A stretch of 47,123 bases of DNA from a virus, in the IMG/VR virus record IMGVR_UViG_3300037493_003604, positions 1 through 47,123 of that record; one strand, written 5' to 3'. Numbering within the stretch: the first letter of the stretch is position 1; each line of letters begins with the position of its first letter. Under the pieces are notes generated by a model that had not been told where the DNA came from, did not search any database, and worked only from the letters and a program-made list of their open reading frames with translations. A program made the translations under genes and the position numbers. Positions 1 to 47,123 of this stretch are shown in pieces.

Positions 1-106
1 AGGAGAGCGATTGAGAATAAACCACTGCCCCAGCTGCGGCACAGCTATAAGAAGCATTGAAATAGAAGAAGCCGATTATATCGAATTTAAAAAACTTGCA
101 CTATGA
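1..106 (+). CDS. Partial zinc-ribbon protein (3' end, duplicate of 46881-47102)
   Basis: The final 34 codons of the small protein encoded complete at 46881-47102, repeated because of the terminal overlap. The visible part carries the CPSCG knuckle. The stop codon overlaps the start codon of the following glucosaminidase gene (ATGA), so the two are translationally coupled. It is not a second gene. Confidence 0.9.
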   Translation, partial: GERLRINHCPSCGTAIRSIEIEEADYIEFKKLAL

Positions 107-127
107 GAAACATCCTAATCCTTACAC
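1..127. repeat. Terminal direct repeat, left copy
   Basis: Identical base for base to the last 127 bases of the window (46997-47123). An exact overlap of this size at both ends usually means the assembler closed a circle; 127 is also a common assembler k-mer length. It therefore shows a circular or permuted molecule rather than a biological long terminal repeat. It contains the 3' end of the zinc-ribbon gene and the first codons of the glucosaminidase gene. Confidence 0.95.
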
Positions 128-651
128 TTATCGCAGCCTTTGCGCTATCCTTTCGACTTGCTACCCCTACGAACGTAACAGGCAAGACACACCGCCACAG
201 GCCTGCACACGTTGAAAAATACGTTGCCCGATTCCTAAAGACCGCACAGGCAGAAGCGGAGCTATACAACATACCTGTAAGTATTAAACTTGCACAGGGT
301 ATATTGGAATCAAATAGCGGCCGTAGTCAGTTAGCAAAACGCCACAATAACCACTTTGGAAAGAAGTGGCACGGTAGCGGGCCGTATGCGATCTATAAAG
401 ACGATACACCTCGCGATAAGTTTCAGGTTTACAAATCTGCATGGCGTAGTTGGAGAGATCATTCTAAACTGCTTTGTAATGACAGATATAAACACCTATT
501 GAAGCTACATCGCTTAGAGTACCGAAAGTGGGCGCACGGCCTTAAAAAAGCAGGATACGCAACCAATCCAAAATATGCTGAGGCGCTTATATCGGTGATC
601 GAAAGTTATGGATTGTGGTATTATGATTTGAAAATACCAGGATTAAATTAA
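103..651 (+). CDS. Secreted glucosaminidase (peptidoglycan hydrolase)
   Basis: 182 aa. Residues 1-20 form a hydrophobic signal peptide or anchor. From about residue 37 the protein matches the glucosaminidase family (FlgJ/LytG-like, PF01832): a helical start, then ILESNSG with the likely catalytic Glu69, and the following NNHFGKKW and YKSAWRSWRDHS blocks typical of the family. It would cleave beta-1,4 bonds of the glycan backbone in the periplasm. The start overlaps the stop of the upstream zinc-ribbon gene (ATGA). A second, divergent glucosaminidase lies at 33822-34337 next to an amidase, so this copy, sitting among accessory genes, may serve entry or an early role rather than lysis. Family assignment is firm; timing is inference. 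Confidence 0.88.
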   Translation: MRNILILTLIAAFALSFRLATPTNVTGKTHRHRPAHVEKYVARFLKTAQAEAELYNIPVSIKLAQGILESNSGRSQLAKRHNNHFGKKWHGSGPYAIYKDDTPRDKFQVYKSAWRSWRDHSKLLCNDRYKHLLKLHRLEYRKWAHGLKKAGYATNPKYAEALISVIESYGLWYYDLKIPGLN

Positions 652-653
652 CC

Positions 654-763
654 CCCACTCCGTAGTTTATGCGGCGAAAAACAGATTGTCAGTTCAGCCT
701 AACAGGTTGAGAGAATATTTGACTGATAGATTTAAGTACGGTTCGATTCCGTGCCGATGTGGG
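654..763 (+). ncRNA. tRNA-like structured RNA (degenerate)
   Basis: Directly after the glucosaminidase stop. The 3' part has a canonical tRNA T-arm: stem 737-741/749-753 around the loop TTCGATT. The ends 654-658 (CCCAC) and 759-763 (GTGGG) pair like part of an acceptor stem. Between them are a hairpin with loop TAACA (TCAGCC / GGTTGA, about 694-710) and an outer TCAGT/ACTGA pairing. At about 110 bases it is longer than a normal tRNA and I find no convincing anticodon arm. It may be a decayed tRNA, a tRNA carrying an insertion, or a tRNA-mimicking small RNA. Confidence 0.4.
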
Positions 764-779
764 TTTTAAAATAACGATT

Positions 780-1016
780 ATGTTTTACCACGATTTCAAA
801 ACATTAACTGAGTTTTACGTCATCAAACGTATGCAAAACGGAATGTTTCAAGCCGTTTGCACGCGCGAAAATTCAACGTATTATTTAGGTCAAGTTAACT
901 ATTTTCAGTTTACTGATCGAAATATTTGGAGTCGTGGAAAATTTAAAGGGCGGGCAGATTCTTTAACTATTGCTGAATCACACGATAATTTAAAATATTG
1001 CTTAAATACACGATAA
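780..1016 (+). CDS. Hypothetical protein, 78 aa
   Basis: I do not recognise the family. The frame is open from a GTG at 759, but that start would lie in the tRNA-like 3' end, so the ATG at 780 is chosen. The protein is mixed alpha/beta, rich in Tyr and Phe, without membrane segments or Cys pairs. Its stop overlaps the next start by one base (TAATG), so the two small genes form a coupled pair. Confidence 0.6.
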   Translation: MFYHDFKTLTEFYVIKRMQNGMFQAVCTRENSTYYLGQVNYFQFTDRNIWSRGKFKGRADSLTIAESHDNLKYCLNTR

Positions 1017-1243
1017 TGAAAACAGAATTATTAAAACAAGGCGATGTATTTTATAGGATAGACGTAACAGAATGGAAAGTCGAAACAGACGAAACAGACC
1101 TTAATGACGCGGTTTGTATGTGCACTAAATCAACTTATATACACGTTCATGACGTTGGCGACATAGCACAATTTACCCATAAAGAGGTATCATATTATTA
1201 TAAAAAATACATTCACCAATCAAAAGATTTCCCTCATAAATAA
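1016..1243 (+). CDS. Hypothetical protein, 75 aa
   Basis: The start at 1016 overlaps the previous stop (TAATG); the open frame extends to 998, but the coupled ATG is favoured. The sequence is acidic in the middle (VETDETDLND) with a CMC pair and a His-Val-His stretch that could bind metal. No family recognised. It is part of the short plus-strand run that ends at the terminator at 1391-1414. Confidence 0.6.
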   Translation: MKTELLKQGDVFYRIDVTEWKVETDETDLNDAVCMCTKSTYIHVHDVGDIAQFTHKEVSYYYKKYIHQSKDFPHK

Positions 1244-1256
1244 AAAATAATATGAA

Positions 1257-1379
1257 ATGTATAAACTGTTTAAAACAATATCAATTCCTGATTTAATTGA
1301 ATGCTTAAATCCTATTATGAATATGCCAAAAGATTATTGGGATTATTTTATTGAAGAATGGAATTTATACTGTAAATAA
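1257..1379 (+). CDS. Small hypothetical protein, 40 aa
   Basis: A 40-codon frame between the previous stop and the terminator. Its composition looks protein-like, with an amphipathic start and a Trp/Tyr/Glu-rich end (WDYFIEEWNLY). A competing ATG at 1252 opens only 14 codons. Position in the operon and stop just before the terminator support it; function unknown. Confidence 0.4.
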   Translation: MYKLFKTISIPDLIECLNPIMNMPKDYWDYFIEEWNLYCK

Positions 1380-1390
1380 CACAAACAAAA

Positions 1391-1414
1391 AAACCCGCCT
1401 AATCAGCGGGTTTT
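1391..1414. terminator. Bidirectional intrinsic terminator
   Basis: Perfect stem AAACCCGC (1391-1398) / GCGGGTTT (1406-1413) with a 7-base loop, flanked by an A-run on the left and T's on the right. It lies between the convergent plus-strand small genes and the minus-strand late block and can stop transcription from both sides. Confidence 0.85.
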
Positions 1415-1419
1415 GCTAT

Positions 1420-2244
1420 TTAATACTTTTCAGTAACATATTTAACGCGGTTTGGGTGCATCGCACCGGCTACCTTATCATCAATCTCAAACGTTTTCTT
1501 TTCGCCACCGTTCGACTGCTTAATAAAATTATTTTCCGATGCAATCATTTCGAATAACGTTTCATATTTCAAATTATCCGTCGGGCGCTGCGGATGTTTT
1601 ACGCGCTGCCCGTCTTTCGTAATCCAAACGTTACCTGAGTCGTCGAGCTCAAAATCGTATTTCTTTTCGCGAATCTCAGCATCGAATACCGCGCGCATTT
1701 CTTTCTGAGTCAGGCGGGCATTCTTAACGCCTTCAATCAGCACATTACGAACTTTTTCAATCTGATTATCACGCTTATAGTTAATCAGTTTCTCCTGTTC
1801 TGCGCGGATTGCGTCGGCGATGCTTTGTTCCTTATCTTTCAGCTTCGCGTTAGCTAATTCTAATTGTTCTGTGAGCTGCTGTAATTTCTGAGCATTAACG
1901 CCGCTATACTCGCTTTTTAACTTATCGAGTAGTTCAGTTTGCTGAAATTTTAAATCTTTAACAATCGTTTTGAATCGGTCTTTTTTGTCGACTGTTTCAT
2001 ACTTCGATAAATCCATTCCAAACTCATCAGCAAATTGTTTTTCTGTTTTCGCGTACGCTGCGCCGAACAGCTCAGACTTCTTCTGTTCTTCTACTACTTT
2101 ACCGATGCGATCCGCTACCGTTTTTTCAAACGTACTAACTAATCCATTTACCACTTCATCGGCTTGTATTTCGCCTTTTTCGAGCTTTGTCAATGTTTCG
2201 GAATCAATGCCCAATTTTTCAATTACTGTTTTTAAATGTTCCAT
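1420..2244 (-). CDS. Putative capsid scaffolding protein
   Basis: 274 aa, highly charged and mostly helical. Residues from about 90 to 165 are rich in Lys, Glu, Gln and Leu and look like a coiled coil. The C-terminal part (about 175-274) is basic and mixed. This layout resembles the GP20-type phage minor structural/scaffold proteins. It sits downstream of portal and MuF, where a scaffold is normally encoded just before the major capsid gene; on the circular map the capsid gene lies beyond the plus-strand accessory segment. The stop lies just before the bidirectional terminator. Assignment rests on composition and position. Confidence 0.6.
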   Translation of the reverse strand: MEHLKTVIEKLGIDSETLTKLEKGEIQADEVVNGLVSTFEKTVADRIGKVVEEQKKSELFGAAYAKTEKQFADEFGMDLSKYETVDKKDRFKTIVKDLKFQQTELLDKLKSEYSGVNAQKLQQLTEQLELANAKLKDKEQSIADAIRAEQEKLINYKRDNQIEKVRNVLIEGVKNARLTQKEMRAVFDAEIREKKYDFELDDSGNVWITKDGQRVKHPQRPTDNLKYETLFEMIASENNFIKQSNGGEKKTFEIDDKVAGAMHPNRVKYVTEKY

Positions 2245-2512
2245 ACTGTTTCAAGGTTTTTTTAATTAAATTTCTGAATTCTGCTATCGGCATCAATACG
2301 ATTAGTTCCGCTGCCGATTTAGTTAGTACTTTAGTGGCTATTTCGCCCGTTAACAATTCCGTTTCGTGATAGATTTCAATTTCTGTTATGTCGATGTCGG
2401 CTTCGTATTCTTTATATTCAGGAACAAAACCTAATCGCATCAGCTCGTCGTCGGCGTCGTCTTCGTCTTCGATATCAGGATAATACGCAATAAATACAGT
2501 TATAAATATCAT
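2219..2512 (-). CDS. Hypothetical acidic protein, 97 aa
   Basis: Its end overlaps the scaffold start by 26 bases. The N-terminal half is very acidic (DIEDEDDADDEL) and is followed by a beta-rich centre and a basic C-terminus. No family recognised. The position between MuF and scaffold suggests an accessory head gene. Confidence 0.6.
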   Translation of the reverse strand: MIFITVFIAYYPDIEDEDDADDELMRLGFVPEYKEYEADIDITEIEIYHETELLTGEIATKVLTKSAAELIVLMPIAEFRNLIKKTLKQYGTFKNSN

Positions 2513-2722
2513 CTACTTATTTTTTTTACCGCATCCGCAGCCGCGTTTAACGGTTGTTTTATTACAATTCGCGCCCACGCATACAGGCGTCATATTCTGC
2601 TCGCTTACAAATTTAGTTCCCGTGTAATCGTATTCGTGAGTCTGCTGTGCTGAATACCATTCAGTTGGTGTAAATTCGGAGGTTAATCCGGTTGTTTTAT
2701 TTTTCGCTGTAATTACTAACAT
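2513..2722 (-). CDS. Hypothetical Cys-rich small protein, 69 aa
   Basis: Ends directly against the start of the 97-aa gene. The C-terminus carries a cluster of cysteines (CVGANC, GCGCGKK) that could bind metal or form disulfides. Tightly packed in the late operon. No known family recognised. Confidence 0.6.
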   Translation of the reverse strand: MLVITAKNKTTGLTSEFTPTEWYSAQQTHEYDYTGTKFVSEQNMTPVCVGANCNKTTVKRGCGCGKKNK

Positions 2723-2729
2723 ATTGTTT

Positions 2730-2960
2730 TTAAAATAATAAATCGCCTTTTAAAAATGATTTTCTTTGTTCGTCTGTAAGTAAATCTAACTCATTGTATT
2801 TTTTACCCGTTTTAATGGCGTTTTGAATATTCTGCTCTAATATAGTAGGTTGATTCCAAAACATACCAATTATATTAGGTTCTTCACCAAATTTAATAAT
2901 ATAATCAATTATAAATTGAGGTTGTTGATTTTCAGTTTCAAAAAAATCTGTTAAATCCAT
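2730..2960 (-). CDS. Small AT-rich protein next to MuF; immunity candidate
   Basis: 76 aa, acidic, starting 2 bases after the MuF stop. Its base composition is strikingly AT-rich, like the last third of the MuF gene and unlike the genes on either side, so the two stretches probably arrived together. In MuF polymorphic toxins a small immunity gene commonly follows the toxin domain; this gene has the right size, place and composition. That role is inference; the sequence shows no recognisable immunity fold. Confidence 0.6.
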   Translation of the reverse strand: MDLTDFFETENQQPQFIIDYIIKFGEEPNIIGMFWNQPTILEQNIQNAIKTGKKYNELDLLTDEQRKSFLKGDLLF

Positions 2961-2962
2961 TT

Positions 2963-4420
2963 TTATAATGTTTTCAATATGTTTTCAAATTCTTTAAATA
3001 AATTTGGATAATACTTTTTAATGTTATCTAAAGATGTTTTATCTTTTAATGACCACGCTTGAAATATATTAGCAAAGTTTTCTGCGTGTTTATTTGAACT
3101 TGTTTTATAATATTTTTTACCATGACCGTACATATTATAATTTTGATAAAATACGCCCGAAGATAATGAATCTAAAATATCTGAAGCTCCATAAAATTCA
3201 GGTTTACCTTTCCATTGATTTTTAAGTTCTTCAAATAAATTTTTTCCTTTAAATAAATTTTTTAAATATATAACATCATCTTCATAAGCTTGTACAAATT
3301 CTTTATTTAAAGATACTTTTTTCCCATTAGTGTCAATAAAATGCCCATATTCATGAAAAAATGTATTTTTATCTGATTTGTTGTTTAATTTTATAATTTT
3401 ATATGATGGAACAAAATATGAACCTTTTTTATGAAATGATATATCGTTAGGCTTATCTAATCTATCAATTAAAATTTTAGCTTCATCGTTTATGTCTTCA
3501 CTATTAACGTATTCATCAAACTTTTTATCAAATCCTAATTTAACTTCAGGTACTTTCTGCGCTTCAGGTTCCGCTTCTTTTTCCTTTGGTCGCCTAATCG
3601 GGTAGCAAATATGCCTACAATTAAAACCGCCGCGATTCTGACAGAAATTTTCAGGCGTTGTATTCGGTATCATTCCCGTGCCGTTATTTTCTGCCCATTC
3701 GATTTCCTGCTCTAAGTCTTCAAATAATATCATTCCTACCTTGCCGTGTTTATCGTAATCTACCCAACGTTCACACTGAGCGCGGGAATCCTTAACCAAG
3801 CTACCGACGTATAACAGCGCGTCGAGTCTGTACGATTTACGAACCGCCTCATTAACTATACCGTCATACTGCCCTAACGCGTCGCGGCTTGCTTGTAGTG
3901 CAATTCTTTTTAATACGCCTTGCCTTGCTTCGGTCGTTGTCAGCTGTCCTGCAATCGACGTTATAACGTCCGTTAACGTGCTGCCCTGATTTACTGCGAT
4001 GAATAATTCAGAGCGGAGCGGGTTTATTAAATTCTCATTCAGGCCCTGCCCGACCATATCGGAAATAACGTTATTAACGGCCCACGATTTAAACGGATTT
4101 ATAAACGAGCGATTTAATTTAATATCATTTAATTCGCCGTGTATCTCAATCTGAGCATCAGAAACGGCATCGAAATTCTCCAAAAAACCATCTAGCATTG
4201 CGTTATAACCAGCGTTCAATAAAAATCGATTAACCGCCGTACTGAATCCTGATAATCTATCTGTGTTCGCCTTAGTTCGAATTATGCTGCCGTTGGTCGT
4301 CTTAAATTTTGTAATCCATTCAACTACGGCCTTAACGAATTTAGGTTCGACTTTATCGAATCGTTTTTGTAGTAACGTCTGAGCTGCTTCGTTTATCCGT
4401 TCGGGTTTATTTAAATCCAT
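2963..4420 (-). CDS. MuF minor head protein with C-terminal HExxH metallopeptidase-like domain
   Basis: 485 aa. Residues 1 to about 285 are a phage head morphogenesis (SPP1 gp7 / Mu gpF) protein, ending in the family signature: YVGSLVKDSRAQCERW, then FCQNRGGFNCRHICYP. After a short charged linker, residues about 300-485 form an unrelated domain with a zinc-protease motif, FFHEYGHFID (H356, E357, H360), and a downstream HAENFANIF (E447) at the right distance for the third metal ligand. The spacing and the AExFAxxF pattern recall ATLF-like (anthrax lethal factor-like) zincins. Coding for this domain is far more AT-rich than the MuF part. This is the architecture of a MuF polymorphic toxin, possibly packaged in the capsid and delivered with DNA. 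Toxicity and substrate are inferred. Confidence 0.82.
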   Translation of the reverse strand: MDLNKPERINEAAQTLLQKRFDKVEPKFVKAVVEWITKFKTTNGSIIRTKANTDRLSGFSTAVNRFLLNAGYNAMLDGFLENFDAVSDAQIEIHGELNDIKLNRSFINPFKSWAVNNVISDMVGQGLNENLINPLRSELFIAVNQGSTLTDVITSIAGQLTTTEARQGVLKRIALQASRDALGQYDGIVNEAVRKSYRLDALLYVGSLVKDSRAQCERWVDYDKHGKVGMILFEDLEQEIEWAENNGTGMIPNTTPENFCQNRGGFNCRHICYPIRRPKEKEAEPEAQKVPEVKLGFDKKFDEYVNSEDINDEAKILIDRLDKPNDISFHKKGSYFVPSYKIIKLNNKSDKNTFFHEYGHFIDTNGKKVSLNKEFVQAYEDDVIYLKNLFKGKNLFEELKNQWKGKPEFYGASDILDSLSSGVFYQNYNMYGHGKKYYKTSSNKHAENFANIFQAWSLKDKTSLDNIKKYYPNLFKEFENILKTL

Positions 4421-4469
4421 TGTAACAAAGTCAGGGTAAAGTTAGTAATTTTTTGTAACAAAGTCAGGG
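4420..4469. repeat. Tandem direct repeat between portal and MuF genes
   Basis: A 17-base unit, TTGTAACAAAGTCAGGG, occurs at 4420-4436 and again at 4453-4469, 33 bases apart. The proximal copy abuts the MuF start codon, so the MuF leader appears duplicated. It may be a recombination scar or a repeated translation-control site. Confidence 0.75.
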
Positions 4470-4476
4470 GTAAAAT

Positions 4477-6240
4477 TTACATATTATCATCGGGCGAATC
4501 ATCGTTATTATCATCAGGAGAATCATCGTTCGGTAACACCTCAATTTCAGGCAAAACATTAGACCTTTGAGCCGCAAAACGTGGCGCTAACTCCGCATCA
4601 ATTCGCGTTTTAATCGCGTTCCAATCGTCTGTCATAATGTCGAAATTCTGATCAAAATAAATCGAAGTAATCGCATCGAATACAAACGTCGCCTTAATCG
4701 AATCTTCCTGAGTGCATTGCCCTGACGCTAACAACGTATTTCGTTCGTCGACCGTGTACAGATATAAACTGATATACATCGCGCATATCTCAGCGATACG
4801 GCGCGCAATCGGATCGGCGGAGAATCTACGATCCATATAACTAATGTACGCCTCGAAACGAATCGCAGCGGGTTGCCCTTTTTGAGATTCGGCAAACTCT
4901 AACATCAATTCAATTTCTGTTTTTAGGTCGAACGAAATCGGAGCGTTAACAATAATATCGGATTCTGTATCCATAAATCTGAGCGCCTGAATAATCTGTA
5001 ACGTGTCTTTCATTCGCGCATAAACGTCGTCTGATATTTTACCGACTTCGATATATTCAGGTTCGCGATCCATTTCCTTCGCTACGCCTGATTGAGCTGA
5101 TTTCAGCGACCGGTTAATATTTAACACCTGTTCTGCTTTGTCGAGTGCCGCCGTGGCAACTTTGCCCGTTTCGACAATCGTAGAAACGTCGGGCGAAAAA
5201 TAACGAATAGGATCTACTCCGACCTCTCCCTCTCTAAATTTATTTGTTGACGGGTTTATATTATACGCTGCCAACGGCGTTATGCTTAACGTTTTTCCGC
5301 TGCCGTGACACGTTCCACAGGTGATACTATTATCAGAGTCGTGAGGGTCAACACATCGGCCCGTACCGAAACAGGTTTTACAATCAACGCCTTCAACGAA
5401 TTTAATAGGGAAACACGTCGCCAACATTACTGATTTGTGCTGATTGTCGAATATCGCAGCATCATTTAGGTACGGTATCGCAGGACTAAAATCGGATTTA
5501 AAAATATGAAACGTATTACCGTAAAAATCATGCTTCGGAACGGAACGGCCGCCCAAAGTTACCCAGGGCATAACACCGCTATTATGTTCGTACGTTACTA
5601 TGAAATTTTGATCGTCTTGAACGGGTTTAATCTCAGCGAAAAACATATCAGTAACAACATAATAATAATTCGGAGCAGCTGCACCGATGGCGGCGTATTT
5701 CGATTTATTAGTGCCTTTATAAATCAGTAATTTATATTCAGGATCGTTAAAAATAATACGGTCTGATTGAATAATTTTTAATTCAATATCAACGCGTTCG
5801 GTATCAGTTTCCAATCCTGCGCCCGTCGGCATCACTAACATGACCGCATTCGGGTCGAGGATTCTATTAGGTACAAACATATTAAAAAAATACCTAATAA
5901 TAGTTTGGTCGCCAAATTTATTATTTTCGACGTAATCCTGCATTTCTTTATTATCGAATTTTACTGAGTGTTTCGCATTCGATAACAAACGCCCTAACTC
6001 CGTGATCGCCTTAACTAACGGCGATTCTGTTTTCGGCTGATATGTATTTTTTCGATAGTTTAGAATTTCGTTATCTTCATTCGGGAACGCACGTTCGAGG
6101 GCGGGCGGGACGTCACCAAAAAAATGCGGCTTAATATCATTGTAAATCTTCGCCCATTCCGATTTGAACGGGTGGATGGGTGGATTTAATAACGTAGTGC
6201 CCAGCGAATTTATAAACGCGTAGTATTCTTCGATTGTCAT
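4477..6240 (-). CDS. Portal protein (with embedded zinc-ribbon-like motif)
   Basis: 587 aa, the size of a phage portal, placed directly upstream of MuF. The N-terminal two thirds are the usual mixed alpha/beta wing and clip. The C-terminal helical region (about 390-500) carries many Arg and Glu and fits the portal stem and crown. Unusual is a double CxxCxGxG-like element, C287-x2-C290 with FGTG and C308-x2-C311 with HGSG, resembling the DnaJ/zinc-ribbon knuckles. The C-terminus ends in a short acidic repeat (DDSPDDN twice). Portals form the dodecameric DNA gate. Family assignment comes from size, composition and neighbours. Confidence 0.72.
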   Translation of the reverse strand: MTIEEYYAFINSLGTTLLNPPIHPFKSEWAKIYNDIKPHFFGDVPPALERAFPNEDNEILNYRKNTYQPKTESPLVKAITELGRLLSNAKHSVKFDNKEMQDYVENNKFGDQTIIRYFFNMFVPNRILDPNAVMLVMPTGAGLETDTERVDIELKIIQSDRIIFNDPEYKLLIYKGTNKSKYAAIGAAAPNYYYVVTDMFFAEIKPVQDDQNFIVTYEHNSGVMPWVTLGGRSVPKHDFYGNTFHIFKSDFSPAIPYLNDAAIFDNQHKSVMLATCFPIKFVEGVDCKTCFGTGRCVDPHDSDNSITCGTCHGSGKTLSITPLAAYNINPSTNKFREGEVGVDPIRYFSPDVSTIVETGKVATAALDKAEQVLNINRSLKSAQSGVAKEMDREPEYIEVGKISDDVYARMKDTLQIIQALRFMDTESDIIVNAPISFDLKTEIELMLEFAESQKGQPAAIRFEAYISYMDRRFSADPIARRIAEICAMYISLYLYTVDERNTLLASGQCTQEDSIKATFVFDAITSIYFDQNFDIMTDDWNAIKTRIDAELAPRFAAQRSNVLPEIEVLPNDDSPDDNNDDSPDDNM

Positions 6241-6260
6241 TTTTTTGGGTTATGATTTTT

Positions 6261-6333
6261 GACGCAAGAGATAGATTCGAACTACCACCTTCGGCTTATG
6301 AGGCCGATGAACCACCTTTGCTCTTTCTTGCGT
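6261..6333 (-). tRNA. tRNA-Met (anticodon CAT)
   Basis: Full cloverleaf on the minus strand. Acceptor ACGCAAG (6333-6327) pairs with CTTGCGT (6268-6262). The D-stem is GAGC/GTTC, the anticodon stem TCGGC/GCCGA with loop CTCATAA (anticodon CAT), and the T-arm has loop TTCGAAT. No CCA is encoded. It lies between portal and a structural gene within the late transcript, so it would be processed from it. CAT could also be an isoleucine tRNA if C34 is lysidine-modified. Confidence 0.9.
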
Positions 6334-6364
6334 TATATAGGGCGGTTTTTACGCCGCCCATTTT

Positions 6365-7246
6365 CTAAGGTGTAACAGTAATTGCAATTGTAGCAACTAC
6401 GCCTGAATTATCATTCGCAGTCCATACGACAGTGACAGTTCCCGCGCCTGTACCTGTCAGCAATCCGCCGACGGAAATAGTCGCCGTACCTGAACCCGCA
6501 ACCACAGACCATACGCCCGTTGGATCGGTTGCGTTAGTTGGTGTAATAGTTACAATCATTTGAAGTGTTGCACCATCCGCAACAGTTACTGCGCTGCCTG
6601 TGCCGGTAACAACCGCACTAAGCACCCAACACGTATTATAAGCCTGAGTTAAAAGAAATGATAATTGTTGTTGTGAGAACGTGCCGAGCTGCTCATTATA
6701 ACGGAATTCCGAAGTCCAATAAGAATCGTCTTCGTCAGTTTCTGCGATTTGATAGAACGCGCGAACGGCAACGTTAGAAAACCAACCTAAAAAACGACCA
6801 TCGCAAGTTACAAAACCGTATTCATAGCCTGCCGCGTTGGCGGGTATAGCTAAGAAATTATACAGCGAATCAATTGAGAACGTCGCATCGTTTTCGGCAT
6901 CGGTTAGCGATACTGTGCGCGATTGTTTTACGATTTCTTCCTGTCCGCAGCTACCGCGTTTTTTAGTCGTGAAATCAGGAGCAGGCAAGCCGCCCGAAAT
7001 ACGCGAGCCGTTAACACGTCCGAAAACGTCTTTATTTTCAATTGCCGTCAGCCATTCAGCCTCATCGGTAATTAAAACGAAATCGTAGTTACATTTTTTA
7101 GCGTACCATCCTGAGATACCACCGCCGTAAACGGTTGAGTCGCAAGGGTCGCAAAGGTAGTTAGGGACGTTTTCTTCGTCCACGCAAGGCGGGCAGATTC
7201 CGAACATACCGCAGAACGCTTTAATAAATTCAAAATTATTTCTCAT
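6365..7246 (-). CDS. Structural protein with C-terminal Ig-like domain (tail tube candidate)
   Basis: 293 aa. The N-terminus is Cys-rich (CPPC, CDPC). The central part is globular and mixed. The last about 85 residues are a Thr/Val/Gly-rich beta domain of bacterial Ig-like (Big_2) type, with the pattern ATISVGGLLTGTGAGTVTV. Such domains decorate tail tubes and capsids of many phages. The protein contains KRGSCGQE, closely matched by KRGSCGIE in the structural protein at 38694-39569. The downstream neighbours are tRNA-Met and portal. Exact virion role unknown; a major tail protein is plausible. Confidence 0.6.
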   Translation of the reverse strand: MRNNFEFIKAFCGMFGICPPCVDEENVPNYLCDPCDSTVYGGGISGWYAKKCNYDFVLITDEAEWLTAIENKDVFGRVNGSRISGGLPAPDFTTKKRGSCGQEEIVKQSRTVSLTDAENDATFSIDSLYNFLAIPANAAGYEYGFVTCDGRFLGWFSNVAVRAFYQIAETDEDDSYWTSEFRYNEQLGTFSQQQLSFLLTQAYNTCWVLSAVVTGTGSAVTVADGATLQMIVTITPTNATDPTGVWSVVAGSGTATISVGGLLTGTGAGTVTVVWTANDNSGVVATIAITVTP

Positions 7247-7291
7247 TTGTTAATTTTATTTTTATGATTTTTTACGAGCAGATCCGACAAC

Positions 7292-8251
7292 CTATAAACA
7301 AGTCCGATTATCTAACCTGCATTTTTTATCAAAGTTGAGATCAATTAAAAACATTTTTATATCGTCAGGTTTTTGATTATAGCTAAAATTTTGGTATTCT
7401 ATCGCGTCAACGGTCACGCTGTTACCTCTCACAGTTTGCGCTAATCGTTTAACGAAATACGGCGGATAAACGCCCGAAATAATACCATAGTTTTCAGTTA
7501 TTACTTTAGATACAACTACGTTCCTATCATTCTCAGTAGTCGCTTCAGAATCGCCTAAAAACTCAACTACACCCCATACACGCATCGAATTATAATACGC
7601 AGTATTACCAGCTCCGAGGGTGTTTGTAAGTGTGCCATAGTAGTTATTATAGCAGTCGTAATCGGCATAAACCGAAGCAATCAAAGCCGTATCAGTATAG
7701 CCACAATCGGCAACCTCTTTATAATACTCCGTGTAGATTGTCCTCTCTAATTCGGGTAATGAGGTTAGCGTATTGAACTTATAATACGATATTTTTAAAC
7801 GGAAACATTCGAGCGATTGATCGAATAACCCCGTATTTATAAACCACGTTTGCAGCGAACCGGTAGCAACCGAAAAGCCGACATAATACACCTCACAAAA
7901 CTCATCGACAAACTCCGAAACCGTCACCCCGCAACAGTCTTGGAGTTCGATTTTAACGTAATGCGACGTGCTGAAATTTGTTTGAAAACCTGCTACCAAA
8001 ACATCGGCGGGTAGGTTGTAATTATCCGCGAATGATGTTTGAAACGGTATAATATCGCCACGCTCATAAGGTGCATAAAATGCTGAATCTGAGCCGCACA
8101 GATTACAATTCCATCCGTCCGTTTCATCGCTCAGGAAGTTAGGCGGTAATACGGGGCAGCTGTATCGAATCGGCACAGGTTGACGAAAACAATACGTATA
8201 AGAGTCCTCAGGAACGTATGAAACAGGATAGGTTATCAGCATATATTGCAA
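7292..8251 (-). CDS. Hypothetical structural protein, 319 aa
   Basis: Rich in Tyr, Cys and beta-prone residues, without transmembrane segments. It lies in the tail part of the late operon between the plus-strand cassette and the Ig-domain protein, so a tail or adsorption component is likely. Several Cys pairs (CNLC, CGSD, CC) may form disulfides in the virion. I do not recognise a family. Confidence 0.6.
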   Translation of the reverse strand: MQYMLITYPVSYVPEDSYTYCFRQPVPIRYSCPVLPPNFLSDETDGWNCNLCGSDSAFYAPYERGDIIPFQTSFADNYNLPADVLVAGFQTNFSTSHYVKIELQDCCGVTVSEFVDEFCEVYYVGFSVATGSLQTWFINTGLFDQSLECFRLKISYYKFNTLTSLPELERTIYTEYYKEVADCGYTDTALIASVYADYDCYNNYYGTLTNTLGAGNTAYYNSMRVWGVVEFLGDSEATTENDRNVVVSKVITENYGIISGVYPPYFVKRLAQTVRGNSVTVDAIEYQNFSYNQKPDDIKMFLIDLNFDKKCRLDNRTCL

Positions 8252-8298
8252 TACTACGAACTAAATTTAAAATAAATTTAAAATAAATTTACAAAAAG

Positions 8299-8329
8299 TT
8301 TGTAAATTAAAAAAGTGGTTGTATATTTA
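8299..8329 (+). promoter_or_regulatory. Promoter of small plus-strand cassette
   Basis: TTTG at 8299-8302, 19-base spacer, TATATTTA at 8322-8329: a Bacteroidetes-type promoter. It is preceded by an AT-rich block in which AAATTTAAAATA-like units repeat, and followed by a segment also found after the promoter at 18314. Confidence 0.75.
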
Positions 8330-8378
8330 CAGCAGGTTAGAACGAAAACGAATTTAAAAACTTTAAAAAAATAAGATT

Positions 8379-8498
8379 ATGAAACGCGAAACAGTAAAAA
8401 TATTAGGCCAAATAGTAACAGTCGGAACTAAATTACATTCAAAATTAGTGCAACAGGTAAAACAATTTAACGACCTTTCAACATACGAAACAAACTAA
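8379..8498 (+). CDS. Small hypothetical protein, 39 aa
   Basis: First open frame after the promoter at 8299. Basic, with a Val/Lys/Gln-rich sequence and no membrane segment. Its stop lies one base before the ATG of the next gene. Below usual size cut-offs, but well placed in the cassette. Confidence 0.5.
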   Translation: MKRETVKILGQIVTVGTKLHSKLVQQVKQFNDLSTYETN

Positions 8499-8499
8499 C

Positions 8500-8685
8500 A
8501 TGAAAAACGCATCAGACCAAACAAACTATTACATCGGTGACGTGGTAATATACACCAACTCAAATACTAACACCGAACACGAACACACAATCGAAGACGT
8601 GCGCAAAACGTCAAACGGTAAAACAATTTATAAACTTTCAAACTGCGGCATTATGTTCGGAGCTGAGAAATTAAAACTCAAATAA
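8500..8685 (+). CDS. Hypothetical protein, 61 aa
   Basis: Second gene of the cassette. Beta-rich, with GDVVIYTNSN near residue 13 and TIYKLSNCGIMFGAEKLK at the end, suggesting a small SH3-like or KOW-like barrel. No family firmly recognised. It lies against the flow of the surrounding late genes. Confidence 0.6.
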   Translation: MKNASDQTNYYIGDVVIYTNSNTNTEHEHTIEDVRKTSNGKTIYKLSNCGIMFGAEKLKLK

Positions 8686-8687
8686 TT

Positions 8688-8993
8688 ATGAAACAATTTA
8701 CCTGCTGCATTCCTATGGCGTGCGATAATTTCCCATCAAACGAAGTCAGCGTAAAATTAACGGGTACATTCTACCCGTTCCACGCAGGATACCGCGAAAA
8801 GTCAGGCGGTCAGCTTGAACCCGACGAACCGGCAAACTTTGAAATAGATTCAATTTTTATTGAAGACTTTCAAAAAGAATTAACGCCCGAAGAAGCTGCC
8901 GTTATTTTCGACCGCGACGAAATGGAATTGATGGAATATTTTGAGGAACAGATGCTATATTTATTCGAAAATCAAGATTCATGCTGTTTTTAA
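8688..8993 (+). CDS. Hypothetical acidic protein, 101 aa
   Basis: Third gene of the cassette, 2 bases after the previous stop. The N-terminus (QFTCCIPMACDNF) is Cys-rich and the C-terminal third strongly acidic (EEAAVIFDRDEMELMEYFEEQ). It may mimic nucleic acid or bind a basic partner, but no family is recognised. Confidence 0.6.
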   Translation: MKQFTCCIPMACDNFPSNEVSVKLTGTFYPFHAGYREKSGGQLEPDEPANFEIDSIFIEDFQKELTPEEAAVIFDRDEMELMEYFEEQMLYLFENQDSCCF

Positions 8994-9091
8994 TCTGTAT
9001 TTTCTGCATAGTTTCAGGATTACTCTTGGCCGTGCCTGAAAAGCCGAAACGTAAAAACCTGAATAGGTATATAGAACCAAAAAACGATTAA
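8981..9091 (+). CDS. Small single-pass membrane protein, 36 aa
   Basis: Overlaps the previous gene by 13 bases. Residues 2-17 are a hydrophobic helix (FLICIFCIVSGLLLAV), followed by a basic tail with KPKRKN. The stop lies 5 bases before the terminator stem. The membrane-plus-basic-tail design is that of many phage micro-proteins; function unknown. Confidence 0.45.
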   Translation: MLFLICIFCIVSGLLLAVPEKPKRKNLNRYIEPKND

Positions 9092-9096
9092 CCACC

Positions 9097-9124
9097 AACG
9101 GCCGCACAATCGCGGCCGTTTTAT
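9097..9124 (+). terminator. Intrinsic terminator of the cassette
   Basis: Perfect 9-base stem AACGGCCGC (9097-9105) / GCGGCCGTT (9112-9120) with a 6-base loop, followed by TTATTTAT. It closes the plus-strand cassette opened at 8299. Confidence 0.85.
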
Positions 9125-9144
9125 TTATCATTACCACTATACAT

Positions 9145-11637
9145 TTATCCTAAATCCGTGCATTCATACGCGTTACTAAGACTTACAACGGGCGGCAGAT
9201 TCGGGATTGGTGGAACGTTTACGGCAACATCTAACGTGTGCCTAACCGTATGCGTGCCGCTTCCTGAATCGAAATTCGCATCAACTACGAGCCTATAATA
9301 AACGGTTAATAAACTCTGATTTATCGCCGTTGCCTGCACCTGATAACCTACATAAGTAGTATATAATCCTACCTGATTATTCAGAATATCGGTTACATTA
9401 TTTTGAACGACATTTAAACCGCCCACATAGTCGGGATGTGCTAAAATCTGAGCTATTACGAATGACGGATTCGCGGCAATATACCACCCAGGTAATACCG
9501 TGCCACTTCGCGCATTGGATACCGTAGTAAACGCCACCAAACCAATCGGGCAATAATCAGGTATCTGTTGGAACGCTATCGCGGTAACCCAATAACGCTG
9601 ACCGAGTGCGAGCTGTTGGCAATTTATTCTAAACGTTGCGAAGTCGTCGCCTAAAAAACCTGTTTCGACCGCGTCTAATTTACCCGAAACTAACTGTGCC
9701 ATTTGAACGACAACGGGCGCCCATTCTTCTTCTTCTTGAATCTGTGCGGCGGTCGTATTGCCTGATTCTGACGCGGGATAAATCGTTGCTATTAAGTTAA
9801 TCGAACCCGTGAACGTCGGATCTTTTTCAACCTCGACAATTACCTGTTGAACGTCACAAAAATCAATTATTTCTATTTTCGTGGTCGGATAAAAATCAGC
9901 ATCGTAAAATCTAACCGCTAATAAATTCGGACTTATCGCGTCATTCTCAAAAACTATAACATCTAATTTCTGAATATAATCTACCTGTACCTGTTGAGTA
10001 ATTCCGAGCGTCGCAGTCGGCTGATTAAATGTTATTGTCCAAGTGATTTCAGGATTAGTTCCCGCGTATTCTTCCTCTAATCTAAATATACATTCGAGTC
10101 GTAAATCTGTCGCATCGTTTGTTATTAACTCCATTGAGGCCGTTAAAATTTCATTATTCAGCGGCGGAGTTAACGTGTTTGGTATATATCCTTGCACCTG
10201 ATTAACTACGCCCGTGATGTTTTCCAATTTACAGATAATACCAAATAAACTACCGTCAAACGTTCCCGTAATGCCTAACGCAAGCAGCGCGGCGGCGTAT
10301 GATGCCTTATCAATATTTATTGTCGCTTTGATTCGTTGGTGCGGGCATACGGTTAACTCATTGCCTGTATATTCTTTATTGTACGTCGATAAATACCCTG
10401 TTATCGTAGGTATCGCGGGCGGTGTGTACGTCGCAGTAAGTTCGGGCGTTATGTGCGTCGTTACGTAATCAGTATTAACAGAATCGTAAATATTAACGAT
10501 TATAAAATAACGTCCGCTGATTGTCAGCGCTGAGCCGTCGATCATAAATTCTACCCTAATATCGTCGGGGTTTGGAACGTTCTCAAACCAATCGCACGGC
10601 GACCATATCGCGCCGTCAATCTGAGCGACTGCCACAGTCCCCGCAGTTATTACCGCGTCAGACAGCTGCAAATCTGATACAAAATCAATCGCATTGGTTA
10701 CGTCGTCAATTCTAAACAGTAACGCGCGAACGTCCGTTATAGCAGGATTGCCAACGCTGCCCGTGTATGCGTCACCCGATAACAAAATACTAACTGAGTT
10801 CATCTCACCGAGAGCGAGCTGATTATTAGTGACGTTGTACGTTCCTAATACGTTTGTTTGTGGTAGTGTTTGAGCTGATGCCGCCGTTGCGAGTGTAAGA
10901 CTTGGCAAACCTGCGCCGATTTGCGTAGCTGAGGTTATTTCGATTTCTGCAAGGTAACGCATTCCCGTAGTGAGTCCCGTGTAATCGGAATTAAACCAAC
11001 GCGCCTGCGATGGCATATTTAAAAACCGATTTAATCCCACCGGTTCGATTACGTGCTGACCGAATCCGACCCCATCAAAAACATAAGCTACCGAACCAAA
11101 ATTTTTATTTGTTCTGTAAACTGTTTGAGATGAATTAGTAAACACGCCCGACGAAGCCGCAGAGATAAAACGGTTAATATTTAGCTGATTTATTCCCTGT
11201 GGTGATATTCCTGCATACTGTTGAACGTCGTAGGTAACGTAAAAAATAAATTCAATTGTCGCAGTCGTGAACATAGCATCGACCGACATCGAGCAGCTGA
11301 TATTTTCGCGCGCAGGTAGGTTCGTTCCATTGCCGAAATTCGGAACGCATGACGTTAGTACGTTTGTGAGTGCGCCGTTCGACTCCCACCCGAATAGATA
11401 CGCGTTTACAGTTCCCGTGTTCGGAATGAATAAGCCTGGATTATATCTTAACGATTTATTTGTAAACGTATCAGCGCCTGACGCGTCGATAGTAAGCGTT
11501 AGTTTAATCCTGTTGCCGAGTGCGAAAACATCCAACAGCGCGGGAATTGTCGCAGCTGTGAACGTATTTATATTAAACAGAACAGCGCCTGAGCTATCGA
11601 TCTGATCTAACGTAATATTATTAAATTGATATGCCAT
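9145..11637 (-). CDS. Large tail/baseplate structural protein, 830 aa
   Basis: Almost entirely beta-prone, with repeated Thr/Ile/Asn-rich strands and several fibronectin- or Ig-like stretches, and no transmembrane segments. It lies downstream of the tape measure and the tail protein at 11641, where baseplate and receptor-binding proteins are usually encoded. The start (MAYQFNNITL) lies 4 bases after the previous stop. No specific family recognised; a tail-tip or appendage role is inferred. Confidence 0.62.
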   Translation of the reverse strand: MAYQFNNITLDQIDSSGAVLFNINTFTAATIPALLDVFALGNRIKLTLTIDASGADTFTNKSLRYNPGLFIPNTGTVNAYLFGWESNGALTNVLTSCVPNFGNGTNLPARENISCSMSVDAMFTTATIEFIFYVTYDVQQYAGISPQGINQLNINRFISAASSGVFTNSSQTVYRTNKNFGSVAYVFDGVGFGQHVIEPVGLNRFLNMPSQARWFNSDYTGLTTGMRYLAEIEITSATQIGAGLPSLTLATAASAQTLPQTNVLGTYNVTNNQLALGEMNSVSILLSGDAYTGSVGNPAITDVRALLFRIDDVTNAIDFVSDLQLSDAVITAGTVAVAQIDGAIWSPCDWFENVPNPDDIRVEFMIDGSALTISGRYFIIVNIYDSVNTDYVTTHITPELTATYTPPAIPTITGYLSTYNKEYTGNELTVCPHQRIKATINIDKASYAAALLALGITGTFDGSLFGIICKLENITGVVNQVQGYIPNTLTPPLNNEILTASMELITNDATDLRLECIFRLEEEYAGTNPEITWTITFNQPTATLGITQQVQVDYIQKLDVIVFENDAISPNLLAVRFYDADFYPTTKIEIIDFCDVQQVIVEVEKDPTFTGSINLIATIYPASESGNTTAAQIQEEEEWAPVVVQMAQLVSGKLDAVETGFLGDDFATFRINCQQLALGQRYWVTAIAFQQIPDYCPIGLVAFTTVSNARSGTVLPGWYIAANPSFVIAQILAHPDYVGGLNVVQNNVTDILNNQVGLYTTYVGYQVQATAINQSLLTVYYRLVVDANFDSGSGTHTVRHTLDVAVNVPPIPNLPPVVSLSNAYECTDLG

Positions 11638-11640
11638 ATT

Positions 11641-13326
11641 CTAAACGAGTCCGTTAATTGTGAGTGAATTATTATTTGTATCGTATGTAATTTCGTCGAT
11701 TTGCACATCGCCGTAAGTCGTGTGTATAAATTTATCTACTGATAGTCCCGTTAATAAATCGCAGTCAGCTGTAACGGTTATTGTTATCCTGCGCGTTTTT
11801 ACCGTTGTGTTTCGCGGGTCGTCGATATTAAACAACGTCTGATAGGCCGTGTCGTAGGTGTTCCCGCCTGCGTCTGTGAACGGTTGTTCAAATACCCACC
11901 ATTTATAATTATAGGCGCGTAATCCGCTTGGGAATAATTTAAAATCGGGTATAGCCTGACCACGCGATGCGCCGTTCCATGCTATTATTTGCCCCGTTAT
12001 CGATTCTATATTTATTAGTTTCGGAAATCCGCTGATACCTTTTTCTAAAAACATCGCTACATTATTTTCGGGAGTTTGAACGAACGGATACCACGTTACG
12101 TATGCAGGCTTATCGATTGGGTTAACATCGGGACGGTTTCCGTCAAATCTAAACTGAGCAGCTGAAAATGTGAACGTTTTACTGAATAATCCTGATTGAT
12201 TCGCGTTAATCGGAACGTTCCAATCTATCGCGCGCTGTGCCCAACGTCTTGCGACTTCATCGCCTGAATTATCGACTCCATCCTTCGGGTACATATACTC
12301 AGCATAGGCGGCAGGTTTTATGTCCGTTGGATCAAAACAAACTGATAGTATTTTATTAGTTGGTAATATTGTTAAATCAAACCACAACGGCCCGACAAAA
12401 TAATCTTTTCTTTCAACTACCAACGTGTTATTAACTACGCGCCAGTCGATATTACATTGTTTAAAAAATTCTAAAAATTGGATTCCGTTTAAGTTCGGTT
12501 TATTTTCTTCAGTAGCGACATCATTAAAAAAACCAATGTTATTATAATTATCGCCTGCAACATAGGCAATATCCATTTTAACTGTATTGTGATAATATCC
12601 GCCAACGTCGAACAAAGTCGATTGATATTGTAGCCCGCAAAGTTTACACATATTTTTAAACTGAGAATCAACAAACGGCGCAATATGACGACGGCCACAA
12701 CCTACGATAAAATTCGATAGGTTTTGGAATACGTTTTCATCAATATTCGAAATAATATTAAATAATTGAATCAATAATAATATAGGTGAAATTATCATAA
12801 ATAGAGCTATTCCCATAATCATAATAGCCTCCTGAGTTGCTGACGGTTTTAAGTCGTTGCAGTAATACATCCAAGGAGCTACGCGAAATTCATCAATGCC
12901 GTCAGTTCTAATCCCTCCCGTTGTTCGTCTATCCCACGGGAATATATTTTTTAAACATCTGATAGCCTCAGAATCGCGAGAATTATCAATTATTGTTACT
13001 GTCGCCTCACACACGGGAACGGTACACCAACGAACATCACTACCTTCAATACGTCCCGTAAAAATTAAACGCGGCGCACCGTCTACAATACAACACGTAT
13101 CATAAATCTCTACTAATATTTCTGATAGTATCGGATTCGCGGCTGATATAATTTGATTGTAAACGTAATCATAGGCCGCACCGGTCAACACTAAGTCAGG
13201 CGCAAAACTATACGCTGATTCGCCTGATTCCGATTTTTTACGAAATACAAACAACGCGGACTGAGTGCCGTTGAAATCGTCTAACTCCATCAAACCACCA
13301 TCGAAATATATCTGTAAATTCTGCAT
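11641..13326 (-). CDS. Tail-associated protein, 561 aa
   Basis: The open frame reaches 13395, but the ATG at 13326 overlaps the upstream stop by one base (TAATG), so that start is preferred. The N-terminal 150 residues are beta-rich and contain several Cys. A strongly hydrophobic helix (ALFMIISPILLLIQLFNII, near residue 175) is unusual for a virion protein and could insert into the host envelope. The middle and C-terminal parts are mixed beta with many Trp and Tyr. Located between tape measure/spanin-like genes and the 830-aa tail protein. A distal tail or tail-tip role is likely but not proven. Confidence 0.62.
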   Translation of the reverse strand: MQNLQIYFDGGLMELDDFNGTQSALFVFRKKSESGESAYSFAPDLVLTGAAYDYVYNQIISAANPILSEILVEIYDTCCIVDGAPRLIFTGRIEGSDVRWCTVPVCEATVTIIDNSRDSEAIRCLKNIFPWDRRTTGGIRTDGIDEFRVAPWMYYCNDLKPSATQEAIMIMGIALFMIISPILLLIQLFNIISNIDENVFQNLSNFIVGCGRRHIAPFVDSQFKNMCKLCGLQYQSTLFDVGGYYHNTVKMDIAYVAGDNYNNIGFFNDVATEENKPNLNGIQFLEFFKQCNIDWRVVNNTLVVERKDYFVGPLWFDLTILPTNKILSVCFDPTDIKPAAYAEYMYPKDGVDNSGDEVARRWAQRAIDWNVPINANQSGLFSKTFTFSAAQFRFDGNRPDVNPIDKPAYVTWYPFVQTPENNVAMFLEKGISGFPKLINIESITGQIIAWNGASRGQAIPDFKLFPSGLRAYNYKWWVFEQPFTDAGGNTYDTAYQTLFNIDDPRNTTVKTRRITITVTADCDLLTGLSVDKFIHTTYGDVQIDEITYDTNNNSLTINGLV

Positions 13327-13754
13327 TATATTAAAATTATACGTAGAGTAGTGATAGTTATAATTGATAGTCCAGTTATCGCAATGGATCGCCATATTTT
13401 TTTGCGGCGTTTTTCGCGGTATAACGATTCTTGTAATTTCGTGTTAACGTATTCGTTCGCTTTGTGGGACGTGATAATATAATTTAACCCCGCAATTTCC
13501 TCATTCAGTCCCGCGATTTTACGCTCCTGAAACGTATTTATTTTGGCCGCGTAATTTAATAAACTAACAGACGTATCGAGCGCGTTAATACAATTAGGAT
13601 AGGCCGTTTTATAATATTTCAAGCTATCAAAACGGGCCGCGAATAACTCAGCTTGCTGCCTATTTAAAATCATAAACGTATCACTTTGACAGTAAACGTT
13701 TGAGCAGAGCAGAATCAGAAACGATATTATAATTAACTGTCGGCGGTTTTTCAT
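13326..13754 (-). CDS. Membrane/coiled-coil protein, spanin candidate
   Basis: 142 aa. Residues 1-23 form a signal sequence (hydrophobic core then NVYC), the centre is helical and coiled-coil-like, and residues about 120-142 form a C-terminal membrane helix. The start lies inside the upstream gene (74-base overlap in another frame). The overlapping pair with membrane anchors and helical periplasmic parts resembles Rz/Rz1 spanins, which fuse inner and outer membranes in lysis. The second anchor is not typical of Rz1. A tail-assembly membrane protein is the alternative. Confidence 0.5.
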   Translation of the reverse strand: MKNRRQLIIISFLILLCSNVYCQSDTFMILNRQQAELFAARFDSLKYYKTAYPNCINALDTSVSLLNYAAKINTFQERKIAGLNEEIAGLNYIITSHKANEYVNTKLQESLYREKRRKKIWRSIAITGLSIITITTLRIILI

Positions 13755-13995
13755 ATTTTAATTGTGTTATTTGGTGAAATAGTTTAGAATTTCCCGTATT
13801 AAATAAAATTGTTAGGCTGTCAATCTGTTTATTTAGTCCGTCGCGCTCCGTTCGTATGTCCGCTATCTGATTATAGATTGAGTCCTGATATTTCAATACG
13901 GCGGCGTTTACGCGGTATTCTGACGAGTGCATCAGCCATCCTAAGATTATGCCCGTTATAAATATCGCTGATAGTATTAGGATTGTATTTTTCAT
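13681..13995 (-). CDS. Small membrane-anchored coiled-coil protein, i-spanin candidate
   Basis: 104 aa: an N-terminal transmembrane helix (LILSAIFITGIILGWLM), then a charged helical region predicted to project into the periplasm. This is the layout of Rz-type inner-membrane spanins. The gene is followed by and overlaps the 142-aa membrane protein. It lies between tape measure and tail genes, not near the amidase, so the lysis role is tentative. Confidence 0.5.
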   Translation of the reverse strand: MKNTILILSAIFITGIILGWLMHSSEYRVNAAVLKYQDSIYNQIADIRTERDGLNKQIDSLTILFNTGNSKLFHQITQLKYEKPPTVNYNIVSDSALLKRLLSK

Positions 13996-14092
13996 ATTGT
14001 GTTTAATTATGCAAATATAACAATATTTTTTACAGTATTTTTATAAAAAATGACCCGCAAGCTGATCTGACGGGAAGCAATACGGGTACTGT

Positions 14093-16588
14093 TTATTTTG
14101 CCCTGTCTTTCGAGAATCGCGCGCGGGCCATGCGTGCCTCTACTGTTTTAAATATTCCGTTCGCGTTCGCCGTTACCGTTGTTCGTGGCATATACTTTGG
14201 CAGCTCAATGAGTGCGTTTTCAATTCTTTCTAATCGTGATTCTAATCCGCTGAAATTATTGCCGACATTTACAAATACTGATTTACTGCCTAATTCTGTA
14301 TTCAAATTCACATCGCCACCGAGCGCGGATAGTGCCGATTGTAACCCCCCTTGTTTATAAGCCGATGCAAATTCGTTTAATACGTCAGCTGGTATCGTTT
14401 TGTTATAAATCGCGCTTACTGCGTTTCGATATTCTGAGTTTGTCTGAGTCGGAATAATCGCCTCGCCTTCGTTCGCCCAAATTGGAATAGTATCACGCCC
14501 TGACGGATTGCCGCCGCGTTGCAGGTATTCTGTACCGTCGAAGAATGCGCCCGTAGCCGTTGCCCGTGCTGCTGCAAATCCCGCGATTAGTGCGGCGATT
14601 GTAGCGGCAATCGTAAACGGGGCAGCTGCGCCACCTTCGGCCGCTGCTTTGGCAATTGCTAATGTCGCGTTAATGACTAACTGTATCTGTGCTAATCGTT
14701 TTTCTTTCTCTATTGCCTCAGCTCGCTGCTGTTCTAATTTTTCAAGTCTTTCTTTTTCCATTTCTAACTGTCGCGCGTTATAATCTTCGCTGTTTGCGCG
14801 GATCTCGTCGAGCGCTGATTTCGATTTGTCGGCCGCTTTGTCTAAGTTCGATATATACGCGGTTATTTGAGAATTTAAAACTGAAAATACAGTATCAGAA
14901 CCGAGCTGAATGTATTGTGTCGCCGTGTCGATGGCTTTTTTCCATGATTCTTTAGTTTCTTCAACTGTTTCGCCTGTGGCAGTTCCTAATTCAGTAAGTT
15001 TTAATTTTAATTCTGATATTTGTTTATTCAGCTCCGATAATTGGAGCGGATCAGTCGCCGTGTCGCGTATCTTTTCTAAAAGTTCAATTCTTGCCGCTAA
15101 TATTTCCTGATTAGCTTGCTTTTCAATCTGTAAACGGCGTTTAGTGTATTCTTTGTCTATATCTTCTTGCATTTTCGCATCACCAACGTGCGCCGCTAAC
15201 ATCTGATTTCGTTCCTGTTCCAACATCAGCAAATCCATAGCCAACTCAGCTTCGCGGTTGTTTTGGCGGTATTGTGCGCCTTCGTTTAAACTGTCCTGAA
15301 ATGCTTTTAGTTCTGCGTCATAGCCTGCCATTAACGCCTTAATCGAATCTAATTCTGCTTTTCGCGCTGCTTCACTATTTTCGAGTGACTTTTGAGCCAT
15401 AGCATCCTCAAACTCTGCAACCTTTAATCTGAATTGGTATTCATCCCAAATAGCATCCTCACGCGCTTTAATTTCGGCCTCTAATTCTTCTCTTACTTTT
15501 TTCTCAGCTGCTATTCTTGCTTCGGTAGCTCTTTTTCCTAAATCAATTATTGCATCTTGAGCCTCTTTTTCTAATAGCTCAATTTGTTTACTCTGATTTT
15601 GCCATAATGCTAATTGTTGGTTGGCCGCTATTTGAAATTGCTTATTTATTGCAGCCGCTAAATCAAATTTACCAGCTAATGTAGCTTCTTTTTCCTGAGC
15701 GTTAAGTTTTGCAATGTCAGCCTCTATCTGTAATCCTTTTTCTTCATTCGCTAATATAATTGCGGCGCGTTCATTCTCTAAATTATCCTTTATAGATTGT
15801 ACTGATTCACCTCTGAGTTTAATCGAAATTCTGTTAGATTTTATTTGTAAATCTCTAATATCATTCAAACGATCCGTTTCAACCTTTACAATCTCATCGG
15901 CCGTTTCCTGATATTTTTTTGTAAGTTCGTCGCGCTGTTTCATTTCCTCTTCGGTTAAATATCCGCGCCTTCCTTCTAACGTGTTTAGCCTTTCGATTTC
16001 ATCCTGTATAATCGTCAGGCGCTCACTATAATTTAAACTATTATCTTCGAGCTTCTTCATCGCCTCAGCTCCCTTATCAGTCGTGCCGGTCAGCTTCTGA
16101 AACCATCCAATCGCCGACGGCAAAACCATTAAAAACATACCCAACGGATTAAACGCGCCCAACAAACGAAACGCACCCGTTAACAGACCTGCGGCACGTT
16201 TTACGCCGTTAATCGCACGCGCACCGCCTACGAGCTGAGATATTAAACTCTTTTGTTTACCTGCCGCCTGCCCTGTTTCAACTGCGAGCTTTTTATTAGT
16301 ATTCGCTAATTCGTTAGTGACCGCCGCGCCCGTTTTAGTTTCCTTATTAAGCTTGCCCTGAGTCTGTACTAATGCCGTTCGCTTTTGGTTCAATTGTTCG
16401 ACTCCCTTAGCTTCCTTGCCTAACACCATAGTTAGGTCATTTTGTGCGGCTGCTAATTGGTCGGCACTATCCGCGCCGTCTTCGATCGCCGCCGTGAGGT
16501 CTTCAATCTTACCGATTGCCGCATCAACCTCAGCGCTAAACTGCGATGCGTTAAACTCTAAACTATAAACGTCTTTAAAATCTGCCAT
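14093..16588 (-). CDS. Tail tape measure protein
   Basis: 831 aa. It has long helical, charged, coiled-coil stretches (about 190-400 and 430-560), Ala/Gly-rich hydrophobic patches near residues 130-165 and 655-690, and a basic C-terminus ending RMARARFSKDRAK. This composition and its place directly after the G/G-T frameshift pair identify a siphovirus tape measure, which sets tail length and enters the host membrane at infection. Its ATG overlaps the G-T stop (TAATG). Confidence 0.88.
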   Translation of the reverse strand: MADFKDVYSLEFNASQFSAEVDAAIGKIEDLTAAIEDGADSADQLAAAQNDLTMVLGKEAKGVEQLNQKRTALVQTQGKLNKETKTGAAVTNELANTNKKLAVETGQAAGKQKSLISQLVGGARAINGVKRAAGLLTGAFRLLGAFNPLGMFLMVLPSAIGWFQKLTGTTDKGAEAMKKLEDNSLNYSERLTIIQDEIERLNTLEGRRGYLTEEEMKQRDELTKKYQETADEIVKVETDRLNDIRDLQIKSNRISIKLRGESVQSIKDNLENERAAIILANEEKGLQIEADIAKLNAQEKEATLAGKFDLAAAINKQFQIAANQQLALWQNQSKQIELLEKEAQDAIIDLGKRATEARIAAEKKVREELEAEIKAREDAIWDEYQFRLKVAEFEDAMAQKSLENSEAARKAELDSIKALMAGYDAELKAFQDSLNEGAQYRQNNREAELAMDLLMLEQERNQMLAAHVGDAKMQEDIDKEYTKRRLQIEKQANQEILAARIELLEKIRDTATDPLQLSELNKQISELKLKLTELGTATGETVEETKESWKKAIDTATQYIQLGSDTVFSVLNSQITAYISNLDKAADKSKSALDEIRANSEDYNARQLEMEKERLEKLEQQRAEAIEKEKRLAQIQLVINATLAIAKAAAEGGAAAPFTIAATIAALIAGFAAARATATGAFFDGTEYLQRGGNPSGRDTIPIWANEGEAIIPTQTNSEYRNAVSAIYNKTIPADVLNEFASAYKQGGLQSALSALGGDVNLNTELGSKSVFVNVGNNFSGLESRLERIENALIELPKYMPRTTVTANANGIFKTVEARMARARFSKDRAK

Positions 16589-16884
16589 TACTTTATTTTT
16601 TTATTCAGAGCCTCAGCTCTATCAGAATCCTTTAATATTTGTTCTAATGCTGCGTAATAATCGCGGATAACCCAAAACCTAACATTCGCCATGCTCACGG
16701 GGTCGCCCTTCGTTATTACATAGTCGTTCTCGCGGCTCTGTTCCTTTAATTTCTGCATCGCGCGCTGATAGCTTAAACGTTTTTCAGGCGTTTTTAGTTT
16801 CTTATTGTCAACCTTTAACAGGCGCGGAAAGTTTAAAGTTTTGTAGTTGATAACCCGTTTAAGATTTGTTCCATACTGTTCAAA
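16588..16884 (-). CDS. T extension of tail chaperone G-T (made by -1 frameshift)
   Basis: An uninterrupted 98-codon frame without its own start, lying in the -1 frame relative to the G gene and beginning inside it at the nine-T run (16882-16890 on the minus strand). Slippage at T TTT TTT after G codon 172 gives a 270-aa G-T fusion. The extension is basic and helical and ends with a stop overlapping the tape measure ATG (TAATG). In lambda-like phages, G and G-T are made this way and both chaperone the tape measure. Order, overlap and slippery site agree with that model. Confidence 0.8.
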   Translation of the reverse strand, partial: FEQYGTNLKRVINYKTLNFPRLLKVDNKKLKTPEKRLSYQRAMQKLKEQSRENDYVITKGDPVSMANVRFWVIRDYYAALEQILKDSDRAEALNKKIK

Positions 16885-17399
16885 AAAAAAGCGCGCAGCT
16901 CGTCGTCGGCCTGTATCGCGTCGCGTTTCCGTTGTAGCGTTTCCGAATTTATTATGTACGGATTCTCACCGTCGATATATAAAAAATATAGGCCCGCTTC
17001 GATTATTAGGTCATCGACTTTGATAGATTTCATACGATATAACAAATCGTTAATCGAATCGAGCGACTGAGTGTGAAATTCGCGGAGCTTATCGCGCGTC
17101 ATGGACTGCCACGGCATTTCCTGTATTGATTCTTTGATTTTATTGATGCGTTCGGTTATGTCGTCTTTTTTAATGCCGTAATCAATCGCCAAAATAGATT
17201 CCTCAATTCTTTGCGCCCGTTCCCGTGTCAGGTTTGCAGGATTCTTTAATATATAAAAATTGTTATCGTTGCGGTCGGTATAGCATCGAGTTAATTCGAT
17301 GCGCTGGGCGGTCGTTTCCGGTACGTACATTGATAACCATTTTGTATAATTGCGCTCGTTTTTATCAGCGCGGGAACGTTTTTTGAATATTCTGAACAT
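16833..17399 (-). CDS. Tail assembly chaperone G-like
   Basis: 188 aa, charged and helical, starting with a basic segment (FRIFKKRSRADKNER). It occupies the G position directly upstream of the tape measure, and near its end carries a U-UUU-UUU slippery heptamer (codons 170-172). Ribosomes that do not slip end 16 codons later. The start follows the phosphoesterase stop by 14 bases. Confidence 0.72.
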   Translation of the reverse strand: MFRIFKKRSRADKNERNYTKWLSMYVPETTAQRIELTRCYTDRNDNNFYILKNPANLTRERAQRIEESILAIDYGIKKDDITERINKIKESIQEMPWQSMTRDKLREFHTQSLDSINDLLYRMKSIKVDDLIIEAGLYFLYIDGENPYIINSETLQRKRDAIQADDELRAFFLNSMEQILNGLSTTKL

Positions 17400-17413
17400 A
17401 ATTTCGATTTAAT

Positions 17414-18280
17414 TTAATACATCCTACCATTTGCTAAAAATCTATTATCCCATACATTAACCTGCTCGACAAAAAAACATCCGGAAGAATCCACGTTCAC
17501 AATCGCGAAACCATTCGCCCACAGCTGACGATTAAAACGATTCATGTAGCTGAAACTTTTACTATTTATATCGAATAAACCGCCGATGTTAAACGCGGCA
17601 CGGTTCCCAGTGTGGAAACATTGAACGCGGTGAGTGTGTCCGAACATAACAGAGTGTGACGTTCTATCGAGGTGTGTTTTGGCAGCGTGCACGCCGATGT
17701 AAATTCCGTGGACAATGTCTAAGTGTGTTCCTAACGTGAAAAAATCAGACTGCCAATCAGTTTTAACAATCCATCCGCGTTCGGTTAATCTTAGGGCCTC
17801 AATCGGATCTACCAACGCGCCGCCATATTTCGCGTTATCTTTGTCAGCTACGTGCCTGAAATATCTATCCTCATGATTTCCGTATAGGAATAGTTTTTTT
17901 ACTCCTTTGTTAGCTGCTTGCTCTAAGTCGTCAATACCTTGCAACCCGTCTAAGTATTCATCTTGTAATGTCAGGCCTGATAAGTTTTTCAGACTGTCAG
18001 CGTTATAGCTGCCGAGCGTGTATAAGTCGAGATAATCACCAGCTAAACAGATGCCGTGTAAATTTGAACCTAAATCGTTAATCAGTTTTAATAATTTATT
18101 CCAAAGTACCTGATTATGGAACGGCCGATGAACATCAGAAACAACCAACCAACGTTCGCCCGATGCAGGCGGCAGCGTTAACGCGTGCGGGGTCATGTCT
18201 TTAGCCTGATCGATTAGTGCCTGCCATTCGCGGCGCTGCTCATCGGTTTGATATGTTAGACGTGGTCTTAATTGCTTCAT
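17414..18280 (-). CDS. Calcineurin-like metallophosphoesterase
   Basis: 288 aa with the full set of metal-binding motifs of the family: DVH (49-51), GDYLD (81-85), GNHED (134-138), and GHTHR (214-218). These coordinate two metal ions for phosphoester hydrolysis. The first about 40 residues precede the core and are charged. The substrate (protein, cyclic nucleotide or nucleic acid) cannot be read from the sequence. It lies between the terminase and tail chaperone genes, so it is made late; a role in DNA processing or in removing a nucleotide signal are both possible. Confidence 0.85.
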   Translation of the reverse strand: MKQLRPRLTYQTDEQRREWQALIDQAKDMTPHALTLPPASGERWLVVSDVHRPFHNQVLWNKLLKLINDLGSNLHGICLAGDYLDLYTLGSYNADSLKNLSGLTLQDEYLDGLQGIDDLEQAANKGVKKLFLYGNHEDRYFRHVADKDNAKYGGALVDPIEALRLTERGWIVKTDWQSDFFTLGTHLDIVHGIYIGVHAAKTHLDRTSHSVMFGHTHRVQCFHTGNRAAFNIGGLFDINSKSFSYMNRFNRQLWANGFAIVNVDSSGCFFVEQVNVWDNRFLANGRMY

Positions 18281-18313
18281 TTAAAAATAATTTAAAAATA
18301 ATTTGTAAAAAGC

Positions 18314-18344
18314 TTGGATATGAAAATAACCCGCCTTATATTTA
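18314..18344 (+). promoter_or_regulatory. Promoter of single-gene plus-strand cassette
   Basis: TTGG at 18314-18317, a 19-base spacer and TATATTTA at 18337-18344. The 25 bases from the -7 box onward nearly repeat those at 8322, and an AT-rich repeat block lies upstream (18284-18305). It drives the 76-aa gene that follows. Confidence 0.7.
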
Positions 18345-18393
18345 CATCAGATTAGAACGAACGACATTTTTTAACTCACAAAAAACTACGATC

Positions 18394-18624
18394 ATGAACG
18401 CATCGACAAATTTAGTAACATATGCAAACCTTAGCATGATGAAATTGCATATCTTAGGAATGTGCAAACTTTCAACAAGTTCAGTTAAGAACTTAGAACA
18501 AGCTAACCTAATGTCTTCAATGTTTGACTATCAAACTGAGCAAATCGAAACTGAGGTTTTTGCCTACCTTTACGAAAATCTCGAAATAAGAATGCAAATG
18601 AGATTAAAGGAATTAGGATTCTAA
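18394..18624 (+). CDS. Hypothetical protein, 76 aa (moron-like cassette)
   Basis: The frame is open from 18217, but the promoter at 18314 places the start at the ATG at 18394. The protein is helical and Met-rich (MMKLHILGMCKL, MQMRLKELGF), soluble, without recognisable domain. It stands alone between a dedicated promoter and a strong terminator, opposing the surrounding late transcripts. Confidence 0.65.
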   Translation: MNASTNLVTYANLSMMKLHILGMCKLSTSSVKNLEQANLMSSMFDYQTEQIETEVFAYLYENLEIRMQMRLKELGF

Positions 18625-18731
18625 AATACGCCCCGCAACTCGCGGGGTTTTTTTATGCTTATAATGTCCATGTACTTTCTAATGTGTGTTACTTCGGTCT
18701 GATTGTAATTTTGTTTTTGCGGTTCGTTCAT
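18621..18731 (-). CDS. Possible small protein, 36 aa
   Basis: Starts 7 bases after the terminase coding end on the same strand and runs into the terminator stem of the opposing cassette. Basic and polar, with no domain. The overlap with the terminator makes it doubtful; it is listed because it begins in an operon-like position. Confidence 0.25.
   Translation of the reverse strand: MNEPQKQNYNQTEVTHIRKYMDIISIKKPRELRGVF
18631..18654 (+). terminator. Intrinsic terminator
   Basis: Stem CCCCGC (18631-18636) / GCGGGG (18642-18647), 5-base loop, followed by seven T's. It ends the 76-aa gene cassette 7 bases after its stop. Confidence 0.88.
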
Positions 18732-18735
18732 AATT

Positions 18736-20199
18736 TTACAGCTTTATATCCTTACAAAAAGTATTCAGCAAATACCGCAGGTTATCGAGTAAGTCGGCCT
18801 GTTTCTCGTCGCCCTTACCTTTAATTATTCCGCGGCTGTTATTCGATTTAATCCGTAAAACATCCATTCTTAAAGATGGGCATTTGTCCTCATAAATCTG
18901 AAAATCGGGGCAAGTGCTGATAATCGTGTTTACCTGGACGTAGCTCTCAGCGTGTAACGGGTTCGCTTTGGGTACTATTATTCTATCTGTGCTAACTTGT
19001 AATTCATCCTGAATAATCTGATAGTATGTTTTCGGTACTTTCTGCCGTCCATCGCTGCGATCCCCTGACGCGTCACCCGTTATTAAAATCGGAACGGCGC
19101 ACGGGAATCGGTTTTTTATTTCGCCGCCTTCGTACCATGCACCAATTTTTTTACCTGTTTCCTGAAATATCCACTCCCTTATAGCTTGGCAAGTGTCATA
19201 AATTGAAGCCTCGCCGCGTTCAATGCTGCCGATTTTAAACTCCTTAACGATGTGAACGCCGTACCGGTATCGGGTTGACTGTTGATCAGCTAAACTAATT
19301 ACAGTTTTTTTGCCGACCGCGGCCGTCATCGGTATTTTGTTAAAGTCAAAACTTAAAAACAGCTGCTCAGTCTGCCAATTTATTTTCTTAGACGGTTGAA
19401 ATACTTTCTGCTGCAATGTTTTTTCTTTCAGGACGTATACCCACGCCTCACCCGAATAATCAACGAATATCGATTTGTATTCCTGCTCAAATGTTAGCCT
19501 ATCCAAATCGCGGGATGCGTCCTCAACTTCGGCGGGGTCAATCATCGGGTTGTCGGTCGTTTCCATGCGGAACGTTATCCAGTTCGATGATCCTGTGTCA
19601 GATTGTGGCAAATCAGCATCACCGTAGCAGTTAATTTCACAACCACCTGCGCGGCTGCCATTTTGACATAGCCGATACCAATAATTATCCTTACCTGATG
19701 CCGTGCCAATAAAAAACGCCTCGCCTTTGTAGTCGGTTAGCGTCGGACGTGCAACAGTTTTCCAATGATATTCTAGTATATGCGATGGTATTTTCTGAGT
19801 TTCCTCATAAATTACGCGGTGATATTTTCGACCGCGTCCTTTGTCTTTTCGGCCTTCGTCGCCGATACTCCAAACCTCCAACAAACCGCCACCTATGAAC
19901 GTCATAATTTTTTCAGAATCATTTTTCTGAGTGATTATGCCGCCCTCGTTTTGCATCTTGAAAACTTCGACAATTTTATTCCAACTTTGCGCGAAGTCTT
20001 TGAAGTCATCTAAAAATATACCTACTTTTTTACCCTCAAATACTGCAGGTGCTATCAACGGCAATGCAACAGACGTTATTAACTCAGTCTTACCAAAACG
20101 ACGCGCGCAAACGATACAATTAAACCTTCTATGAGTTTTTTGTATTCGCTGCTGACCTGCGTGCGGTTTGTATAGTTCTATGTTAATGTTACGGGCCAA
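18736..20199 (-). CDS. terL: Terminase large subunit
   Basis: 487 aa. The ATPase half has a Walker A-like CARRFGKTE (31-39) with the Arg-rich signature of TerL, and Walker B VIYEET (129-134). A TASG coupling motif follows near 166-169. The RNase H-like nuclease half begins with SFDFN (catalytic Asp285), and GDASGD near residue 375 supplies a second acidic site. It translocates DNA through the portal and cuts concatemers. It starts 5 bases after the small-subunit stop. Confidence 0.93.
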   Translation of the reverse strand: MARNINIELYKPHAGQQRIQKTHRRFNCIVCARRFGKTELITSVALPLIAPAVFEGKKVGIFLDDFKDFAQSWNKIVEVFKMQNEGGIITQKNDSEKIMTFIGGGLLEVWSIGDEGRKDKGRGRKYHRVIYEETQKIPSHILEYHWKTVARPTLTDYKGEAFFIGTASGKDNYWYRLCQNGSRAGGCEINCYGDADLPQSDTGSSNWITFRMETTDNPMIDPAEVEDASRDLDRLTFEQEYKSIFVDYSGEAWVYVLKEKTLQQKVFQPSKKINWQTEQLFLSFDFNKIPMTAAVGKKTVISLADQQSTRYRYGVHIVKEFKIGSIERGEASIYDTCQAIREWIFQETGKKIGAWYEGGEIKNRFPCAVPILITGDASGDRSDGRQKVPKTYYQIIQDELQVSTDRIIVPKANPLHAESYVQVNTIISTCPDFQIYEDKCPSLRMDVLRIKSNNSRGIIKGKGDEKQADLLDNLRYLLNTFCKDIKL

Positions 20200-20203
20200 T
20201 TGG

Positions 20204-20644
20204 TTACGTCGTTGGTGGGTAAATAATGTTAATGTTCACGTCCTTGTTTTCCGCTGCGTTCTCTGACTTCGGTTCAATCAGTCCGTAATTTACGCCCAAT
20301 AATAATTTTGTCATTTGCGGGTTAGACTTACCATCGAGTCCGCGTTGTACCTTATTAGTCAGAATTTTATGCTTCGCGCGGGAGATTAAAACCGAAAAAC
20401 CGTTCCTTAGTTGATAGTTCAAAAGCGTATCAGCATCGACGTCTAAATAGTCAGCTAATCCGTAAACCGTGTAAGGAATCGGATCAGGCATATCGATAAT
20501 TTCAAAATAATCTTTAGTTTTTACTATTTCTTTTTTTGTGCGTGCGTCGCAATATTCGAAGTAACCTTCTATTTTCTGTTTGAGTTCTGCTTCTGTTTGA
20601 AAAACGAGCGGGCGACCTCCTAACTCTTTGGCCTTCTCTTTCAT
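20204..20644 (-). CDS. terS: Terminase small subunit
   Basis: 146 aa, helical. It begins with GGRPLVFQ and a helix (AELKQKIEGYFEYCD) typical of DNA-packaging Gp3-type small terminases. The middle (VYGLADYLDVDADTLLNY) is the helix-turn-helix segment and the C-terminus is variable. It recognises packaging DNA and regulates TerL, whose gene follows directly. First gene of the late block, downstream of a minus-strand TATATTTG box. Confidence 0.88.
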   Translation of the reverse strand: MKEKAKELGGRPLVFQTEAELKQKIEGYFEYCDARTKKEIVKTKDYFEIIDMPDPIPYTVYGLADYLDVDADTLLNYQLRNGFSVLISRAKHKILTNKVQRGLDGKSNPQMTKLLLGVNYGLIEPKSENAAENKDVNINIIYPPTT

Positions 20645-20764
20645 TCTTTGACTGTTTTAAACGATTTTAAATAAGTTTTGGTGTGTATGTATCACTTTAA
20701 AAAAATAATGCCTTAAAACGGATATTTTTTGGCTGTGGTTTGCGAGGTGTGATTAAATGATGCA

Positions 20765-20772
20765 CAAATATA
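20765..20772 (-). promoter_or_regulatory. Minus-strand -7 box of the late block
   Basis: TATATTTG read on the minus strand, about 120 bases upstream of the terminase small subunit gene. The -33 region is T-rich but not a clear TTTG. Likely late promoter. Confidence 0.5.
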
Positions 20773-20844
20773 CAATTTTATTTTAATAAAAAAGACTGAC
20801 TAATAAAATAATTCAGTAAACTATAAACTTTGTAATAGTTCCAA

Positions 20845-20886
20845 AACTAAACAAACTAAACACCAACTAAACACGAAACTAAACAC
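20845..20886 (+). repeat. Iteron-like phased repeats
   Basis: AACTAAACA starts at 20845, 20854, 20865 and 20877; the last three extend to AACTAAACAC. Spacing is 9, 11 and 12 bases, close to one helical turn, so a protein could bind them on one face. The AT tract follows 14 bases later. Confidence 0.7.
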
Positions 20887-20899
20887 GGAAACACCCATC

Positions 20900-20945
20900 T
20901 ATACTATATTATATACTATCTATATAAATATATATATATATATAA
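20900..20945. repeat. AT tract, possible DNA-unwinding element
   Basis: Nearly pure A/T with alternating TA steps, ending in ten TA dinucleotides or more. Directly next to the phased repeats. Confidence 0.65.
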
Positions 20946-21074
20946 GGGGTCATGATGTATGAGGTTTTTTGTTTGTGAGGTTTTTCTCTAAAATATATTT
21001 TTTAATATTCTCCTACACCCCCTGTTCTGTAAAAAATCACTATACACGTAAAGCGTTGACGCTCATCGGCTATG

Positions 21075-21179
21075 GTGTTTATTTTAAAAACTAAACATTT
21101 CGAAAACGGGGTAATTTTTATGATTTTGGTGTTTATAGAGTGAAATTGGTCAGCCCTGAAAATTGAAAAAACGTGTTTA
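21075..21179 (-). repeat. Inverted copies of the origin repeat
   Basis: GTGTTTA, the reverse complement of TAAACAC, occurs at 21075, 21129 and 21173; a forward AACTAAACA lies at 21089. They may form a second binding cluster for the same protein or an operator of the SSB gene. Confidence 0.5.
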
Positions 21180-21233
21180 TTTTTTTATCGCGTCGGCCAA
21201 AAAAAACATTCCGTTCGGTATCAAAAAAAATAT

Positions 21234-21241
21234 TATATTTG
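21234..21241 (+). promoter_or_regulatory. -7 box upstream of the SSB gene
   Basis: TATATTTG, 30 bases before the SSB start. No clear TTTG at the usual distance; the fit is therefore partial. Confidence 0.5.
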
Positions 21242-21270
21242 TGCTTTACTAAACATAAACTATCTAAAAA

Positions 21271-21612
21271 ATGAAAATTTCAGGTAAAGTGATCCATGTG
21301 GGCGAAATTGAAACATTCGGCGCTAAAGGATTTCAAAAACGTATTTTTGTCATAAAGACCGATGAAAAGTTTCCGCAGGAATTACCGTTCGAGCTATCAG
21401 GCGAAAAACTTACATTGATTAACGATTATGACCCCGCGAACGAAGATTTAATAGAGGTCGAATATAACCTAAAGGGGCGCCCGTGGAACGGTAAATGGTT
21501 TATAAGTGCTGAGGCTTGGCGGATAACCGGCACGCCATCGAAAGCGAAAGCGAAACCGAACGGCGGGGGATATGTAAAACCCGAAGAGATTGAAGGCGAC
21601 CTACCGTTTTAG
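21271..21612 (+). CDS. Single-stranded DNA-binding protein, DUF3127-like
   Basis: 113 aa. The first about 85 residues are an OB-fold-like beta barrel (KISGKVIHVGEIETFG and following) matching the DUF3127 family of Bacteroidetes phages and elements. A Lys/Pro/Gly linker leads to an acidic tip ending DLPF, the same type of C-terminal peptide that bacterial SSB uses to recruit partners. It would coat single strands during replication and annealing. Neighbours are the exonuclease and annealing protein. Own promoter box at 21234, own terminator at 21631. Confidence 0.82.
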   Translation: MKISGKVIHVGEIETFGAKGFQKRIFVIKTDEKFPQELPFELSGEKLTLINDYDPANEDLIEVEYNLKGRPWNGKWFISAEAWRITGTPSKAKAKPNGGGYVKPEEIEGDLPF

Positions 21613-21630
21613 TAACATATTTTGTTACAA

Positions 21631-21660
21631 AAAAACCCGCACGATTATGTGCGGGTTTTT
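21631..21660. terminator. Bidirectional intrinsic terminator
   Basis: Twelve-base perfect stem (AAAAACCCGCAC 21631-21642 / GTGCGGGTTTTT 21649-21660) with a 6-base loop. It separates the plus-strand SSB gene from the convergent exonuclease/ERF operon. Confidence 0.92.
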
Positions 21661-21662
21661 TG

Positions 21663-22376
21663 TTATAAGTATTTTTTTAACCTATCCTGAATTAACTGCC
21701 AAAACTCAACGGCGCGCGTTTCAATCAATTGTATCAGTTCGTCATCGCGTTTAATATTATGTATCGCGATTTGTAAACGTTCGGGGAATCGCGGATCGTA
21801 ACTAACGAAGTCGCACCATTTACGGCCCGTAATCCATAAATAACCTTGAATCTGATATTTATAGTCTTCGTACTGCGCAGGCTGTAAAATATTACTCAGG
21901 TGGTTCGCTGAATTTGATGGGCATTTGATTTCGATTATACCATCGCCATCAACTAAGCCGTCAGGAATACCCGCTACAAAATCATAAATCGGATGCGGTA
22001 TTGATTCGTTAATTGTTGGAACTGTGCAGAATCTTTCGAGCTCATAACGGGCGCGTGCTACGGGTTCGTAAGTATTGCCGTGTTCGAGTGCTTTGGCGCT
22101 GATTTGTTCGCGTTCAACGCCTAATATATCCATAATAACCTCATCAGCGTAACTAATCGCGGTCTGAGTGAACTCAGATATTACCTGTGACGGCGGCATA
22201 GCGTTCATAATCGCGGTGAGTTCAGGTACTGTTGATTTTTCGGGAACTGTTCCGCCGTTGGCAGTAATCCAGTCTATAATATCCTGTTTTTTAGTACCTG
22301 TGGCGCGTATTTCCTTAGTGCGGTAGTTCATCATTTTTGCGAACTGTGACGGCGTTATTTTACCTTTGGATGGCAT
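21663..22376 (-). CDS. YqaJ/lambda-Exo-like recombination nuclease
   Basis: 237 aa. The N-terminal third is helical. The catalytic core follows: EHGNTYEPVARARYE, then GIPDGLV, then EIKCPS (the PD-(D/E)xK triad), and YKYQIQGYLWITGRKWCDF. This is the YqaJ viral recombinase family, which resects double-stranded ends 5' to 3' to give 3' tails for annealing. It lies 1 base after the ERF gene, its functional partner. Confidence 0.88.
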   Translation of the reverse strand: MPSKGKITPSQFAKMMNYRTKEIRATGTKKQDIIDWITANGGTVPEKSTVPELTAIMNAMPPSQVISEFTQTAISYADEVIMDILGVEREQISAKALEHGNTYEPVARARYELERFCTVPTINESIPHPIYDFVAGIPDGLVDGDGIIEIKCPSNSANHLSNILQPAQYEDYKYQIQGYLWITGRKWCDFVSYDPRFPERLQIAIHNIKRDDELIQLIETRAVEFWQLIQDRLKKYL

Positions 22377-22377
22377 A

Positions 22378-22980
22378 TTATATAGAGTTTTTAAATGTGA
22401 TTAAATTATCTGCTGAAATATCGTATTTTTCGATAACTACATCGATTGTAATTTTTCCCGCGCGCACTGCCTCAACTCCTGCATTCCATCGCTCTGTATC
22501 GGGTAATAGTTCGGGTTTACGTTTTTGCTGCGGTACTTCGATTGTGTCGGAATGTATTTGGTCAGAATCTTCGCCCGTTGGAATCAGGAATAAATTTAAT
22601 AGCGCGTATTTTAGTGCGTAGGTCATCGCCTTGCCTGCTGATTTGTCCTGAGGGTCAACACCGATGCCGATAGATTGAAGGTATTCAGACTCGCCCGTTT
22701 CAGCGTGCGTTAGTTTGTAAGTAACAATAACGGTTAGTGTTATTTGTTGTTTTGTTTTGCCCTGATCTTCCCAGCGTTCGATTTGTAGGTCTTTTTCGAT
22801 GCCCGTTTGCATAATCGTGAGCTGATTTTTAGTAAGTGCCTGTTGAAGCAGTTCCCTGACGCGTTCATCTGAAATTGATTTGTAAGAAGATCCGCCGAAT
22901 CCGACTGTTTTGTCGTTTTTGATGTAACGTACTTCGTTCATAACCGCGTTAATTGCCGCGTGTAGTTTTTTGTTTTCCAT
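22378..22980 (-). CDS. ERF-family single-strand annealing protein
   Basis: 200 aa. The core around residues 95-150 has the ERF signature: GVDPQDKSAGKAMTYALKY then ALLNLFLIPTGEDSD. The N-terminus (KLHAAINAVMNEV) is also typical. ERF proteins form rings that anneal complementary single strands. With the adjacent exonuclease and nearby SSB it forms a complete Red-like recombination system. First gene of a two-gene minus-strand operon with a promoter at 23033-23063. Confidence 0.88.
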   Translation of the reverse strand: MENKKLHAAINAVMNEVRYIKNDKTVGFGGSSYKSISDERVRELLQQALTKNQLTIMQTGIEKDLQIERWEDQGKTKQQITLTVIVTYKLTHAETGESEYLQSIGIGVDPQDKSAGKAMTYALKYALLNLFLIPTGEDSDQIHSDTIEVPQQKRKPELLPDTERWNAGVEAVRAGKITIDVVIEKYDISADNLITFKNSI

Positions 22981-23032
22981 TTCAATGGTGGTTTTAATAA
23001 AGTTTTGAAAATGTTTTTGATTAAATAATACA

Positions 23033-23063
23033 CAAATATATTCAGAAGTTTTATCTTTACCAA
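23033..23063 (-). promoter_or_regulatory. Promoter of the ERF/exonuclease operon
   Basis: On the minus strand: TTGG (23063-23060), 19-base spacer, TATATTTG (23040-23033), about 50 bases before the ERF start. Confidence 0.65.
23052..23059 (+). promoter_or_regulatory. -7 box upstream of SF2 helicase
   Basis: TATCTTTA on the plus strand, about 35 bases before the helicase ATG at 23096. No clear -33 box. Together with the minus promoter it forms a compact divergent promoter region. Confidence 0.45.
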
Positions 23064-23095
23064 ATATTCGAGCGAATAAATTAAAATAAAATAAA

Positions 23096-24460
23096 ATGAT
23101 AGAATTAAGAAATTACCAAAACGATTCGATAAACAGAATCAGAAAATCGTATCAAAACGGATATAAACGTCCGTTGTTGGTTTTGCCGACCGGTGCGGGT
23201 AAAACCGTTGTATTTTCGTTCGTCACTATGTCGGCCGTCGCCAAAAATAATAAGGTGCTGATATTGGTACACCGTGACTCGTTATTTAAACAGACGAGTA
23301 AAACGCTGAGTAGTTTTCAGGTTCGGCACGGTCTGATAGGTTCGGGTTATAGTATGAATTACGGGAACGGCGTGCAGGTTGCCAAGGTCGGCACGATGGT
23401 AAACCGATTGAGTAAATACACACCTGACCTGATAATAGTCGATGAGGCGCACCATTGCACGGCGTCGCAGTATCGAAAAATAATTGAATATTATCCTGCC
23501 GCGAAAGTGTTAGGCGTAACGGCCACGCCGATACGGACGGACGGCGTAGGATTGATTGAGATGTTTGACTATTTAATAGTAGGCTGCACGATTAACGAAC
23601 TAATCGAATTGGATTATTTAGTTAGTCCGCGAATTTTCGAACCTCTAATCGGCGTAGATTTAACGGGCGTTCATTCGGTCGGCGGTGACTATAATAAATC
23701 AGAATTGGAGCAGGTAATGAATAAGCCGACGATAACGGGCGACGCGGTTTCGCATTATAAAAAATTATGCGGCGGTGTTCCTGCGGTTGTGTTTTGTGTA
23801 TCTGTTAAACATAGCGAGGATACTGCCGAAATGTTTAGGGCGGCGGGTTACCGTGCTGAATCTGTCAGCGGTAAAATGCCACAGGCTGACATAGACCGTA
23901 TATTAAACGGATTAGGCTCAGGATTGATTGACGTAGTGACGAGCTGCGATATTATCAGCGAGGGAACTGATATACCTCGCATCGGTGCGATTATTATGTT
24001 GAGGCCGACGCAAAGCGAAGCGTTATATTTACAGCAGGCGGGCCGCGGTTTACGTCCGTGCGAAGGTAAATCAGAATGTATAATATTAGACCACGTCGGG
24101 AATACGCGCAGGCATGGCCACCCGTGCGAGAATCGCCCGTGGACGTTAGAGGGTAAAAAGAAAAAACGAAAAGGACAGAACGAACAGGAAAACGATATAA
24201 ATATTAAAGTCTGTGAATCGTGTTTTTACGTGTTTAAGCCTGCGCCCGTATGTCCGTGCTGCGGTTGGGTAGTTCCTGCGAAAGAGCGAACGATTGAGGC
24301 GGTTGATGGTGAATTGGTCGAGGTTGAATATCAGAAACGCGAAAAGAAAAAAGAAACGGGCCGCGCTCGCACGTTGGCAGATTTGCAGAAAATTGAAGCG
24401 GAACGCGGATACAAAAAAGGCTGGGCATGGAATATGTTTAACGCGCGCTCAAAAAAATAG
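23096..24460 (+). CDS. SF2 DEAD/DEAH-type helicase
   Basis: 454 aa. Motif I PTGAGKT (31-37), motif II DEAHH (116-120), motif III TATPIR (142-147), and motif VI QQAGRGLRP near residue 315. The C-terminal part has a zinc ribbon (CESC then CPCC, about 365-385) and a basic tail. Resembles the RadD/YejH and phage DEAH helicase group. A role in replication restart or recombination is likely, given ERF and exonuclease next door, divergently transcribed. Confidence 0.88.
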   Translation: MIELRNYQNDSINRIRKSYQNGYKRPLLVLPTGAGKTVVFSFVTMSAVAKNNKVLILVHRDSLFKQTSKTLSSFQVRHGLIGSGYSMNYGNGVQVAKVGTMVNRLSKYTPDLIIVDEAHHCTASQYRKIIEYYPAAKVLGVTATPIRTDGVGLIEMFDYLIVGCTINELIELDYLVSPRIFEPLIGVDLTGVHSVGGDYNKSELEQVMNKPTITGDAVSHYKKLCGGVPAVVFCVSVKHSEDTAEMFRAAGYRAESVSGKMPQADIDRILNGLGSGLIDVVTSCDIISEGTDIPRIGAIIMLRPTQSEALYLQQAGRGLRPCEGKSECIILDHVGNTRRHGHPCENRPWTLEGKKKKRKGQNEQENDINIKVCESCFYVFKPAPVCPCCGWVVPAKERTIEAVDGELVEVEYQKREKKKETGRARTLADLQKIEAERGYKKGWAWNMFNARSKK

Positions 24461-24536
24461 GGTAAAAAATATACACCGTATTAAATAAGTATGTATGTTT
24501 GTGATGCGGTGATATTATCGCGTAAATAAAAAAGCT

Positions 24537-24965
24537 ATGAAAAAAATAATTAAGTATTTAGAATCAGTCGGAATGTGGCGGGTTAATATTTTGGTCGATG
24601 GTGAATATAAAAAGCTCGGTTATTTTGAATCTCATGATGAGTGTAATTATGTCGCTGATAAATATTTGGAAAGTCATAACGATGAATGCGAAAACTACGA
24701 TAGCGAATTATTGTTCGTTCACGATGTGCCGTATCAATTAAATCACATCGGCACAGACAATCAGCGGGCGTACTCGTATAAAAACATGAGAGGTTATTAT
24801 TTTGAGCTGATACGATACGCGGACGACACATGGGCGTGGCACTTGGAACGCCACTGTCATCTTCGGGAAAAGTTTTTAGCAGACAGCCGCCCCGATTTGA
24901 AATATGATAGCGCGTTAAAGGCTCACGATGCGATGGTATTAGTTTTTAATGAAAAAAAAATGTAG
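24537..24965 (+). CDS. Hypothetical protein, 142 aa
   Basis: Polar and rich in Tyr, Asp, Glu and His, with no membrane segment. It ends 4 bases before the methyltransferase remnant. No family recognised; the run YFESHDECNYVADKYLES suggests a small alpha/beta domain. Confidence 0.6.
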   Translation: MKKIIKYLESVGMWRVNILVDGEYKKLGYFESHDECNYVADKYLESHNDECENYDSELLFVHDVPYQLNHIGTDNQRAYSYKNMRGYYFELIRYADDTWAWHLERHCHLREKFLADSRPDLKYDSALKAHDAMVLVFNEKKM

Positions 24966-24968
24966 GTT

Positions 24969-25043
24969 ATGATAAAAGTAGGATCAGATTTTAGCGGAGT
25001 AGGTGCGTTCAATCAGGCACTAATGCGATTAGGAGTAGAATAA
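24969..25043 (+). pseudogene. Remnant of DNA cytosine-5 methyltransferase (N-terminus only)
   Basis: An ATG opens 24 codons reading IKVGSDFSGVGAFNQALMRL followed by a stop. DFSGVGAF is motif I (the S-adenosylmethionine site) of C5 cytosine methyltransferases, and the distance from the start is typical. Nothing of motifs IV, VI, VIII or X follows; the next gene begins 60 bases later and is unrelated. The gene has been deleted down to its first exposed motif. A leader peptide is less likely. Confidence 0.72.
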
Positions 25044-25105
25044 GCAAGCAGGGAACTCAATAGTCGTAAATGTACTTTACAAGATATTAAAAAATTTACT
25101 AAACC

Positions 25106-25501
25106 ATGAATAAGGAAAAAAACATACAGAACGAAATCCGTTTAAACGTTACCGACAACGTCCGCACGTTCAGAAACAACGTCGGCACAGGTTGGACAGG
25201 TGACGCTCAGCGCACTAAAGGAGGCGATACGATTATTAAAGACGCGCGACCTCTGCACGCGGGATTATGTAAAGGTAGCTCCGATTTAATCGGGTGGGTT
25301 ACGGTAGAAATCACGCCTGAGATGGTCGGTAAAAAAATCGCCGTATTTTTGGCGTTAGAGGTAAAAACTACCAAAGGCCGCCCGACGAAAGAACAACGAA
25401 ATTTTATTCATACGGTTGTAAATTCGGGCGGTATCGGTGGAATTGTCCGAAGCTCCGAAGATACGAACAGGTTAATTAAAGACTGGAATTATGGAGTTTA
25501 G
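25106..25501 (+). CDS. VRR-NUC domain nuclease
   Basis: 131 aa. Features of the VRR-NUC (PD-(D/E)xK) family: a Glu in IQNEIRLNV near the start, GSSDLIGW in the middle, LALEVKTTKGRPTKEQ with the catalytic E-x-K, and a Gly-rich end (SGGIGGIVRS). These proteins act on branched DNA in phage replication and recombination. It precedes the primase-helicase with overlapping small gene between. Confidence 0.82.
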   Translation: MNKEKNIQNEIRLNVTDNVRTFRNNVGTGWTGDAQRTKGGDTIIKDARPLHAGLCKGSSDLIGWVTVEITPEMVGKKIAVFLALEVKTTKGRPTKEQRNFIHTVVNSGGIGGIVRSSEDTNRLIKDWNYGV

Positions 25502-25772
25502 TGAAACGCTCGGCCGCTGCGGATTGTGCGGTAGCTCATTAAATCCGATTGATTACGATTCAGATTTTAACCGATGCAGGCCGTGCCAAACGAATATAGA
25601 AACTATGGAAATATCAGATTATAGAAACTACCTAAAAAGATTGAGGAAAAAACCTACCTTTGTATTTTTCTTTGAAATTTTACAGTTTTCTGATTTTGGC
25701 GAACGTTTGAAATTATTTTACGCCTTGGAAACAAAAACCCACATTACCACCGATGAAAATAAACTACCATAA
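25491..25772 (+). CDS. Small zinc-finger protein, 93 aa
   Basis: Overlaps the nuclease gene by 11 bases and the primase gene by 20. N-terminal four-Cys finger: RCGLCG ... RCRPC (about residues 9-32). The rest is helical. It may bind DNA or the primase. Overlaps on both sides indicate tight coupling. Confidence 0.65.
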   Translation: MEFSETLGRCGLCGSSLNPIDYDSDFNRCRPCQTNIETMEISDYRNYLKRLRKKPTFVFFFEILQFSDFGERLKLFYALETKTHITTDENKLP

Positions 25773-28365
25773 ACGGATATTTGAACCTGCTGAGGCGGTC
25801 GATATATTCGATATTTATACTAACATTGCAGACGGTCACTATTTGTCTGAAACGGAGCATATACATACGCATTTTGAGAGCTACGAAAACAAAGACGCGT
25901 ATCAGGCCGACAAACGGCGATTATTGCCTGCGGTGGTATTCTCAGGATGTTACGACCGACATGAAACGGTAGAAAATCAAATCAGTGTTCAGCACTCGGG
26001 TGTTATGAATATGGATATTGATATGAATACCAAAGCTGATTTAGAGAAATTTAATAAATTAGTTCATACGGGTAAACTGATTTATATCGAAGCGGCTGCG
26101 CTGTCTGTGTCGGGTAAGTTTAACGGCTCGATGTGGATAAATGTAAGAATCGAAATACCTGCCGATTTCGCAGAGGTAACAGATTATATTAAGAAAAAAC
26201 TAAAACTAACAGATATAAATTTTGTCAGTCGGTTACATTCGACGTTTTATGATTGGTTTTCTGCGATGTTGCTTAATGAATTAAATATCGTTACGGGTAA
26301 AACTAAGGATTTAAAACGTTTGCGATATTTAAACCACGACGATAATATTTATGTAAATTACGATGCCGCCGTATTGCCGCTCAAAGGTCTCGAGATTTGG
26401 TTACAGATTCAGGACAAAGAGCAGGCAAAGCGAGATTTTAAAAATATTCAGGCGTCAGAATTAACTGACCCGTTTAAAATCGCGATGAGTTTCGCGGAGC
26501 GTAAAACGGGCAGCTGTGCGCCTGGTAATTATCATAATTTTATTACGATGTTATGTTCCTGCCTCAATCGGATGGGAATTTTAGAGTCCGACGCTGAAAA
26601 TTTTGTACAGAACGTTTTAAAGGTCGATATAAAAACTAACTGTGTAAATTATCCGTATAAGGCGTATTCGGGTGATTTTGGAACGTGGCAGGATTGGAAA
26701 GTAAAAAAATCAGTAGCGACCGAAGCGCCATCAGGCACGGATAAAACGCCACAGGTTAGGCCTGAAAATTCGCCGTATTTTATGCCGTTTGGATTTAATA
26801 AAAACGATGAAGGGGTTCAGATGTTTTGGTTTTACTGTAATATGTCGAAGTCGTTAATTAGGTTATCAGCTGCGAAAATGAGCACTCCGAACCTGTTGCA
26901 GTTAGCGCCGTTGGAGTGGTGGGAAACGGCGTATCCGAAAGCGAAAGGATTAGGTGTTGATTTAAATTCGGCGATTGATTTTCTGATACGTGTTAGTAAT
27001 GAAAAAGGATTTTACAGTAATAATAAAGTTAGGGGTCGCGGCGCGTGGATTGATAATAATCGAATTGTTATTCATGCGGGCACTCACTTAATTGTAGACG
27101 GTCAGCGTTACGAATTAGGCAGTATTAAAACTGAGTTTTTGTATGAGTTAGGCAGCGCGTTGGAATTAGGCAGCGCGAAACCGATAACCTGTGACGATTC
27201 GGCACGGTTAGCCGAAACGCTGAGCAAATTATCATGGGAGCGCGAAATCGACGGAATATTATTATCGGGTTGGTTAGCGATTGCGCCCGTCTGCGGTGTG
27301 TTATCTTGGCGCCCTCACATATGGATAACGGGCGGCGCGGGTTCGGGTAAATCGTGGGTTAATGCTGCGATGAAAAAATTTATCGGTAATATTTCAGTGA
27401 GCGTTCAGGGTAATACGTCTGAGGCGGGACTGAGAGAATTATTATTCAGCGACGCGATAAACGTACTGTTCGATGAAGCTGAGGGCGAAAACGAACACGC
27501 ACAGCAGCGAATCGAATCGGTTTTGCAGCTGATGAGATCCGCGTCGAGTAGTGACGGCGGTATGATTGTTAAGGGCAGCGGCAGCGGTGCGAAAACTTAC
27601 AATATCCGTAGTTGTTTTGCGTTCTGTTCGATTGTACCTCAGGCGGTGCACGGTTCAGATTTGCGACGTGTGACGAATTTAGAATTAAAACGCGGCGTAT
27701 TATCGGATTCTGATTTTGAGGCGTTAAATAGTGATTTTCACGATTTTGCGACCGATCAATACGTATTAGGTTTTCAGACTCGAATAATAAATATGATACC
27801 GTCGTTATTAAAAACGATTTCGATTTTCACCCGTGCGATTACTGAGAAATTAAAATCAAGGGCGATGGGTGACCAATTAGGTGCGATGTTGGGCGGCGCG
27901 TGGCACGTTGTTAATGACGAATGTCCGACAGGTGAAGAAGCGTTTAATTTTCTCGCTGAGATTGATTTTAGCGGTGAACAAGGGTTATCGAATCAAACTG
28001 ACGAATCGAAATGTTTGCAGCACATTTTAGGTATTCAGATTCGCGTTGAAACGGAAATCGCAATACATACGCGGACGTTAGGCGAATTAGTCGAAGCGTC
28101 ACTAAACGGCACCGAAACGGTAAGCATGACGAAGGCCGACGACCACATGAAACGGATCGGTATTAAGGTTGAAAATAATATGGTTTGTATTTCGACGACG
28201 TCGGCATGGGTTAAGAATAATTTGAAGGGGACGAATTGGGTTAAAAATTACGCTCAGGTGCTGAGCCGGATATCGGGGACTGTCCGTAAAAATATGACGT
28301 ATTTTACCACCACCATGAAAGGGCCCGCGATTTGTATTCCGATAAAAGAAATATTTGAAAAATAA
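25753..28365 (+). CDS. Primase-helicase (BT4734/VirE-like primase plus AAA helicase)
   Basis: 870 aa. The N-terminal half corresponds to the BT4734-like/VirE N-terminal primase module, with the acidic MNMDIDM motif near residue 85. The C-terminal half is a P-loop ATPase: Walker A GGAGSGKS (about 527-534) and Walker B VLFDEAEGE (about 570). It should unwind the fork and prime synthesis. As no DNA polymerase is encoded here, it would hand primers to the host replisome. Largest gene of the replication block. Confidence 0.8.
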   Translation: MKINYHKRIFEPAEAVDIFDIYTNIADGHYLSETEHIHTHFESYENKDAYQADKRRLLPAVVFSGCYDRHETVENQISVQHSGVMNMDIDMNTKADLEKFNKLVHTGKLIYIEAAALSVSGKFNGSMWINVRIEIPADFAEVTDYIKKKLKLTDINFVSRLHSTFYDWFSAMLLNELNIVTGKTKDLKRLRYLNHDDNIYVNYDAAVLPLKGLEIWLQIQDKEQAKRDFKNIQASELTDPFKIAMSFAERKTGSCAPGNYHNFITMLCSCLNRMGILESDAENFVQNVLKVDIKTNCVNYPYKAYSGDFGTWQDWKVKKSVATEAPSGTDKTPQVRPENSPYFMPFGFNKNDEGVQMFWFYCNMSKSLIRLSAAKMSTPNLLQLAPLEWWETAYPKAKGLGVDLNSAIDFLIRVSNEKGFYSNNKVRGRGAWIDNNRIVIHAGTHLIVDGQRYELGSIKTEFLYELGSALELGSAKPITCDDSARLAETLSKLSWEREIDGILLSGWLAIAPVCGVLSWRPHIWITGGAGSGKSWVNAAMKKFIGNISVSVQGNTSEAGLRELLFSDAINVLFDEAEGENEHAQQRIESVLQLMRSASSSDGGMIVKGSGSGAKTYNIRSCFAFCSIVPQAVHGSDLRRVTNLELKRGVLSDSDFEALNSDFHDFATDQYVLGFQTRIINMIPSLLKTISIFTRAITEKLKSRAMGDQLGAMLGGAWHVVNDECPTGEEAFNFLAEIDFSGEQGLSNQTDESKCLQHILGIQIRVETEIAIHTRTLGELVEASLNGTETVSMTKADDHMKRIGIKVENNMVCISTTSAWVKNNLKGTNWVKNYAQVLSRISGTVRKNMTYFTTTMKGPAICIPIKEIFEK

Positions 28366-28376
28366 ATATTGAAAAG

Positions 28377-28407
28377 TTTGGAATTGATAAAATAGGTTGT
28401 AATTTTG
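28377..28407 (+). promoter_or_regulatory. Promoter of the helicase-methyltransferase gene
   Basis: TTTG at 28377-28380, 19-base spacer, TAATTTTG at 28400-28407, 28 bases before the ATG. A full match to the Bacteroidetes consensus. Confidence 0.75.
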
Positions 28408-28434
28408 AGTATTATTTAATTAAAACTATAAAAA

Positions 28435-30939
28435 ATGAACGAGTACGAAAAGTTTTTAGAGAATAAGATTATCGTTGCAGAAGAATTTGGAACTGATGAT
28501 TTAAAAAGTGAAATTGATCCTAAGTTAATGCCCCATCAATATGATATTGTAAAGTGGTGTATTATGGGTGGAAGACGTGCTATTTTTGCAAGTTTTGGAC
28601 TTGGAAAAACAATGATGCAATTAGAATTAGCTCGTAAGATTATGGAAATAACAAATAAGCCTTTTTTGATTTGTATGCCTTTGGGCGTTGTTGGTGAGTT
28701 TAAGGATGATCTTGATTTTTTAGATTCTGAAATGAAGTTAAAATATATTACAGACTCCGATACTATTGAAACTGTATCTAATGATACTATCTATGTTACA
28801 AATTACGAAAGAATTAGAAAAGGTGATGTTTCTGCTGAATTTTTTGGCGGTGTATCATTTGATGAGGCTTCAATATTACGTAATTTAAAAACTGAAACTA
28901 CTAATTATGTACTTAAACATTTTAGTACTATCAATTATAGATTTGTTGCAACTGCCACACCTACCCCTAATGATTTTATTGAGATTCTAAATTATGCTGA
29001 TTATTTAGGCGTAATTGATAGAGGTCACGCACTTACAAGATTTTTTCAAAGAGATTCTACAAAAGCTGGACATCTTACACTTTATCCAAATAAAAAAGAA
29101 GAGTTTTGGAAATGGGTATCTACTTGGGCGGTATTTATAAATAAGCCTTCCGATCTTGGTTATGACGATACTGGTTATTTATTACCTAAATTAAACTTTA
29201 TTGAAATTTGCGTAGATAATATTTCAGATGAGCCTGTTTATGACAAATACGGAAAACTTATTATGTTTAAAGATAATAGCAAAAGCCTTGTAGATGTTAG
29301 CCGCGAAAAGTCAAACAGTATCAATGTAAGGGTAAATAAAGCTGTTGAAATTATATCAAAAACCCCAAATGATAATTGGATTTTGTGGCATCATTTAGAT
29401 GCTGAAAAAAATGCTATTGAAAAAGCATTAAAAAAAGATTATAATTTAAAGTCTGTTTTTGGCAGTCAAACAAATACGGAAAAAGAAAAGCTGCTAATTG
29501 ATTTTAAACATGGAGAATATCAAATACTTTCAACAAAACCAAAGATAGCTGGTTCAGGGTGCAATTTTCAGCACAATTGTAATAATATGATATTTGTTGG
29601 TATTGATTATAAGTTTAATGATTTTATTCAAGCTATACATAGATGCTACCGTTTTAAGCAAGATAAAGAGGTTAATGTTTATGCTATCTATACTCAGAAT
29701 GAATACGAAGTATTAAAAGCTCTACGCGCTAAATGGGTTAAGCACATTGAGCTACAAACAGAAATGATTAACCTTGTTAGAGAATACGGATTAAACACAG
29801 ATAAAATTAAATCAGATATGAAACGTCAAATATTCAATAATAGAAGAAGCTCAAAAATAGGTGGTGCAACTGTATTTAATGAGGATACTGTTAAAATTCA
29901 TGAAGAAATGGAATCAGATAGCACTGATATGATTTTAACATCAATTCCGTTTGGTGATCATTATGAATACTCTGATAATTATAATGACTTTGGCCACAAT
30001 CATGGCAATGAAAAGTTTTTCGAGCAAATGGACTTTTTAACTCCGCATCTGCTTAGAACATTAAAGCCTGGTAGAGTTGCGGCAATTCACGTAAAAGATC
30101 GCATAAGATACAGCTATCAAAATGGCGCAGGCTTTACAACAATTGACGATTTTAGCGGTAAAACAGTTGCGCATTTTCAAAAGCATGGTTTTTGGTTAAT
30201 TGGTAAGGTGACGATAACAACTGACGTTGTACGTGAAAATAATCAAACGTATCGTTTAGGATGGTCGGAGCAATGCAAAGACGCATCTAAAATGGGAGTA
30301 GGTTTGCCTGAATATGTTTTATTGTTTAGAAAGATGCCAACTTCACAAAATAATAGCTATGCGGATGAGCCTGTAATGCATACTAAACAAGAATACACGC
30401 GAGCAAATTGGCAATTAGATGCTCATGCGTATTGGAAATCTGATGGAAATAGATTCTTTTCGTCTAAAGAGCTTTCCGGTATGGATGTGGCTAAAATTGT
30501 AAAGTTTTGGAAAAAACATAATAAAAATGAAGTTTACAGTTTTGCGGAACATTTGAGATTATGCGAATCATTAGAGGAACAAGATAAACTATCGAGTTTA
30601 TTTATGACTTTGCCGATTCACTCTAATAATGATTTAGTTTGGACTGATATAAATAGAATGGCAACATTAAACGCTAATCAGGCGAACCGAAACAAAGAGA
30701 AACATATTTGTCCGCTTCAATTTGATATTGTTGAAAGACTTATAAATAGATTCACAATGAAAGGGCAATTAGTAGATGATCCTTTTGGCGGATTATTTAC
30801 AACAGCTTATAAATGCTTAGAGCTTGGCAGAAATGCGATAAGCACAGAGTTAAATCCTGAATACTATAATGATGGATTGTACTATTTAAAAAGCATAGAA
30901 TATAAAATAAACGTTCCATCTTTATTCGACGCATTCTAA
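28435..30939 (+). CDS. Snf2-like helicase fused to DNA methyltransferase
   Basis: 834 aa. Residues about 30-470 are an SF2/Snf2-like ATPase: Walker A SFGLGKT (53-59), DEAS (143-146), TATPTP (about 172), and HRCYRF (about 402). Residues about 490-834 are a beta-class amino-methyltransferase: catalytic motif IV appears as SIPFGD (503-508), and the SAM site DPFGG (782-786) comes last. Predicted to methylate adenine or cytosine amino groups in phage or host DNA, with the motor scanning or remodelling. The gene is far more AT-rich and CpG-poor than its neighbours and has its own promoter, both signs of recent transfer. Confidence 0.85.
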   Translation: MNEYEKFLENKIIVAEEFGTDDLKSEIDPKLMPHQYDIVKWCIMGGRRAIFASFGLGKTMMQLELARKIMEITNKPFLICMPLGVVGEFKDDLDFLDSEMKLKYITDSDTIETVSNDTIYVTNYERIRKGDVSAEFFGGVSFDEASILRNLKTETTNYVLKHFSTINYRFVATATPTPNDFIEILNYADYLGVIDRGHALTRFFQRDSTKAGHLTLYPNKKEEFWKWVSTWAVFINKPSDLGYDDTGYLLPKLNFIEICVDNISDEPVYDKYGKLIMFKDNSKSLVDVSREKSNSINVRVNKAVEIISKTPNDNWILWHHLDAEKNAIEKALKKDYNLKSVFGSQTNTEKEKLLIDFKHGEYQILSTKPKIAGSGCNFQHNCNNMIFVGIDYKFNDFIQAIHRCYRFKQDKEVNVYAIYTQNEYEVLKALRAKWVKHIELQTEMINLVREYGLNTDKIKSDMKRQIFNNRRSSKIGGATVFNEDTVKIHEEMESDSTDMILTSIPFGDHYEYSDNYNDFGHNHGNEKFFEQMDFLTPHLLRTLKPGRVAAIHVKDRIRYSYQNGAGFTTIDDFSGKTVAHFQKHGFWLIGKVTITTDVVRENNQTYRLGWSEQCKDASKMGVGLPEYVLLFRKMPTSQNNSYADEPVMHTKQEYTRANWQLDAHAYWKSDGNRFFSSKELSGMDVAKIVKFWKKHNKNEVYSFAEHLRLCESLEEQDKLSSLFMTLPIHSNNDLVWTDINRMATLNANQANRNKEKHICPLQFDIVERLINRFTMKGQLVDDPFGGLFTTAYKCLELGRNAISTELNPEYYNDGLYYLKSIEYKINVPSLFDAF

Positions 30940-30953
30940 AATTTAAACAACTT

Positions 30954-31331
30954 ATGTTACACTACCACAACACTACGCGCAACGATCACCGCGTTAACCA
31001 ATGGATTATTATTTGCTCACTGTACGCGCTCGATTACGCAGCGGGCAATATAACCGATGATATTGATATCAGGCAAGCTACTAAGCTCAGGTTTAAGAAT
31101 ATGAAACAATGGGCACAAAATACGTTAACTACATCATTTAGGATTAAGCCGAAGGATAAAACTGATACTGATTATATTGTTTACGACCACGTTGTAATTA
31201 TGCAGAAACTATTCATGTTAGCGTGTTCAATTCCGAATGAAGACCTACCTGAATTTTTAACTGAGGTTAACAATATTTCAGAAAAAATAATTAAAAAATA
31301 TTCCGATAATACAGTAATAATTGATAAATAG
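30954..31331 (+). CDS. Hypothetical protein, 125 aa
   Basis: Begins 14 bases after the fusion gene. Helical and polar with a basic centre (LRFKNMKQWAQNTL). CpG content returns to the phage norm here, in contrast to the gene upstream. No family recognised. Confidence 0.6.
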   Translation: MLHYHNTTRNDHRVNQWIIICSLYALDYAAGNITDDIDIRQATKLRFKNMKQWAQNTLTTSFRIKPKDKTDTDYIVYDHVVIMQKLFMLACSIPNEDLPEFLTEVNNISEKIIKKYSDNTVIIDK

Positions 31332-31334
31332 TAT

Positions 31335-31342
31335 TATCTTTG
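31335..31342 (+). promoter_or_regulatory. -7 box upstream of tmRNA
   Basis: TATCTTTG, about 60 bases before the tmRNA 5' end. No clear -33 box at 19 bases. Transcripts would begin upstream of the hairpin at 31371. Confidence 0.5.
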
Positions 31343-31370
31343 AATCTTTGAAACGTATAAAGTTCTTACG

Positions 31371-31400
31371 CGCCCCGTTAGTCGGATTTTGGGGCGTTAT
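31371..31400 (+). terminator. Stem-loop in front of tmRNA
   Basis: CGCCCC (31371-31376) pairs with GGGGCG (31391-31396), a 14-base loop between, then TTATTT. It could end transcripts of the replication block or be a leader removed when the tmRNA 5' end is made. Confidence 0.55.
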
Positions 31401-31404
31401 TTAA

Positions 31405-31741
31405 GGGGTCGAAAGGTATCGACAGATATAAACGGTGTTAACAGTCAGGCAAAAAACGCTTTAACCGGCAACAATTCAGACGTATCCAACGCGGGCAATG
31501 CTCGCACAGGTGAGGCCACCTACGGCCAAGAAACACAAGCGGGCCAAGTGTCAGCATAGGGAGTTTTTAATTGAGTTTGCTGATTCTTAAAATCAGATGG
31601 TGGAGCCTAAGTTTACAGACTTGGTTCGGATGCTGTCGGCCTGCGAAACTTAATGCTTCGAACGTAAAAAAACTGTACAAGCCTGTAAAATCCTGTAATG
31701 TACGAATAGACTGGACGCGGGTTCGAATCCCGCCGACTCCT
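31405..31741 (+). ncRNA. ssrA: Phage-encoded tmRNA
   Basis: About 337 bases with a tRNA-like body. The 5' GGGGTCG (31405-31411) pairs with CGACTCC (31734-31740), including one G-T pair. The 3' end carries the T-arm CGGG-TTCGAAT-CCCG, with the tmRNA-typical GGACGCGGGTTCGAA context. GTACAAGCCTGTA before it matches the usual 3' P2 region of tmRNA. Between the halves are several hairpins (for example CTGATT/AATCAG) and an open tag frame ending in codons for GQVSA and a TAG stop at 31557-31559. It rescues stalled ribosomes and tags the products. The tag end differs from the usual ALAA type. CCA is not encoded. Confidence 0.85.
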
Positions 31742-31748
31742 CAAAATG

Positions 31749-31817
31749 TTAGATATGGTGTAATTGGAAACACGGCATGGCATGGTGCGAATACAGGTTC
31801 GACTCCTGTTATCTAAT
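31749..31817 (+). tRNA. tRNA-like gene with shortened anticodon arm
   Basis: Eight bases after the tmRNA. Acceptor TTAGATA / TATCTAA is a perfect 7 bp, the D-arm GTGT/ACAC with loop AATTGGAA is normal, and the T-arm ACAGG-TTCGACT-CCTGT is perfect. The segment left for the anticodon arm and variable loop is only 18 bases, three or four short; it folds as GCAT/GTGC with a 6-base loop and shows no standard anticodon. The outer body resembles Bacteroidetes tRNA-Gln. It cannot be a normal decoding tRNA as it stands. Confidence 0.6.
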
Positions 31818-31850
31818 CAAAGTTTTTTGTAGTTTTTTAAAAGTGGTTTA

Positions 31851-31885
31851 CTGCCCGTTGTTTCGTTCACGGCGGGCAGTTTTTT
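31851..31885 (+). terminator. Terminator after tmRNA and tRNA-like gene
   Basis: CTGCCCG (31851-31857) / CGGGCAG (31873-31879) followed by six T's. It ends 15 bases before the ATG of the next gene. Confidence 0.85.
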
Positions 31886-31899
31886 AAAATCAATTATTT

Positions 31900-32418
31900 A
31901 TGTATTTAACATTTGAGCAAGCATTCAGCTTAATAAAACCAAAAATCTACAAAAACACGCATTATTATCAATTGTTTATACGCGATTTGATTGATAAAAA
32001 TGAATTAATAGAGGTTAATCCTGATTTATTTTTTTGTAATGAGAATGGCGAATATATCAAAGCTGATAAGGTATTAGCGAAACGTTTAGTTACTGCTCAA
32101 TCAGTTAACGAATACGTAAGAAAAAAACGCACTCATTACGAAAAATACGGCCGAAATGAAAAACCCGGAACATCAATAAAAATTGTATTTTCAGACAACA
32201 AAACAATGCGTTTTGATTCGTTTGATCAGGCTATGAATTATTTTGGAATTAGCCGTAATATAATCCGTAAGTCGATTGCAAAAAATAAAACCGTAGAGAT
32301 ACCCGTTAGACCTGATCGTTTAATTGAATTAGGAATAGATGCTGACCCCACAGAATCGGCGGGAATTACGACCTACGAAGATATTTCAGAATTTGTAAGA
32401 TTTTATAAAATCGAATGA
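31900..32418 (+). CDS. Hypothetical protein with helix-turn-helix-like C-terminus, 172 aa
   Basis: The N-terminal about 60 residues are helical and charged. Residues about 105-130 (FDSFDQAMNYFGISRN then IIRKSIAKN) resemble the NUMOD1-type DNA-binding helix-turn-helix found beside homing endonucleases. It may be a DNA-binding regulator or a relic of a homing system; an HNH protein is encoded three genes on. It overlaps the next gene by 4 bases (ATGA). Confidence 0.62.
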   Translation: MYLTFEQAFSLIKPKIYKNTHYYQLFIRDLIDKNELIEVNPDLFFCNENGEYIKADKVLAKRLVTAQSVNEYVRKKRTHYEKYGRNEKPGTSIKIVFSDNKTMRFDSFDQAMNYFGISRNIIRKSIAKNKTVEIPVRPDRLIELGIDADPTESAGITTYEDISEFVRFYKIE

Positions 32419-32621
32419 GTGAGCCAGCTCAGTTAATTAGAGAAATAAACTTAGGCTATACGATTGTTAAAATATTTAATCCGATTTCGGACAATAATTA
32501 TTTAATGATTATATACTATGACGTTTTAGGCAATTGGAGTCAGAAACAGATAAAAACGGATAAGGATAAAAATATTATTCTGTTTGGAAATTTAGCACAA
32601 ATAAAAAAACTACTAACATGA
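32415..32621 (+). CDS. Hypothetical protein, 68 aa
   Basis: Overlaps both neighbours by 4 bases (ATGA junctions). Alternating hydrophobic residues suggest a small beta sheet. No family recognised. Confidence 0.6.
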   Translation: MSEPAQLIREINLGYTIVKIFNPISDNNYLMIIYYDVLGNWSQKQIKTDKDKNIILFGNLAQIKKLLT

Positions 32622-33043
32622 AAGTAAAAATCATTAACCTATCAGGTTACGAAACACCACGCCACGCCACGGCGGGAAGCGCAGGAATTGACCTACGAAG
32701 CGCGAAAGAATACCCGATTACACTAAAGGCGGGAGAACGATTAAAAGTTCCTACGGGCATATTTTTAGAGATGCCGCAGGGTATTGAGTGCCAAGTTCGC
32801 GGGCGTAGTTCGTTGGCATTTAATCACGGGGTATTAAGTTTTAACGGAACAATTGACAGCGATTACCGCGGCGAAATTATCGGATTGTTGTTTAATACGT
32901 CGAAAGAAGATTATATTATTAACCCAGGTGATCGTATCTGTCAGATTGTATTCAATAAATTGCAATGGGTAAATTTTGAAGAAGTAGATAAATTAAATGA
33001 AAGCGAACGTAATACGGGCGCATTTGGTTCAACGGGTAAATAA
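32618..33043 (+). CDS. dut: Deoxyuridine triphosphatase
   Basis: 141 aa, full length for trimeric dUTPase. All five motifs are present: AGSAGIDL (19-26), GRSSLA (62-67), GTIDSDYRGEI (77-87) with the catalytic Asp, GDRICQ (104-109) and RNTGAFGSTG (131-140). It hydrolyses dUTP to dUMP and pyrophosphate, keeping uracil out of DNA and feeding dTMP synthesis. Coupled to both neighbouring genes. Confidence 0.95.
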   Translation: MKVKIINLSGYETPRHATAGSAGIDLRSAKEYPITLKAGERLKVPTGIFLEMPQGIECQVRGRSSLAFNHGVLSFNGTIDSDYRGEIIGLLFNTSKEDYIINPGDRICQIVFNKLQWVNFEEVDKLNESERNTGAFGSTGK

Positions 33044-33603
33044 TGAGAAAAACGTATAAAAAATGGCAGCTTAGTGATATTCTAACGCTTACAAAATTAT
33101 ATTCTGACGTTTCAAATTATGTAATAGCTGAACAGTTAGGATTTAGTTACTCTGCGATTTGTAATAAGGGGAAAGAATTAGAATTAAAAAAATCTGCTGA
33201 GTTTTTACGTAAAAATATGTGCGAGCCGAATCAGGCGCGTTTTTTTAAGAAAGGAAGTAAACCTACCAACGCATACCAAAAAGGCCACACGCCGACCAAC
33301 ACGAAGCCAATTGGCACGGAATCAGTAAGACGTTTTAATAATATTTTTGTTAAGACGGAATCGGGAAAGTGGGAACATAAGCATAAGTTAATTTGGGAAC
33401 AGGTTAAAGGTAAAGCGCCCAAAGGTATGTATATTGTTTTTGCTGATAAAAATAATCGTAATTTTTCGATTGATAATATTATCTGCGTCGATAAGGCCGA
33501 AATGATGCGCAGAAATAGCGCGGCAAATTTACCGACTGAATTATGCAGCGTAATAAATCAATTAGCTTGGTATCACAGAAAATTAAAAAACTATGAAAAA
33601 TAA
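33043..33603 (+). CDS. HNH-type endonuclease-like protein
   Basis: 186 aa. An N-terminal helix-turn-helix region (ILTLTKLYSDVSNYVIAEQL) is followed by the HNH_3-type core WEHKHKLIWEQVKGKAPKG, then IVFADKNNRNFSIDNIICV. The second His of the standard HNH core is replaced (FADKN), so activity is uncertain. Such proteins are frequent in Bacteroidetes phages and may be homing nucleases or DNA-binding derivatives. TAATG overlap with dUTPase. Confidence 0.75.
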   Translation: MRKTYKKWQLSDILTLTKLYSDVSNYVIAEQLGFSYSAICNKGKELELKKSAEFLRKNMCEPNQARFFKKGSKPTNAYQKGHTPTNTKPIGTESVRRFNNIFVKTESGKWEHKHKLIWEQVKGKAPKGMYIVFADKNNRNFSIDNIICVDKAEMMRRNSAANLPTELCSVINQLAWYHRKLKNYEK

Positions 33604-33829
33604 AATAACAGACCTACGAAATCATTTATTTGCGCAGCTCGAAAAGCTATCCGATGATTTATCAGAATCAGAATTAAATCAGGAAGTAAAACGCAGCAAA
33701 GCAATTGGTCACATCGCACAGACGATTATAAATTCAGCTAAGGTCGAGGCGTTTTATTGCGCGAACGCTAAAATCAATGGAACGGGGTTTTTTCAGATTG
33801 ATTCAGAAAAAATGAACTTAGATGCTTAG
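33593..33829 (+). CDS. Hypothetical helical protein, 78 aa
   Basis: Overlaps the HNH gene by 11 bases and the glucosaminidase gene by 8. Helical and charged, with AIGHIAQTIINSAKVEAFY. Small proteins of this type commonly follow HNH genes in Bacteroidetes phages; function unknown. Confidence 0.65.
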   Translation: MKNKITDLRNHLFAQLEKLSDDLSESELNQEVKRSKAIGHIAQTIINSAKVEAFYCANAKINGTGFFQIDSEKMNLDA

Positions 33830-34337
33830 ATTTATTTTAATATTACTTATACCCGCTATTCTGCCCGCAAAAACATACGACCGATACATACAGGAACACC
33901 TCAAAACGGCGACTCTAAATCAATCGGAGTGCGGTATTCCCGTATCAATTCAGTTTGCGGTTGCGATTTTGGAATCGGGCGGCGGTCGGTCGGAATTAGC
34001 AAAAAATACAAATAATCAATTTGGTATTATGGCGTTCGCTGATTGGGGCGGCGATCGTGCGGGTAAATGGCGCTGTTATTCCGATTCTCACGAATCATTC
34101 AGGGATTACGCGGTATTTATGCACAACAATTACATTAACGCCGTTGGCAAGGATTGGCAGCATTGGGCCAAACATTGCACAGGTTACGGCGGCACGTCAG
34201 ATTATTGGATTAGAGTAAAAAATATTGTCGAATTTTACAATTTAGAAAAATATGATGAAATTAAACAGTGCGGGTTTAGACGTTGCGCGTTTACAGTTGC
34301 AGCTTCGTTCGTTAAAATTGTACAGTGGTTTTATTGA
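33822..34337 (+). CDS. Second glucosaminidase, lysis cluster
   Basis: 171 aa. A signal peptide (1-16) precedes a glucosaminidase domain: AVAILESGGGRSELA with catalytic Glu51, NTNNQFGIM, then YSDSHESFRDYAVF. Related to, but clearly diverged from, the protein at 103-651. The last 29 codons overlap the amidase gene in another frame. Together they cut both glycan and peptide bonds of peptidoglycan. Confidence 0.87.
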   Translation: MLRFILILLIPAILPAKTYDRYIQEHLKTATLNQSECGIPVSIQFAVAILESGGGRSELAKNTNNQFGIMAFADWGGDRAGKWRCYSDSHESFRDYAVFMHNNYINAVGKDWQHWAKHCTGYGGTSDYWIRVKNIVEFYNLEKYDEIKQCGFRRCAFTVAASFVKIVQWFY

Positions 34338-34962
34338 TTGTTTTTTTGACGAAACAATTAAACAGGCCGTTATTTCGTTTCAGTCGAAATATAATTTAGA
34401 TTCTGACGGAATAGTAGGGCCAAAGACTCAAACGGTCTTAAATGCGCTAACTAATAACGATTATCAGGTTTTATTCCTGCATTGCGCTGCGTCGCCTGAT
34501 GGCCGCGAACATACGGGCGCCGATATTGTCGCGATGCACACGTTACCCGTTGCGAAAGGCGGCCGCGGATGGAGTCGCCCGGGTTATTCGGACGTTATCC
34601 GATTAAACGGTAAAATTGATAATATTTGGAAACACGATCAGGACGGCGATATTAAAGAATGGGAAGTTACGTTCGGCGTATTAGGTAGTATTTTATTGAA
34701 TCGTAATGCTCGCCACCTGTGTTATATTGGCGGCATGGATAAGGAAATGAAGTATCCTAAAGATACGCGCACCACGGCACAGAAACTCAGTATGTATGAT
34801 TATATTCATGAGCAGATTCGATTGAATCCTAATATCGTTATTGCAGGTCATAATCAAGTACAATTGAAAGCCTGCCCATCGTTTGACGTTACAAATTATT
34901 TAATCAGCATCGGAGTGAGTGCGTATAATATTTTGCATACTTCCGAAAAATATAGAATATGA
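34252..34962 (+). CDS. N-acetylmuramoyl-L-alanine amidase with peptidoglycan-binding domain (endolysin)
   Basis: 236 aa. Residues about 1-66 are a PG-binding domain (FQSKYNLDSDGIVGPKTQ). Residues about 72-225 are a T7-lysozyme-like amidase: Zn ligands H77, H200 and C208, with K206 in the family pattern HNQVQLKACPS. No signal peptide, so release needs a holin; the holin-like gene lies at 35414-35953 on the other strand. The start within the glucosaminidase gene is needed to keep the binding domain whole. Confidence 0.9.
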   Translation: MMKLNSAGLDVARLQLQLRSLKLYSGFIDCFFDETIKQAVISFQSKYNLDSDGIVGPKTQTVLNALTNNDYQVLFLHCAASPDGREHTGADIVAMHTLPVAKGGRGWSRPGYSDVIRLNGKIDNIWKHDQDGDIKEWEVTFGVLGSILLNRNARHLCYIGGMDKEMKYPKDTRTTAQKLSMYDYIHEQIRLNPNIVIAGHNQVQLKACPSFDVTNYLISIGVSAYNILHTSEKYRI

Positions 34963-35342
34963 GATGTGTTCCCGAATCAGTAAACGGATTATTTCCCGCG
35001 CTCGACCTCTCCCAATTCGTCGCACGTCCTGCGGGTTACGGCTTAGGAGATATACAAAGAATGTTAACCGACGATTTAACCGTATGGCCTATTTACGTCA
35101 GCCATGCGCCCTGCCTGAACTTTGATTTAGTTAAGGTTTTGCCGAATACGGAAAATTTAATACCGTTGTTTTTGTTTACTAAAAAACATTGTATGTTATC
35201 GTATTGGAATAAAACAGAAATTGAGGTACCTGAGTTAAACGCGACGTTTGATAGTAACGCGTTTTTTATGCGAAATAAAATATTGCAGGTTGCAGCGGTT
35301 ACGAGGTACGACGATTATAGTTTATATACTGTCCTGCCATAA
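34959..35342 (+). CDS. Hypothetical protein, 127 aa
   Basis: ATGA overlap with the amidase. Mixed alpha/beta, no signal peptide or membrane helix. Last gene before the convergent terminator. Its coupling to the endolysin suggests a lysis accessory, but no family is recognised. Confidence 0.62.
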   Translation: MRCVPESVNGLFPALDLSQFVARPAGYGLGDIQRMLTDDLTVWPIYVSHAPCLNFDLVKVLPNTENLIPLFLFTKKHCMLSYWNKTEIEVPELNATFDSNAFFMRNKILQVAAVTRYDDYSLYTVLP

Positions 35343-35370
35343 AAAAACCGCCGCACATAGTACGACGGCC
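35341..35370 (-). terminator. Terminator of the minus-strand holin operon
   Basis: Stem 35348-35356 / 35360-35368 (9 bp with two mismatches), followed on the minus strand by seven T's. It lies between the converging lysis and structural transcripts. Confidence 0.65.
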
Positions 35371-35413
35371 AACACATGAAACAACTAACTAATTTTTGCG
35401 CGTGATAACTAAC

Positions 35414-35953
35414 TCACACCTCCGGATCTTCGGGGTTTTTTTTCGTTTTATGTTCGTTTATATTTGACATTTGTTTATTTATTTTCTTAGCTGATTTTAT
35501 CATGTCGAGCAGGTAAGCGAATAGTGATTTACCTTTGATTTGCTCGAATGATTCATCGATTGAGGTTATCTCTGTAAAAATAAGAATCAGCGCTAATATT
35601 TTAGTTGGTGCAAATTGTATCTGAGTGAATATTGATATAAATTCGTTAATTACAAATTTATCCATAATAAAAAATGACAATACAAAACAATTATAGGATA
35701 TTACTTTTGGAATAATTCCTGCTCTAAATTTACGGGATCGCCATTTAGCTTTCTCTTTATCCTCTTCGGAAACGTTATTACTTTTTTTATTTTTCTGTGC
35801 CTGCACATAAACTCTATAACGGGCAAAAACGGTATCAGCGGCAATAAATACACCGACGGCGGTTAATACGCCTGCAATCGGACTAATAAACGCGCCAAAC
35901 GCTAAAATAGCGGGTAGTATGAACTGCCAAACATTATGTATAAACTCTTTCAT
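35414..35953 (-). CDS. Holin-like membrane protein
   Basis: 179 aa, with three hydrophobic segments: about 11-45 (ILPAILAFGAFISPIAG and on), 83-102 and 114-128. A charged cytoplasmic loop lies between the first and second, and the C-terminus is Lys-rich. This matches large phage holins of Bacteroidetes phages. It would open the inner membrane to let the amidase reach the cell wall. Last gene of the second minus-strand block. Confidence 0.72.
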   Translation of the reverse strand: MKEFIHNVWQFILPAILAFGAFISPIAGVLTAVGVFIAADTVFARYRVYVQAQKNKKSNNVSEEDKEKAKWRSRKFRAGIIPKVISYNCFVLSFFIMDKFVINEFISIFTQIQFAPTKILALILIFTEITSIDESFEQIKGKSLFAYLLDMIKSAKKINKQMSNINEHKTKKNPEDPEV

Positions 35954-35968
35954 TTTTACGGTAGGTAA

Positions 35969-36454
35969 TTATTTATAATTTACGAAACGGGATAACCAAA
36001 CTGATAGCGGCGTGCCGAGAATAATCCACCACCACGCGATGCCCGTAAAAAACACCAATACAGACCACGTTAGCAGGCCGACCCACGTACCAAAACAAAT
36101 CGGACAAGCGCCAAGCATAGAATAAGGATTTGCGCGCATTGTGGATTCGACTTTTTTGTGAGCAATATCGACGCGTTCTAAATATTCATTATATAAGTAG
36201 GTTGCGGTTATTGAGTCGCACTTATCTAAATCGCTTTGTAATTGTTTATCCTGATCCTGTTTCCAACGTCCGTATTTTGCCCATACGCGCGTCGATTCTT
36301 TTAATTCCCATCCTTCGTACCGGTCGGAAATAAAACGCCCGTAAAACGAAAATATGCGACCTGAATAAAAATCTGCATGAATCGGTGAACCGATAGAATA
36401 ATGAATAAATTTAATAAACGCAGCGACTGCGATAATAGATAGTAGTAGTGTCAT
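35969..36454 (-). CDS. Membrane protein with CPIC motif, 161 aa
   Basis: N-terminal transmembrane helix (1-15) and two C-terminal helices (about 120-155). GACPICFGTWVGLLTW at the start of the second helix is a striking Cys-containing motif. The middle is charged and helical. Sits upstream of the holin gene and may modulate lysis. The function is not established. Confidence 0.65.
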   Translation of the reverse strand: MTLLLSIIAVAAFIKFIHYSIGSPIHADFYSGRIFSFYGRFISDRYEGWELKESTRVWAKYGRWKQDQDKQLQSDLDKCDSITATYLYNEYLERVDIAHKKVESTMRANPYSMLGACPICFGTWVGLLTWSVLVFFTGIAWWWIILGTPLSVWLSRFVNYK

Positions 36455-36756
36455 TATGCTACGATTTCGGCAGTATATCCTAAATCTATAAACACCTGCT
36501 GCATATAAAGCAAAGCAACCTCCAAAGATTGTGTTTCAGTTTCAAGAATAACGAAGTTGTAAGTCATGTTTTGGATATCTGTTGCTATTTCTTTGCCTAA
36601 AAGATAACTATCAAAGTTCAAATACGTCTTGTATGTGATACTTAGTGAACCATCAAGATGACAAATAAAAGAAATGCGAGAATAGACAGAGCTGAGCTCA
36701 ATGTCTGTTCCTTGAACGTTGATTGGTGTTGTGTTTTTTGATAATGATAGTGCCAT
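36454..36756 (-). CDS. Hypothetical protein, 100 aa
   Basis: Follows the tail fibre gene by 2 bases and overlaps the membrane protein by 1. Small and beta-rich. Like the 3' part of the tail fibre gene it is poor in CpG, so both probably came together. Could be a fibre assembly factor or tip; not recognised. Confidence 0.6.
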   Translation of the reverse strand: MALSLSKNTTPINVQGTDIELSSVYSRISFICHLDGSLSITYKTYLNFDSYLLGKEIATDIQNMTYNFVILETETQSLEVALLYMQQVFIDLGYTAEIVA

Positions 36757-36758
36757 AA

Positions 36759-38255
36759 TTAGTTTATCTTTTTATATTTTAAAATTGAACCTTTGAAAGT
36801 ACGAGCAGTTGTTGCAGCTATTGCTACATTCTGCGCAAATTTGTATTTAAAAGTAGCATTTGCAGATGCTGTAAAGCTAAATATTATTTTAATGCTTAGT
36901 AATGAATCTAAATCTGCCGATGGCGGCCCTGTTGAAACAGTTGTTGTACTTGCTGCTGCGTTTGCGCTTGTAATCGTAACAGTAGCAGTACCTGTTAGAC
37001 CTGTAGCTGTATAGATGCCGTTTCCTTTCATTGTTCCGGAACTTACATTAAATGCACTTTGATAGTCAGCACTTGTATTGTTTGCAGAGATTACAGCATC
37101 TAATTCTAACATATACTGGCCACCTGCAACCACCGAAAACTGCAATTCTGTATCGTCTACTAAAGTTGCACTATTTGTAACATCCTGATTTGCACTTTTT
37201 ACAATGTAATTCCAACCGCCAATAGTTTTATTTTTCCATAGCTGTGTACTGCTTTCATAGATAAGTGCATCATTATTGGCAAGTGAACCATTTATCGCTA
37301 CATTATGCAACTCGTCAAGTTCATAACCATTGTCAACCTTTACAAAGATAGTACCATTAACAGCGTGAGCATAAACAACATAACCCATCACAATAAGATG
37401 ATTTGGTGCAACAGGTTTGATATTTGTTAGGTTTCCTGCTGTGGTCGGGCTAAGGTAAACAATATCACCATCTGCCCAAGTTTCGCTCTGCAAACTTCCA
37501 GTTGTGTTTATGCCCCTAATCAATCCGCTTGTGGTAATAAAACCTTCTTGATTGTTATTGATTGTTTCAGTAACCAATCCGATTGTTTCAGCACTCAGTA
37601 CGTCAGTTGTTGCAAGTGCTAAATCTACTTTTAACCTTTGCCCCTGTGAGCCTGTCACCCTTACAGCCTGATAGTTGGCTTCCAACAAATTTATATTTGT
37701 AACTGTTTTATTAACCACTCTCAAGACTTGTTCCTGACCTACTTGCAAAGTAACATTGCCACCTTTCAGACCTAAATCTAAAGTACCATCTGTATCATTC
37801 CAAGACAATTGGCCAACGCCTGCTGTGTCGGATGTGGCTGTATTAAAGTCAATTTTGTCGACGTTTAAAAGGTCGTTATTATTTAGGTTTATATCCGTTG
37901 CCCCTGCTGTATTACCAGCTATTAAAACCGTTGCAAGGTCATCGCCACCGCCGCCTCCGCCTACCTCAAAAAAAAAATCAGTCGCAAGCAACTCAGCAAG
38001 ATCGTAAACGTTACCAACGAACGGCACGGCGGCCGCGGGTTGAACCTGCGTATTATCTACTAAATCAATATTAAAATATACGGCATCGTTATTGTCGAAC
38101 GTTACTTTTACTGTATCAGTTGTTGTCTGAGTTGTAATTTTTACATTATCGGGTGAATACGATGTTACGAAGTCGCCTGTTGCGGCGTTATAAATCGCAA
38201 CCTGACCCGAAGTAGATATTTTAACAATGTCGATTAAATAATCAAAAGTTACCAT
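36759..38255 (-). CDS. Tail fibre protein with mosaic C-terminal domain
   Basis: 498 aa. Residues 1-98 form a beta-rich attachment module; a six-Gly linker (99-104) leads to a long Thr/Asn/Ala-rich region with INLNNNDLLNVDKIDF of fibre type. The last about 150 residues form a beta-rich domain with Ser/Thr repeats. Base composition changes near the linker: the 5' part is rich in CG-containing codons, the 3' part is not. It likely binds the host surface. Adsorption role inferred. Confidence 0.75.
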   Translation of the reverse strand: MVTFDYLIDIVKISTSGQVAIYNAATGDFVTSYSPDNVKITTQTTTDTVKVTFDNNDAVYFNIDLVDNTQVQPAAAVPFVGNVYDLAELLATDFFFEVGGGGGGDDLATVLIAGNTAGATDINLNNNDLLNVDKIDFNTATSDTAGVGQLSWNDTDGTLDLGLKGGNVTLQVGQEQVLRVVNKTVTNINLLEANYQAVRVTGSQGQRLKVDLALATTDVLSAETIGLVTETINNNQEGFITTSGLIRGINTTGSLQSETWADGDIVYLSPTTAGNLTNIKPVAPNHLIVMGYVVYAHAVNGTIFVKVDNGYELDELHNVAINGSLANNDALIYESSTQLWKNKTIGGWNYIVKSANQDVTNSATLVDDTELQFSVVAGGQYMLELDAVISANNTSADYQSAFNVSSGTMKGNGIYTATGLTGTATVTITSANAAASTTTVSTGPPSADLDSLLSIKIIFSFTASANATFKYKFAQNVAIAATTARTFKGSILKYKKIN

Positions 38256-38260
38256 TTTTA

Positions 38261-38608
38261 TTATATTGTAGCGTTAATAATTATTGTATCTGATGCGCCT
38301 ATTTTAGTTGTTAGCTGTAAACAATCGTAAACAACGGCCGCGACTGTAAAATTTAAAACTGTTCCGTCGGGTTTACGTATTAAACCATTGTAAGTATAGA
38401 ATTCGTTTAGGTCTGTGAGTCTAAAAATAATCGGGTCACCTTCGGCTAAAACCGATTCAAACGCGATTACCAAACGTCCAAAGTCGAACTCTAAACGCCA
38501 CGTTCCAGCGTCGCCAATTCCGACTACGGCGGTCAAGTCGAGCGACGTAACGCAAGGCGAATAACAGCCTAAATTCAACGTTGATGTGCAGCAATTACAA
38601 CAGTTCAT
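38261..38608 (-). CDS. Hypothetical structural protein, 115 aa
   Basis: Begins with a Cys-rich segment (MNCCNCCTS), then beta-rich. Placed just upstream of the fibre gene, separated from the head-completion genes by a terminator-like hairpin. Perhaps fibre attachment. No family recognised. Confidence 0.6.
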   Translation of the reverse strand: MNCCNCCTSTLNLGCYSPCVTSLDLTAVVGIGDAGTWRLEFDFGRLVIAFESVLAEGDPIIFRLTDLNEFYTYNGLIRKPDGTVLNFTVAAVVYDCLQLTTKIGASDTIIINATI

Positions 38609-38628
38609 AGTTAGTATTTTATATTTAA

Positions 38629-38651
38629 AAACGCGGTATTTAGCCGCGTTT
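38629..38651 (-). terminator. Terminator-like hairpin
   Basis: AAACGCGG (38629-38636) / CCGCGTTT (38644-38651), 7-base loop, with T's following on the minus strand. It lies between the 291-aa and 115-aa genes. A second inverted repeat (about AATGCC/GGCATT) follows at 38651-38684. Confidence 0.65.
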
Positions 38652-38693
38652 AATGCCTAAGGTAGCGAATCCGTGACGGCATTGTATGTCTTA

Positions 38694-39569
38694 TTATAAT
38701 ATTATAATGCTGTTACTGTGAGAGCTTGCTAAGCCTGCTATATTTGTAGCTGTTACAATGCAAGAAATATTTGAACCCAAATCAGCCATAACACAAATAT
38801 AAGTACTTGCAGTTTCGCCGACAATATCAATACCGTTCCTTTGCCATTGATAGGTGAATGTTATCGGCAAATCGCCTGTCCAAGTTCCATTATCAATAAC
38901 TTTTAAAAGACCGCCTACAATGTTTTTGCCTGCTATTATTGGGCCTATCGTATTAAGTGGCGGTATTCCTGCGCTCGGTTCAGGTATTGGTTTAAGTTCG
39001 CATAAATTAAAATTGTCACATTTATTATTATAATTAAAATCGAATCTTAGTTCAAAATCAGTCGAAACAATCTGCAATAAACTATTCATTGTTTTCGCTT
39101 CCTTTCCTGTTTCTGAGTTATAAACATCCCACGGCAAAACATTCGAGGCGGTCGGATATAGTTTAACGTTTACTATATTATATAACCAATTATTTTTTAA
39201 GTTAGCAGTAAACAGCGCAGACTTTACAACGTCTAATAATTTTCGAGGGTCGGCGCACCGGTGCTGAATAACCAATTTTAACGGTAGTCTGATTTCCGAT
39301 TCAATACCGCACGATCCGCGTTTGGTATTGGCGGGTTTTCTGCCCTCGGTAATATTACCGTTTATTCGAATATAAAAATACGTACCTTTTGAGTCGTCTA
39401 ATCCGCTGTATTTTCGCTCACCGTTCGCGCCTGATTCTAATGTAACAACCTGCCTAGATGTATCTTTGACGGTCAAACCTGCGCCCGTGATAACTTCACC
39501 TGTTACGGCTGTTAGCTCGGCGATTATTTCCGCTATAATTACGTCGATTATGGTTTGAGCTGCGTACAT
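38694..39569 (-). CDS. Structural protein with C-terminal Ig-like domain, 291 aa
   Basis: Residues 1 to about 195 form a mixed domain with KRGSCGIE (about 85-92), the same motif as in the structural protein at 6365-7246. The last about 90 residues read like bacterial Ig domains (TYQWQRNGIDIVGETAS, then ISCIVTATNIAG). Position after the capsid gene, next to candidate head-tail joining genes, suggests a neck or tail-completion protein with a surface-exposed Ig decoration. The Ig part is poor in CpG. Confidence 0.62.
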   Translation of the reverse strand: MYAAQTIIDVIIAEIIAELTAVTGEVITGAGLTVKDTSRQVVTLESGANGERKYSGLDDSKGTYFYIRINGNITEGRKPANTKRGSCGIESEIRLPLKLVIQHRCADPRKLLDVVKSALFTANLKNNWLYNIVNVKLYPTASNVLPWDVYNSETGKEAKTMNSLLQIVSTDFELRFDFNYNNKCDNFNLCELKPIPEPSAGIPPLNTIGPIIAGKNIVGGLLKVIDNGTWTGDLPITFTYQWQRNGIDIVGETASTYICVMADLGSNISCIVTATNIAGLASSHSNSIIIL

Positions 39570-39652
39570 TATTTATTGATTATTTATTTACTACAAAAAT
39601 CGTAAACTTTTTTAAAATTAAAATAATTTTTTACAAACTAATGATTGTAAAT

Positions 39653-40213
39653 TTAATCGAGTTCCTCCAATATCGCTAATAATTCCAATTGTGCAGCTTC
39701 TTGCCCGTCGGCTATTTCCTGTTCCGTCGGCGGCATTATGTCAGTCCCGAATCTAACTTCTTGACCTTCCATAATATCAATTGATTTTTGCGACGTGTAA
39801 GAAACATAACTATCGTTACCTTCCTGCCTAACCTGTACCGATTCAAATACTGAGCCGCTGAAATTTAAATCAACTGTTGCATTTTGGCGACCTGTTAAAT
39901 TTCTTAATTCTGAATATCCGTCTGTCAGATATTTCGTTTTGTGCGGTTGTCCGTTTTTAAAAACCTTATTCCCATATTTACCCATCGGCACGACTGCGGC
40001 CGCTTTAACGCCTATTAACGTGATCGGGTTAATATAAAACGGATCTTTATTATACACGCCAATTGAATTACCCGCACTATCTAAACCAAGTCTAAAAATA
40101 CGATTTTTGTATTCAGCAATTACCCTAAACGCAGCCACCTGCGATATCCGTTTCGCGGTGTTATCGTCAGCGATAACTTCGGCTAATTTATTTAGGCGGT
40201 CGATTATATTCAT
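39653..40213 (-). CDS. Tail-completion/morphogenesis-like protein, 186 aa
   Basis: Begins with a helical segment, then FRLGLDSAGNSIGVY, and YSELRNLTGRQNATVDLNFSGS. Similar blocks occur in phage virion morphogenesis and head-tail joining proteins. The position fits: two genes after the capsid. Assignment moderate. Confidence 0.55.
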   Translation of the reverse strand: MNIIDRLNKLAEVIADDNTAKRISQVAAFRVIAEYKNRIFRLGLDSAGNSIGVYNKDPFYINPITLIGVKAAAVVPMGKYGNKVFKNGQPHKTKYLTDGYSELRNLTGRQNATVDLNFSGSVFESVQVRQEGNDSYVSYTSQKSIDIMEGQEVRFGTDIMPPTEQEIADGQEAAQLELLAILEELD

Positions 40214-40216
40214 TTT

Positions 40217-41173
40217 TTATCCTGGTAACATTGGATACATTCTAAGTCTTCGCTCGCATCGGTAACAGAATTTATCAGTTTCGAGCAGCTGAATTATATT
40301 ATCAATTTCGTTATCTAAATATTCAATTGACTGCGATTCCCAAACGTTCGCCGTTTGTAGTGCCCACTCAATACCGTGGGTTTTAATCAGATTTAATCGA
40401 TTGTTTGGGCTGATCCATTCTTTGAGTATCTGCGCGCCTGATTGGTATAAAATCGCTAACCCTAACCTATCAAGAAACTGACAGATAATATCGGTATCAA
40501 CACAATCGAGTCGAACGCAAGCGGACAAATATCCGTTTGTAGTTGTATTTATACCGTTCCATCCTTCGACGTTTAATTTAAAATCTCCGCAGGGTTTACA
40601 GTTACTCGACGCGTCGCAGGTTGTCAGATACGGAGCTATGGCGGCATTATCTGAGGTTATCAGAATTATGTCCTCAGCGAAGTATTTTTTAACGTGGATA
40701 ACGTGTTCTGTATCGGCCTGTAAAACGGTCGGAGTCGACCACAGAACCACGCCGATAGGATCCGTTACGTATAATGTTGTCGCGCCTGCTATGGCCGATT
40801 TTATGCGTATTGATTCGACCCAAATACGGGACTGAACCGATTGCAGCCATTTTTTAGATACTCTGATTCCGCGATTCGCGGCCACGGGAATATCCGCGAC
40901 TGTTGAAAAATCACAGACGGTATATAATTTACCCAAAGTATTTAATTTAATACCGCGAGCGTTTAAAATTGCTTTTAACCTATTCTCTACAATCAACCCC
41001 GCGAAGTTTGTTTTTTCAGCTACGACGTTAGCAGCCGATTGTAATTCTTCGGGCGCAATTGCTGCTATATTTCCAATGCTTAGACCTTCCAAATCGGATA
41101 TATAAAATCCTGATGTCGGTACGGTCGGCGTGCATCCGTTGTATAGTGTGATATAGTTATTCAGACAGATCAT
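40217..41173 (-). CDS. Hypothetical head/neck protein, 318 aa
   Basis: Overlaps the preceding gene by 17 bases. Mixed alpha/beta with several Cys in the C-terminal half (NCKPCGDF and CYRCERRL), possibly metal-binding. No membrane segments. Encoded between the capsid and joining genes, so a neck or connector role is likely; no family recognised. Confidence 0.58.
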   Translation of the reverse strand: MICLNNYITLYNGCTPTVPTSGFYISDLEGLSIGNIAAIAPEELQSAANVVAEKTNFAGLIVENRLKAILNARGIKLNTLGKLYTVCDFSTVADIPVAANRGIRVSKKWLQSVQSRIWVESIRIKSAIAGATTLYVTDPIGVVLWSTPTVLQADTEHVIHVKKYFAEDIILITSDNAAIAPYLTTCDASSNCKPCGDFKLNVEGWNGINTTTNGYLSACVRLDCVDTDIICQFLDRLGLAILYQSGAQILKEWISPNNRLNLIKTHGIEWALQTANVWESQSIEYLDNEIDNIIQLLETDKFCYRCERRLRMYPMLPG

Positions 41174-41537
41174 TATCTATATTTTTTGCTTTGCGTCCGC
41201 GTTTTTTTGTTTCAGGTTCGATAACTTCGGCGATCATTTCAATTTCCTCAACCGTTTCAGGTTCGGCGATAATCTCAGCCGGTACAACCTCCTCTATTTT
41301 CGAAGTAATAAAAGTAAGACAACCTCCGTTATAAATTACGTCAGCGGGCCAATCCTGCTGCTTAACTGCTTTCGTTACTGCGGCGTTAATTGCGGGCGAT
41401 CCGATTGTTTTTTTCTGTCCTGTGTAATCAAATAAAAATACCATTTCGGCCTGTTCGGTTCGGTGGACGTTTATATTTTGATTAAACTTTCTGATTATGT
41501 TAATCGCGTTAACTATTTTATTTGTTGCGTTTTTCAT
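41157..41537 (-). CDS. Hypothetical protein, 126 aa
   Basis: Acidic (Glu/Ile/Val-rich) centre, then KKRGRKAKN basic motif close to the end. The pattern suggests a small head accessory or DNA-contacting protein. First gene after the capsid terminator, so it needs read-through or an unseen promoter. Confidence 0.58.
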   Translation of the reverse strand: MKNATNKIVNAINIIRKFNQNINVHRTEQAEMVFLFDYTGQKKTIGSPAINAAVTKAVKQQDWPADVIYNGGCLTFITSKIEEVVPAEIIAEPETVEEIEMIAEVIEPETKKRGRKAKNIDNDLSE

Positions 41538-41610
41538 TGTGTTAGTTTTTTGGTAATAAATATGTATAGAAAAGTGCCATTTTATATAAACGTTTTCCGA
41601 ATATACATAA

Positions 41611-41640
41611 AAAAAGGGCGGCTATTAACCGCCCCTTTTA
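41611..41640. terminator. Terminator after the capsid gene
   Basis: GGGCGG (41616-41621) / CCGCCC (41629-41634) with A-run on the left and T-run on the right; works on both strands. It lies directly behind the capsid stop and would keep capsid transcripts short and abundant. Confidence 0.85.
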
Positions 41641-41643
41641 AGT

Positions 41644-43374
41644 CTAACGTATTCCGCAAGAATCTGCGTTAAATGTATCTGTGCAAGCCACAGAATCAGT
41701 AATAACTAATTGGTAAGCACCCGGCTCAGTTGTATAGAAATTACCCATCAAACCGAAGTAACCTGTTTCGCCCAAAATTGAAGCACCCGCAGCACCGCTA
41801 AACGTTACGGCAGCAGGAGCAGTCCAAGCGAGGTTGGTAATTGTCGCACCTGTTGAAGCTACCGAAGCATCAAACACGTGTACAAGCGTTTCAGTTGTTA
41901 CAGTCAGAGCTACGTCTGAACCTGTCGCTGAAACAATTACAATTGAAGTAACCGCAGCTGTTGCAACGATTGCGATATCTACGCCCGTAGAACCATCCCA
42001 TCCACCTGAAACAGAATAGATGTATCCAAGGTTAGCGAGTGCAGCCTGAGCCGCAACGATAAACCCGTTAGCGCCTCCTGATGTACCTGTGTCGAACGTT
42101 GCACCTAATGAAATCGGCAATCCGTTAATCTGAATTGCGATAGCATCGGCCACGTCAACAGACCCACCAACAAACACCTCAGCATCTAGGCAATCGGTAT
42201 AGAACGCAGCGCGGCAAACTTCAACGCACTGATCAGCTGATTCACAGAACACGGCCGCAGTCGGAGCAGGAGCACCCACAATTCCGCAAGCAGGTTCAAT
42301 GTCGCAGTATCCCGTATCGGCGCAAATTACTTTGTATTTGAACACGTCAAGAACGCCCGCAAAATGGCAATCCTGATCCGCCCAACACTTAGGCATACCA
42401 ACAACGGCCCAGTTAGTAACGAATTGAATGTAAAGCTCGATTTCATCGTTACATTTTACGTAGCTCATAATTACGTCGTGTTCGATGCCCATCCAAGGAT
42501 CGACGACAGTCGTACGCATTTGATCTTCGAAATTGTAAGTAAACTGACCTTTGTTTTTCGCGTAGGTAACCAATTGCAGCGCACCTGGAGCCATCGCGAT
42601 AATATAATCAGTATCGCCCATTGCCAAAGGCAAATTAGAATCGTAGAAAATTGAACGGCTAATATCAAGCAATCCAGCGTTAAAACCTAAGTCGTTACCG
42701 CTTGAAATTTGGCGGAGTGAACGGTATTGTTCCAATTTAGAACCACCAATCAAAACAAATTGCTGTTCGATTTCTGCGGTTTTCGCATCGAGTGACAAAA
42801 GTGACTGACCCACGGGATTGATACCCAAACCTGAAGCCATAAACAAAGGCAGGTCTTTAACGGTAGTAGGTGCGTCATTACAATCGCAGTTTACAAAGTT
42901 ACCGATAAGTCCCTGAGTAGCTACAACGGCGGCGACTTCCTGACCTAAGCGGTTAATGTGATTTCTTAAAACCTCGTTAACGTATGCGTTTTGGTAGTCT
43001 GTGCGGCTTTCTTTAATGCAGCGCATCAGCTCGTCATCAATTTTGATTTTACGGCTTACTGTGCGGTTTTTGATTTCGATTTCATCAAACAACGGACGAA
43101 CTACGTCGCCGTCAGTTGGGCAGTATTCTACTTCGGTTGTTGTGTCTTGACCTAAGCGAGGAAAAAAACGACGTGTTGCTTTGTAAACTTTGCCGTTGCC
43201 CTGCTCAACCGCTTGCACGTTGCCAAGTTTAACGCTCGATGCTGCTTTGTTTGCGCCCGATGTAAGGAGCTGAAGCAAACCGATGTTTGGGGACGGCATA
43301 GAGCGCATCCCGTTATTGTTATTTAGTGTTAGGTCGATGATTTTCCAAGCATCAGCCAAAGAAATATTAGACAT
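41644..43374 (-). CDS. Major capsid protein with C-terminal Ig-like extension
   Basis: 576 aa. Residues 1 to about 350 are consistent with a capsid subunit: a helical start, a long central region with KIKIDDELMRCIKESRTDY, and a C-terminal part with DTDYIIAMAPGALQLVTYAK. The last about 200 residues are Ala/Val/Thr-rich beta domains with Ig-like patterns. The gene has its own promoter, a long leader and a terminator, as expected for the most abundant virion protein. Identified by size, composition, expression signals and context. Confidence 0.75.
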   Translation of the reverse strand: MSNISLADAWKIIDLTLNNNNGMRSMPSPNIGLLQLLTSGANKAASSVKLGNVQAVEQGNGKVYKATRRFFPRLGQDTTTEVEYCPTDGDVVRPLFDEIEIKNRTVSRKIKIDDELMRCIKESRTDYQNAYVNEVLRNHINRLGQEVAAVVATQGLIGNFVNCDCNDAPTTVKDLPLFMASGLGINPVGQSLLSLDAKTAEIEQQFVLIGGSKLEQYRSLRQISSGNDLGFNAGLLDISRSIFYDSNLPLAMGDTDYIIAMAPGALQLVTYAKNKGQFTYNFEDQMRTTVVDPWMGIEHDVIMSYVKCNDEIELYIQFVTNWAVVGMPKCWADQDCHFAGVLDVFKYKVICADTGYCDIEPACGIVGAPAPTAAVFCESADQCVEVCRAAFYTDCLDAEVFVGGSVDVADAIAIQINGLPISLGATFDTGTSGGANGFIVAAQAALANLGYIYSVSGGWDGSTGVDIAIVATAAVTSIVIVSATGSDVALTVTTETLVHVFDASVASTGATITNLAWTAPAAVTFSGAAGASILGETGYFGLMGNFYTTEPGAYQLVITDSVACTDTFNADSCGIR

Positions 43375-43518
43375 TTTTAGGAATTTAAATTTTACGAATT
43401 ATATTTTGCGGGCATTTCCTCGCTGCCTTTGGCGATAGGTCTGAGCGTTAGCTCCTGTATTTGCACGGTTTTAGCCGCACGATTGCACGCGTTTAAACGT
43501 GCGTATGAGAGGACATGA

Positions 43519-43526
43519 CAAATATA
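43519..43526 (-). promoter_or_regulatory. -7 box of the capsid gene
   Basis: TATATTTG on the minus strand, about 145 bases upstream of the capsid start. The -33 box is weak. Confidence 0.55.
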
Positions 43527-43568
43527 CGCTATGAATTGAAAAATAATTTAAAAATAATTTACAAAATG

Positions 43569-43599
43569 TTTGCAGTTATAGAAAACAGTTCTATCTTTG
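43569..43599 (+). promoter_or_regulatory. Promoter of the accessory block
   Basis: TTTG at 43569-43572, 19-base spacer, TATCTTTG at 43592-43599. Preceded by the same AT-rich repeat block seen before the promoters at 8299 and 18314. Confidence 0.8.
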
Positions 43600-43643
43600 T
43601 ATCAAGATAAATGAAATATTTAAACACATAAAAAAGAAATACT

Positions 43644-44045
43644 ATGTACATCGCACGTCAAGCTAAAAATATCAACGCAGACATCGCACGTAATTGGTCA
43701 TCGTGGAATTTTGGACAAGAAGGCTTATCTTGCACAGAAGAAGAATTGCAAGCAGCTATTGAAAAATGTGTTGAGAATGATAGTCCTCTTTGGATTTCAG
43801 GTTTTGAACTTTGGGGCAATGAAATTACAAATTCTGATATTCGTGAATTGTATTCCGGTTATTGGGTTTTGGTTGATGATCGTTTTACTGGCAGCATTGC
43901 AGGTACAGAATTGAAAGCAGAAACACTTCAACAAGCAATTGCAGAAGCTAAAGGTGCTGATTTTTGGGGCGATGGCGTACGCATCAACTGCGAAGAATCT
44001 ACATTAGTTTATAGCGAAGGAGAATTGCATATTTTTGAAGTATAA
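43644..44045 (+). CDS. Hypothetical protein, 133 aa
   Basis: First gene of the accessory block, 45 bases after the promoter. Acidic, Trp-rich alpha/beta protein (ARNWSSWNFGQEG, LWISGFELWGNE). Poor in CpG compared with structural genes. Reminiscent of small acidic anti-restriction or DNA-mimic proteins, but without a clear family match; no function claimed. Confidence 0.65.
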   Translation: MYIARQAKNINADIARNWSSWNFGQEGLSCTEEELQAAIEKCVENDSPLWISGFELWGNEITNSDIRELYSGYWVLVDDRFTGSIAGTELKAETLQQAIAEAKGADFWGDGVRINCEESTLVYSEGELHIFEV

Positions 44046-44097
44046 TCCACACGGGGCGCAGCATCCGATCAACTGCAATAAACACAAAACCATTATT

Positions 44098-44337
44098 ATG
44101 AAAACTATTCAAGATTTAAAAGAAGCTTTACTATCTCAGTATTGGGACTCAGAAGAGTCGAAGAACTTACAAGAAACTCACATTGAAGTGAGTGCTGACA
44201 GTTCAATTATCTACGGCAGTATGATTTGCTGTAACGGTGAAGGCAGCATCTATGAATGTGGAGTTTATACGGACATGGACAAAAAAGGCTTTGAACATTT
44301 GTTCGAGTCTGGCAAGACATTTTTCATCGAGCTATGA
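44098..44337 (+). CDS. Hypothetical acidic protein, 79 aa
   Basis: The frame is open from 44035 but that start lies inside the previous gene; the ATG at 44098 gives a well-formed start (MKTIQDLKEALLSQYWDSEE). Acidic with two Cys in the centre. No family recognised. Confidence 0.6.
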   Translation: MKTIQDLKEALLSQYWDSEESKNLQETHIEVSADSSIIYGSMICCNGEGSIYECGVYTDMDKKGFEHLFESGKTFFIEL

Positions 44338-44528
44338 TAGCATCAGCAGACCTCATACACCTCACTACTTCGGGCTATGAGATAGTTAAAACCGAAGTTA
44401 AGGTCATAGAGCTGACCCACGAGAAAAGCGCTAACAAGCGGGCTATAATTGAATATACATACAAAGGTCAGCTAATGAAGCATTCAATACCAAGATGTAG
44501 GCTAACACTAAAATCAGAATCAATATGA
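44334..44528 (+). CDS. Hypothetical protein, 64 aa
   Basis: ATGA overlap with the previous stop and with the next start. Basic, beta-rich (YEIVKTEVKVIELTHEKS). No family recognised. Confidence 0.55.
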   Translation: MIASADLIHLTTSGYEIVKTEVKVIELTHEKSANKRAIIEYTYKGQLMKHSIPRCRLTLKSESI

Positions 44529-44797
44529 AAACAGAAATATATTATGCTATAATATTTGAAGAGGACTTCCTCGATGCTGATAAAGGATACCAAATAGATG
44601 TATTGGCAAAGCTCATACCGGCACACGGGCCCGACGGAGCGACAACTGACCAGCACGAATGGGACATTGTCGAAGTCTATTGTAACGGCAAGAAGTCGGA
44701 TACGGAGACAATTGCTCAAATGCTTTATTGGAATGAGCAGCGGATGCCTGAAAATGTATTGATTCAAAAATTATTATACGCATTAAGTAATCAGTGA
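44525..44797 (+). CDS. Hypothetical protein, 90 aa
   Basis: Overlaps its neighbours by 4 bases on either side. Acidic alpha/beta (YYAIIFEEDFLDADKGYQ). No family recognised. Confidence 0.6.
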   Translation: MKTEIYYAIIFEEDFLDADKGYQIDVLAKLIPAHGPDGATTDQHEWDIVEVYCNGKKSDTETIAQMLYWNEQRMPENVLIQKLLYALSNQ

Positions 44798-45039
44798 AGT
44801 ATATCATCATTATCCTCTCCGCTATCGTTATCGAATTTGCCAGCACGTTCTACATTTTGGCCGTATCTAATCAGCACATCTATCAAATGGCTTTTTGGGC
44901 GTTTATCGGCCCGTTTCTGTCGCTTCCTTTCCTAAAGTATCAGATTGAAGCAAAGACAAATTTGCAGCGGATTGGCTTGGCGTTTGGGTATGGTGCTGGG
45001 TATTGTGCAGGCGCTTTATTAACTTACTTTATAAATTAA
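44794..45039 (+). CDS. Small membrane protein, 81 aa
   Basis: Starts with GTG overlapping the previous stop (GTGA). Three hydrophobic segments: about 2-23, 32-44 and 61-80. Short loops and a basic stretch between. Could be a superinfection-exclusion or holin-type protein; unknown. Confidence 0.65.
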   Translation: MKYIIIILSAIVIEFASTFYILAVSNQHIYQMAFWAFIGPFLSLPFLKYQIEAKTNLQRIGLAFGYGAGYCAGALLTYFIN

Positions 45040-45044
45040 CCATT

Positions 45045-45344
45045 ATGAAAACTATCCTATTCCTATTATTAGCTTTACAGCTATCCGCACAAAATTACTA
45101 CTGCGTTCAAGTCATCAGCACCCGCAACCCTCATTTATTGAAGCCCGAAATGGTTTCTATCCTACCCGACACCGCAAAGGTTGAGCATTCGGGCGAATGG
45201 TTTAGAATCCTGTTTGTGTACGCTACACAGGAAGAAGCAAACATTTATCACACTTCATGGCTAAAACAGCATTCAAATGCTTTTATTTGCGTTCGGACTA
45301 AGGAGCAGGTGGAGCGGATGTATAATTTATTTAGTAAAGATTAA
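45045..45344 (+). CDS. Secreted SPOR-like protein, 99 aa
   Basis: Signal peptide at residues 1-15 (MKTILFLLLALQLSA), then a single domain of SPOR type: YYCVQVISTRNP, then EWFRILFVYATQEEA. SPOR domains bind denuded glycan strands at division sites. The ATG at 45045 is chosen as it begins the signal peptide. A phage-encoded secreted SPOR protein could target the septum or assist peptidoglycan hydrolases. Confidence 0.7.
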   Translation: MKTILFLLLALQLSAQNYYCVQVISTRNPHLLKPEMVSILPDTAKVEHSGEWFRILFVYATQEEANIYHTSWLKQHSNAFICVRTKEQVERMYNLFSKD

Positions 45345-45360
45345 AACAAATGATTAAATA

Positions 45361-45443
45361 GTCAGGTGGCGGAAATACATGGTAGACGCAGAACGTTGAA
45401 AGTTAAGTGGTTCAGAGTGGTTCGTCTGAAAGATAACGTTTTG
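45361..45443 (+). ncRNA. tRNA-Leu-like 5' half in a structured RNA
   Basis: GTCAGGTGGCGGAA followed by GGTAGACGC closely resembles the acceptor and D-arm of bacterial tRNA-Leu, with three extra bases in the loop. After it, AACGTT (45392-45397) can pair with AACGTT (45435-45440), enclosing a hairpin TTCAGA/TCTGAA. No matching 3' acceptor strand or T-arm is seen. It is therefore a truncated tRNA or a mimic. Confidence 0.5.
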
Positions 45444-45446
45444 CGG

Positions 45447-45486
45447 CTAACCGATAGTTTTTGCTTTTCGCAAAAATTTTGGTTAG
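45447..45486 (+). terminator. Strong stem-loop after the tRNA-like RNA
   Basis: Outer stem CTAACC (45447-45452) / GGTTAG (45481-45486) and inner stem TTTTTGC (45458-45464) / GCAAAAA (45470-45476) with a 5-base loop. No long T-run follows directly, so it may stabilise an RNA rather than terminate. Confidence 0.6.
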
Positions 45487-45596
45487 GTGCTGTTATATTC
45501 TCGTTCTTTTTCTTCTTTTTTTGTGCGGTGGGATAAAATTTTACTCTTTAATTATCAAGTAGTTACAAGAATATTAAAAAATAATTGTTAAAATAC

Positions 45597-45627
45597 TTGC
45601 GTAGTATTATACATTGTATTACATTTG
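45597..45627 (+). promoter_or_regulatory. Promoter of the 243-aa gene operon
   Basis: TTGC at 45597-45600, 19-base spacer, TACATTTG at 45620-45627, 21 bases before the ATG at 45648. Confidence 0.7.
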
Positions 45628-45647
45628 TATAACAAAATCAAAATAAA

Positions 45648-46379
45648 ATGATACAAGCAATCGGATTCGCAAACAAATTTTTTACTCTTTGGAGTATTGA
45701 CACAGAGCCAGTTTATACAACTGATGCTTACGGTAAACATTGGCTAACTGGGTATAATACCCGTTATACTTACCATAAAAATATTTCCTTTGATTTGGAA
45801 AAGGCAAAAGCATTATACCCAACTTTGGAAGTGCAGGAAGATTTGAGAGGAAAAACAAACTCTTGGACTACTGAAAATAAAGAGGATTTATGCCCTCAAA
45901 TTATGAAGTTTGGCAAATACTACGGTAAGGATATTAACGAATTATTGGAGCAAGATTTTCAATACTTGGTTTGGATTTGCGAAAACAAAGGGTATTCAAG
46001 TAATGGAAAATATGCTAAAAATTTACCTAAAGTGCAAGAGCATTTTAAAGTAATTGAAGATGCAAGTAACAAATTTATTAATGACCGTAACAACGCTTTT
46101 GAAGCGATATTAACTGCTGGTAGTTATGAATTTGTTGCTGAACGCAATTTGAAAATAAATGATGGTTTTGCCTATATCTATGTTAATGAAGGCGATTTGT
46201 GTATTACTTTCAAATTTGAGCAAGGAACATTCTCTTATAACGAATATAATGGATTTGCTTATGGTTTACCAATAGTGAAAGGAAAAGCAAAGAGAATGAA
46301 AGGCAAGACCGTTAAATTTGAATTTACAGAGGATAAAACAGAAGTGTATCAAGTAATCGTAAACAATGTAACAATATGA
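45648..46379 (+). CDS. Hypothetical protein with DUF3820-like motif, 243 aa
   Basis: Residues about 86-116 (MKFGKYYGKDINELLEQD then FQYLVWICENKG) match the short GKY-x-GK...YL-x-W module of DUF3820 and of exonuclease-associated C-termini. The N-terminal 80 and C-terminal 120 residues are beta-rich and unrecognised. Poor in CpG. May bind nucleic acid. Confidence 0.65.
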   Translation: MIQAIGFANKFFTLWSIDTEPVYTTDAYGKHWLTGYNTRYTYHKNISFDLEKAKALYPTLEVQEDLRGKTNSWTTENKEDLCPQIMKFGKYYGKDINELLEQDFQYLVWICENKGYSSNGKYAKNLPKVQEHFKVIEDASNKFINDRNNAFEAILTAGSYEFVAERNLKINDGFAYIYVNEGDLCITFKFEQGTFSYNEYNGFAYGLPIVKGKAKRMKGKTVKFEFTEDKTEVYQVIVNNVTI

Positions 46380-46534
46380 GCAAAGCAACAGGATTTCGTT
46401 TGGATGAAGATATTTTACCAAACCTTAAAAAGATAGCCAAAGAACAAGAACGAAGCGTTAATTGGCTTGTGAATAATACTCTTAAAAATTTTATTGAAGG
46501 GGAGAAAAAAAAGAAGAAAAAGAATGGAATATAA
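46376..46534 (+). CDS. Ribbon-helix-helix (Arc/CopG-like) protein, 52 aa
   Basis: ATGA overlap with the previous stop. A short beta strand (TGFRLDEDIL) is followed by two helices (NLKKIAKEQER and SVNWLVNNTLKNFI) with the fold pattern of Arc/CopG DNA-binding proteins. The tail is a run of Lys (EGEKKKKKKNGI). A transcription regulator of this operon or of phage promoters is a natural guess. Confidence 0.72.
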   Translation: MSKATGFRLDEDILPNLKKIAKEQERSVNWLVNNTLKNFIEGEKKKKKKNGI

Positions 46535-46582
46535 CATAAATATATACGCAACTTTATTCTTAACTACAAAAAAACCTATTAT

Positions 46583-46891
46583 ATGAATGCGAAAGAACAG
46601 ATAATAAATGTTTTCAAGAACAAAAACATTGAACTTAAAGCATCCGTTCAACGATTAAATTTAAAGTATGGTTGGACTAATGATTCTGCTGAACTAAAAA
46701 TGTTGTCAGATGCTATTAAAAATAACTTATCTATAATCACCGCCACCGAATCAGCCATTTTTGAGTTGCCGAGTGAGGAAGAGATAGAAAATAAAGCAAA
46801 TTTATTTAAACACGAATATTATCAAGGTGGATTTCACGATGGTTGTGACTTCATTCTAACCTACAAAAAACCCGAACCAAATGGAGAATAA
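46583..46891 (+). CDS. Hypothetical protein, 102 aa
   Basis: Helical N-terminal two thirds with Lys, Leu and Glu; the end has HEYYQGGFHDGCDF. No family recognised. Overlaps the zinc-ribbon gene by 11 bases. Confidence 0.6.
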   Translation: MNAKEQIINVFKNKNIELKASVQRLNLKYGWTNDSAELKMLSDAIKNNLSIITATESAIFELPSEEEIENKANLFKHEYYQGGFHDGCDFILTYKKPEPNGE

Positions 46892-47102
46892 ACTATGCTG
46901 TGATGTATTTCCAAAGCTATTCAATAAAATAAATTGGTTTACCTATAATTCAGAGGGCGTTCAAATATTAAATATGCCGCATTTTATAACAAATGAAGGA
47001 GAGCGATTGAGAATAAACCACTGCCCCAGCTGCGGCACAGCTATAAGAAGCATTGAAATAGAAGAAGCCGATTATATCGAATTTAAAAAACTTGCACTAT
47101 GA
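46881..47102 (+). CDS. Zinc-ribbon protein, 73 aa
   Basis: CC pair at residues 6-7, then HCPSCG near residue 47 gives a plausible zinc knuckle. The stop overlaps the glucosaminidase start in the terminal repeat (ATGA at 47099). A regulatory or adaptor role cannot be told. This is the complete copy of the gene whose end is repeated at 1-106. Confidence 0.65.
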   Translation: MENKLCCDVFPKLFNKINWFTYNSEGVQILNMPHFITNEGERLRINHCPSCGTAIRSIEIEEADYIEFKKLAL

Positions 47103-47123
47103 GAAACATCCTAATCCTTACAC
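46997..47123. repeat. Terminal direct repeat, right copy
   Basis: Identical to 1-127. It includes the first 25 bases of the glucosaminidase gene (from 47099), which continues at 103 on the left side. Confidence 0.95.

Follow-up and report, generated by a model that had tools for sequence, protein, structure and literature searches.

A phage-encoded tmRNA with a predicted 30-residue tag ending in VSA and a U at discriminator position 73

The tags that host tmRNAs add mark proteins for destruction. A locus at 31405-31741 of a 47,123-base virus record (the whole stretch that was analysed, referred to here as the window) resembles a tmRNA gene, although its tag frame ends in VSA rather than in a common LAA-type signal. 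This raises the question of whether the phage carries a functional tmRNA, and which tag such an RNA would attach to proteins during infection.

A tmRNA gene in a tailed phage genome

The tmRNA at 31405-31741 is confirmed as real. A covariance search with cmscan, as proposed by the sequence-only reading, matched the full length of RF00023 to 31405-31744 (+) with 53.2 bits (E=3e-18), above the gathering score of 47 bits, while ARAGORN run on the window missed the gene. The homologous locus in viral contig L003 scored 56.3 bits with RF00023. The acceptor stem GGGGUCG/CGACUCC is perfect, with all 7 bp paired, and its third pair, G31407.U31738, is the intact alanine identity wobble pair G3.U70. The T arm carries a loop of the UUCRA type. 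Within the gene, the tRNA-like domain, P2, the tag reading frame, P5, and the 3' stem-loops are arranged in the one-piece form, and CCA is not encoded (the acceptor stem is followed by UCAAAA). The acceptor stem, T-arm, and 3' P2 region recognized in the sequence-only reading are therefore borne out. Its attribution to a phage holds as well, since the record is a virus with genes for the terminase large subunit, head morphogenesis, a primase, and a helicase-methylase, as in a tailed phage (Table 1).

The tmRNA is flanked by phage genes on the same strand, and two viral contigs, L003 and L195, carry the same tmRNA in the same place. All three phages keep the acceptor stem, the T-arm stem, the resume signal, the frame, and the stop without change. 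Over aligned bases the tmRNA shares 95.9% identity with that of L003, while the neighbouring genes reach 88-91%. Compared with L195, it is 92.8% identical and thus less conserved than the neighbouring genes (97-99%). This homologue set comprises three close sequences only, too few for proper covariation or codon-level selection measures. By cmscan, a more distant phage relative (L200, 53% in primase) is without a tmRNA, a motif scan of contigs with helicase-methylase relatives revealed none except in L003, and a DNA search of an annotated phage collection gave no match. The nearest terminase among sequenced prokaryote species lies on a Bacteroidetes MAG contig (79% identity), from which we infer a Bacteroidota bacterium as the probable host. 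A search for an SmpB gene in the window found none, so the phage tmRNA would have to use the SmpB of its host.

Further elements were found around the tmRNA and elsewhere in the window. A tRNA-like element starts 7 nt downstream of the tmRNA (9336-9405 in L003, from 5851 in L195). Its acceptor, D, and T arms are well formed, its anticodon arm is shortened to 14 nt (4-5 bp, invariant GCAU in the loop), and its pairing is maintained through changes in the three phages. Its role may lie in RNA processing instead of decoding, possibly as a processing partner of the tmRNA. The stretch 31335-31397, directly upstream of the tmRNA 5' end, holds a terminator-like hairpin, CGCCCC...GGGGCG, conserved in the relatives, and before it, at 31335-31342, a TAtcTTTG box that resembles the Bacteroidota -7 type. 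A second phage tRNA, Met (CAT), is located among the structural genes at 6262-6332 (-) with 54.6 bits. The helicase-methylase gene (28435-30939) encodes a fused SNF2-type helicase and N6/N4 DNA methylase. Many viral contigs contain close relatives (70-79% identity), as do Flavobacterium columnare phages, e.g. FCL-2 (74%). As these relatives are widespread while neighbouring genes are not shared, the sequence comparison suggests a mobile module.

Table 1 Features of the tmRNA locus in window coordinates, with the evidence for each.
Feature	Position	Strand	Evidence and remarks
tmRNA (ssrA) gene	31405-31741	+	RF00023; homologues L003 9039-9328, L195 5539-5843
Acceptor stem P1, 5' strand GGGGUCG	31405-31411	+	Pairs with 31734-31740; sequence, cmscan structure
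P2, end of 5' strand CAGGC	31446-31450	+	Pairs with GCCUG 31681-31685; duplex predicted in 3/3 phages
Resume signal U-A-A-C-C (-5 to -1), predicted	31462-31466	+	A at -4, purine at -3, pyrimidine at -1; best matrix site
Tag reading frame, 30 codons and TAG, predicted	31467-31559	+	GNNSDVSNAGNARTGEATYGQETQAGQVSA; frame and stop kept in three phages
Hairpin GCGGGC-AAU-GCUCGC within tag frame	31491-31505	+	MFE and centroid, 3/3 phages
Hairpin AGGUG-AGGC-CACCU within tag frame	31508-31521	+	MFE
P5	31551-31583	+	Last two tag codons, UCAGCA, paired to UGCUGA 31578-31583; MFE, window and L195
3' stem-loop/pseudoknot region, ~45 nt	31623-31667	+	Absent in L003, other hairpin in L195; alignments
T arm GCGGG-UUCGAAU-CCCGC	31717-31733	+	Perfect; sequence, cmscan
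Discriminator base 73, U and not A	31741	+	U in 3/3 phages
tRNA-like element	31749-31817	+	RF00005 43.3 bits; ARAGORN tRNA-???; conserved in L003, L195
Terminator-like hairpin	31850-31890	+	Closes tmRNA/tRNA-like unit

Resume codon and tag sequence

Resume codons are preceded by a nearly invariant A at -4, a purine at -3, and a pyrimidine at -1 (PMC2481249). A position matrix was built from 47 Bacteroidota tmRNAs, all of which have A at -4 and a resume codon beginning with G, and applied to every position of the phage RNA. The top site was GGC 31467, with a score of 7.1 compared with 2.8 for the second best, just below the lowest of the 47 known sites (7.6-22.3 on the same matrix). Its context, UUAACC before GGC (in longer form CGCTTTAACC before GGCAAC), is closely similar to the Bacteroidota sites TTTTAACT and CTTTAAAC, each likewise followed by GGC, and the frame behind it is open to TAG 31557. 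The Rfam alignment places GGC AAC opposite the resume codon of the model, with only moderate posterior probability and with L003 aligned differently. Judged from these sequence contexts, GGC 31467 is the best-supported resume codon and 30 residues the best-supported tag length. The predicted tail under this reading is GNNSDVSNAGNARTGEATYGQETQAGQVSA, hydrophilic throughout (GRAVY -1.0) and ending in VSA.

Other starting points within the frame fare worse. The sequence-only reading had favoured a 16-residue tag, GEATYGQETQAGQVSA, from GGT 31509, whose beginning resembles the GE tags of Bacteroidota. This version is almost certainly wrong, as GGT 31509 has A at -1 and, at the position held by A in 47/47 Bacteroidota sites (-4), a C, and its score of -19.6 places it 99th in the RNA. 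The candidates GAG 31512, GCC 31515, GCG 31539, and GGC 31542 were rejected for their poorer contexts. The last two could nevertheless yield a short tag, AGQVSA or GQVSA, if 31467-31538 were a structural insert, an arrangement that we regard as very improbable. A possible small pseudoknot at 31508-31527 and an A-rich 11-nt linker similar to the PK1-to-tag spacing of E. coli (PMC2481249) would fit it, but GCG 31539 and GGC 31542 rank only 8th and 21st in the matrix, with bad bases at -3/-1, and GCG 31539 is GTT in L195.

The 93-nt frame of the 30-residue tag is free of indels in the three phages, with its stop conserved in both homologues, while 1-nt indels flank it in the A-run 31451-31456 upstream and directly after the stop. 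Owing to the upstream indel, the sequence ahead of it is read in another frame in both homologues, which then have an in-frame TAA upstream. The frame had initially been described as open from before 31449 to TAG 31557 and ending in VSA, which is true of the window, whereas the openness upstream of ~31457 is not conserved. Among the other frames in this region, one continues beyond the tag stop but is shifted in L003 by the 1-nt deletion immediately behind that stop, and the remaining ones end early. The differences between the three tags include several non-synonymous ones, with ...TQVGQVSA in L195 and GNNSDYSN...GQASA in L003.

The three tags thus end in VSA (window and L195) or ASA (L003), and the expectation of a tag without an LAA/YALAA ending was correct for all of them. 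A ClpXP-type ending (LAA or similar) is missing here, and such an ending is not universal among tmRNAs. The further suggestion that the normal protease signal is lacking is right as far as the missing LAA/YALAA end is concerned, but the tag still ends in Ala with a small residue before it, so that weaker rather than absent protease recognition is the safer reading. According to PMC7652416, the KM of E. coli ClpXP rises when either of the two final residues is altered. By this E. coli rule, which may not hold for Bacteroidota proteases, the V/A-S-A end should weaken, but not necessarily abolish, ClpXP-type recognition.

Internal fold and discriminator base

Two hairpins are predicted within the tag frame, and the pairing of the one at 31508-31521 survives a C-to-U change at 31517 in L003. 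The tag stop codon sits in the loop of the P5 hairpin in the predicted fold, like in ordinary tmRNAs. Between P2 and the tag no PK1 was seen, and the covariance model deletes 26 model positions there. The resume codon lies at nt 63 of the phage tmRNA, compared with nt 90-103 in Bacteroidota tmRNAs, consistent with the model-based view that pseudoknot 1 appears to be lost. The region after P5 has been remodelled between the phages, with three different 3' regions in the three genomes. In E. coli tmRNA, pseudoknots are replaceable without loss of activity (PMC2481249).

Discriminator base 73 is U31741 in the window and U in both homologues. In contrast, base 73 is A in 240/241 viral tmRNA 3' ends, in the Bacteroidota tmRNA genes examined, and in 136,822/136,846 bacterial tRNA-Ala genes (PMC6097841). 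A scan for further U73 tmRNAs found only these three phages; a fourth candidate (L373) is a serine-type tRNA. In E. coli tRNA-Ala, changing A73 to U modulates alanylation without blocking it (PMC6451123). U73 was therefore not treated as excluding tmRNA identity, and by analogy alanine charging of the phage tmRNA is plausible, though perhaps slower.

Relation to known tmRNAs and probable function

With the one-piece tmRNA of Bacteroidota, the phage RNA shares the G3.U70 acceptor stem, T arm, P2, the signal UAANY before GGC, the stop in P5, and the absence of an encoded CCA, which is common in Bacteroidota. It differs in the length of its predicted tag (30 residues compared with 9-10 in 47 Bacteroidota tags), in its VSA/ASA ending (LAA in 29 and MAA in 18 of the 47), and in U73, the resume position, the apparently absent PK1, and the variable 3' stem-loops. 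Phage-carried tmRNA is already known (PMC4131195; PMC9004378), and one survey reports it in 402/18,146 phage genomes (PMC9004378). The mycobacteriophages Bxz1 and Wildcat, Bacillus phage G, and methylophage Melnitz likewise have a complete ssrA gene, but differ in host group, tag length and ending, and base 73, with Melnitz in the two-piece form. The truncated tmRNA of the DS6A type is also phage-borne and likewise deviates in its tRNA-like domain; it has little beyond this domain, whereas the tmRNA described here keeps its tag frame. A literature search, with limited coverage of older tmRNA-variant work, found no description of a 30-residue non-LAA tag together with a seemingly missing PK1 and U73, and this combination is new as far as the tools used show.

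In a first sample of viral tmRNAs, 78/87 ARAGORN-called tags end in AA, 9/87 in another way, and 0/87 in SA, frequencies that are rough because some host genes at prophage ends are among the viral sequences sampled and because tags at loci where ARAGORN failed come from a pattern search. Long tags of 21-28 residues occur in L107, L108, L114, L120, L169, L192, and L264, and the pattern search gave plausible tags of 23-38 residues at ARAGORN-failed loci (L081, L115, L124, L180, L186). In L107, L108, L114, L115, L120, L169, L180, L186, and L192, tags of 21-38 residues follow an ordinary resume signal as in the window, but they end in a hydrophobic residue and Ala (e.g. MAA, IAA, VAA, AVA, ALA, LCA, TYA), in contrast to the hydrophilic tag with QVSA. 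Since ARAGORN missed several of them, counts of long-tag phage tmRNAs may be too low. One Bacteroidota genome with an intact tmRNA gave a further hit (L232 5001-5412, 49.3 bits) that has a broken T loop, encodes the tag GENNYALAA, and looks like a decayed host copy.

From its sequence, the gene probably encodes a functional one-piece tmRNA of a phage likely to infect Bacteroidota, which would rescue ribosomes and add a long, weakly degradable or phage-specific tag. This is supported by the covariance match above threshold, the perfect tRNA-like ends with the alanine pair, and the top-ranked resume site. Further support comes from the intact frame and stop between indels, the position of the stop in the P5 loop, the higher identity to L003 than in neighbouring genes, and the other phages with long-tag tmRNAs and good resume contexts. 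Against it stand U73, the seemingly absent PK1, a 3' pseudoknot region that is different in every homologue, the lower identity to L195 than in neighbouring genes, a resume score below the known range, and the lack of an SmpB gene in the window.

The changed base 73 and the variability of the 3' region also allow for a decoy or for decay. As a decoy, the RNA would bind SmpB, and perhaps ribosomes, while being poorly charged owing to U73 and altered folding, and would inhibit host trans-translation. A truncated phage tmRNA (DS6A) or similar RNA strongly inhibits tmRNA whether chargeable or not, perhaps by SmpB titration (PMC4131195), and both the apparent loss of PK1 and the near absence of U73 elsewhere would suit such a role. 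We nevertheless consider a decoy unlikely, as the resume signal, the 30-codon frame, and the stop in P5 are all kept, which a decoy would not need, G3.U70 is retained, and U73 is tolerated in E. coli tRNA-Ala. A captured host-type tmRNA that is shedding its parts and has no present function would equally account for U73, the missing PK1, and the three different 3' regions, as well as for an RF00023 score just 6 bits over the cut-off and the adjoining tRNA-like element with its short anticodon arm. Such a relic is rather improbable, however, given the parts unchanged in 3/3 phages, the tRNA-like arm pairing kept through changes, and an RNA better conserved than its neighbours in the comparison with L003.

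If the gene encodes a functional tmRNA, host AlaRS would charge it with alanine during infection, perhaps slowly owing to U73, and host SmpB and EF-Tu would bring it to ribosomes that broken or depleted mRNAs have brought to a halt. Translation would resume at GGC 31467, adding the hydrophilic tail that ends in VSA, and release at UAG would free the ribosome for phage synthesis. The tagged protein would probably be a poorer ClpXP-type substrate than a host protein with a 9-10 residue LAA/MAA tag, or might instead be routed by features of the long tail. A more far-reaching proposal, which we regard as possible but doubtful, is that the phage has remade trans-translation for its own use, with a U73 tmRNA that would free ribosomes and, through its 30-residue non-degron tag, spare or redirect the proteins so marked, as a member of a wider, under-annotated long-tag class missed by standard gene finders.

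If true, a conserved phage tail without the destruction mark would represent a natural separation of ribosome rescue from degradation. The U73 change would serve as a test of how much alteration of the discriminator tmRNA alanine charging tolerates. Beyond this phage, the survey suggests that tags of ~20-38 residues recur in phage tmRNAs, some of them missed by the usual gene finder.
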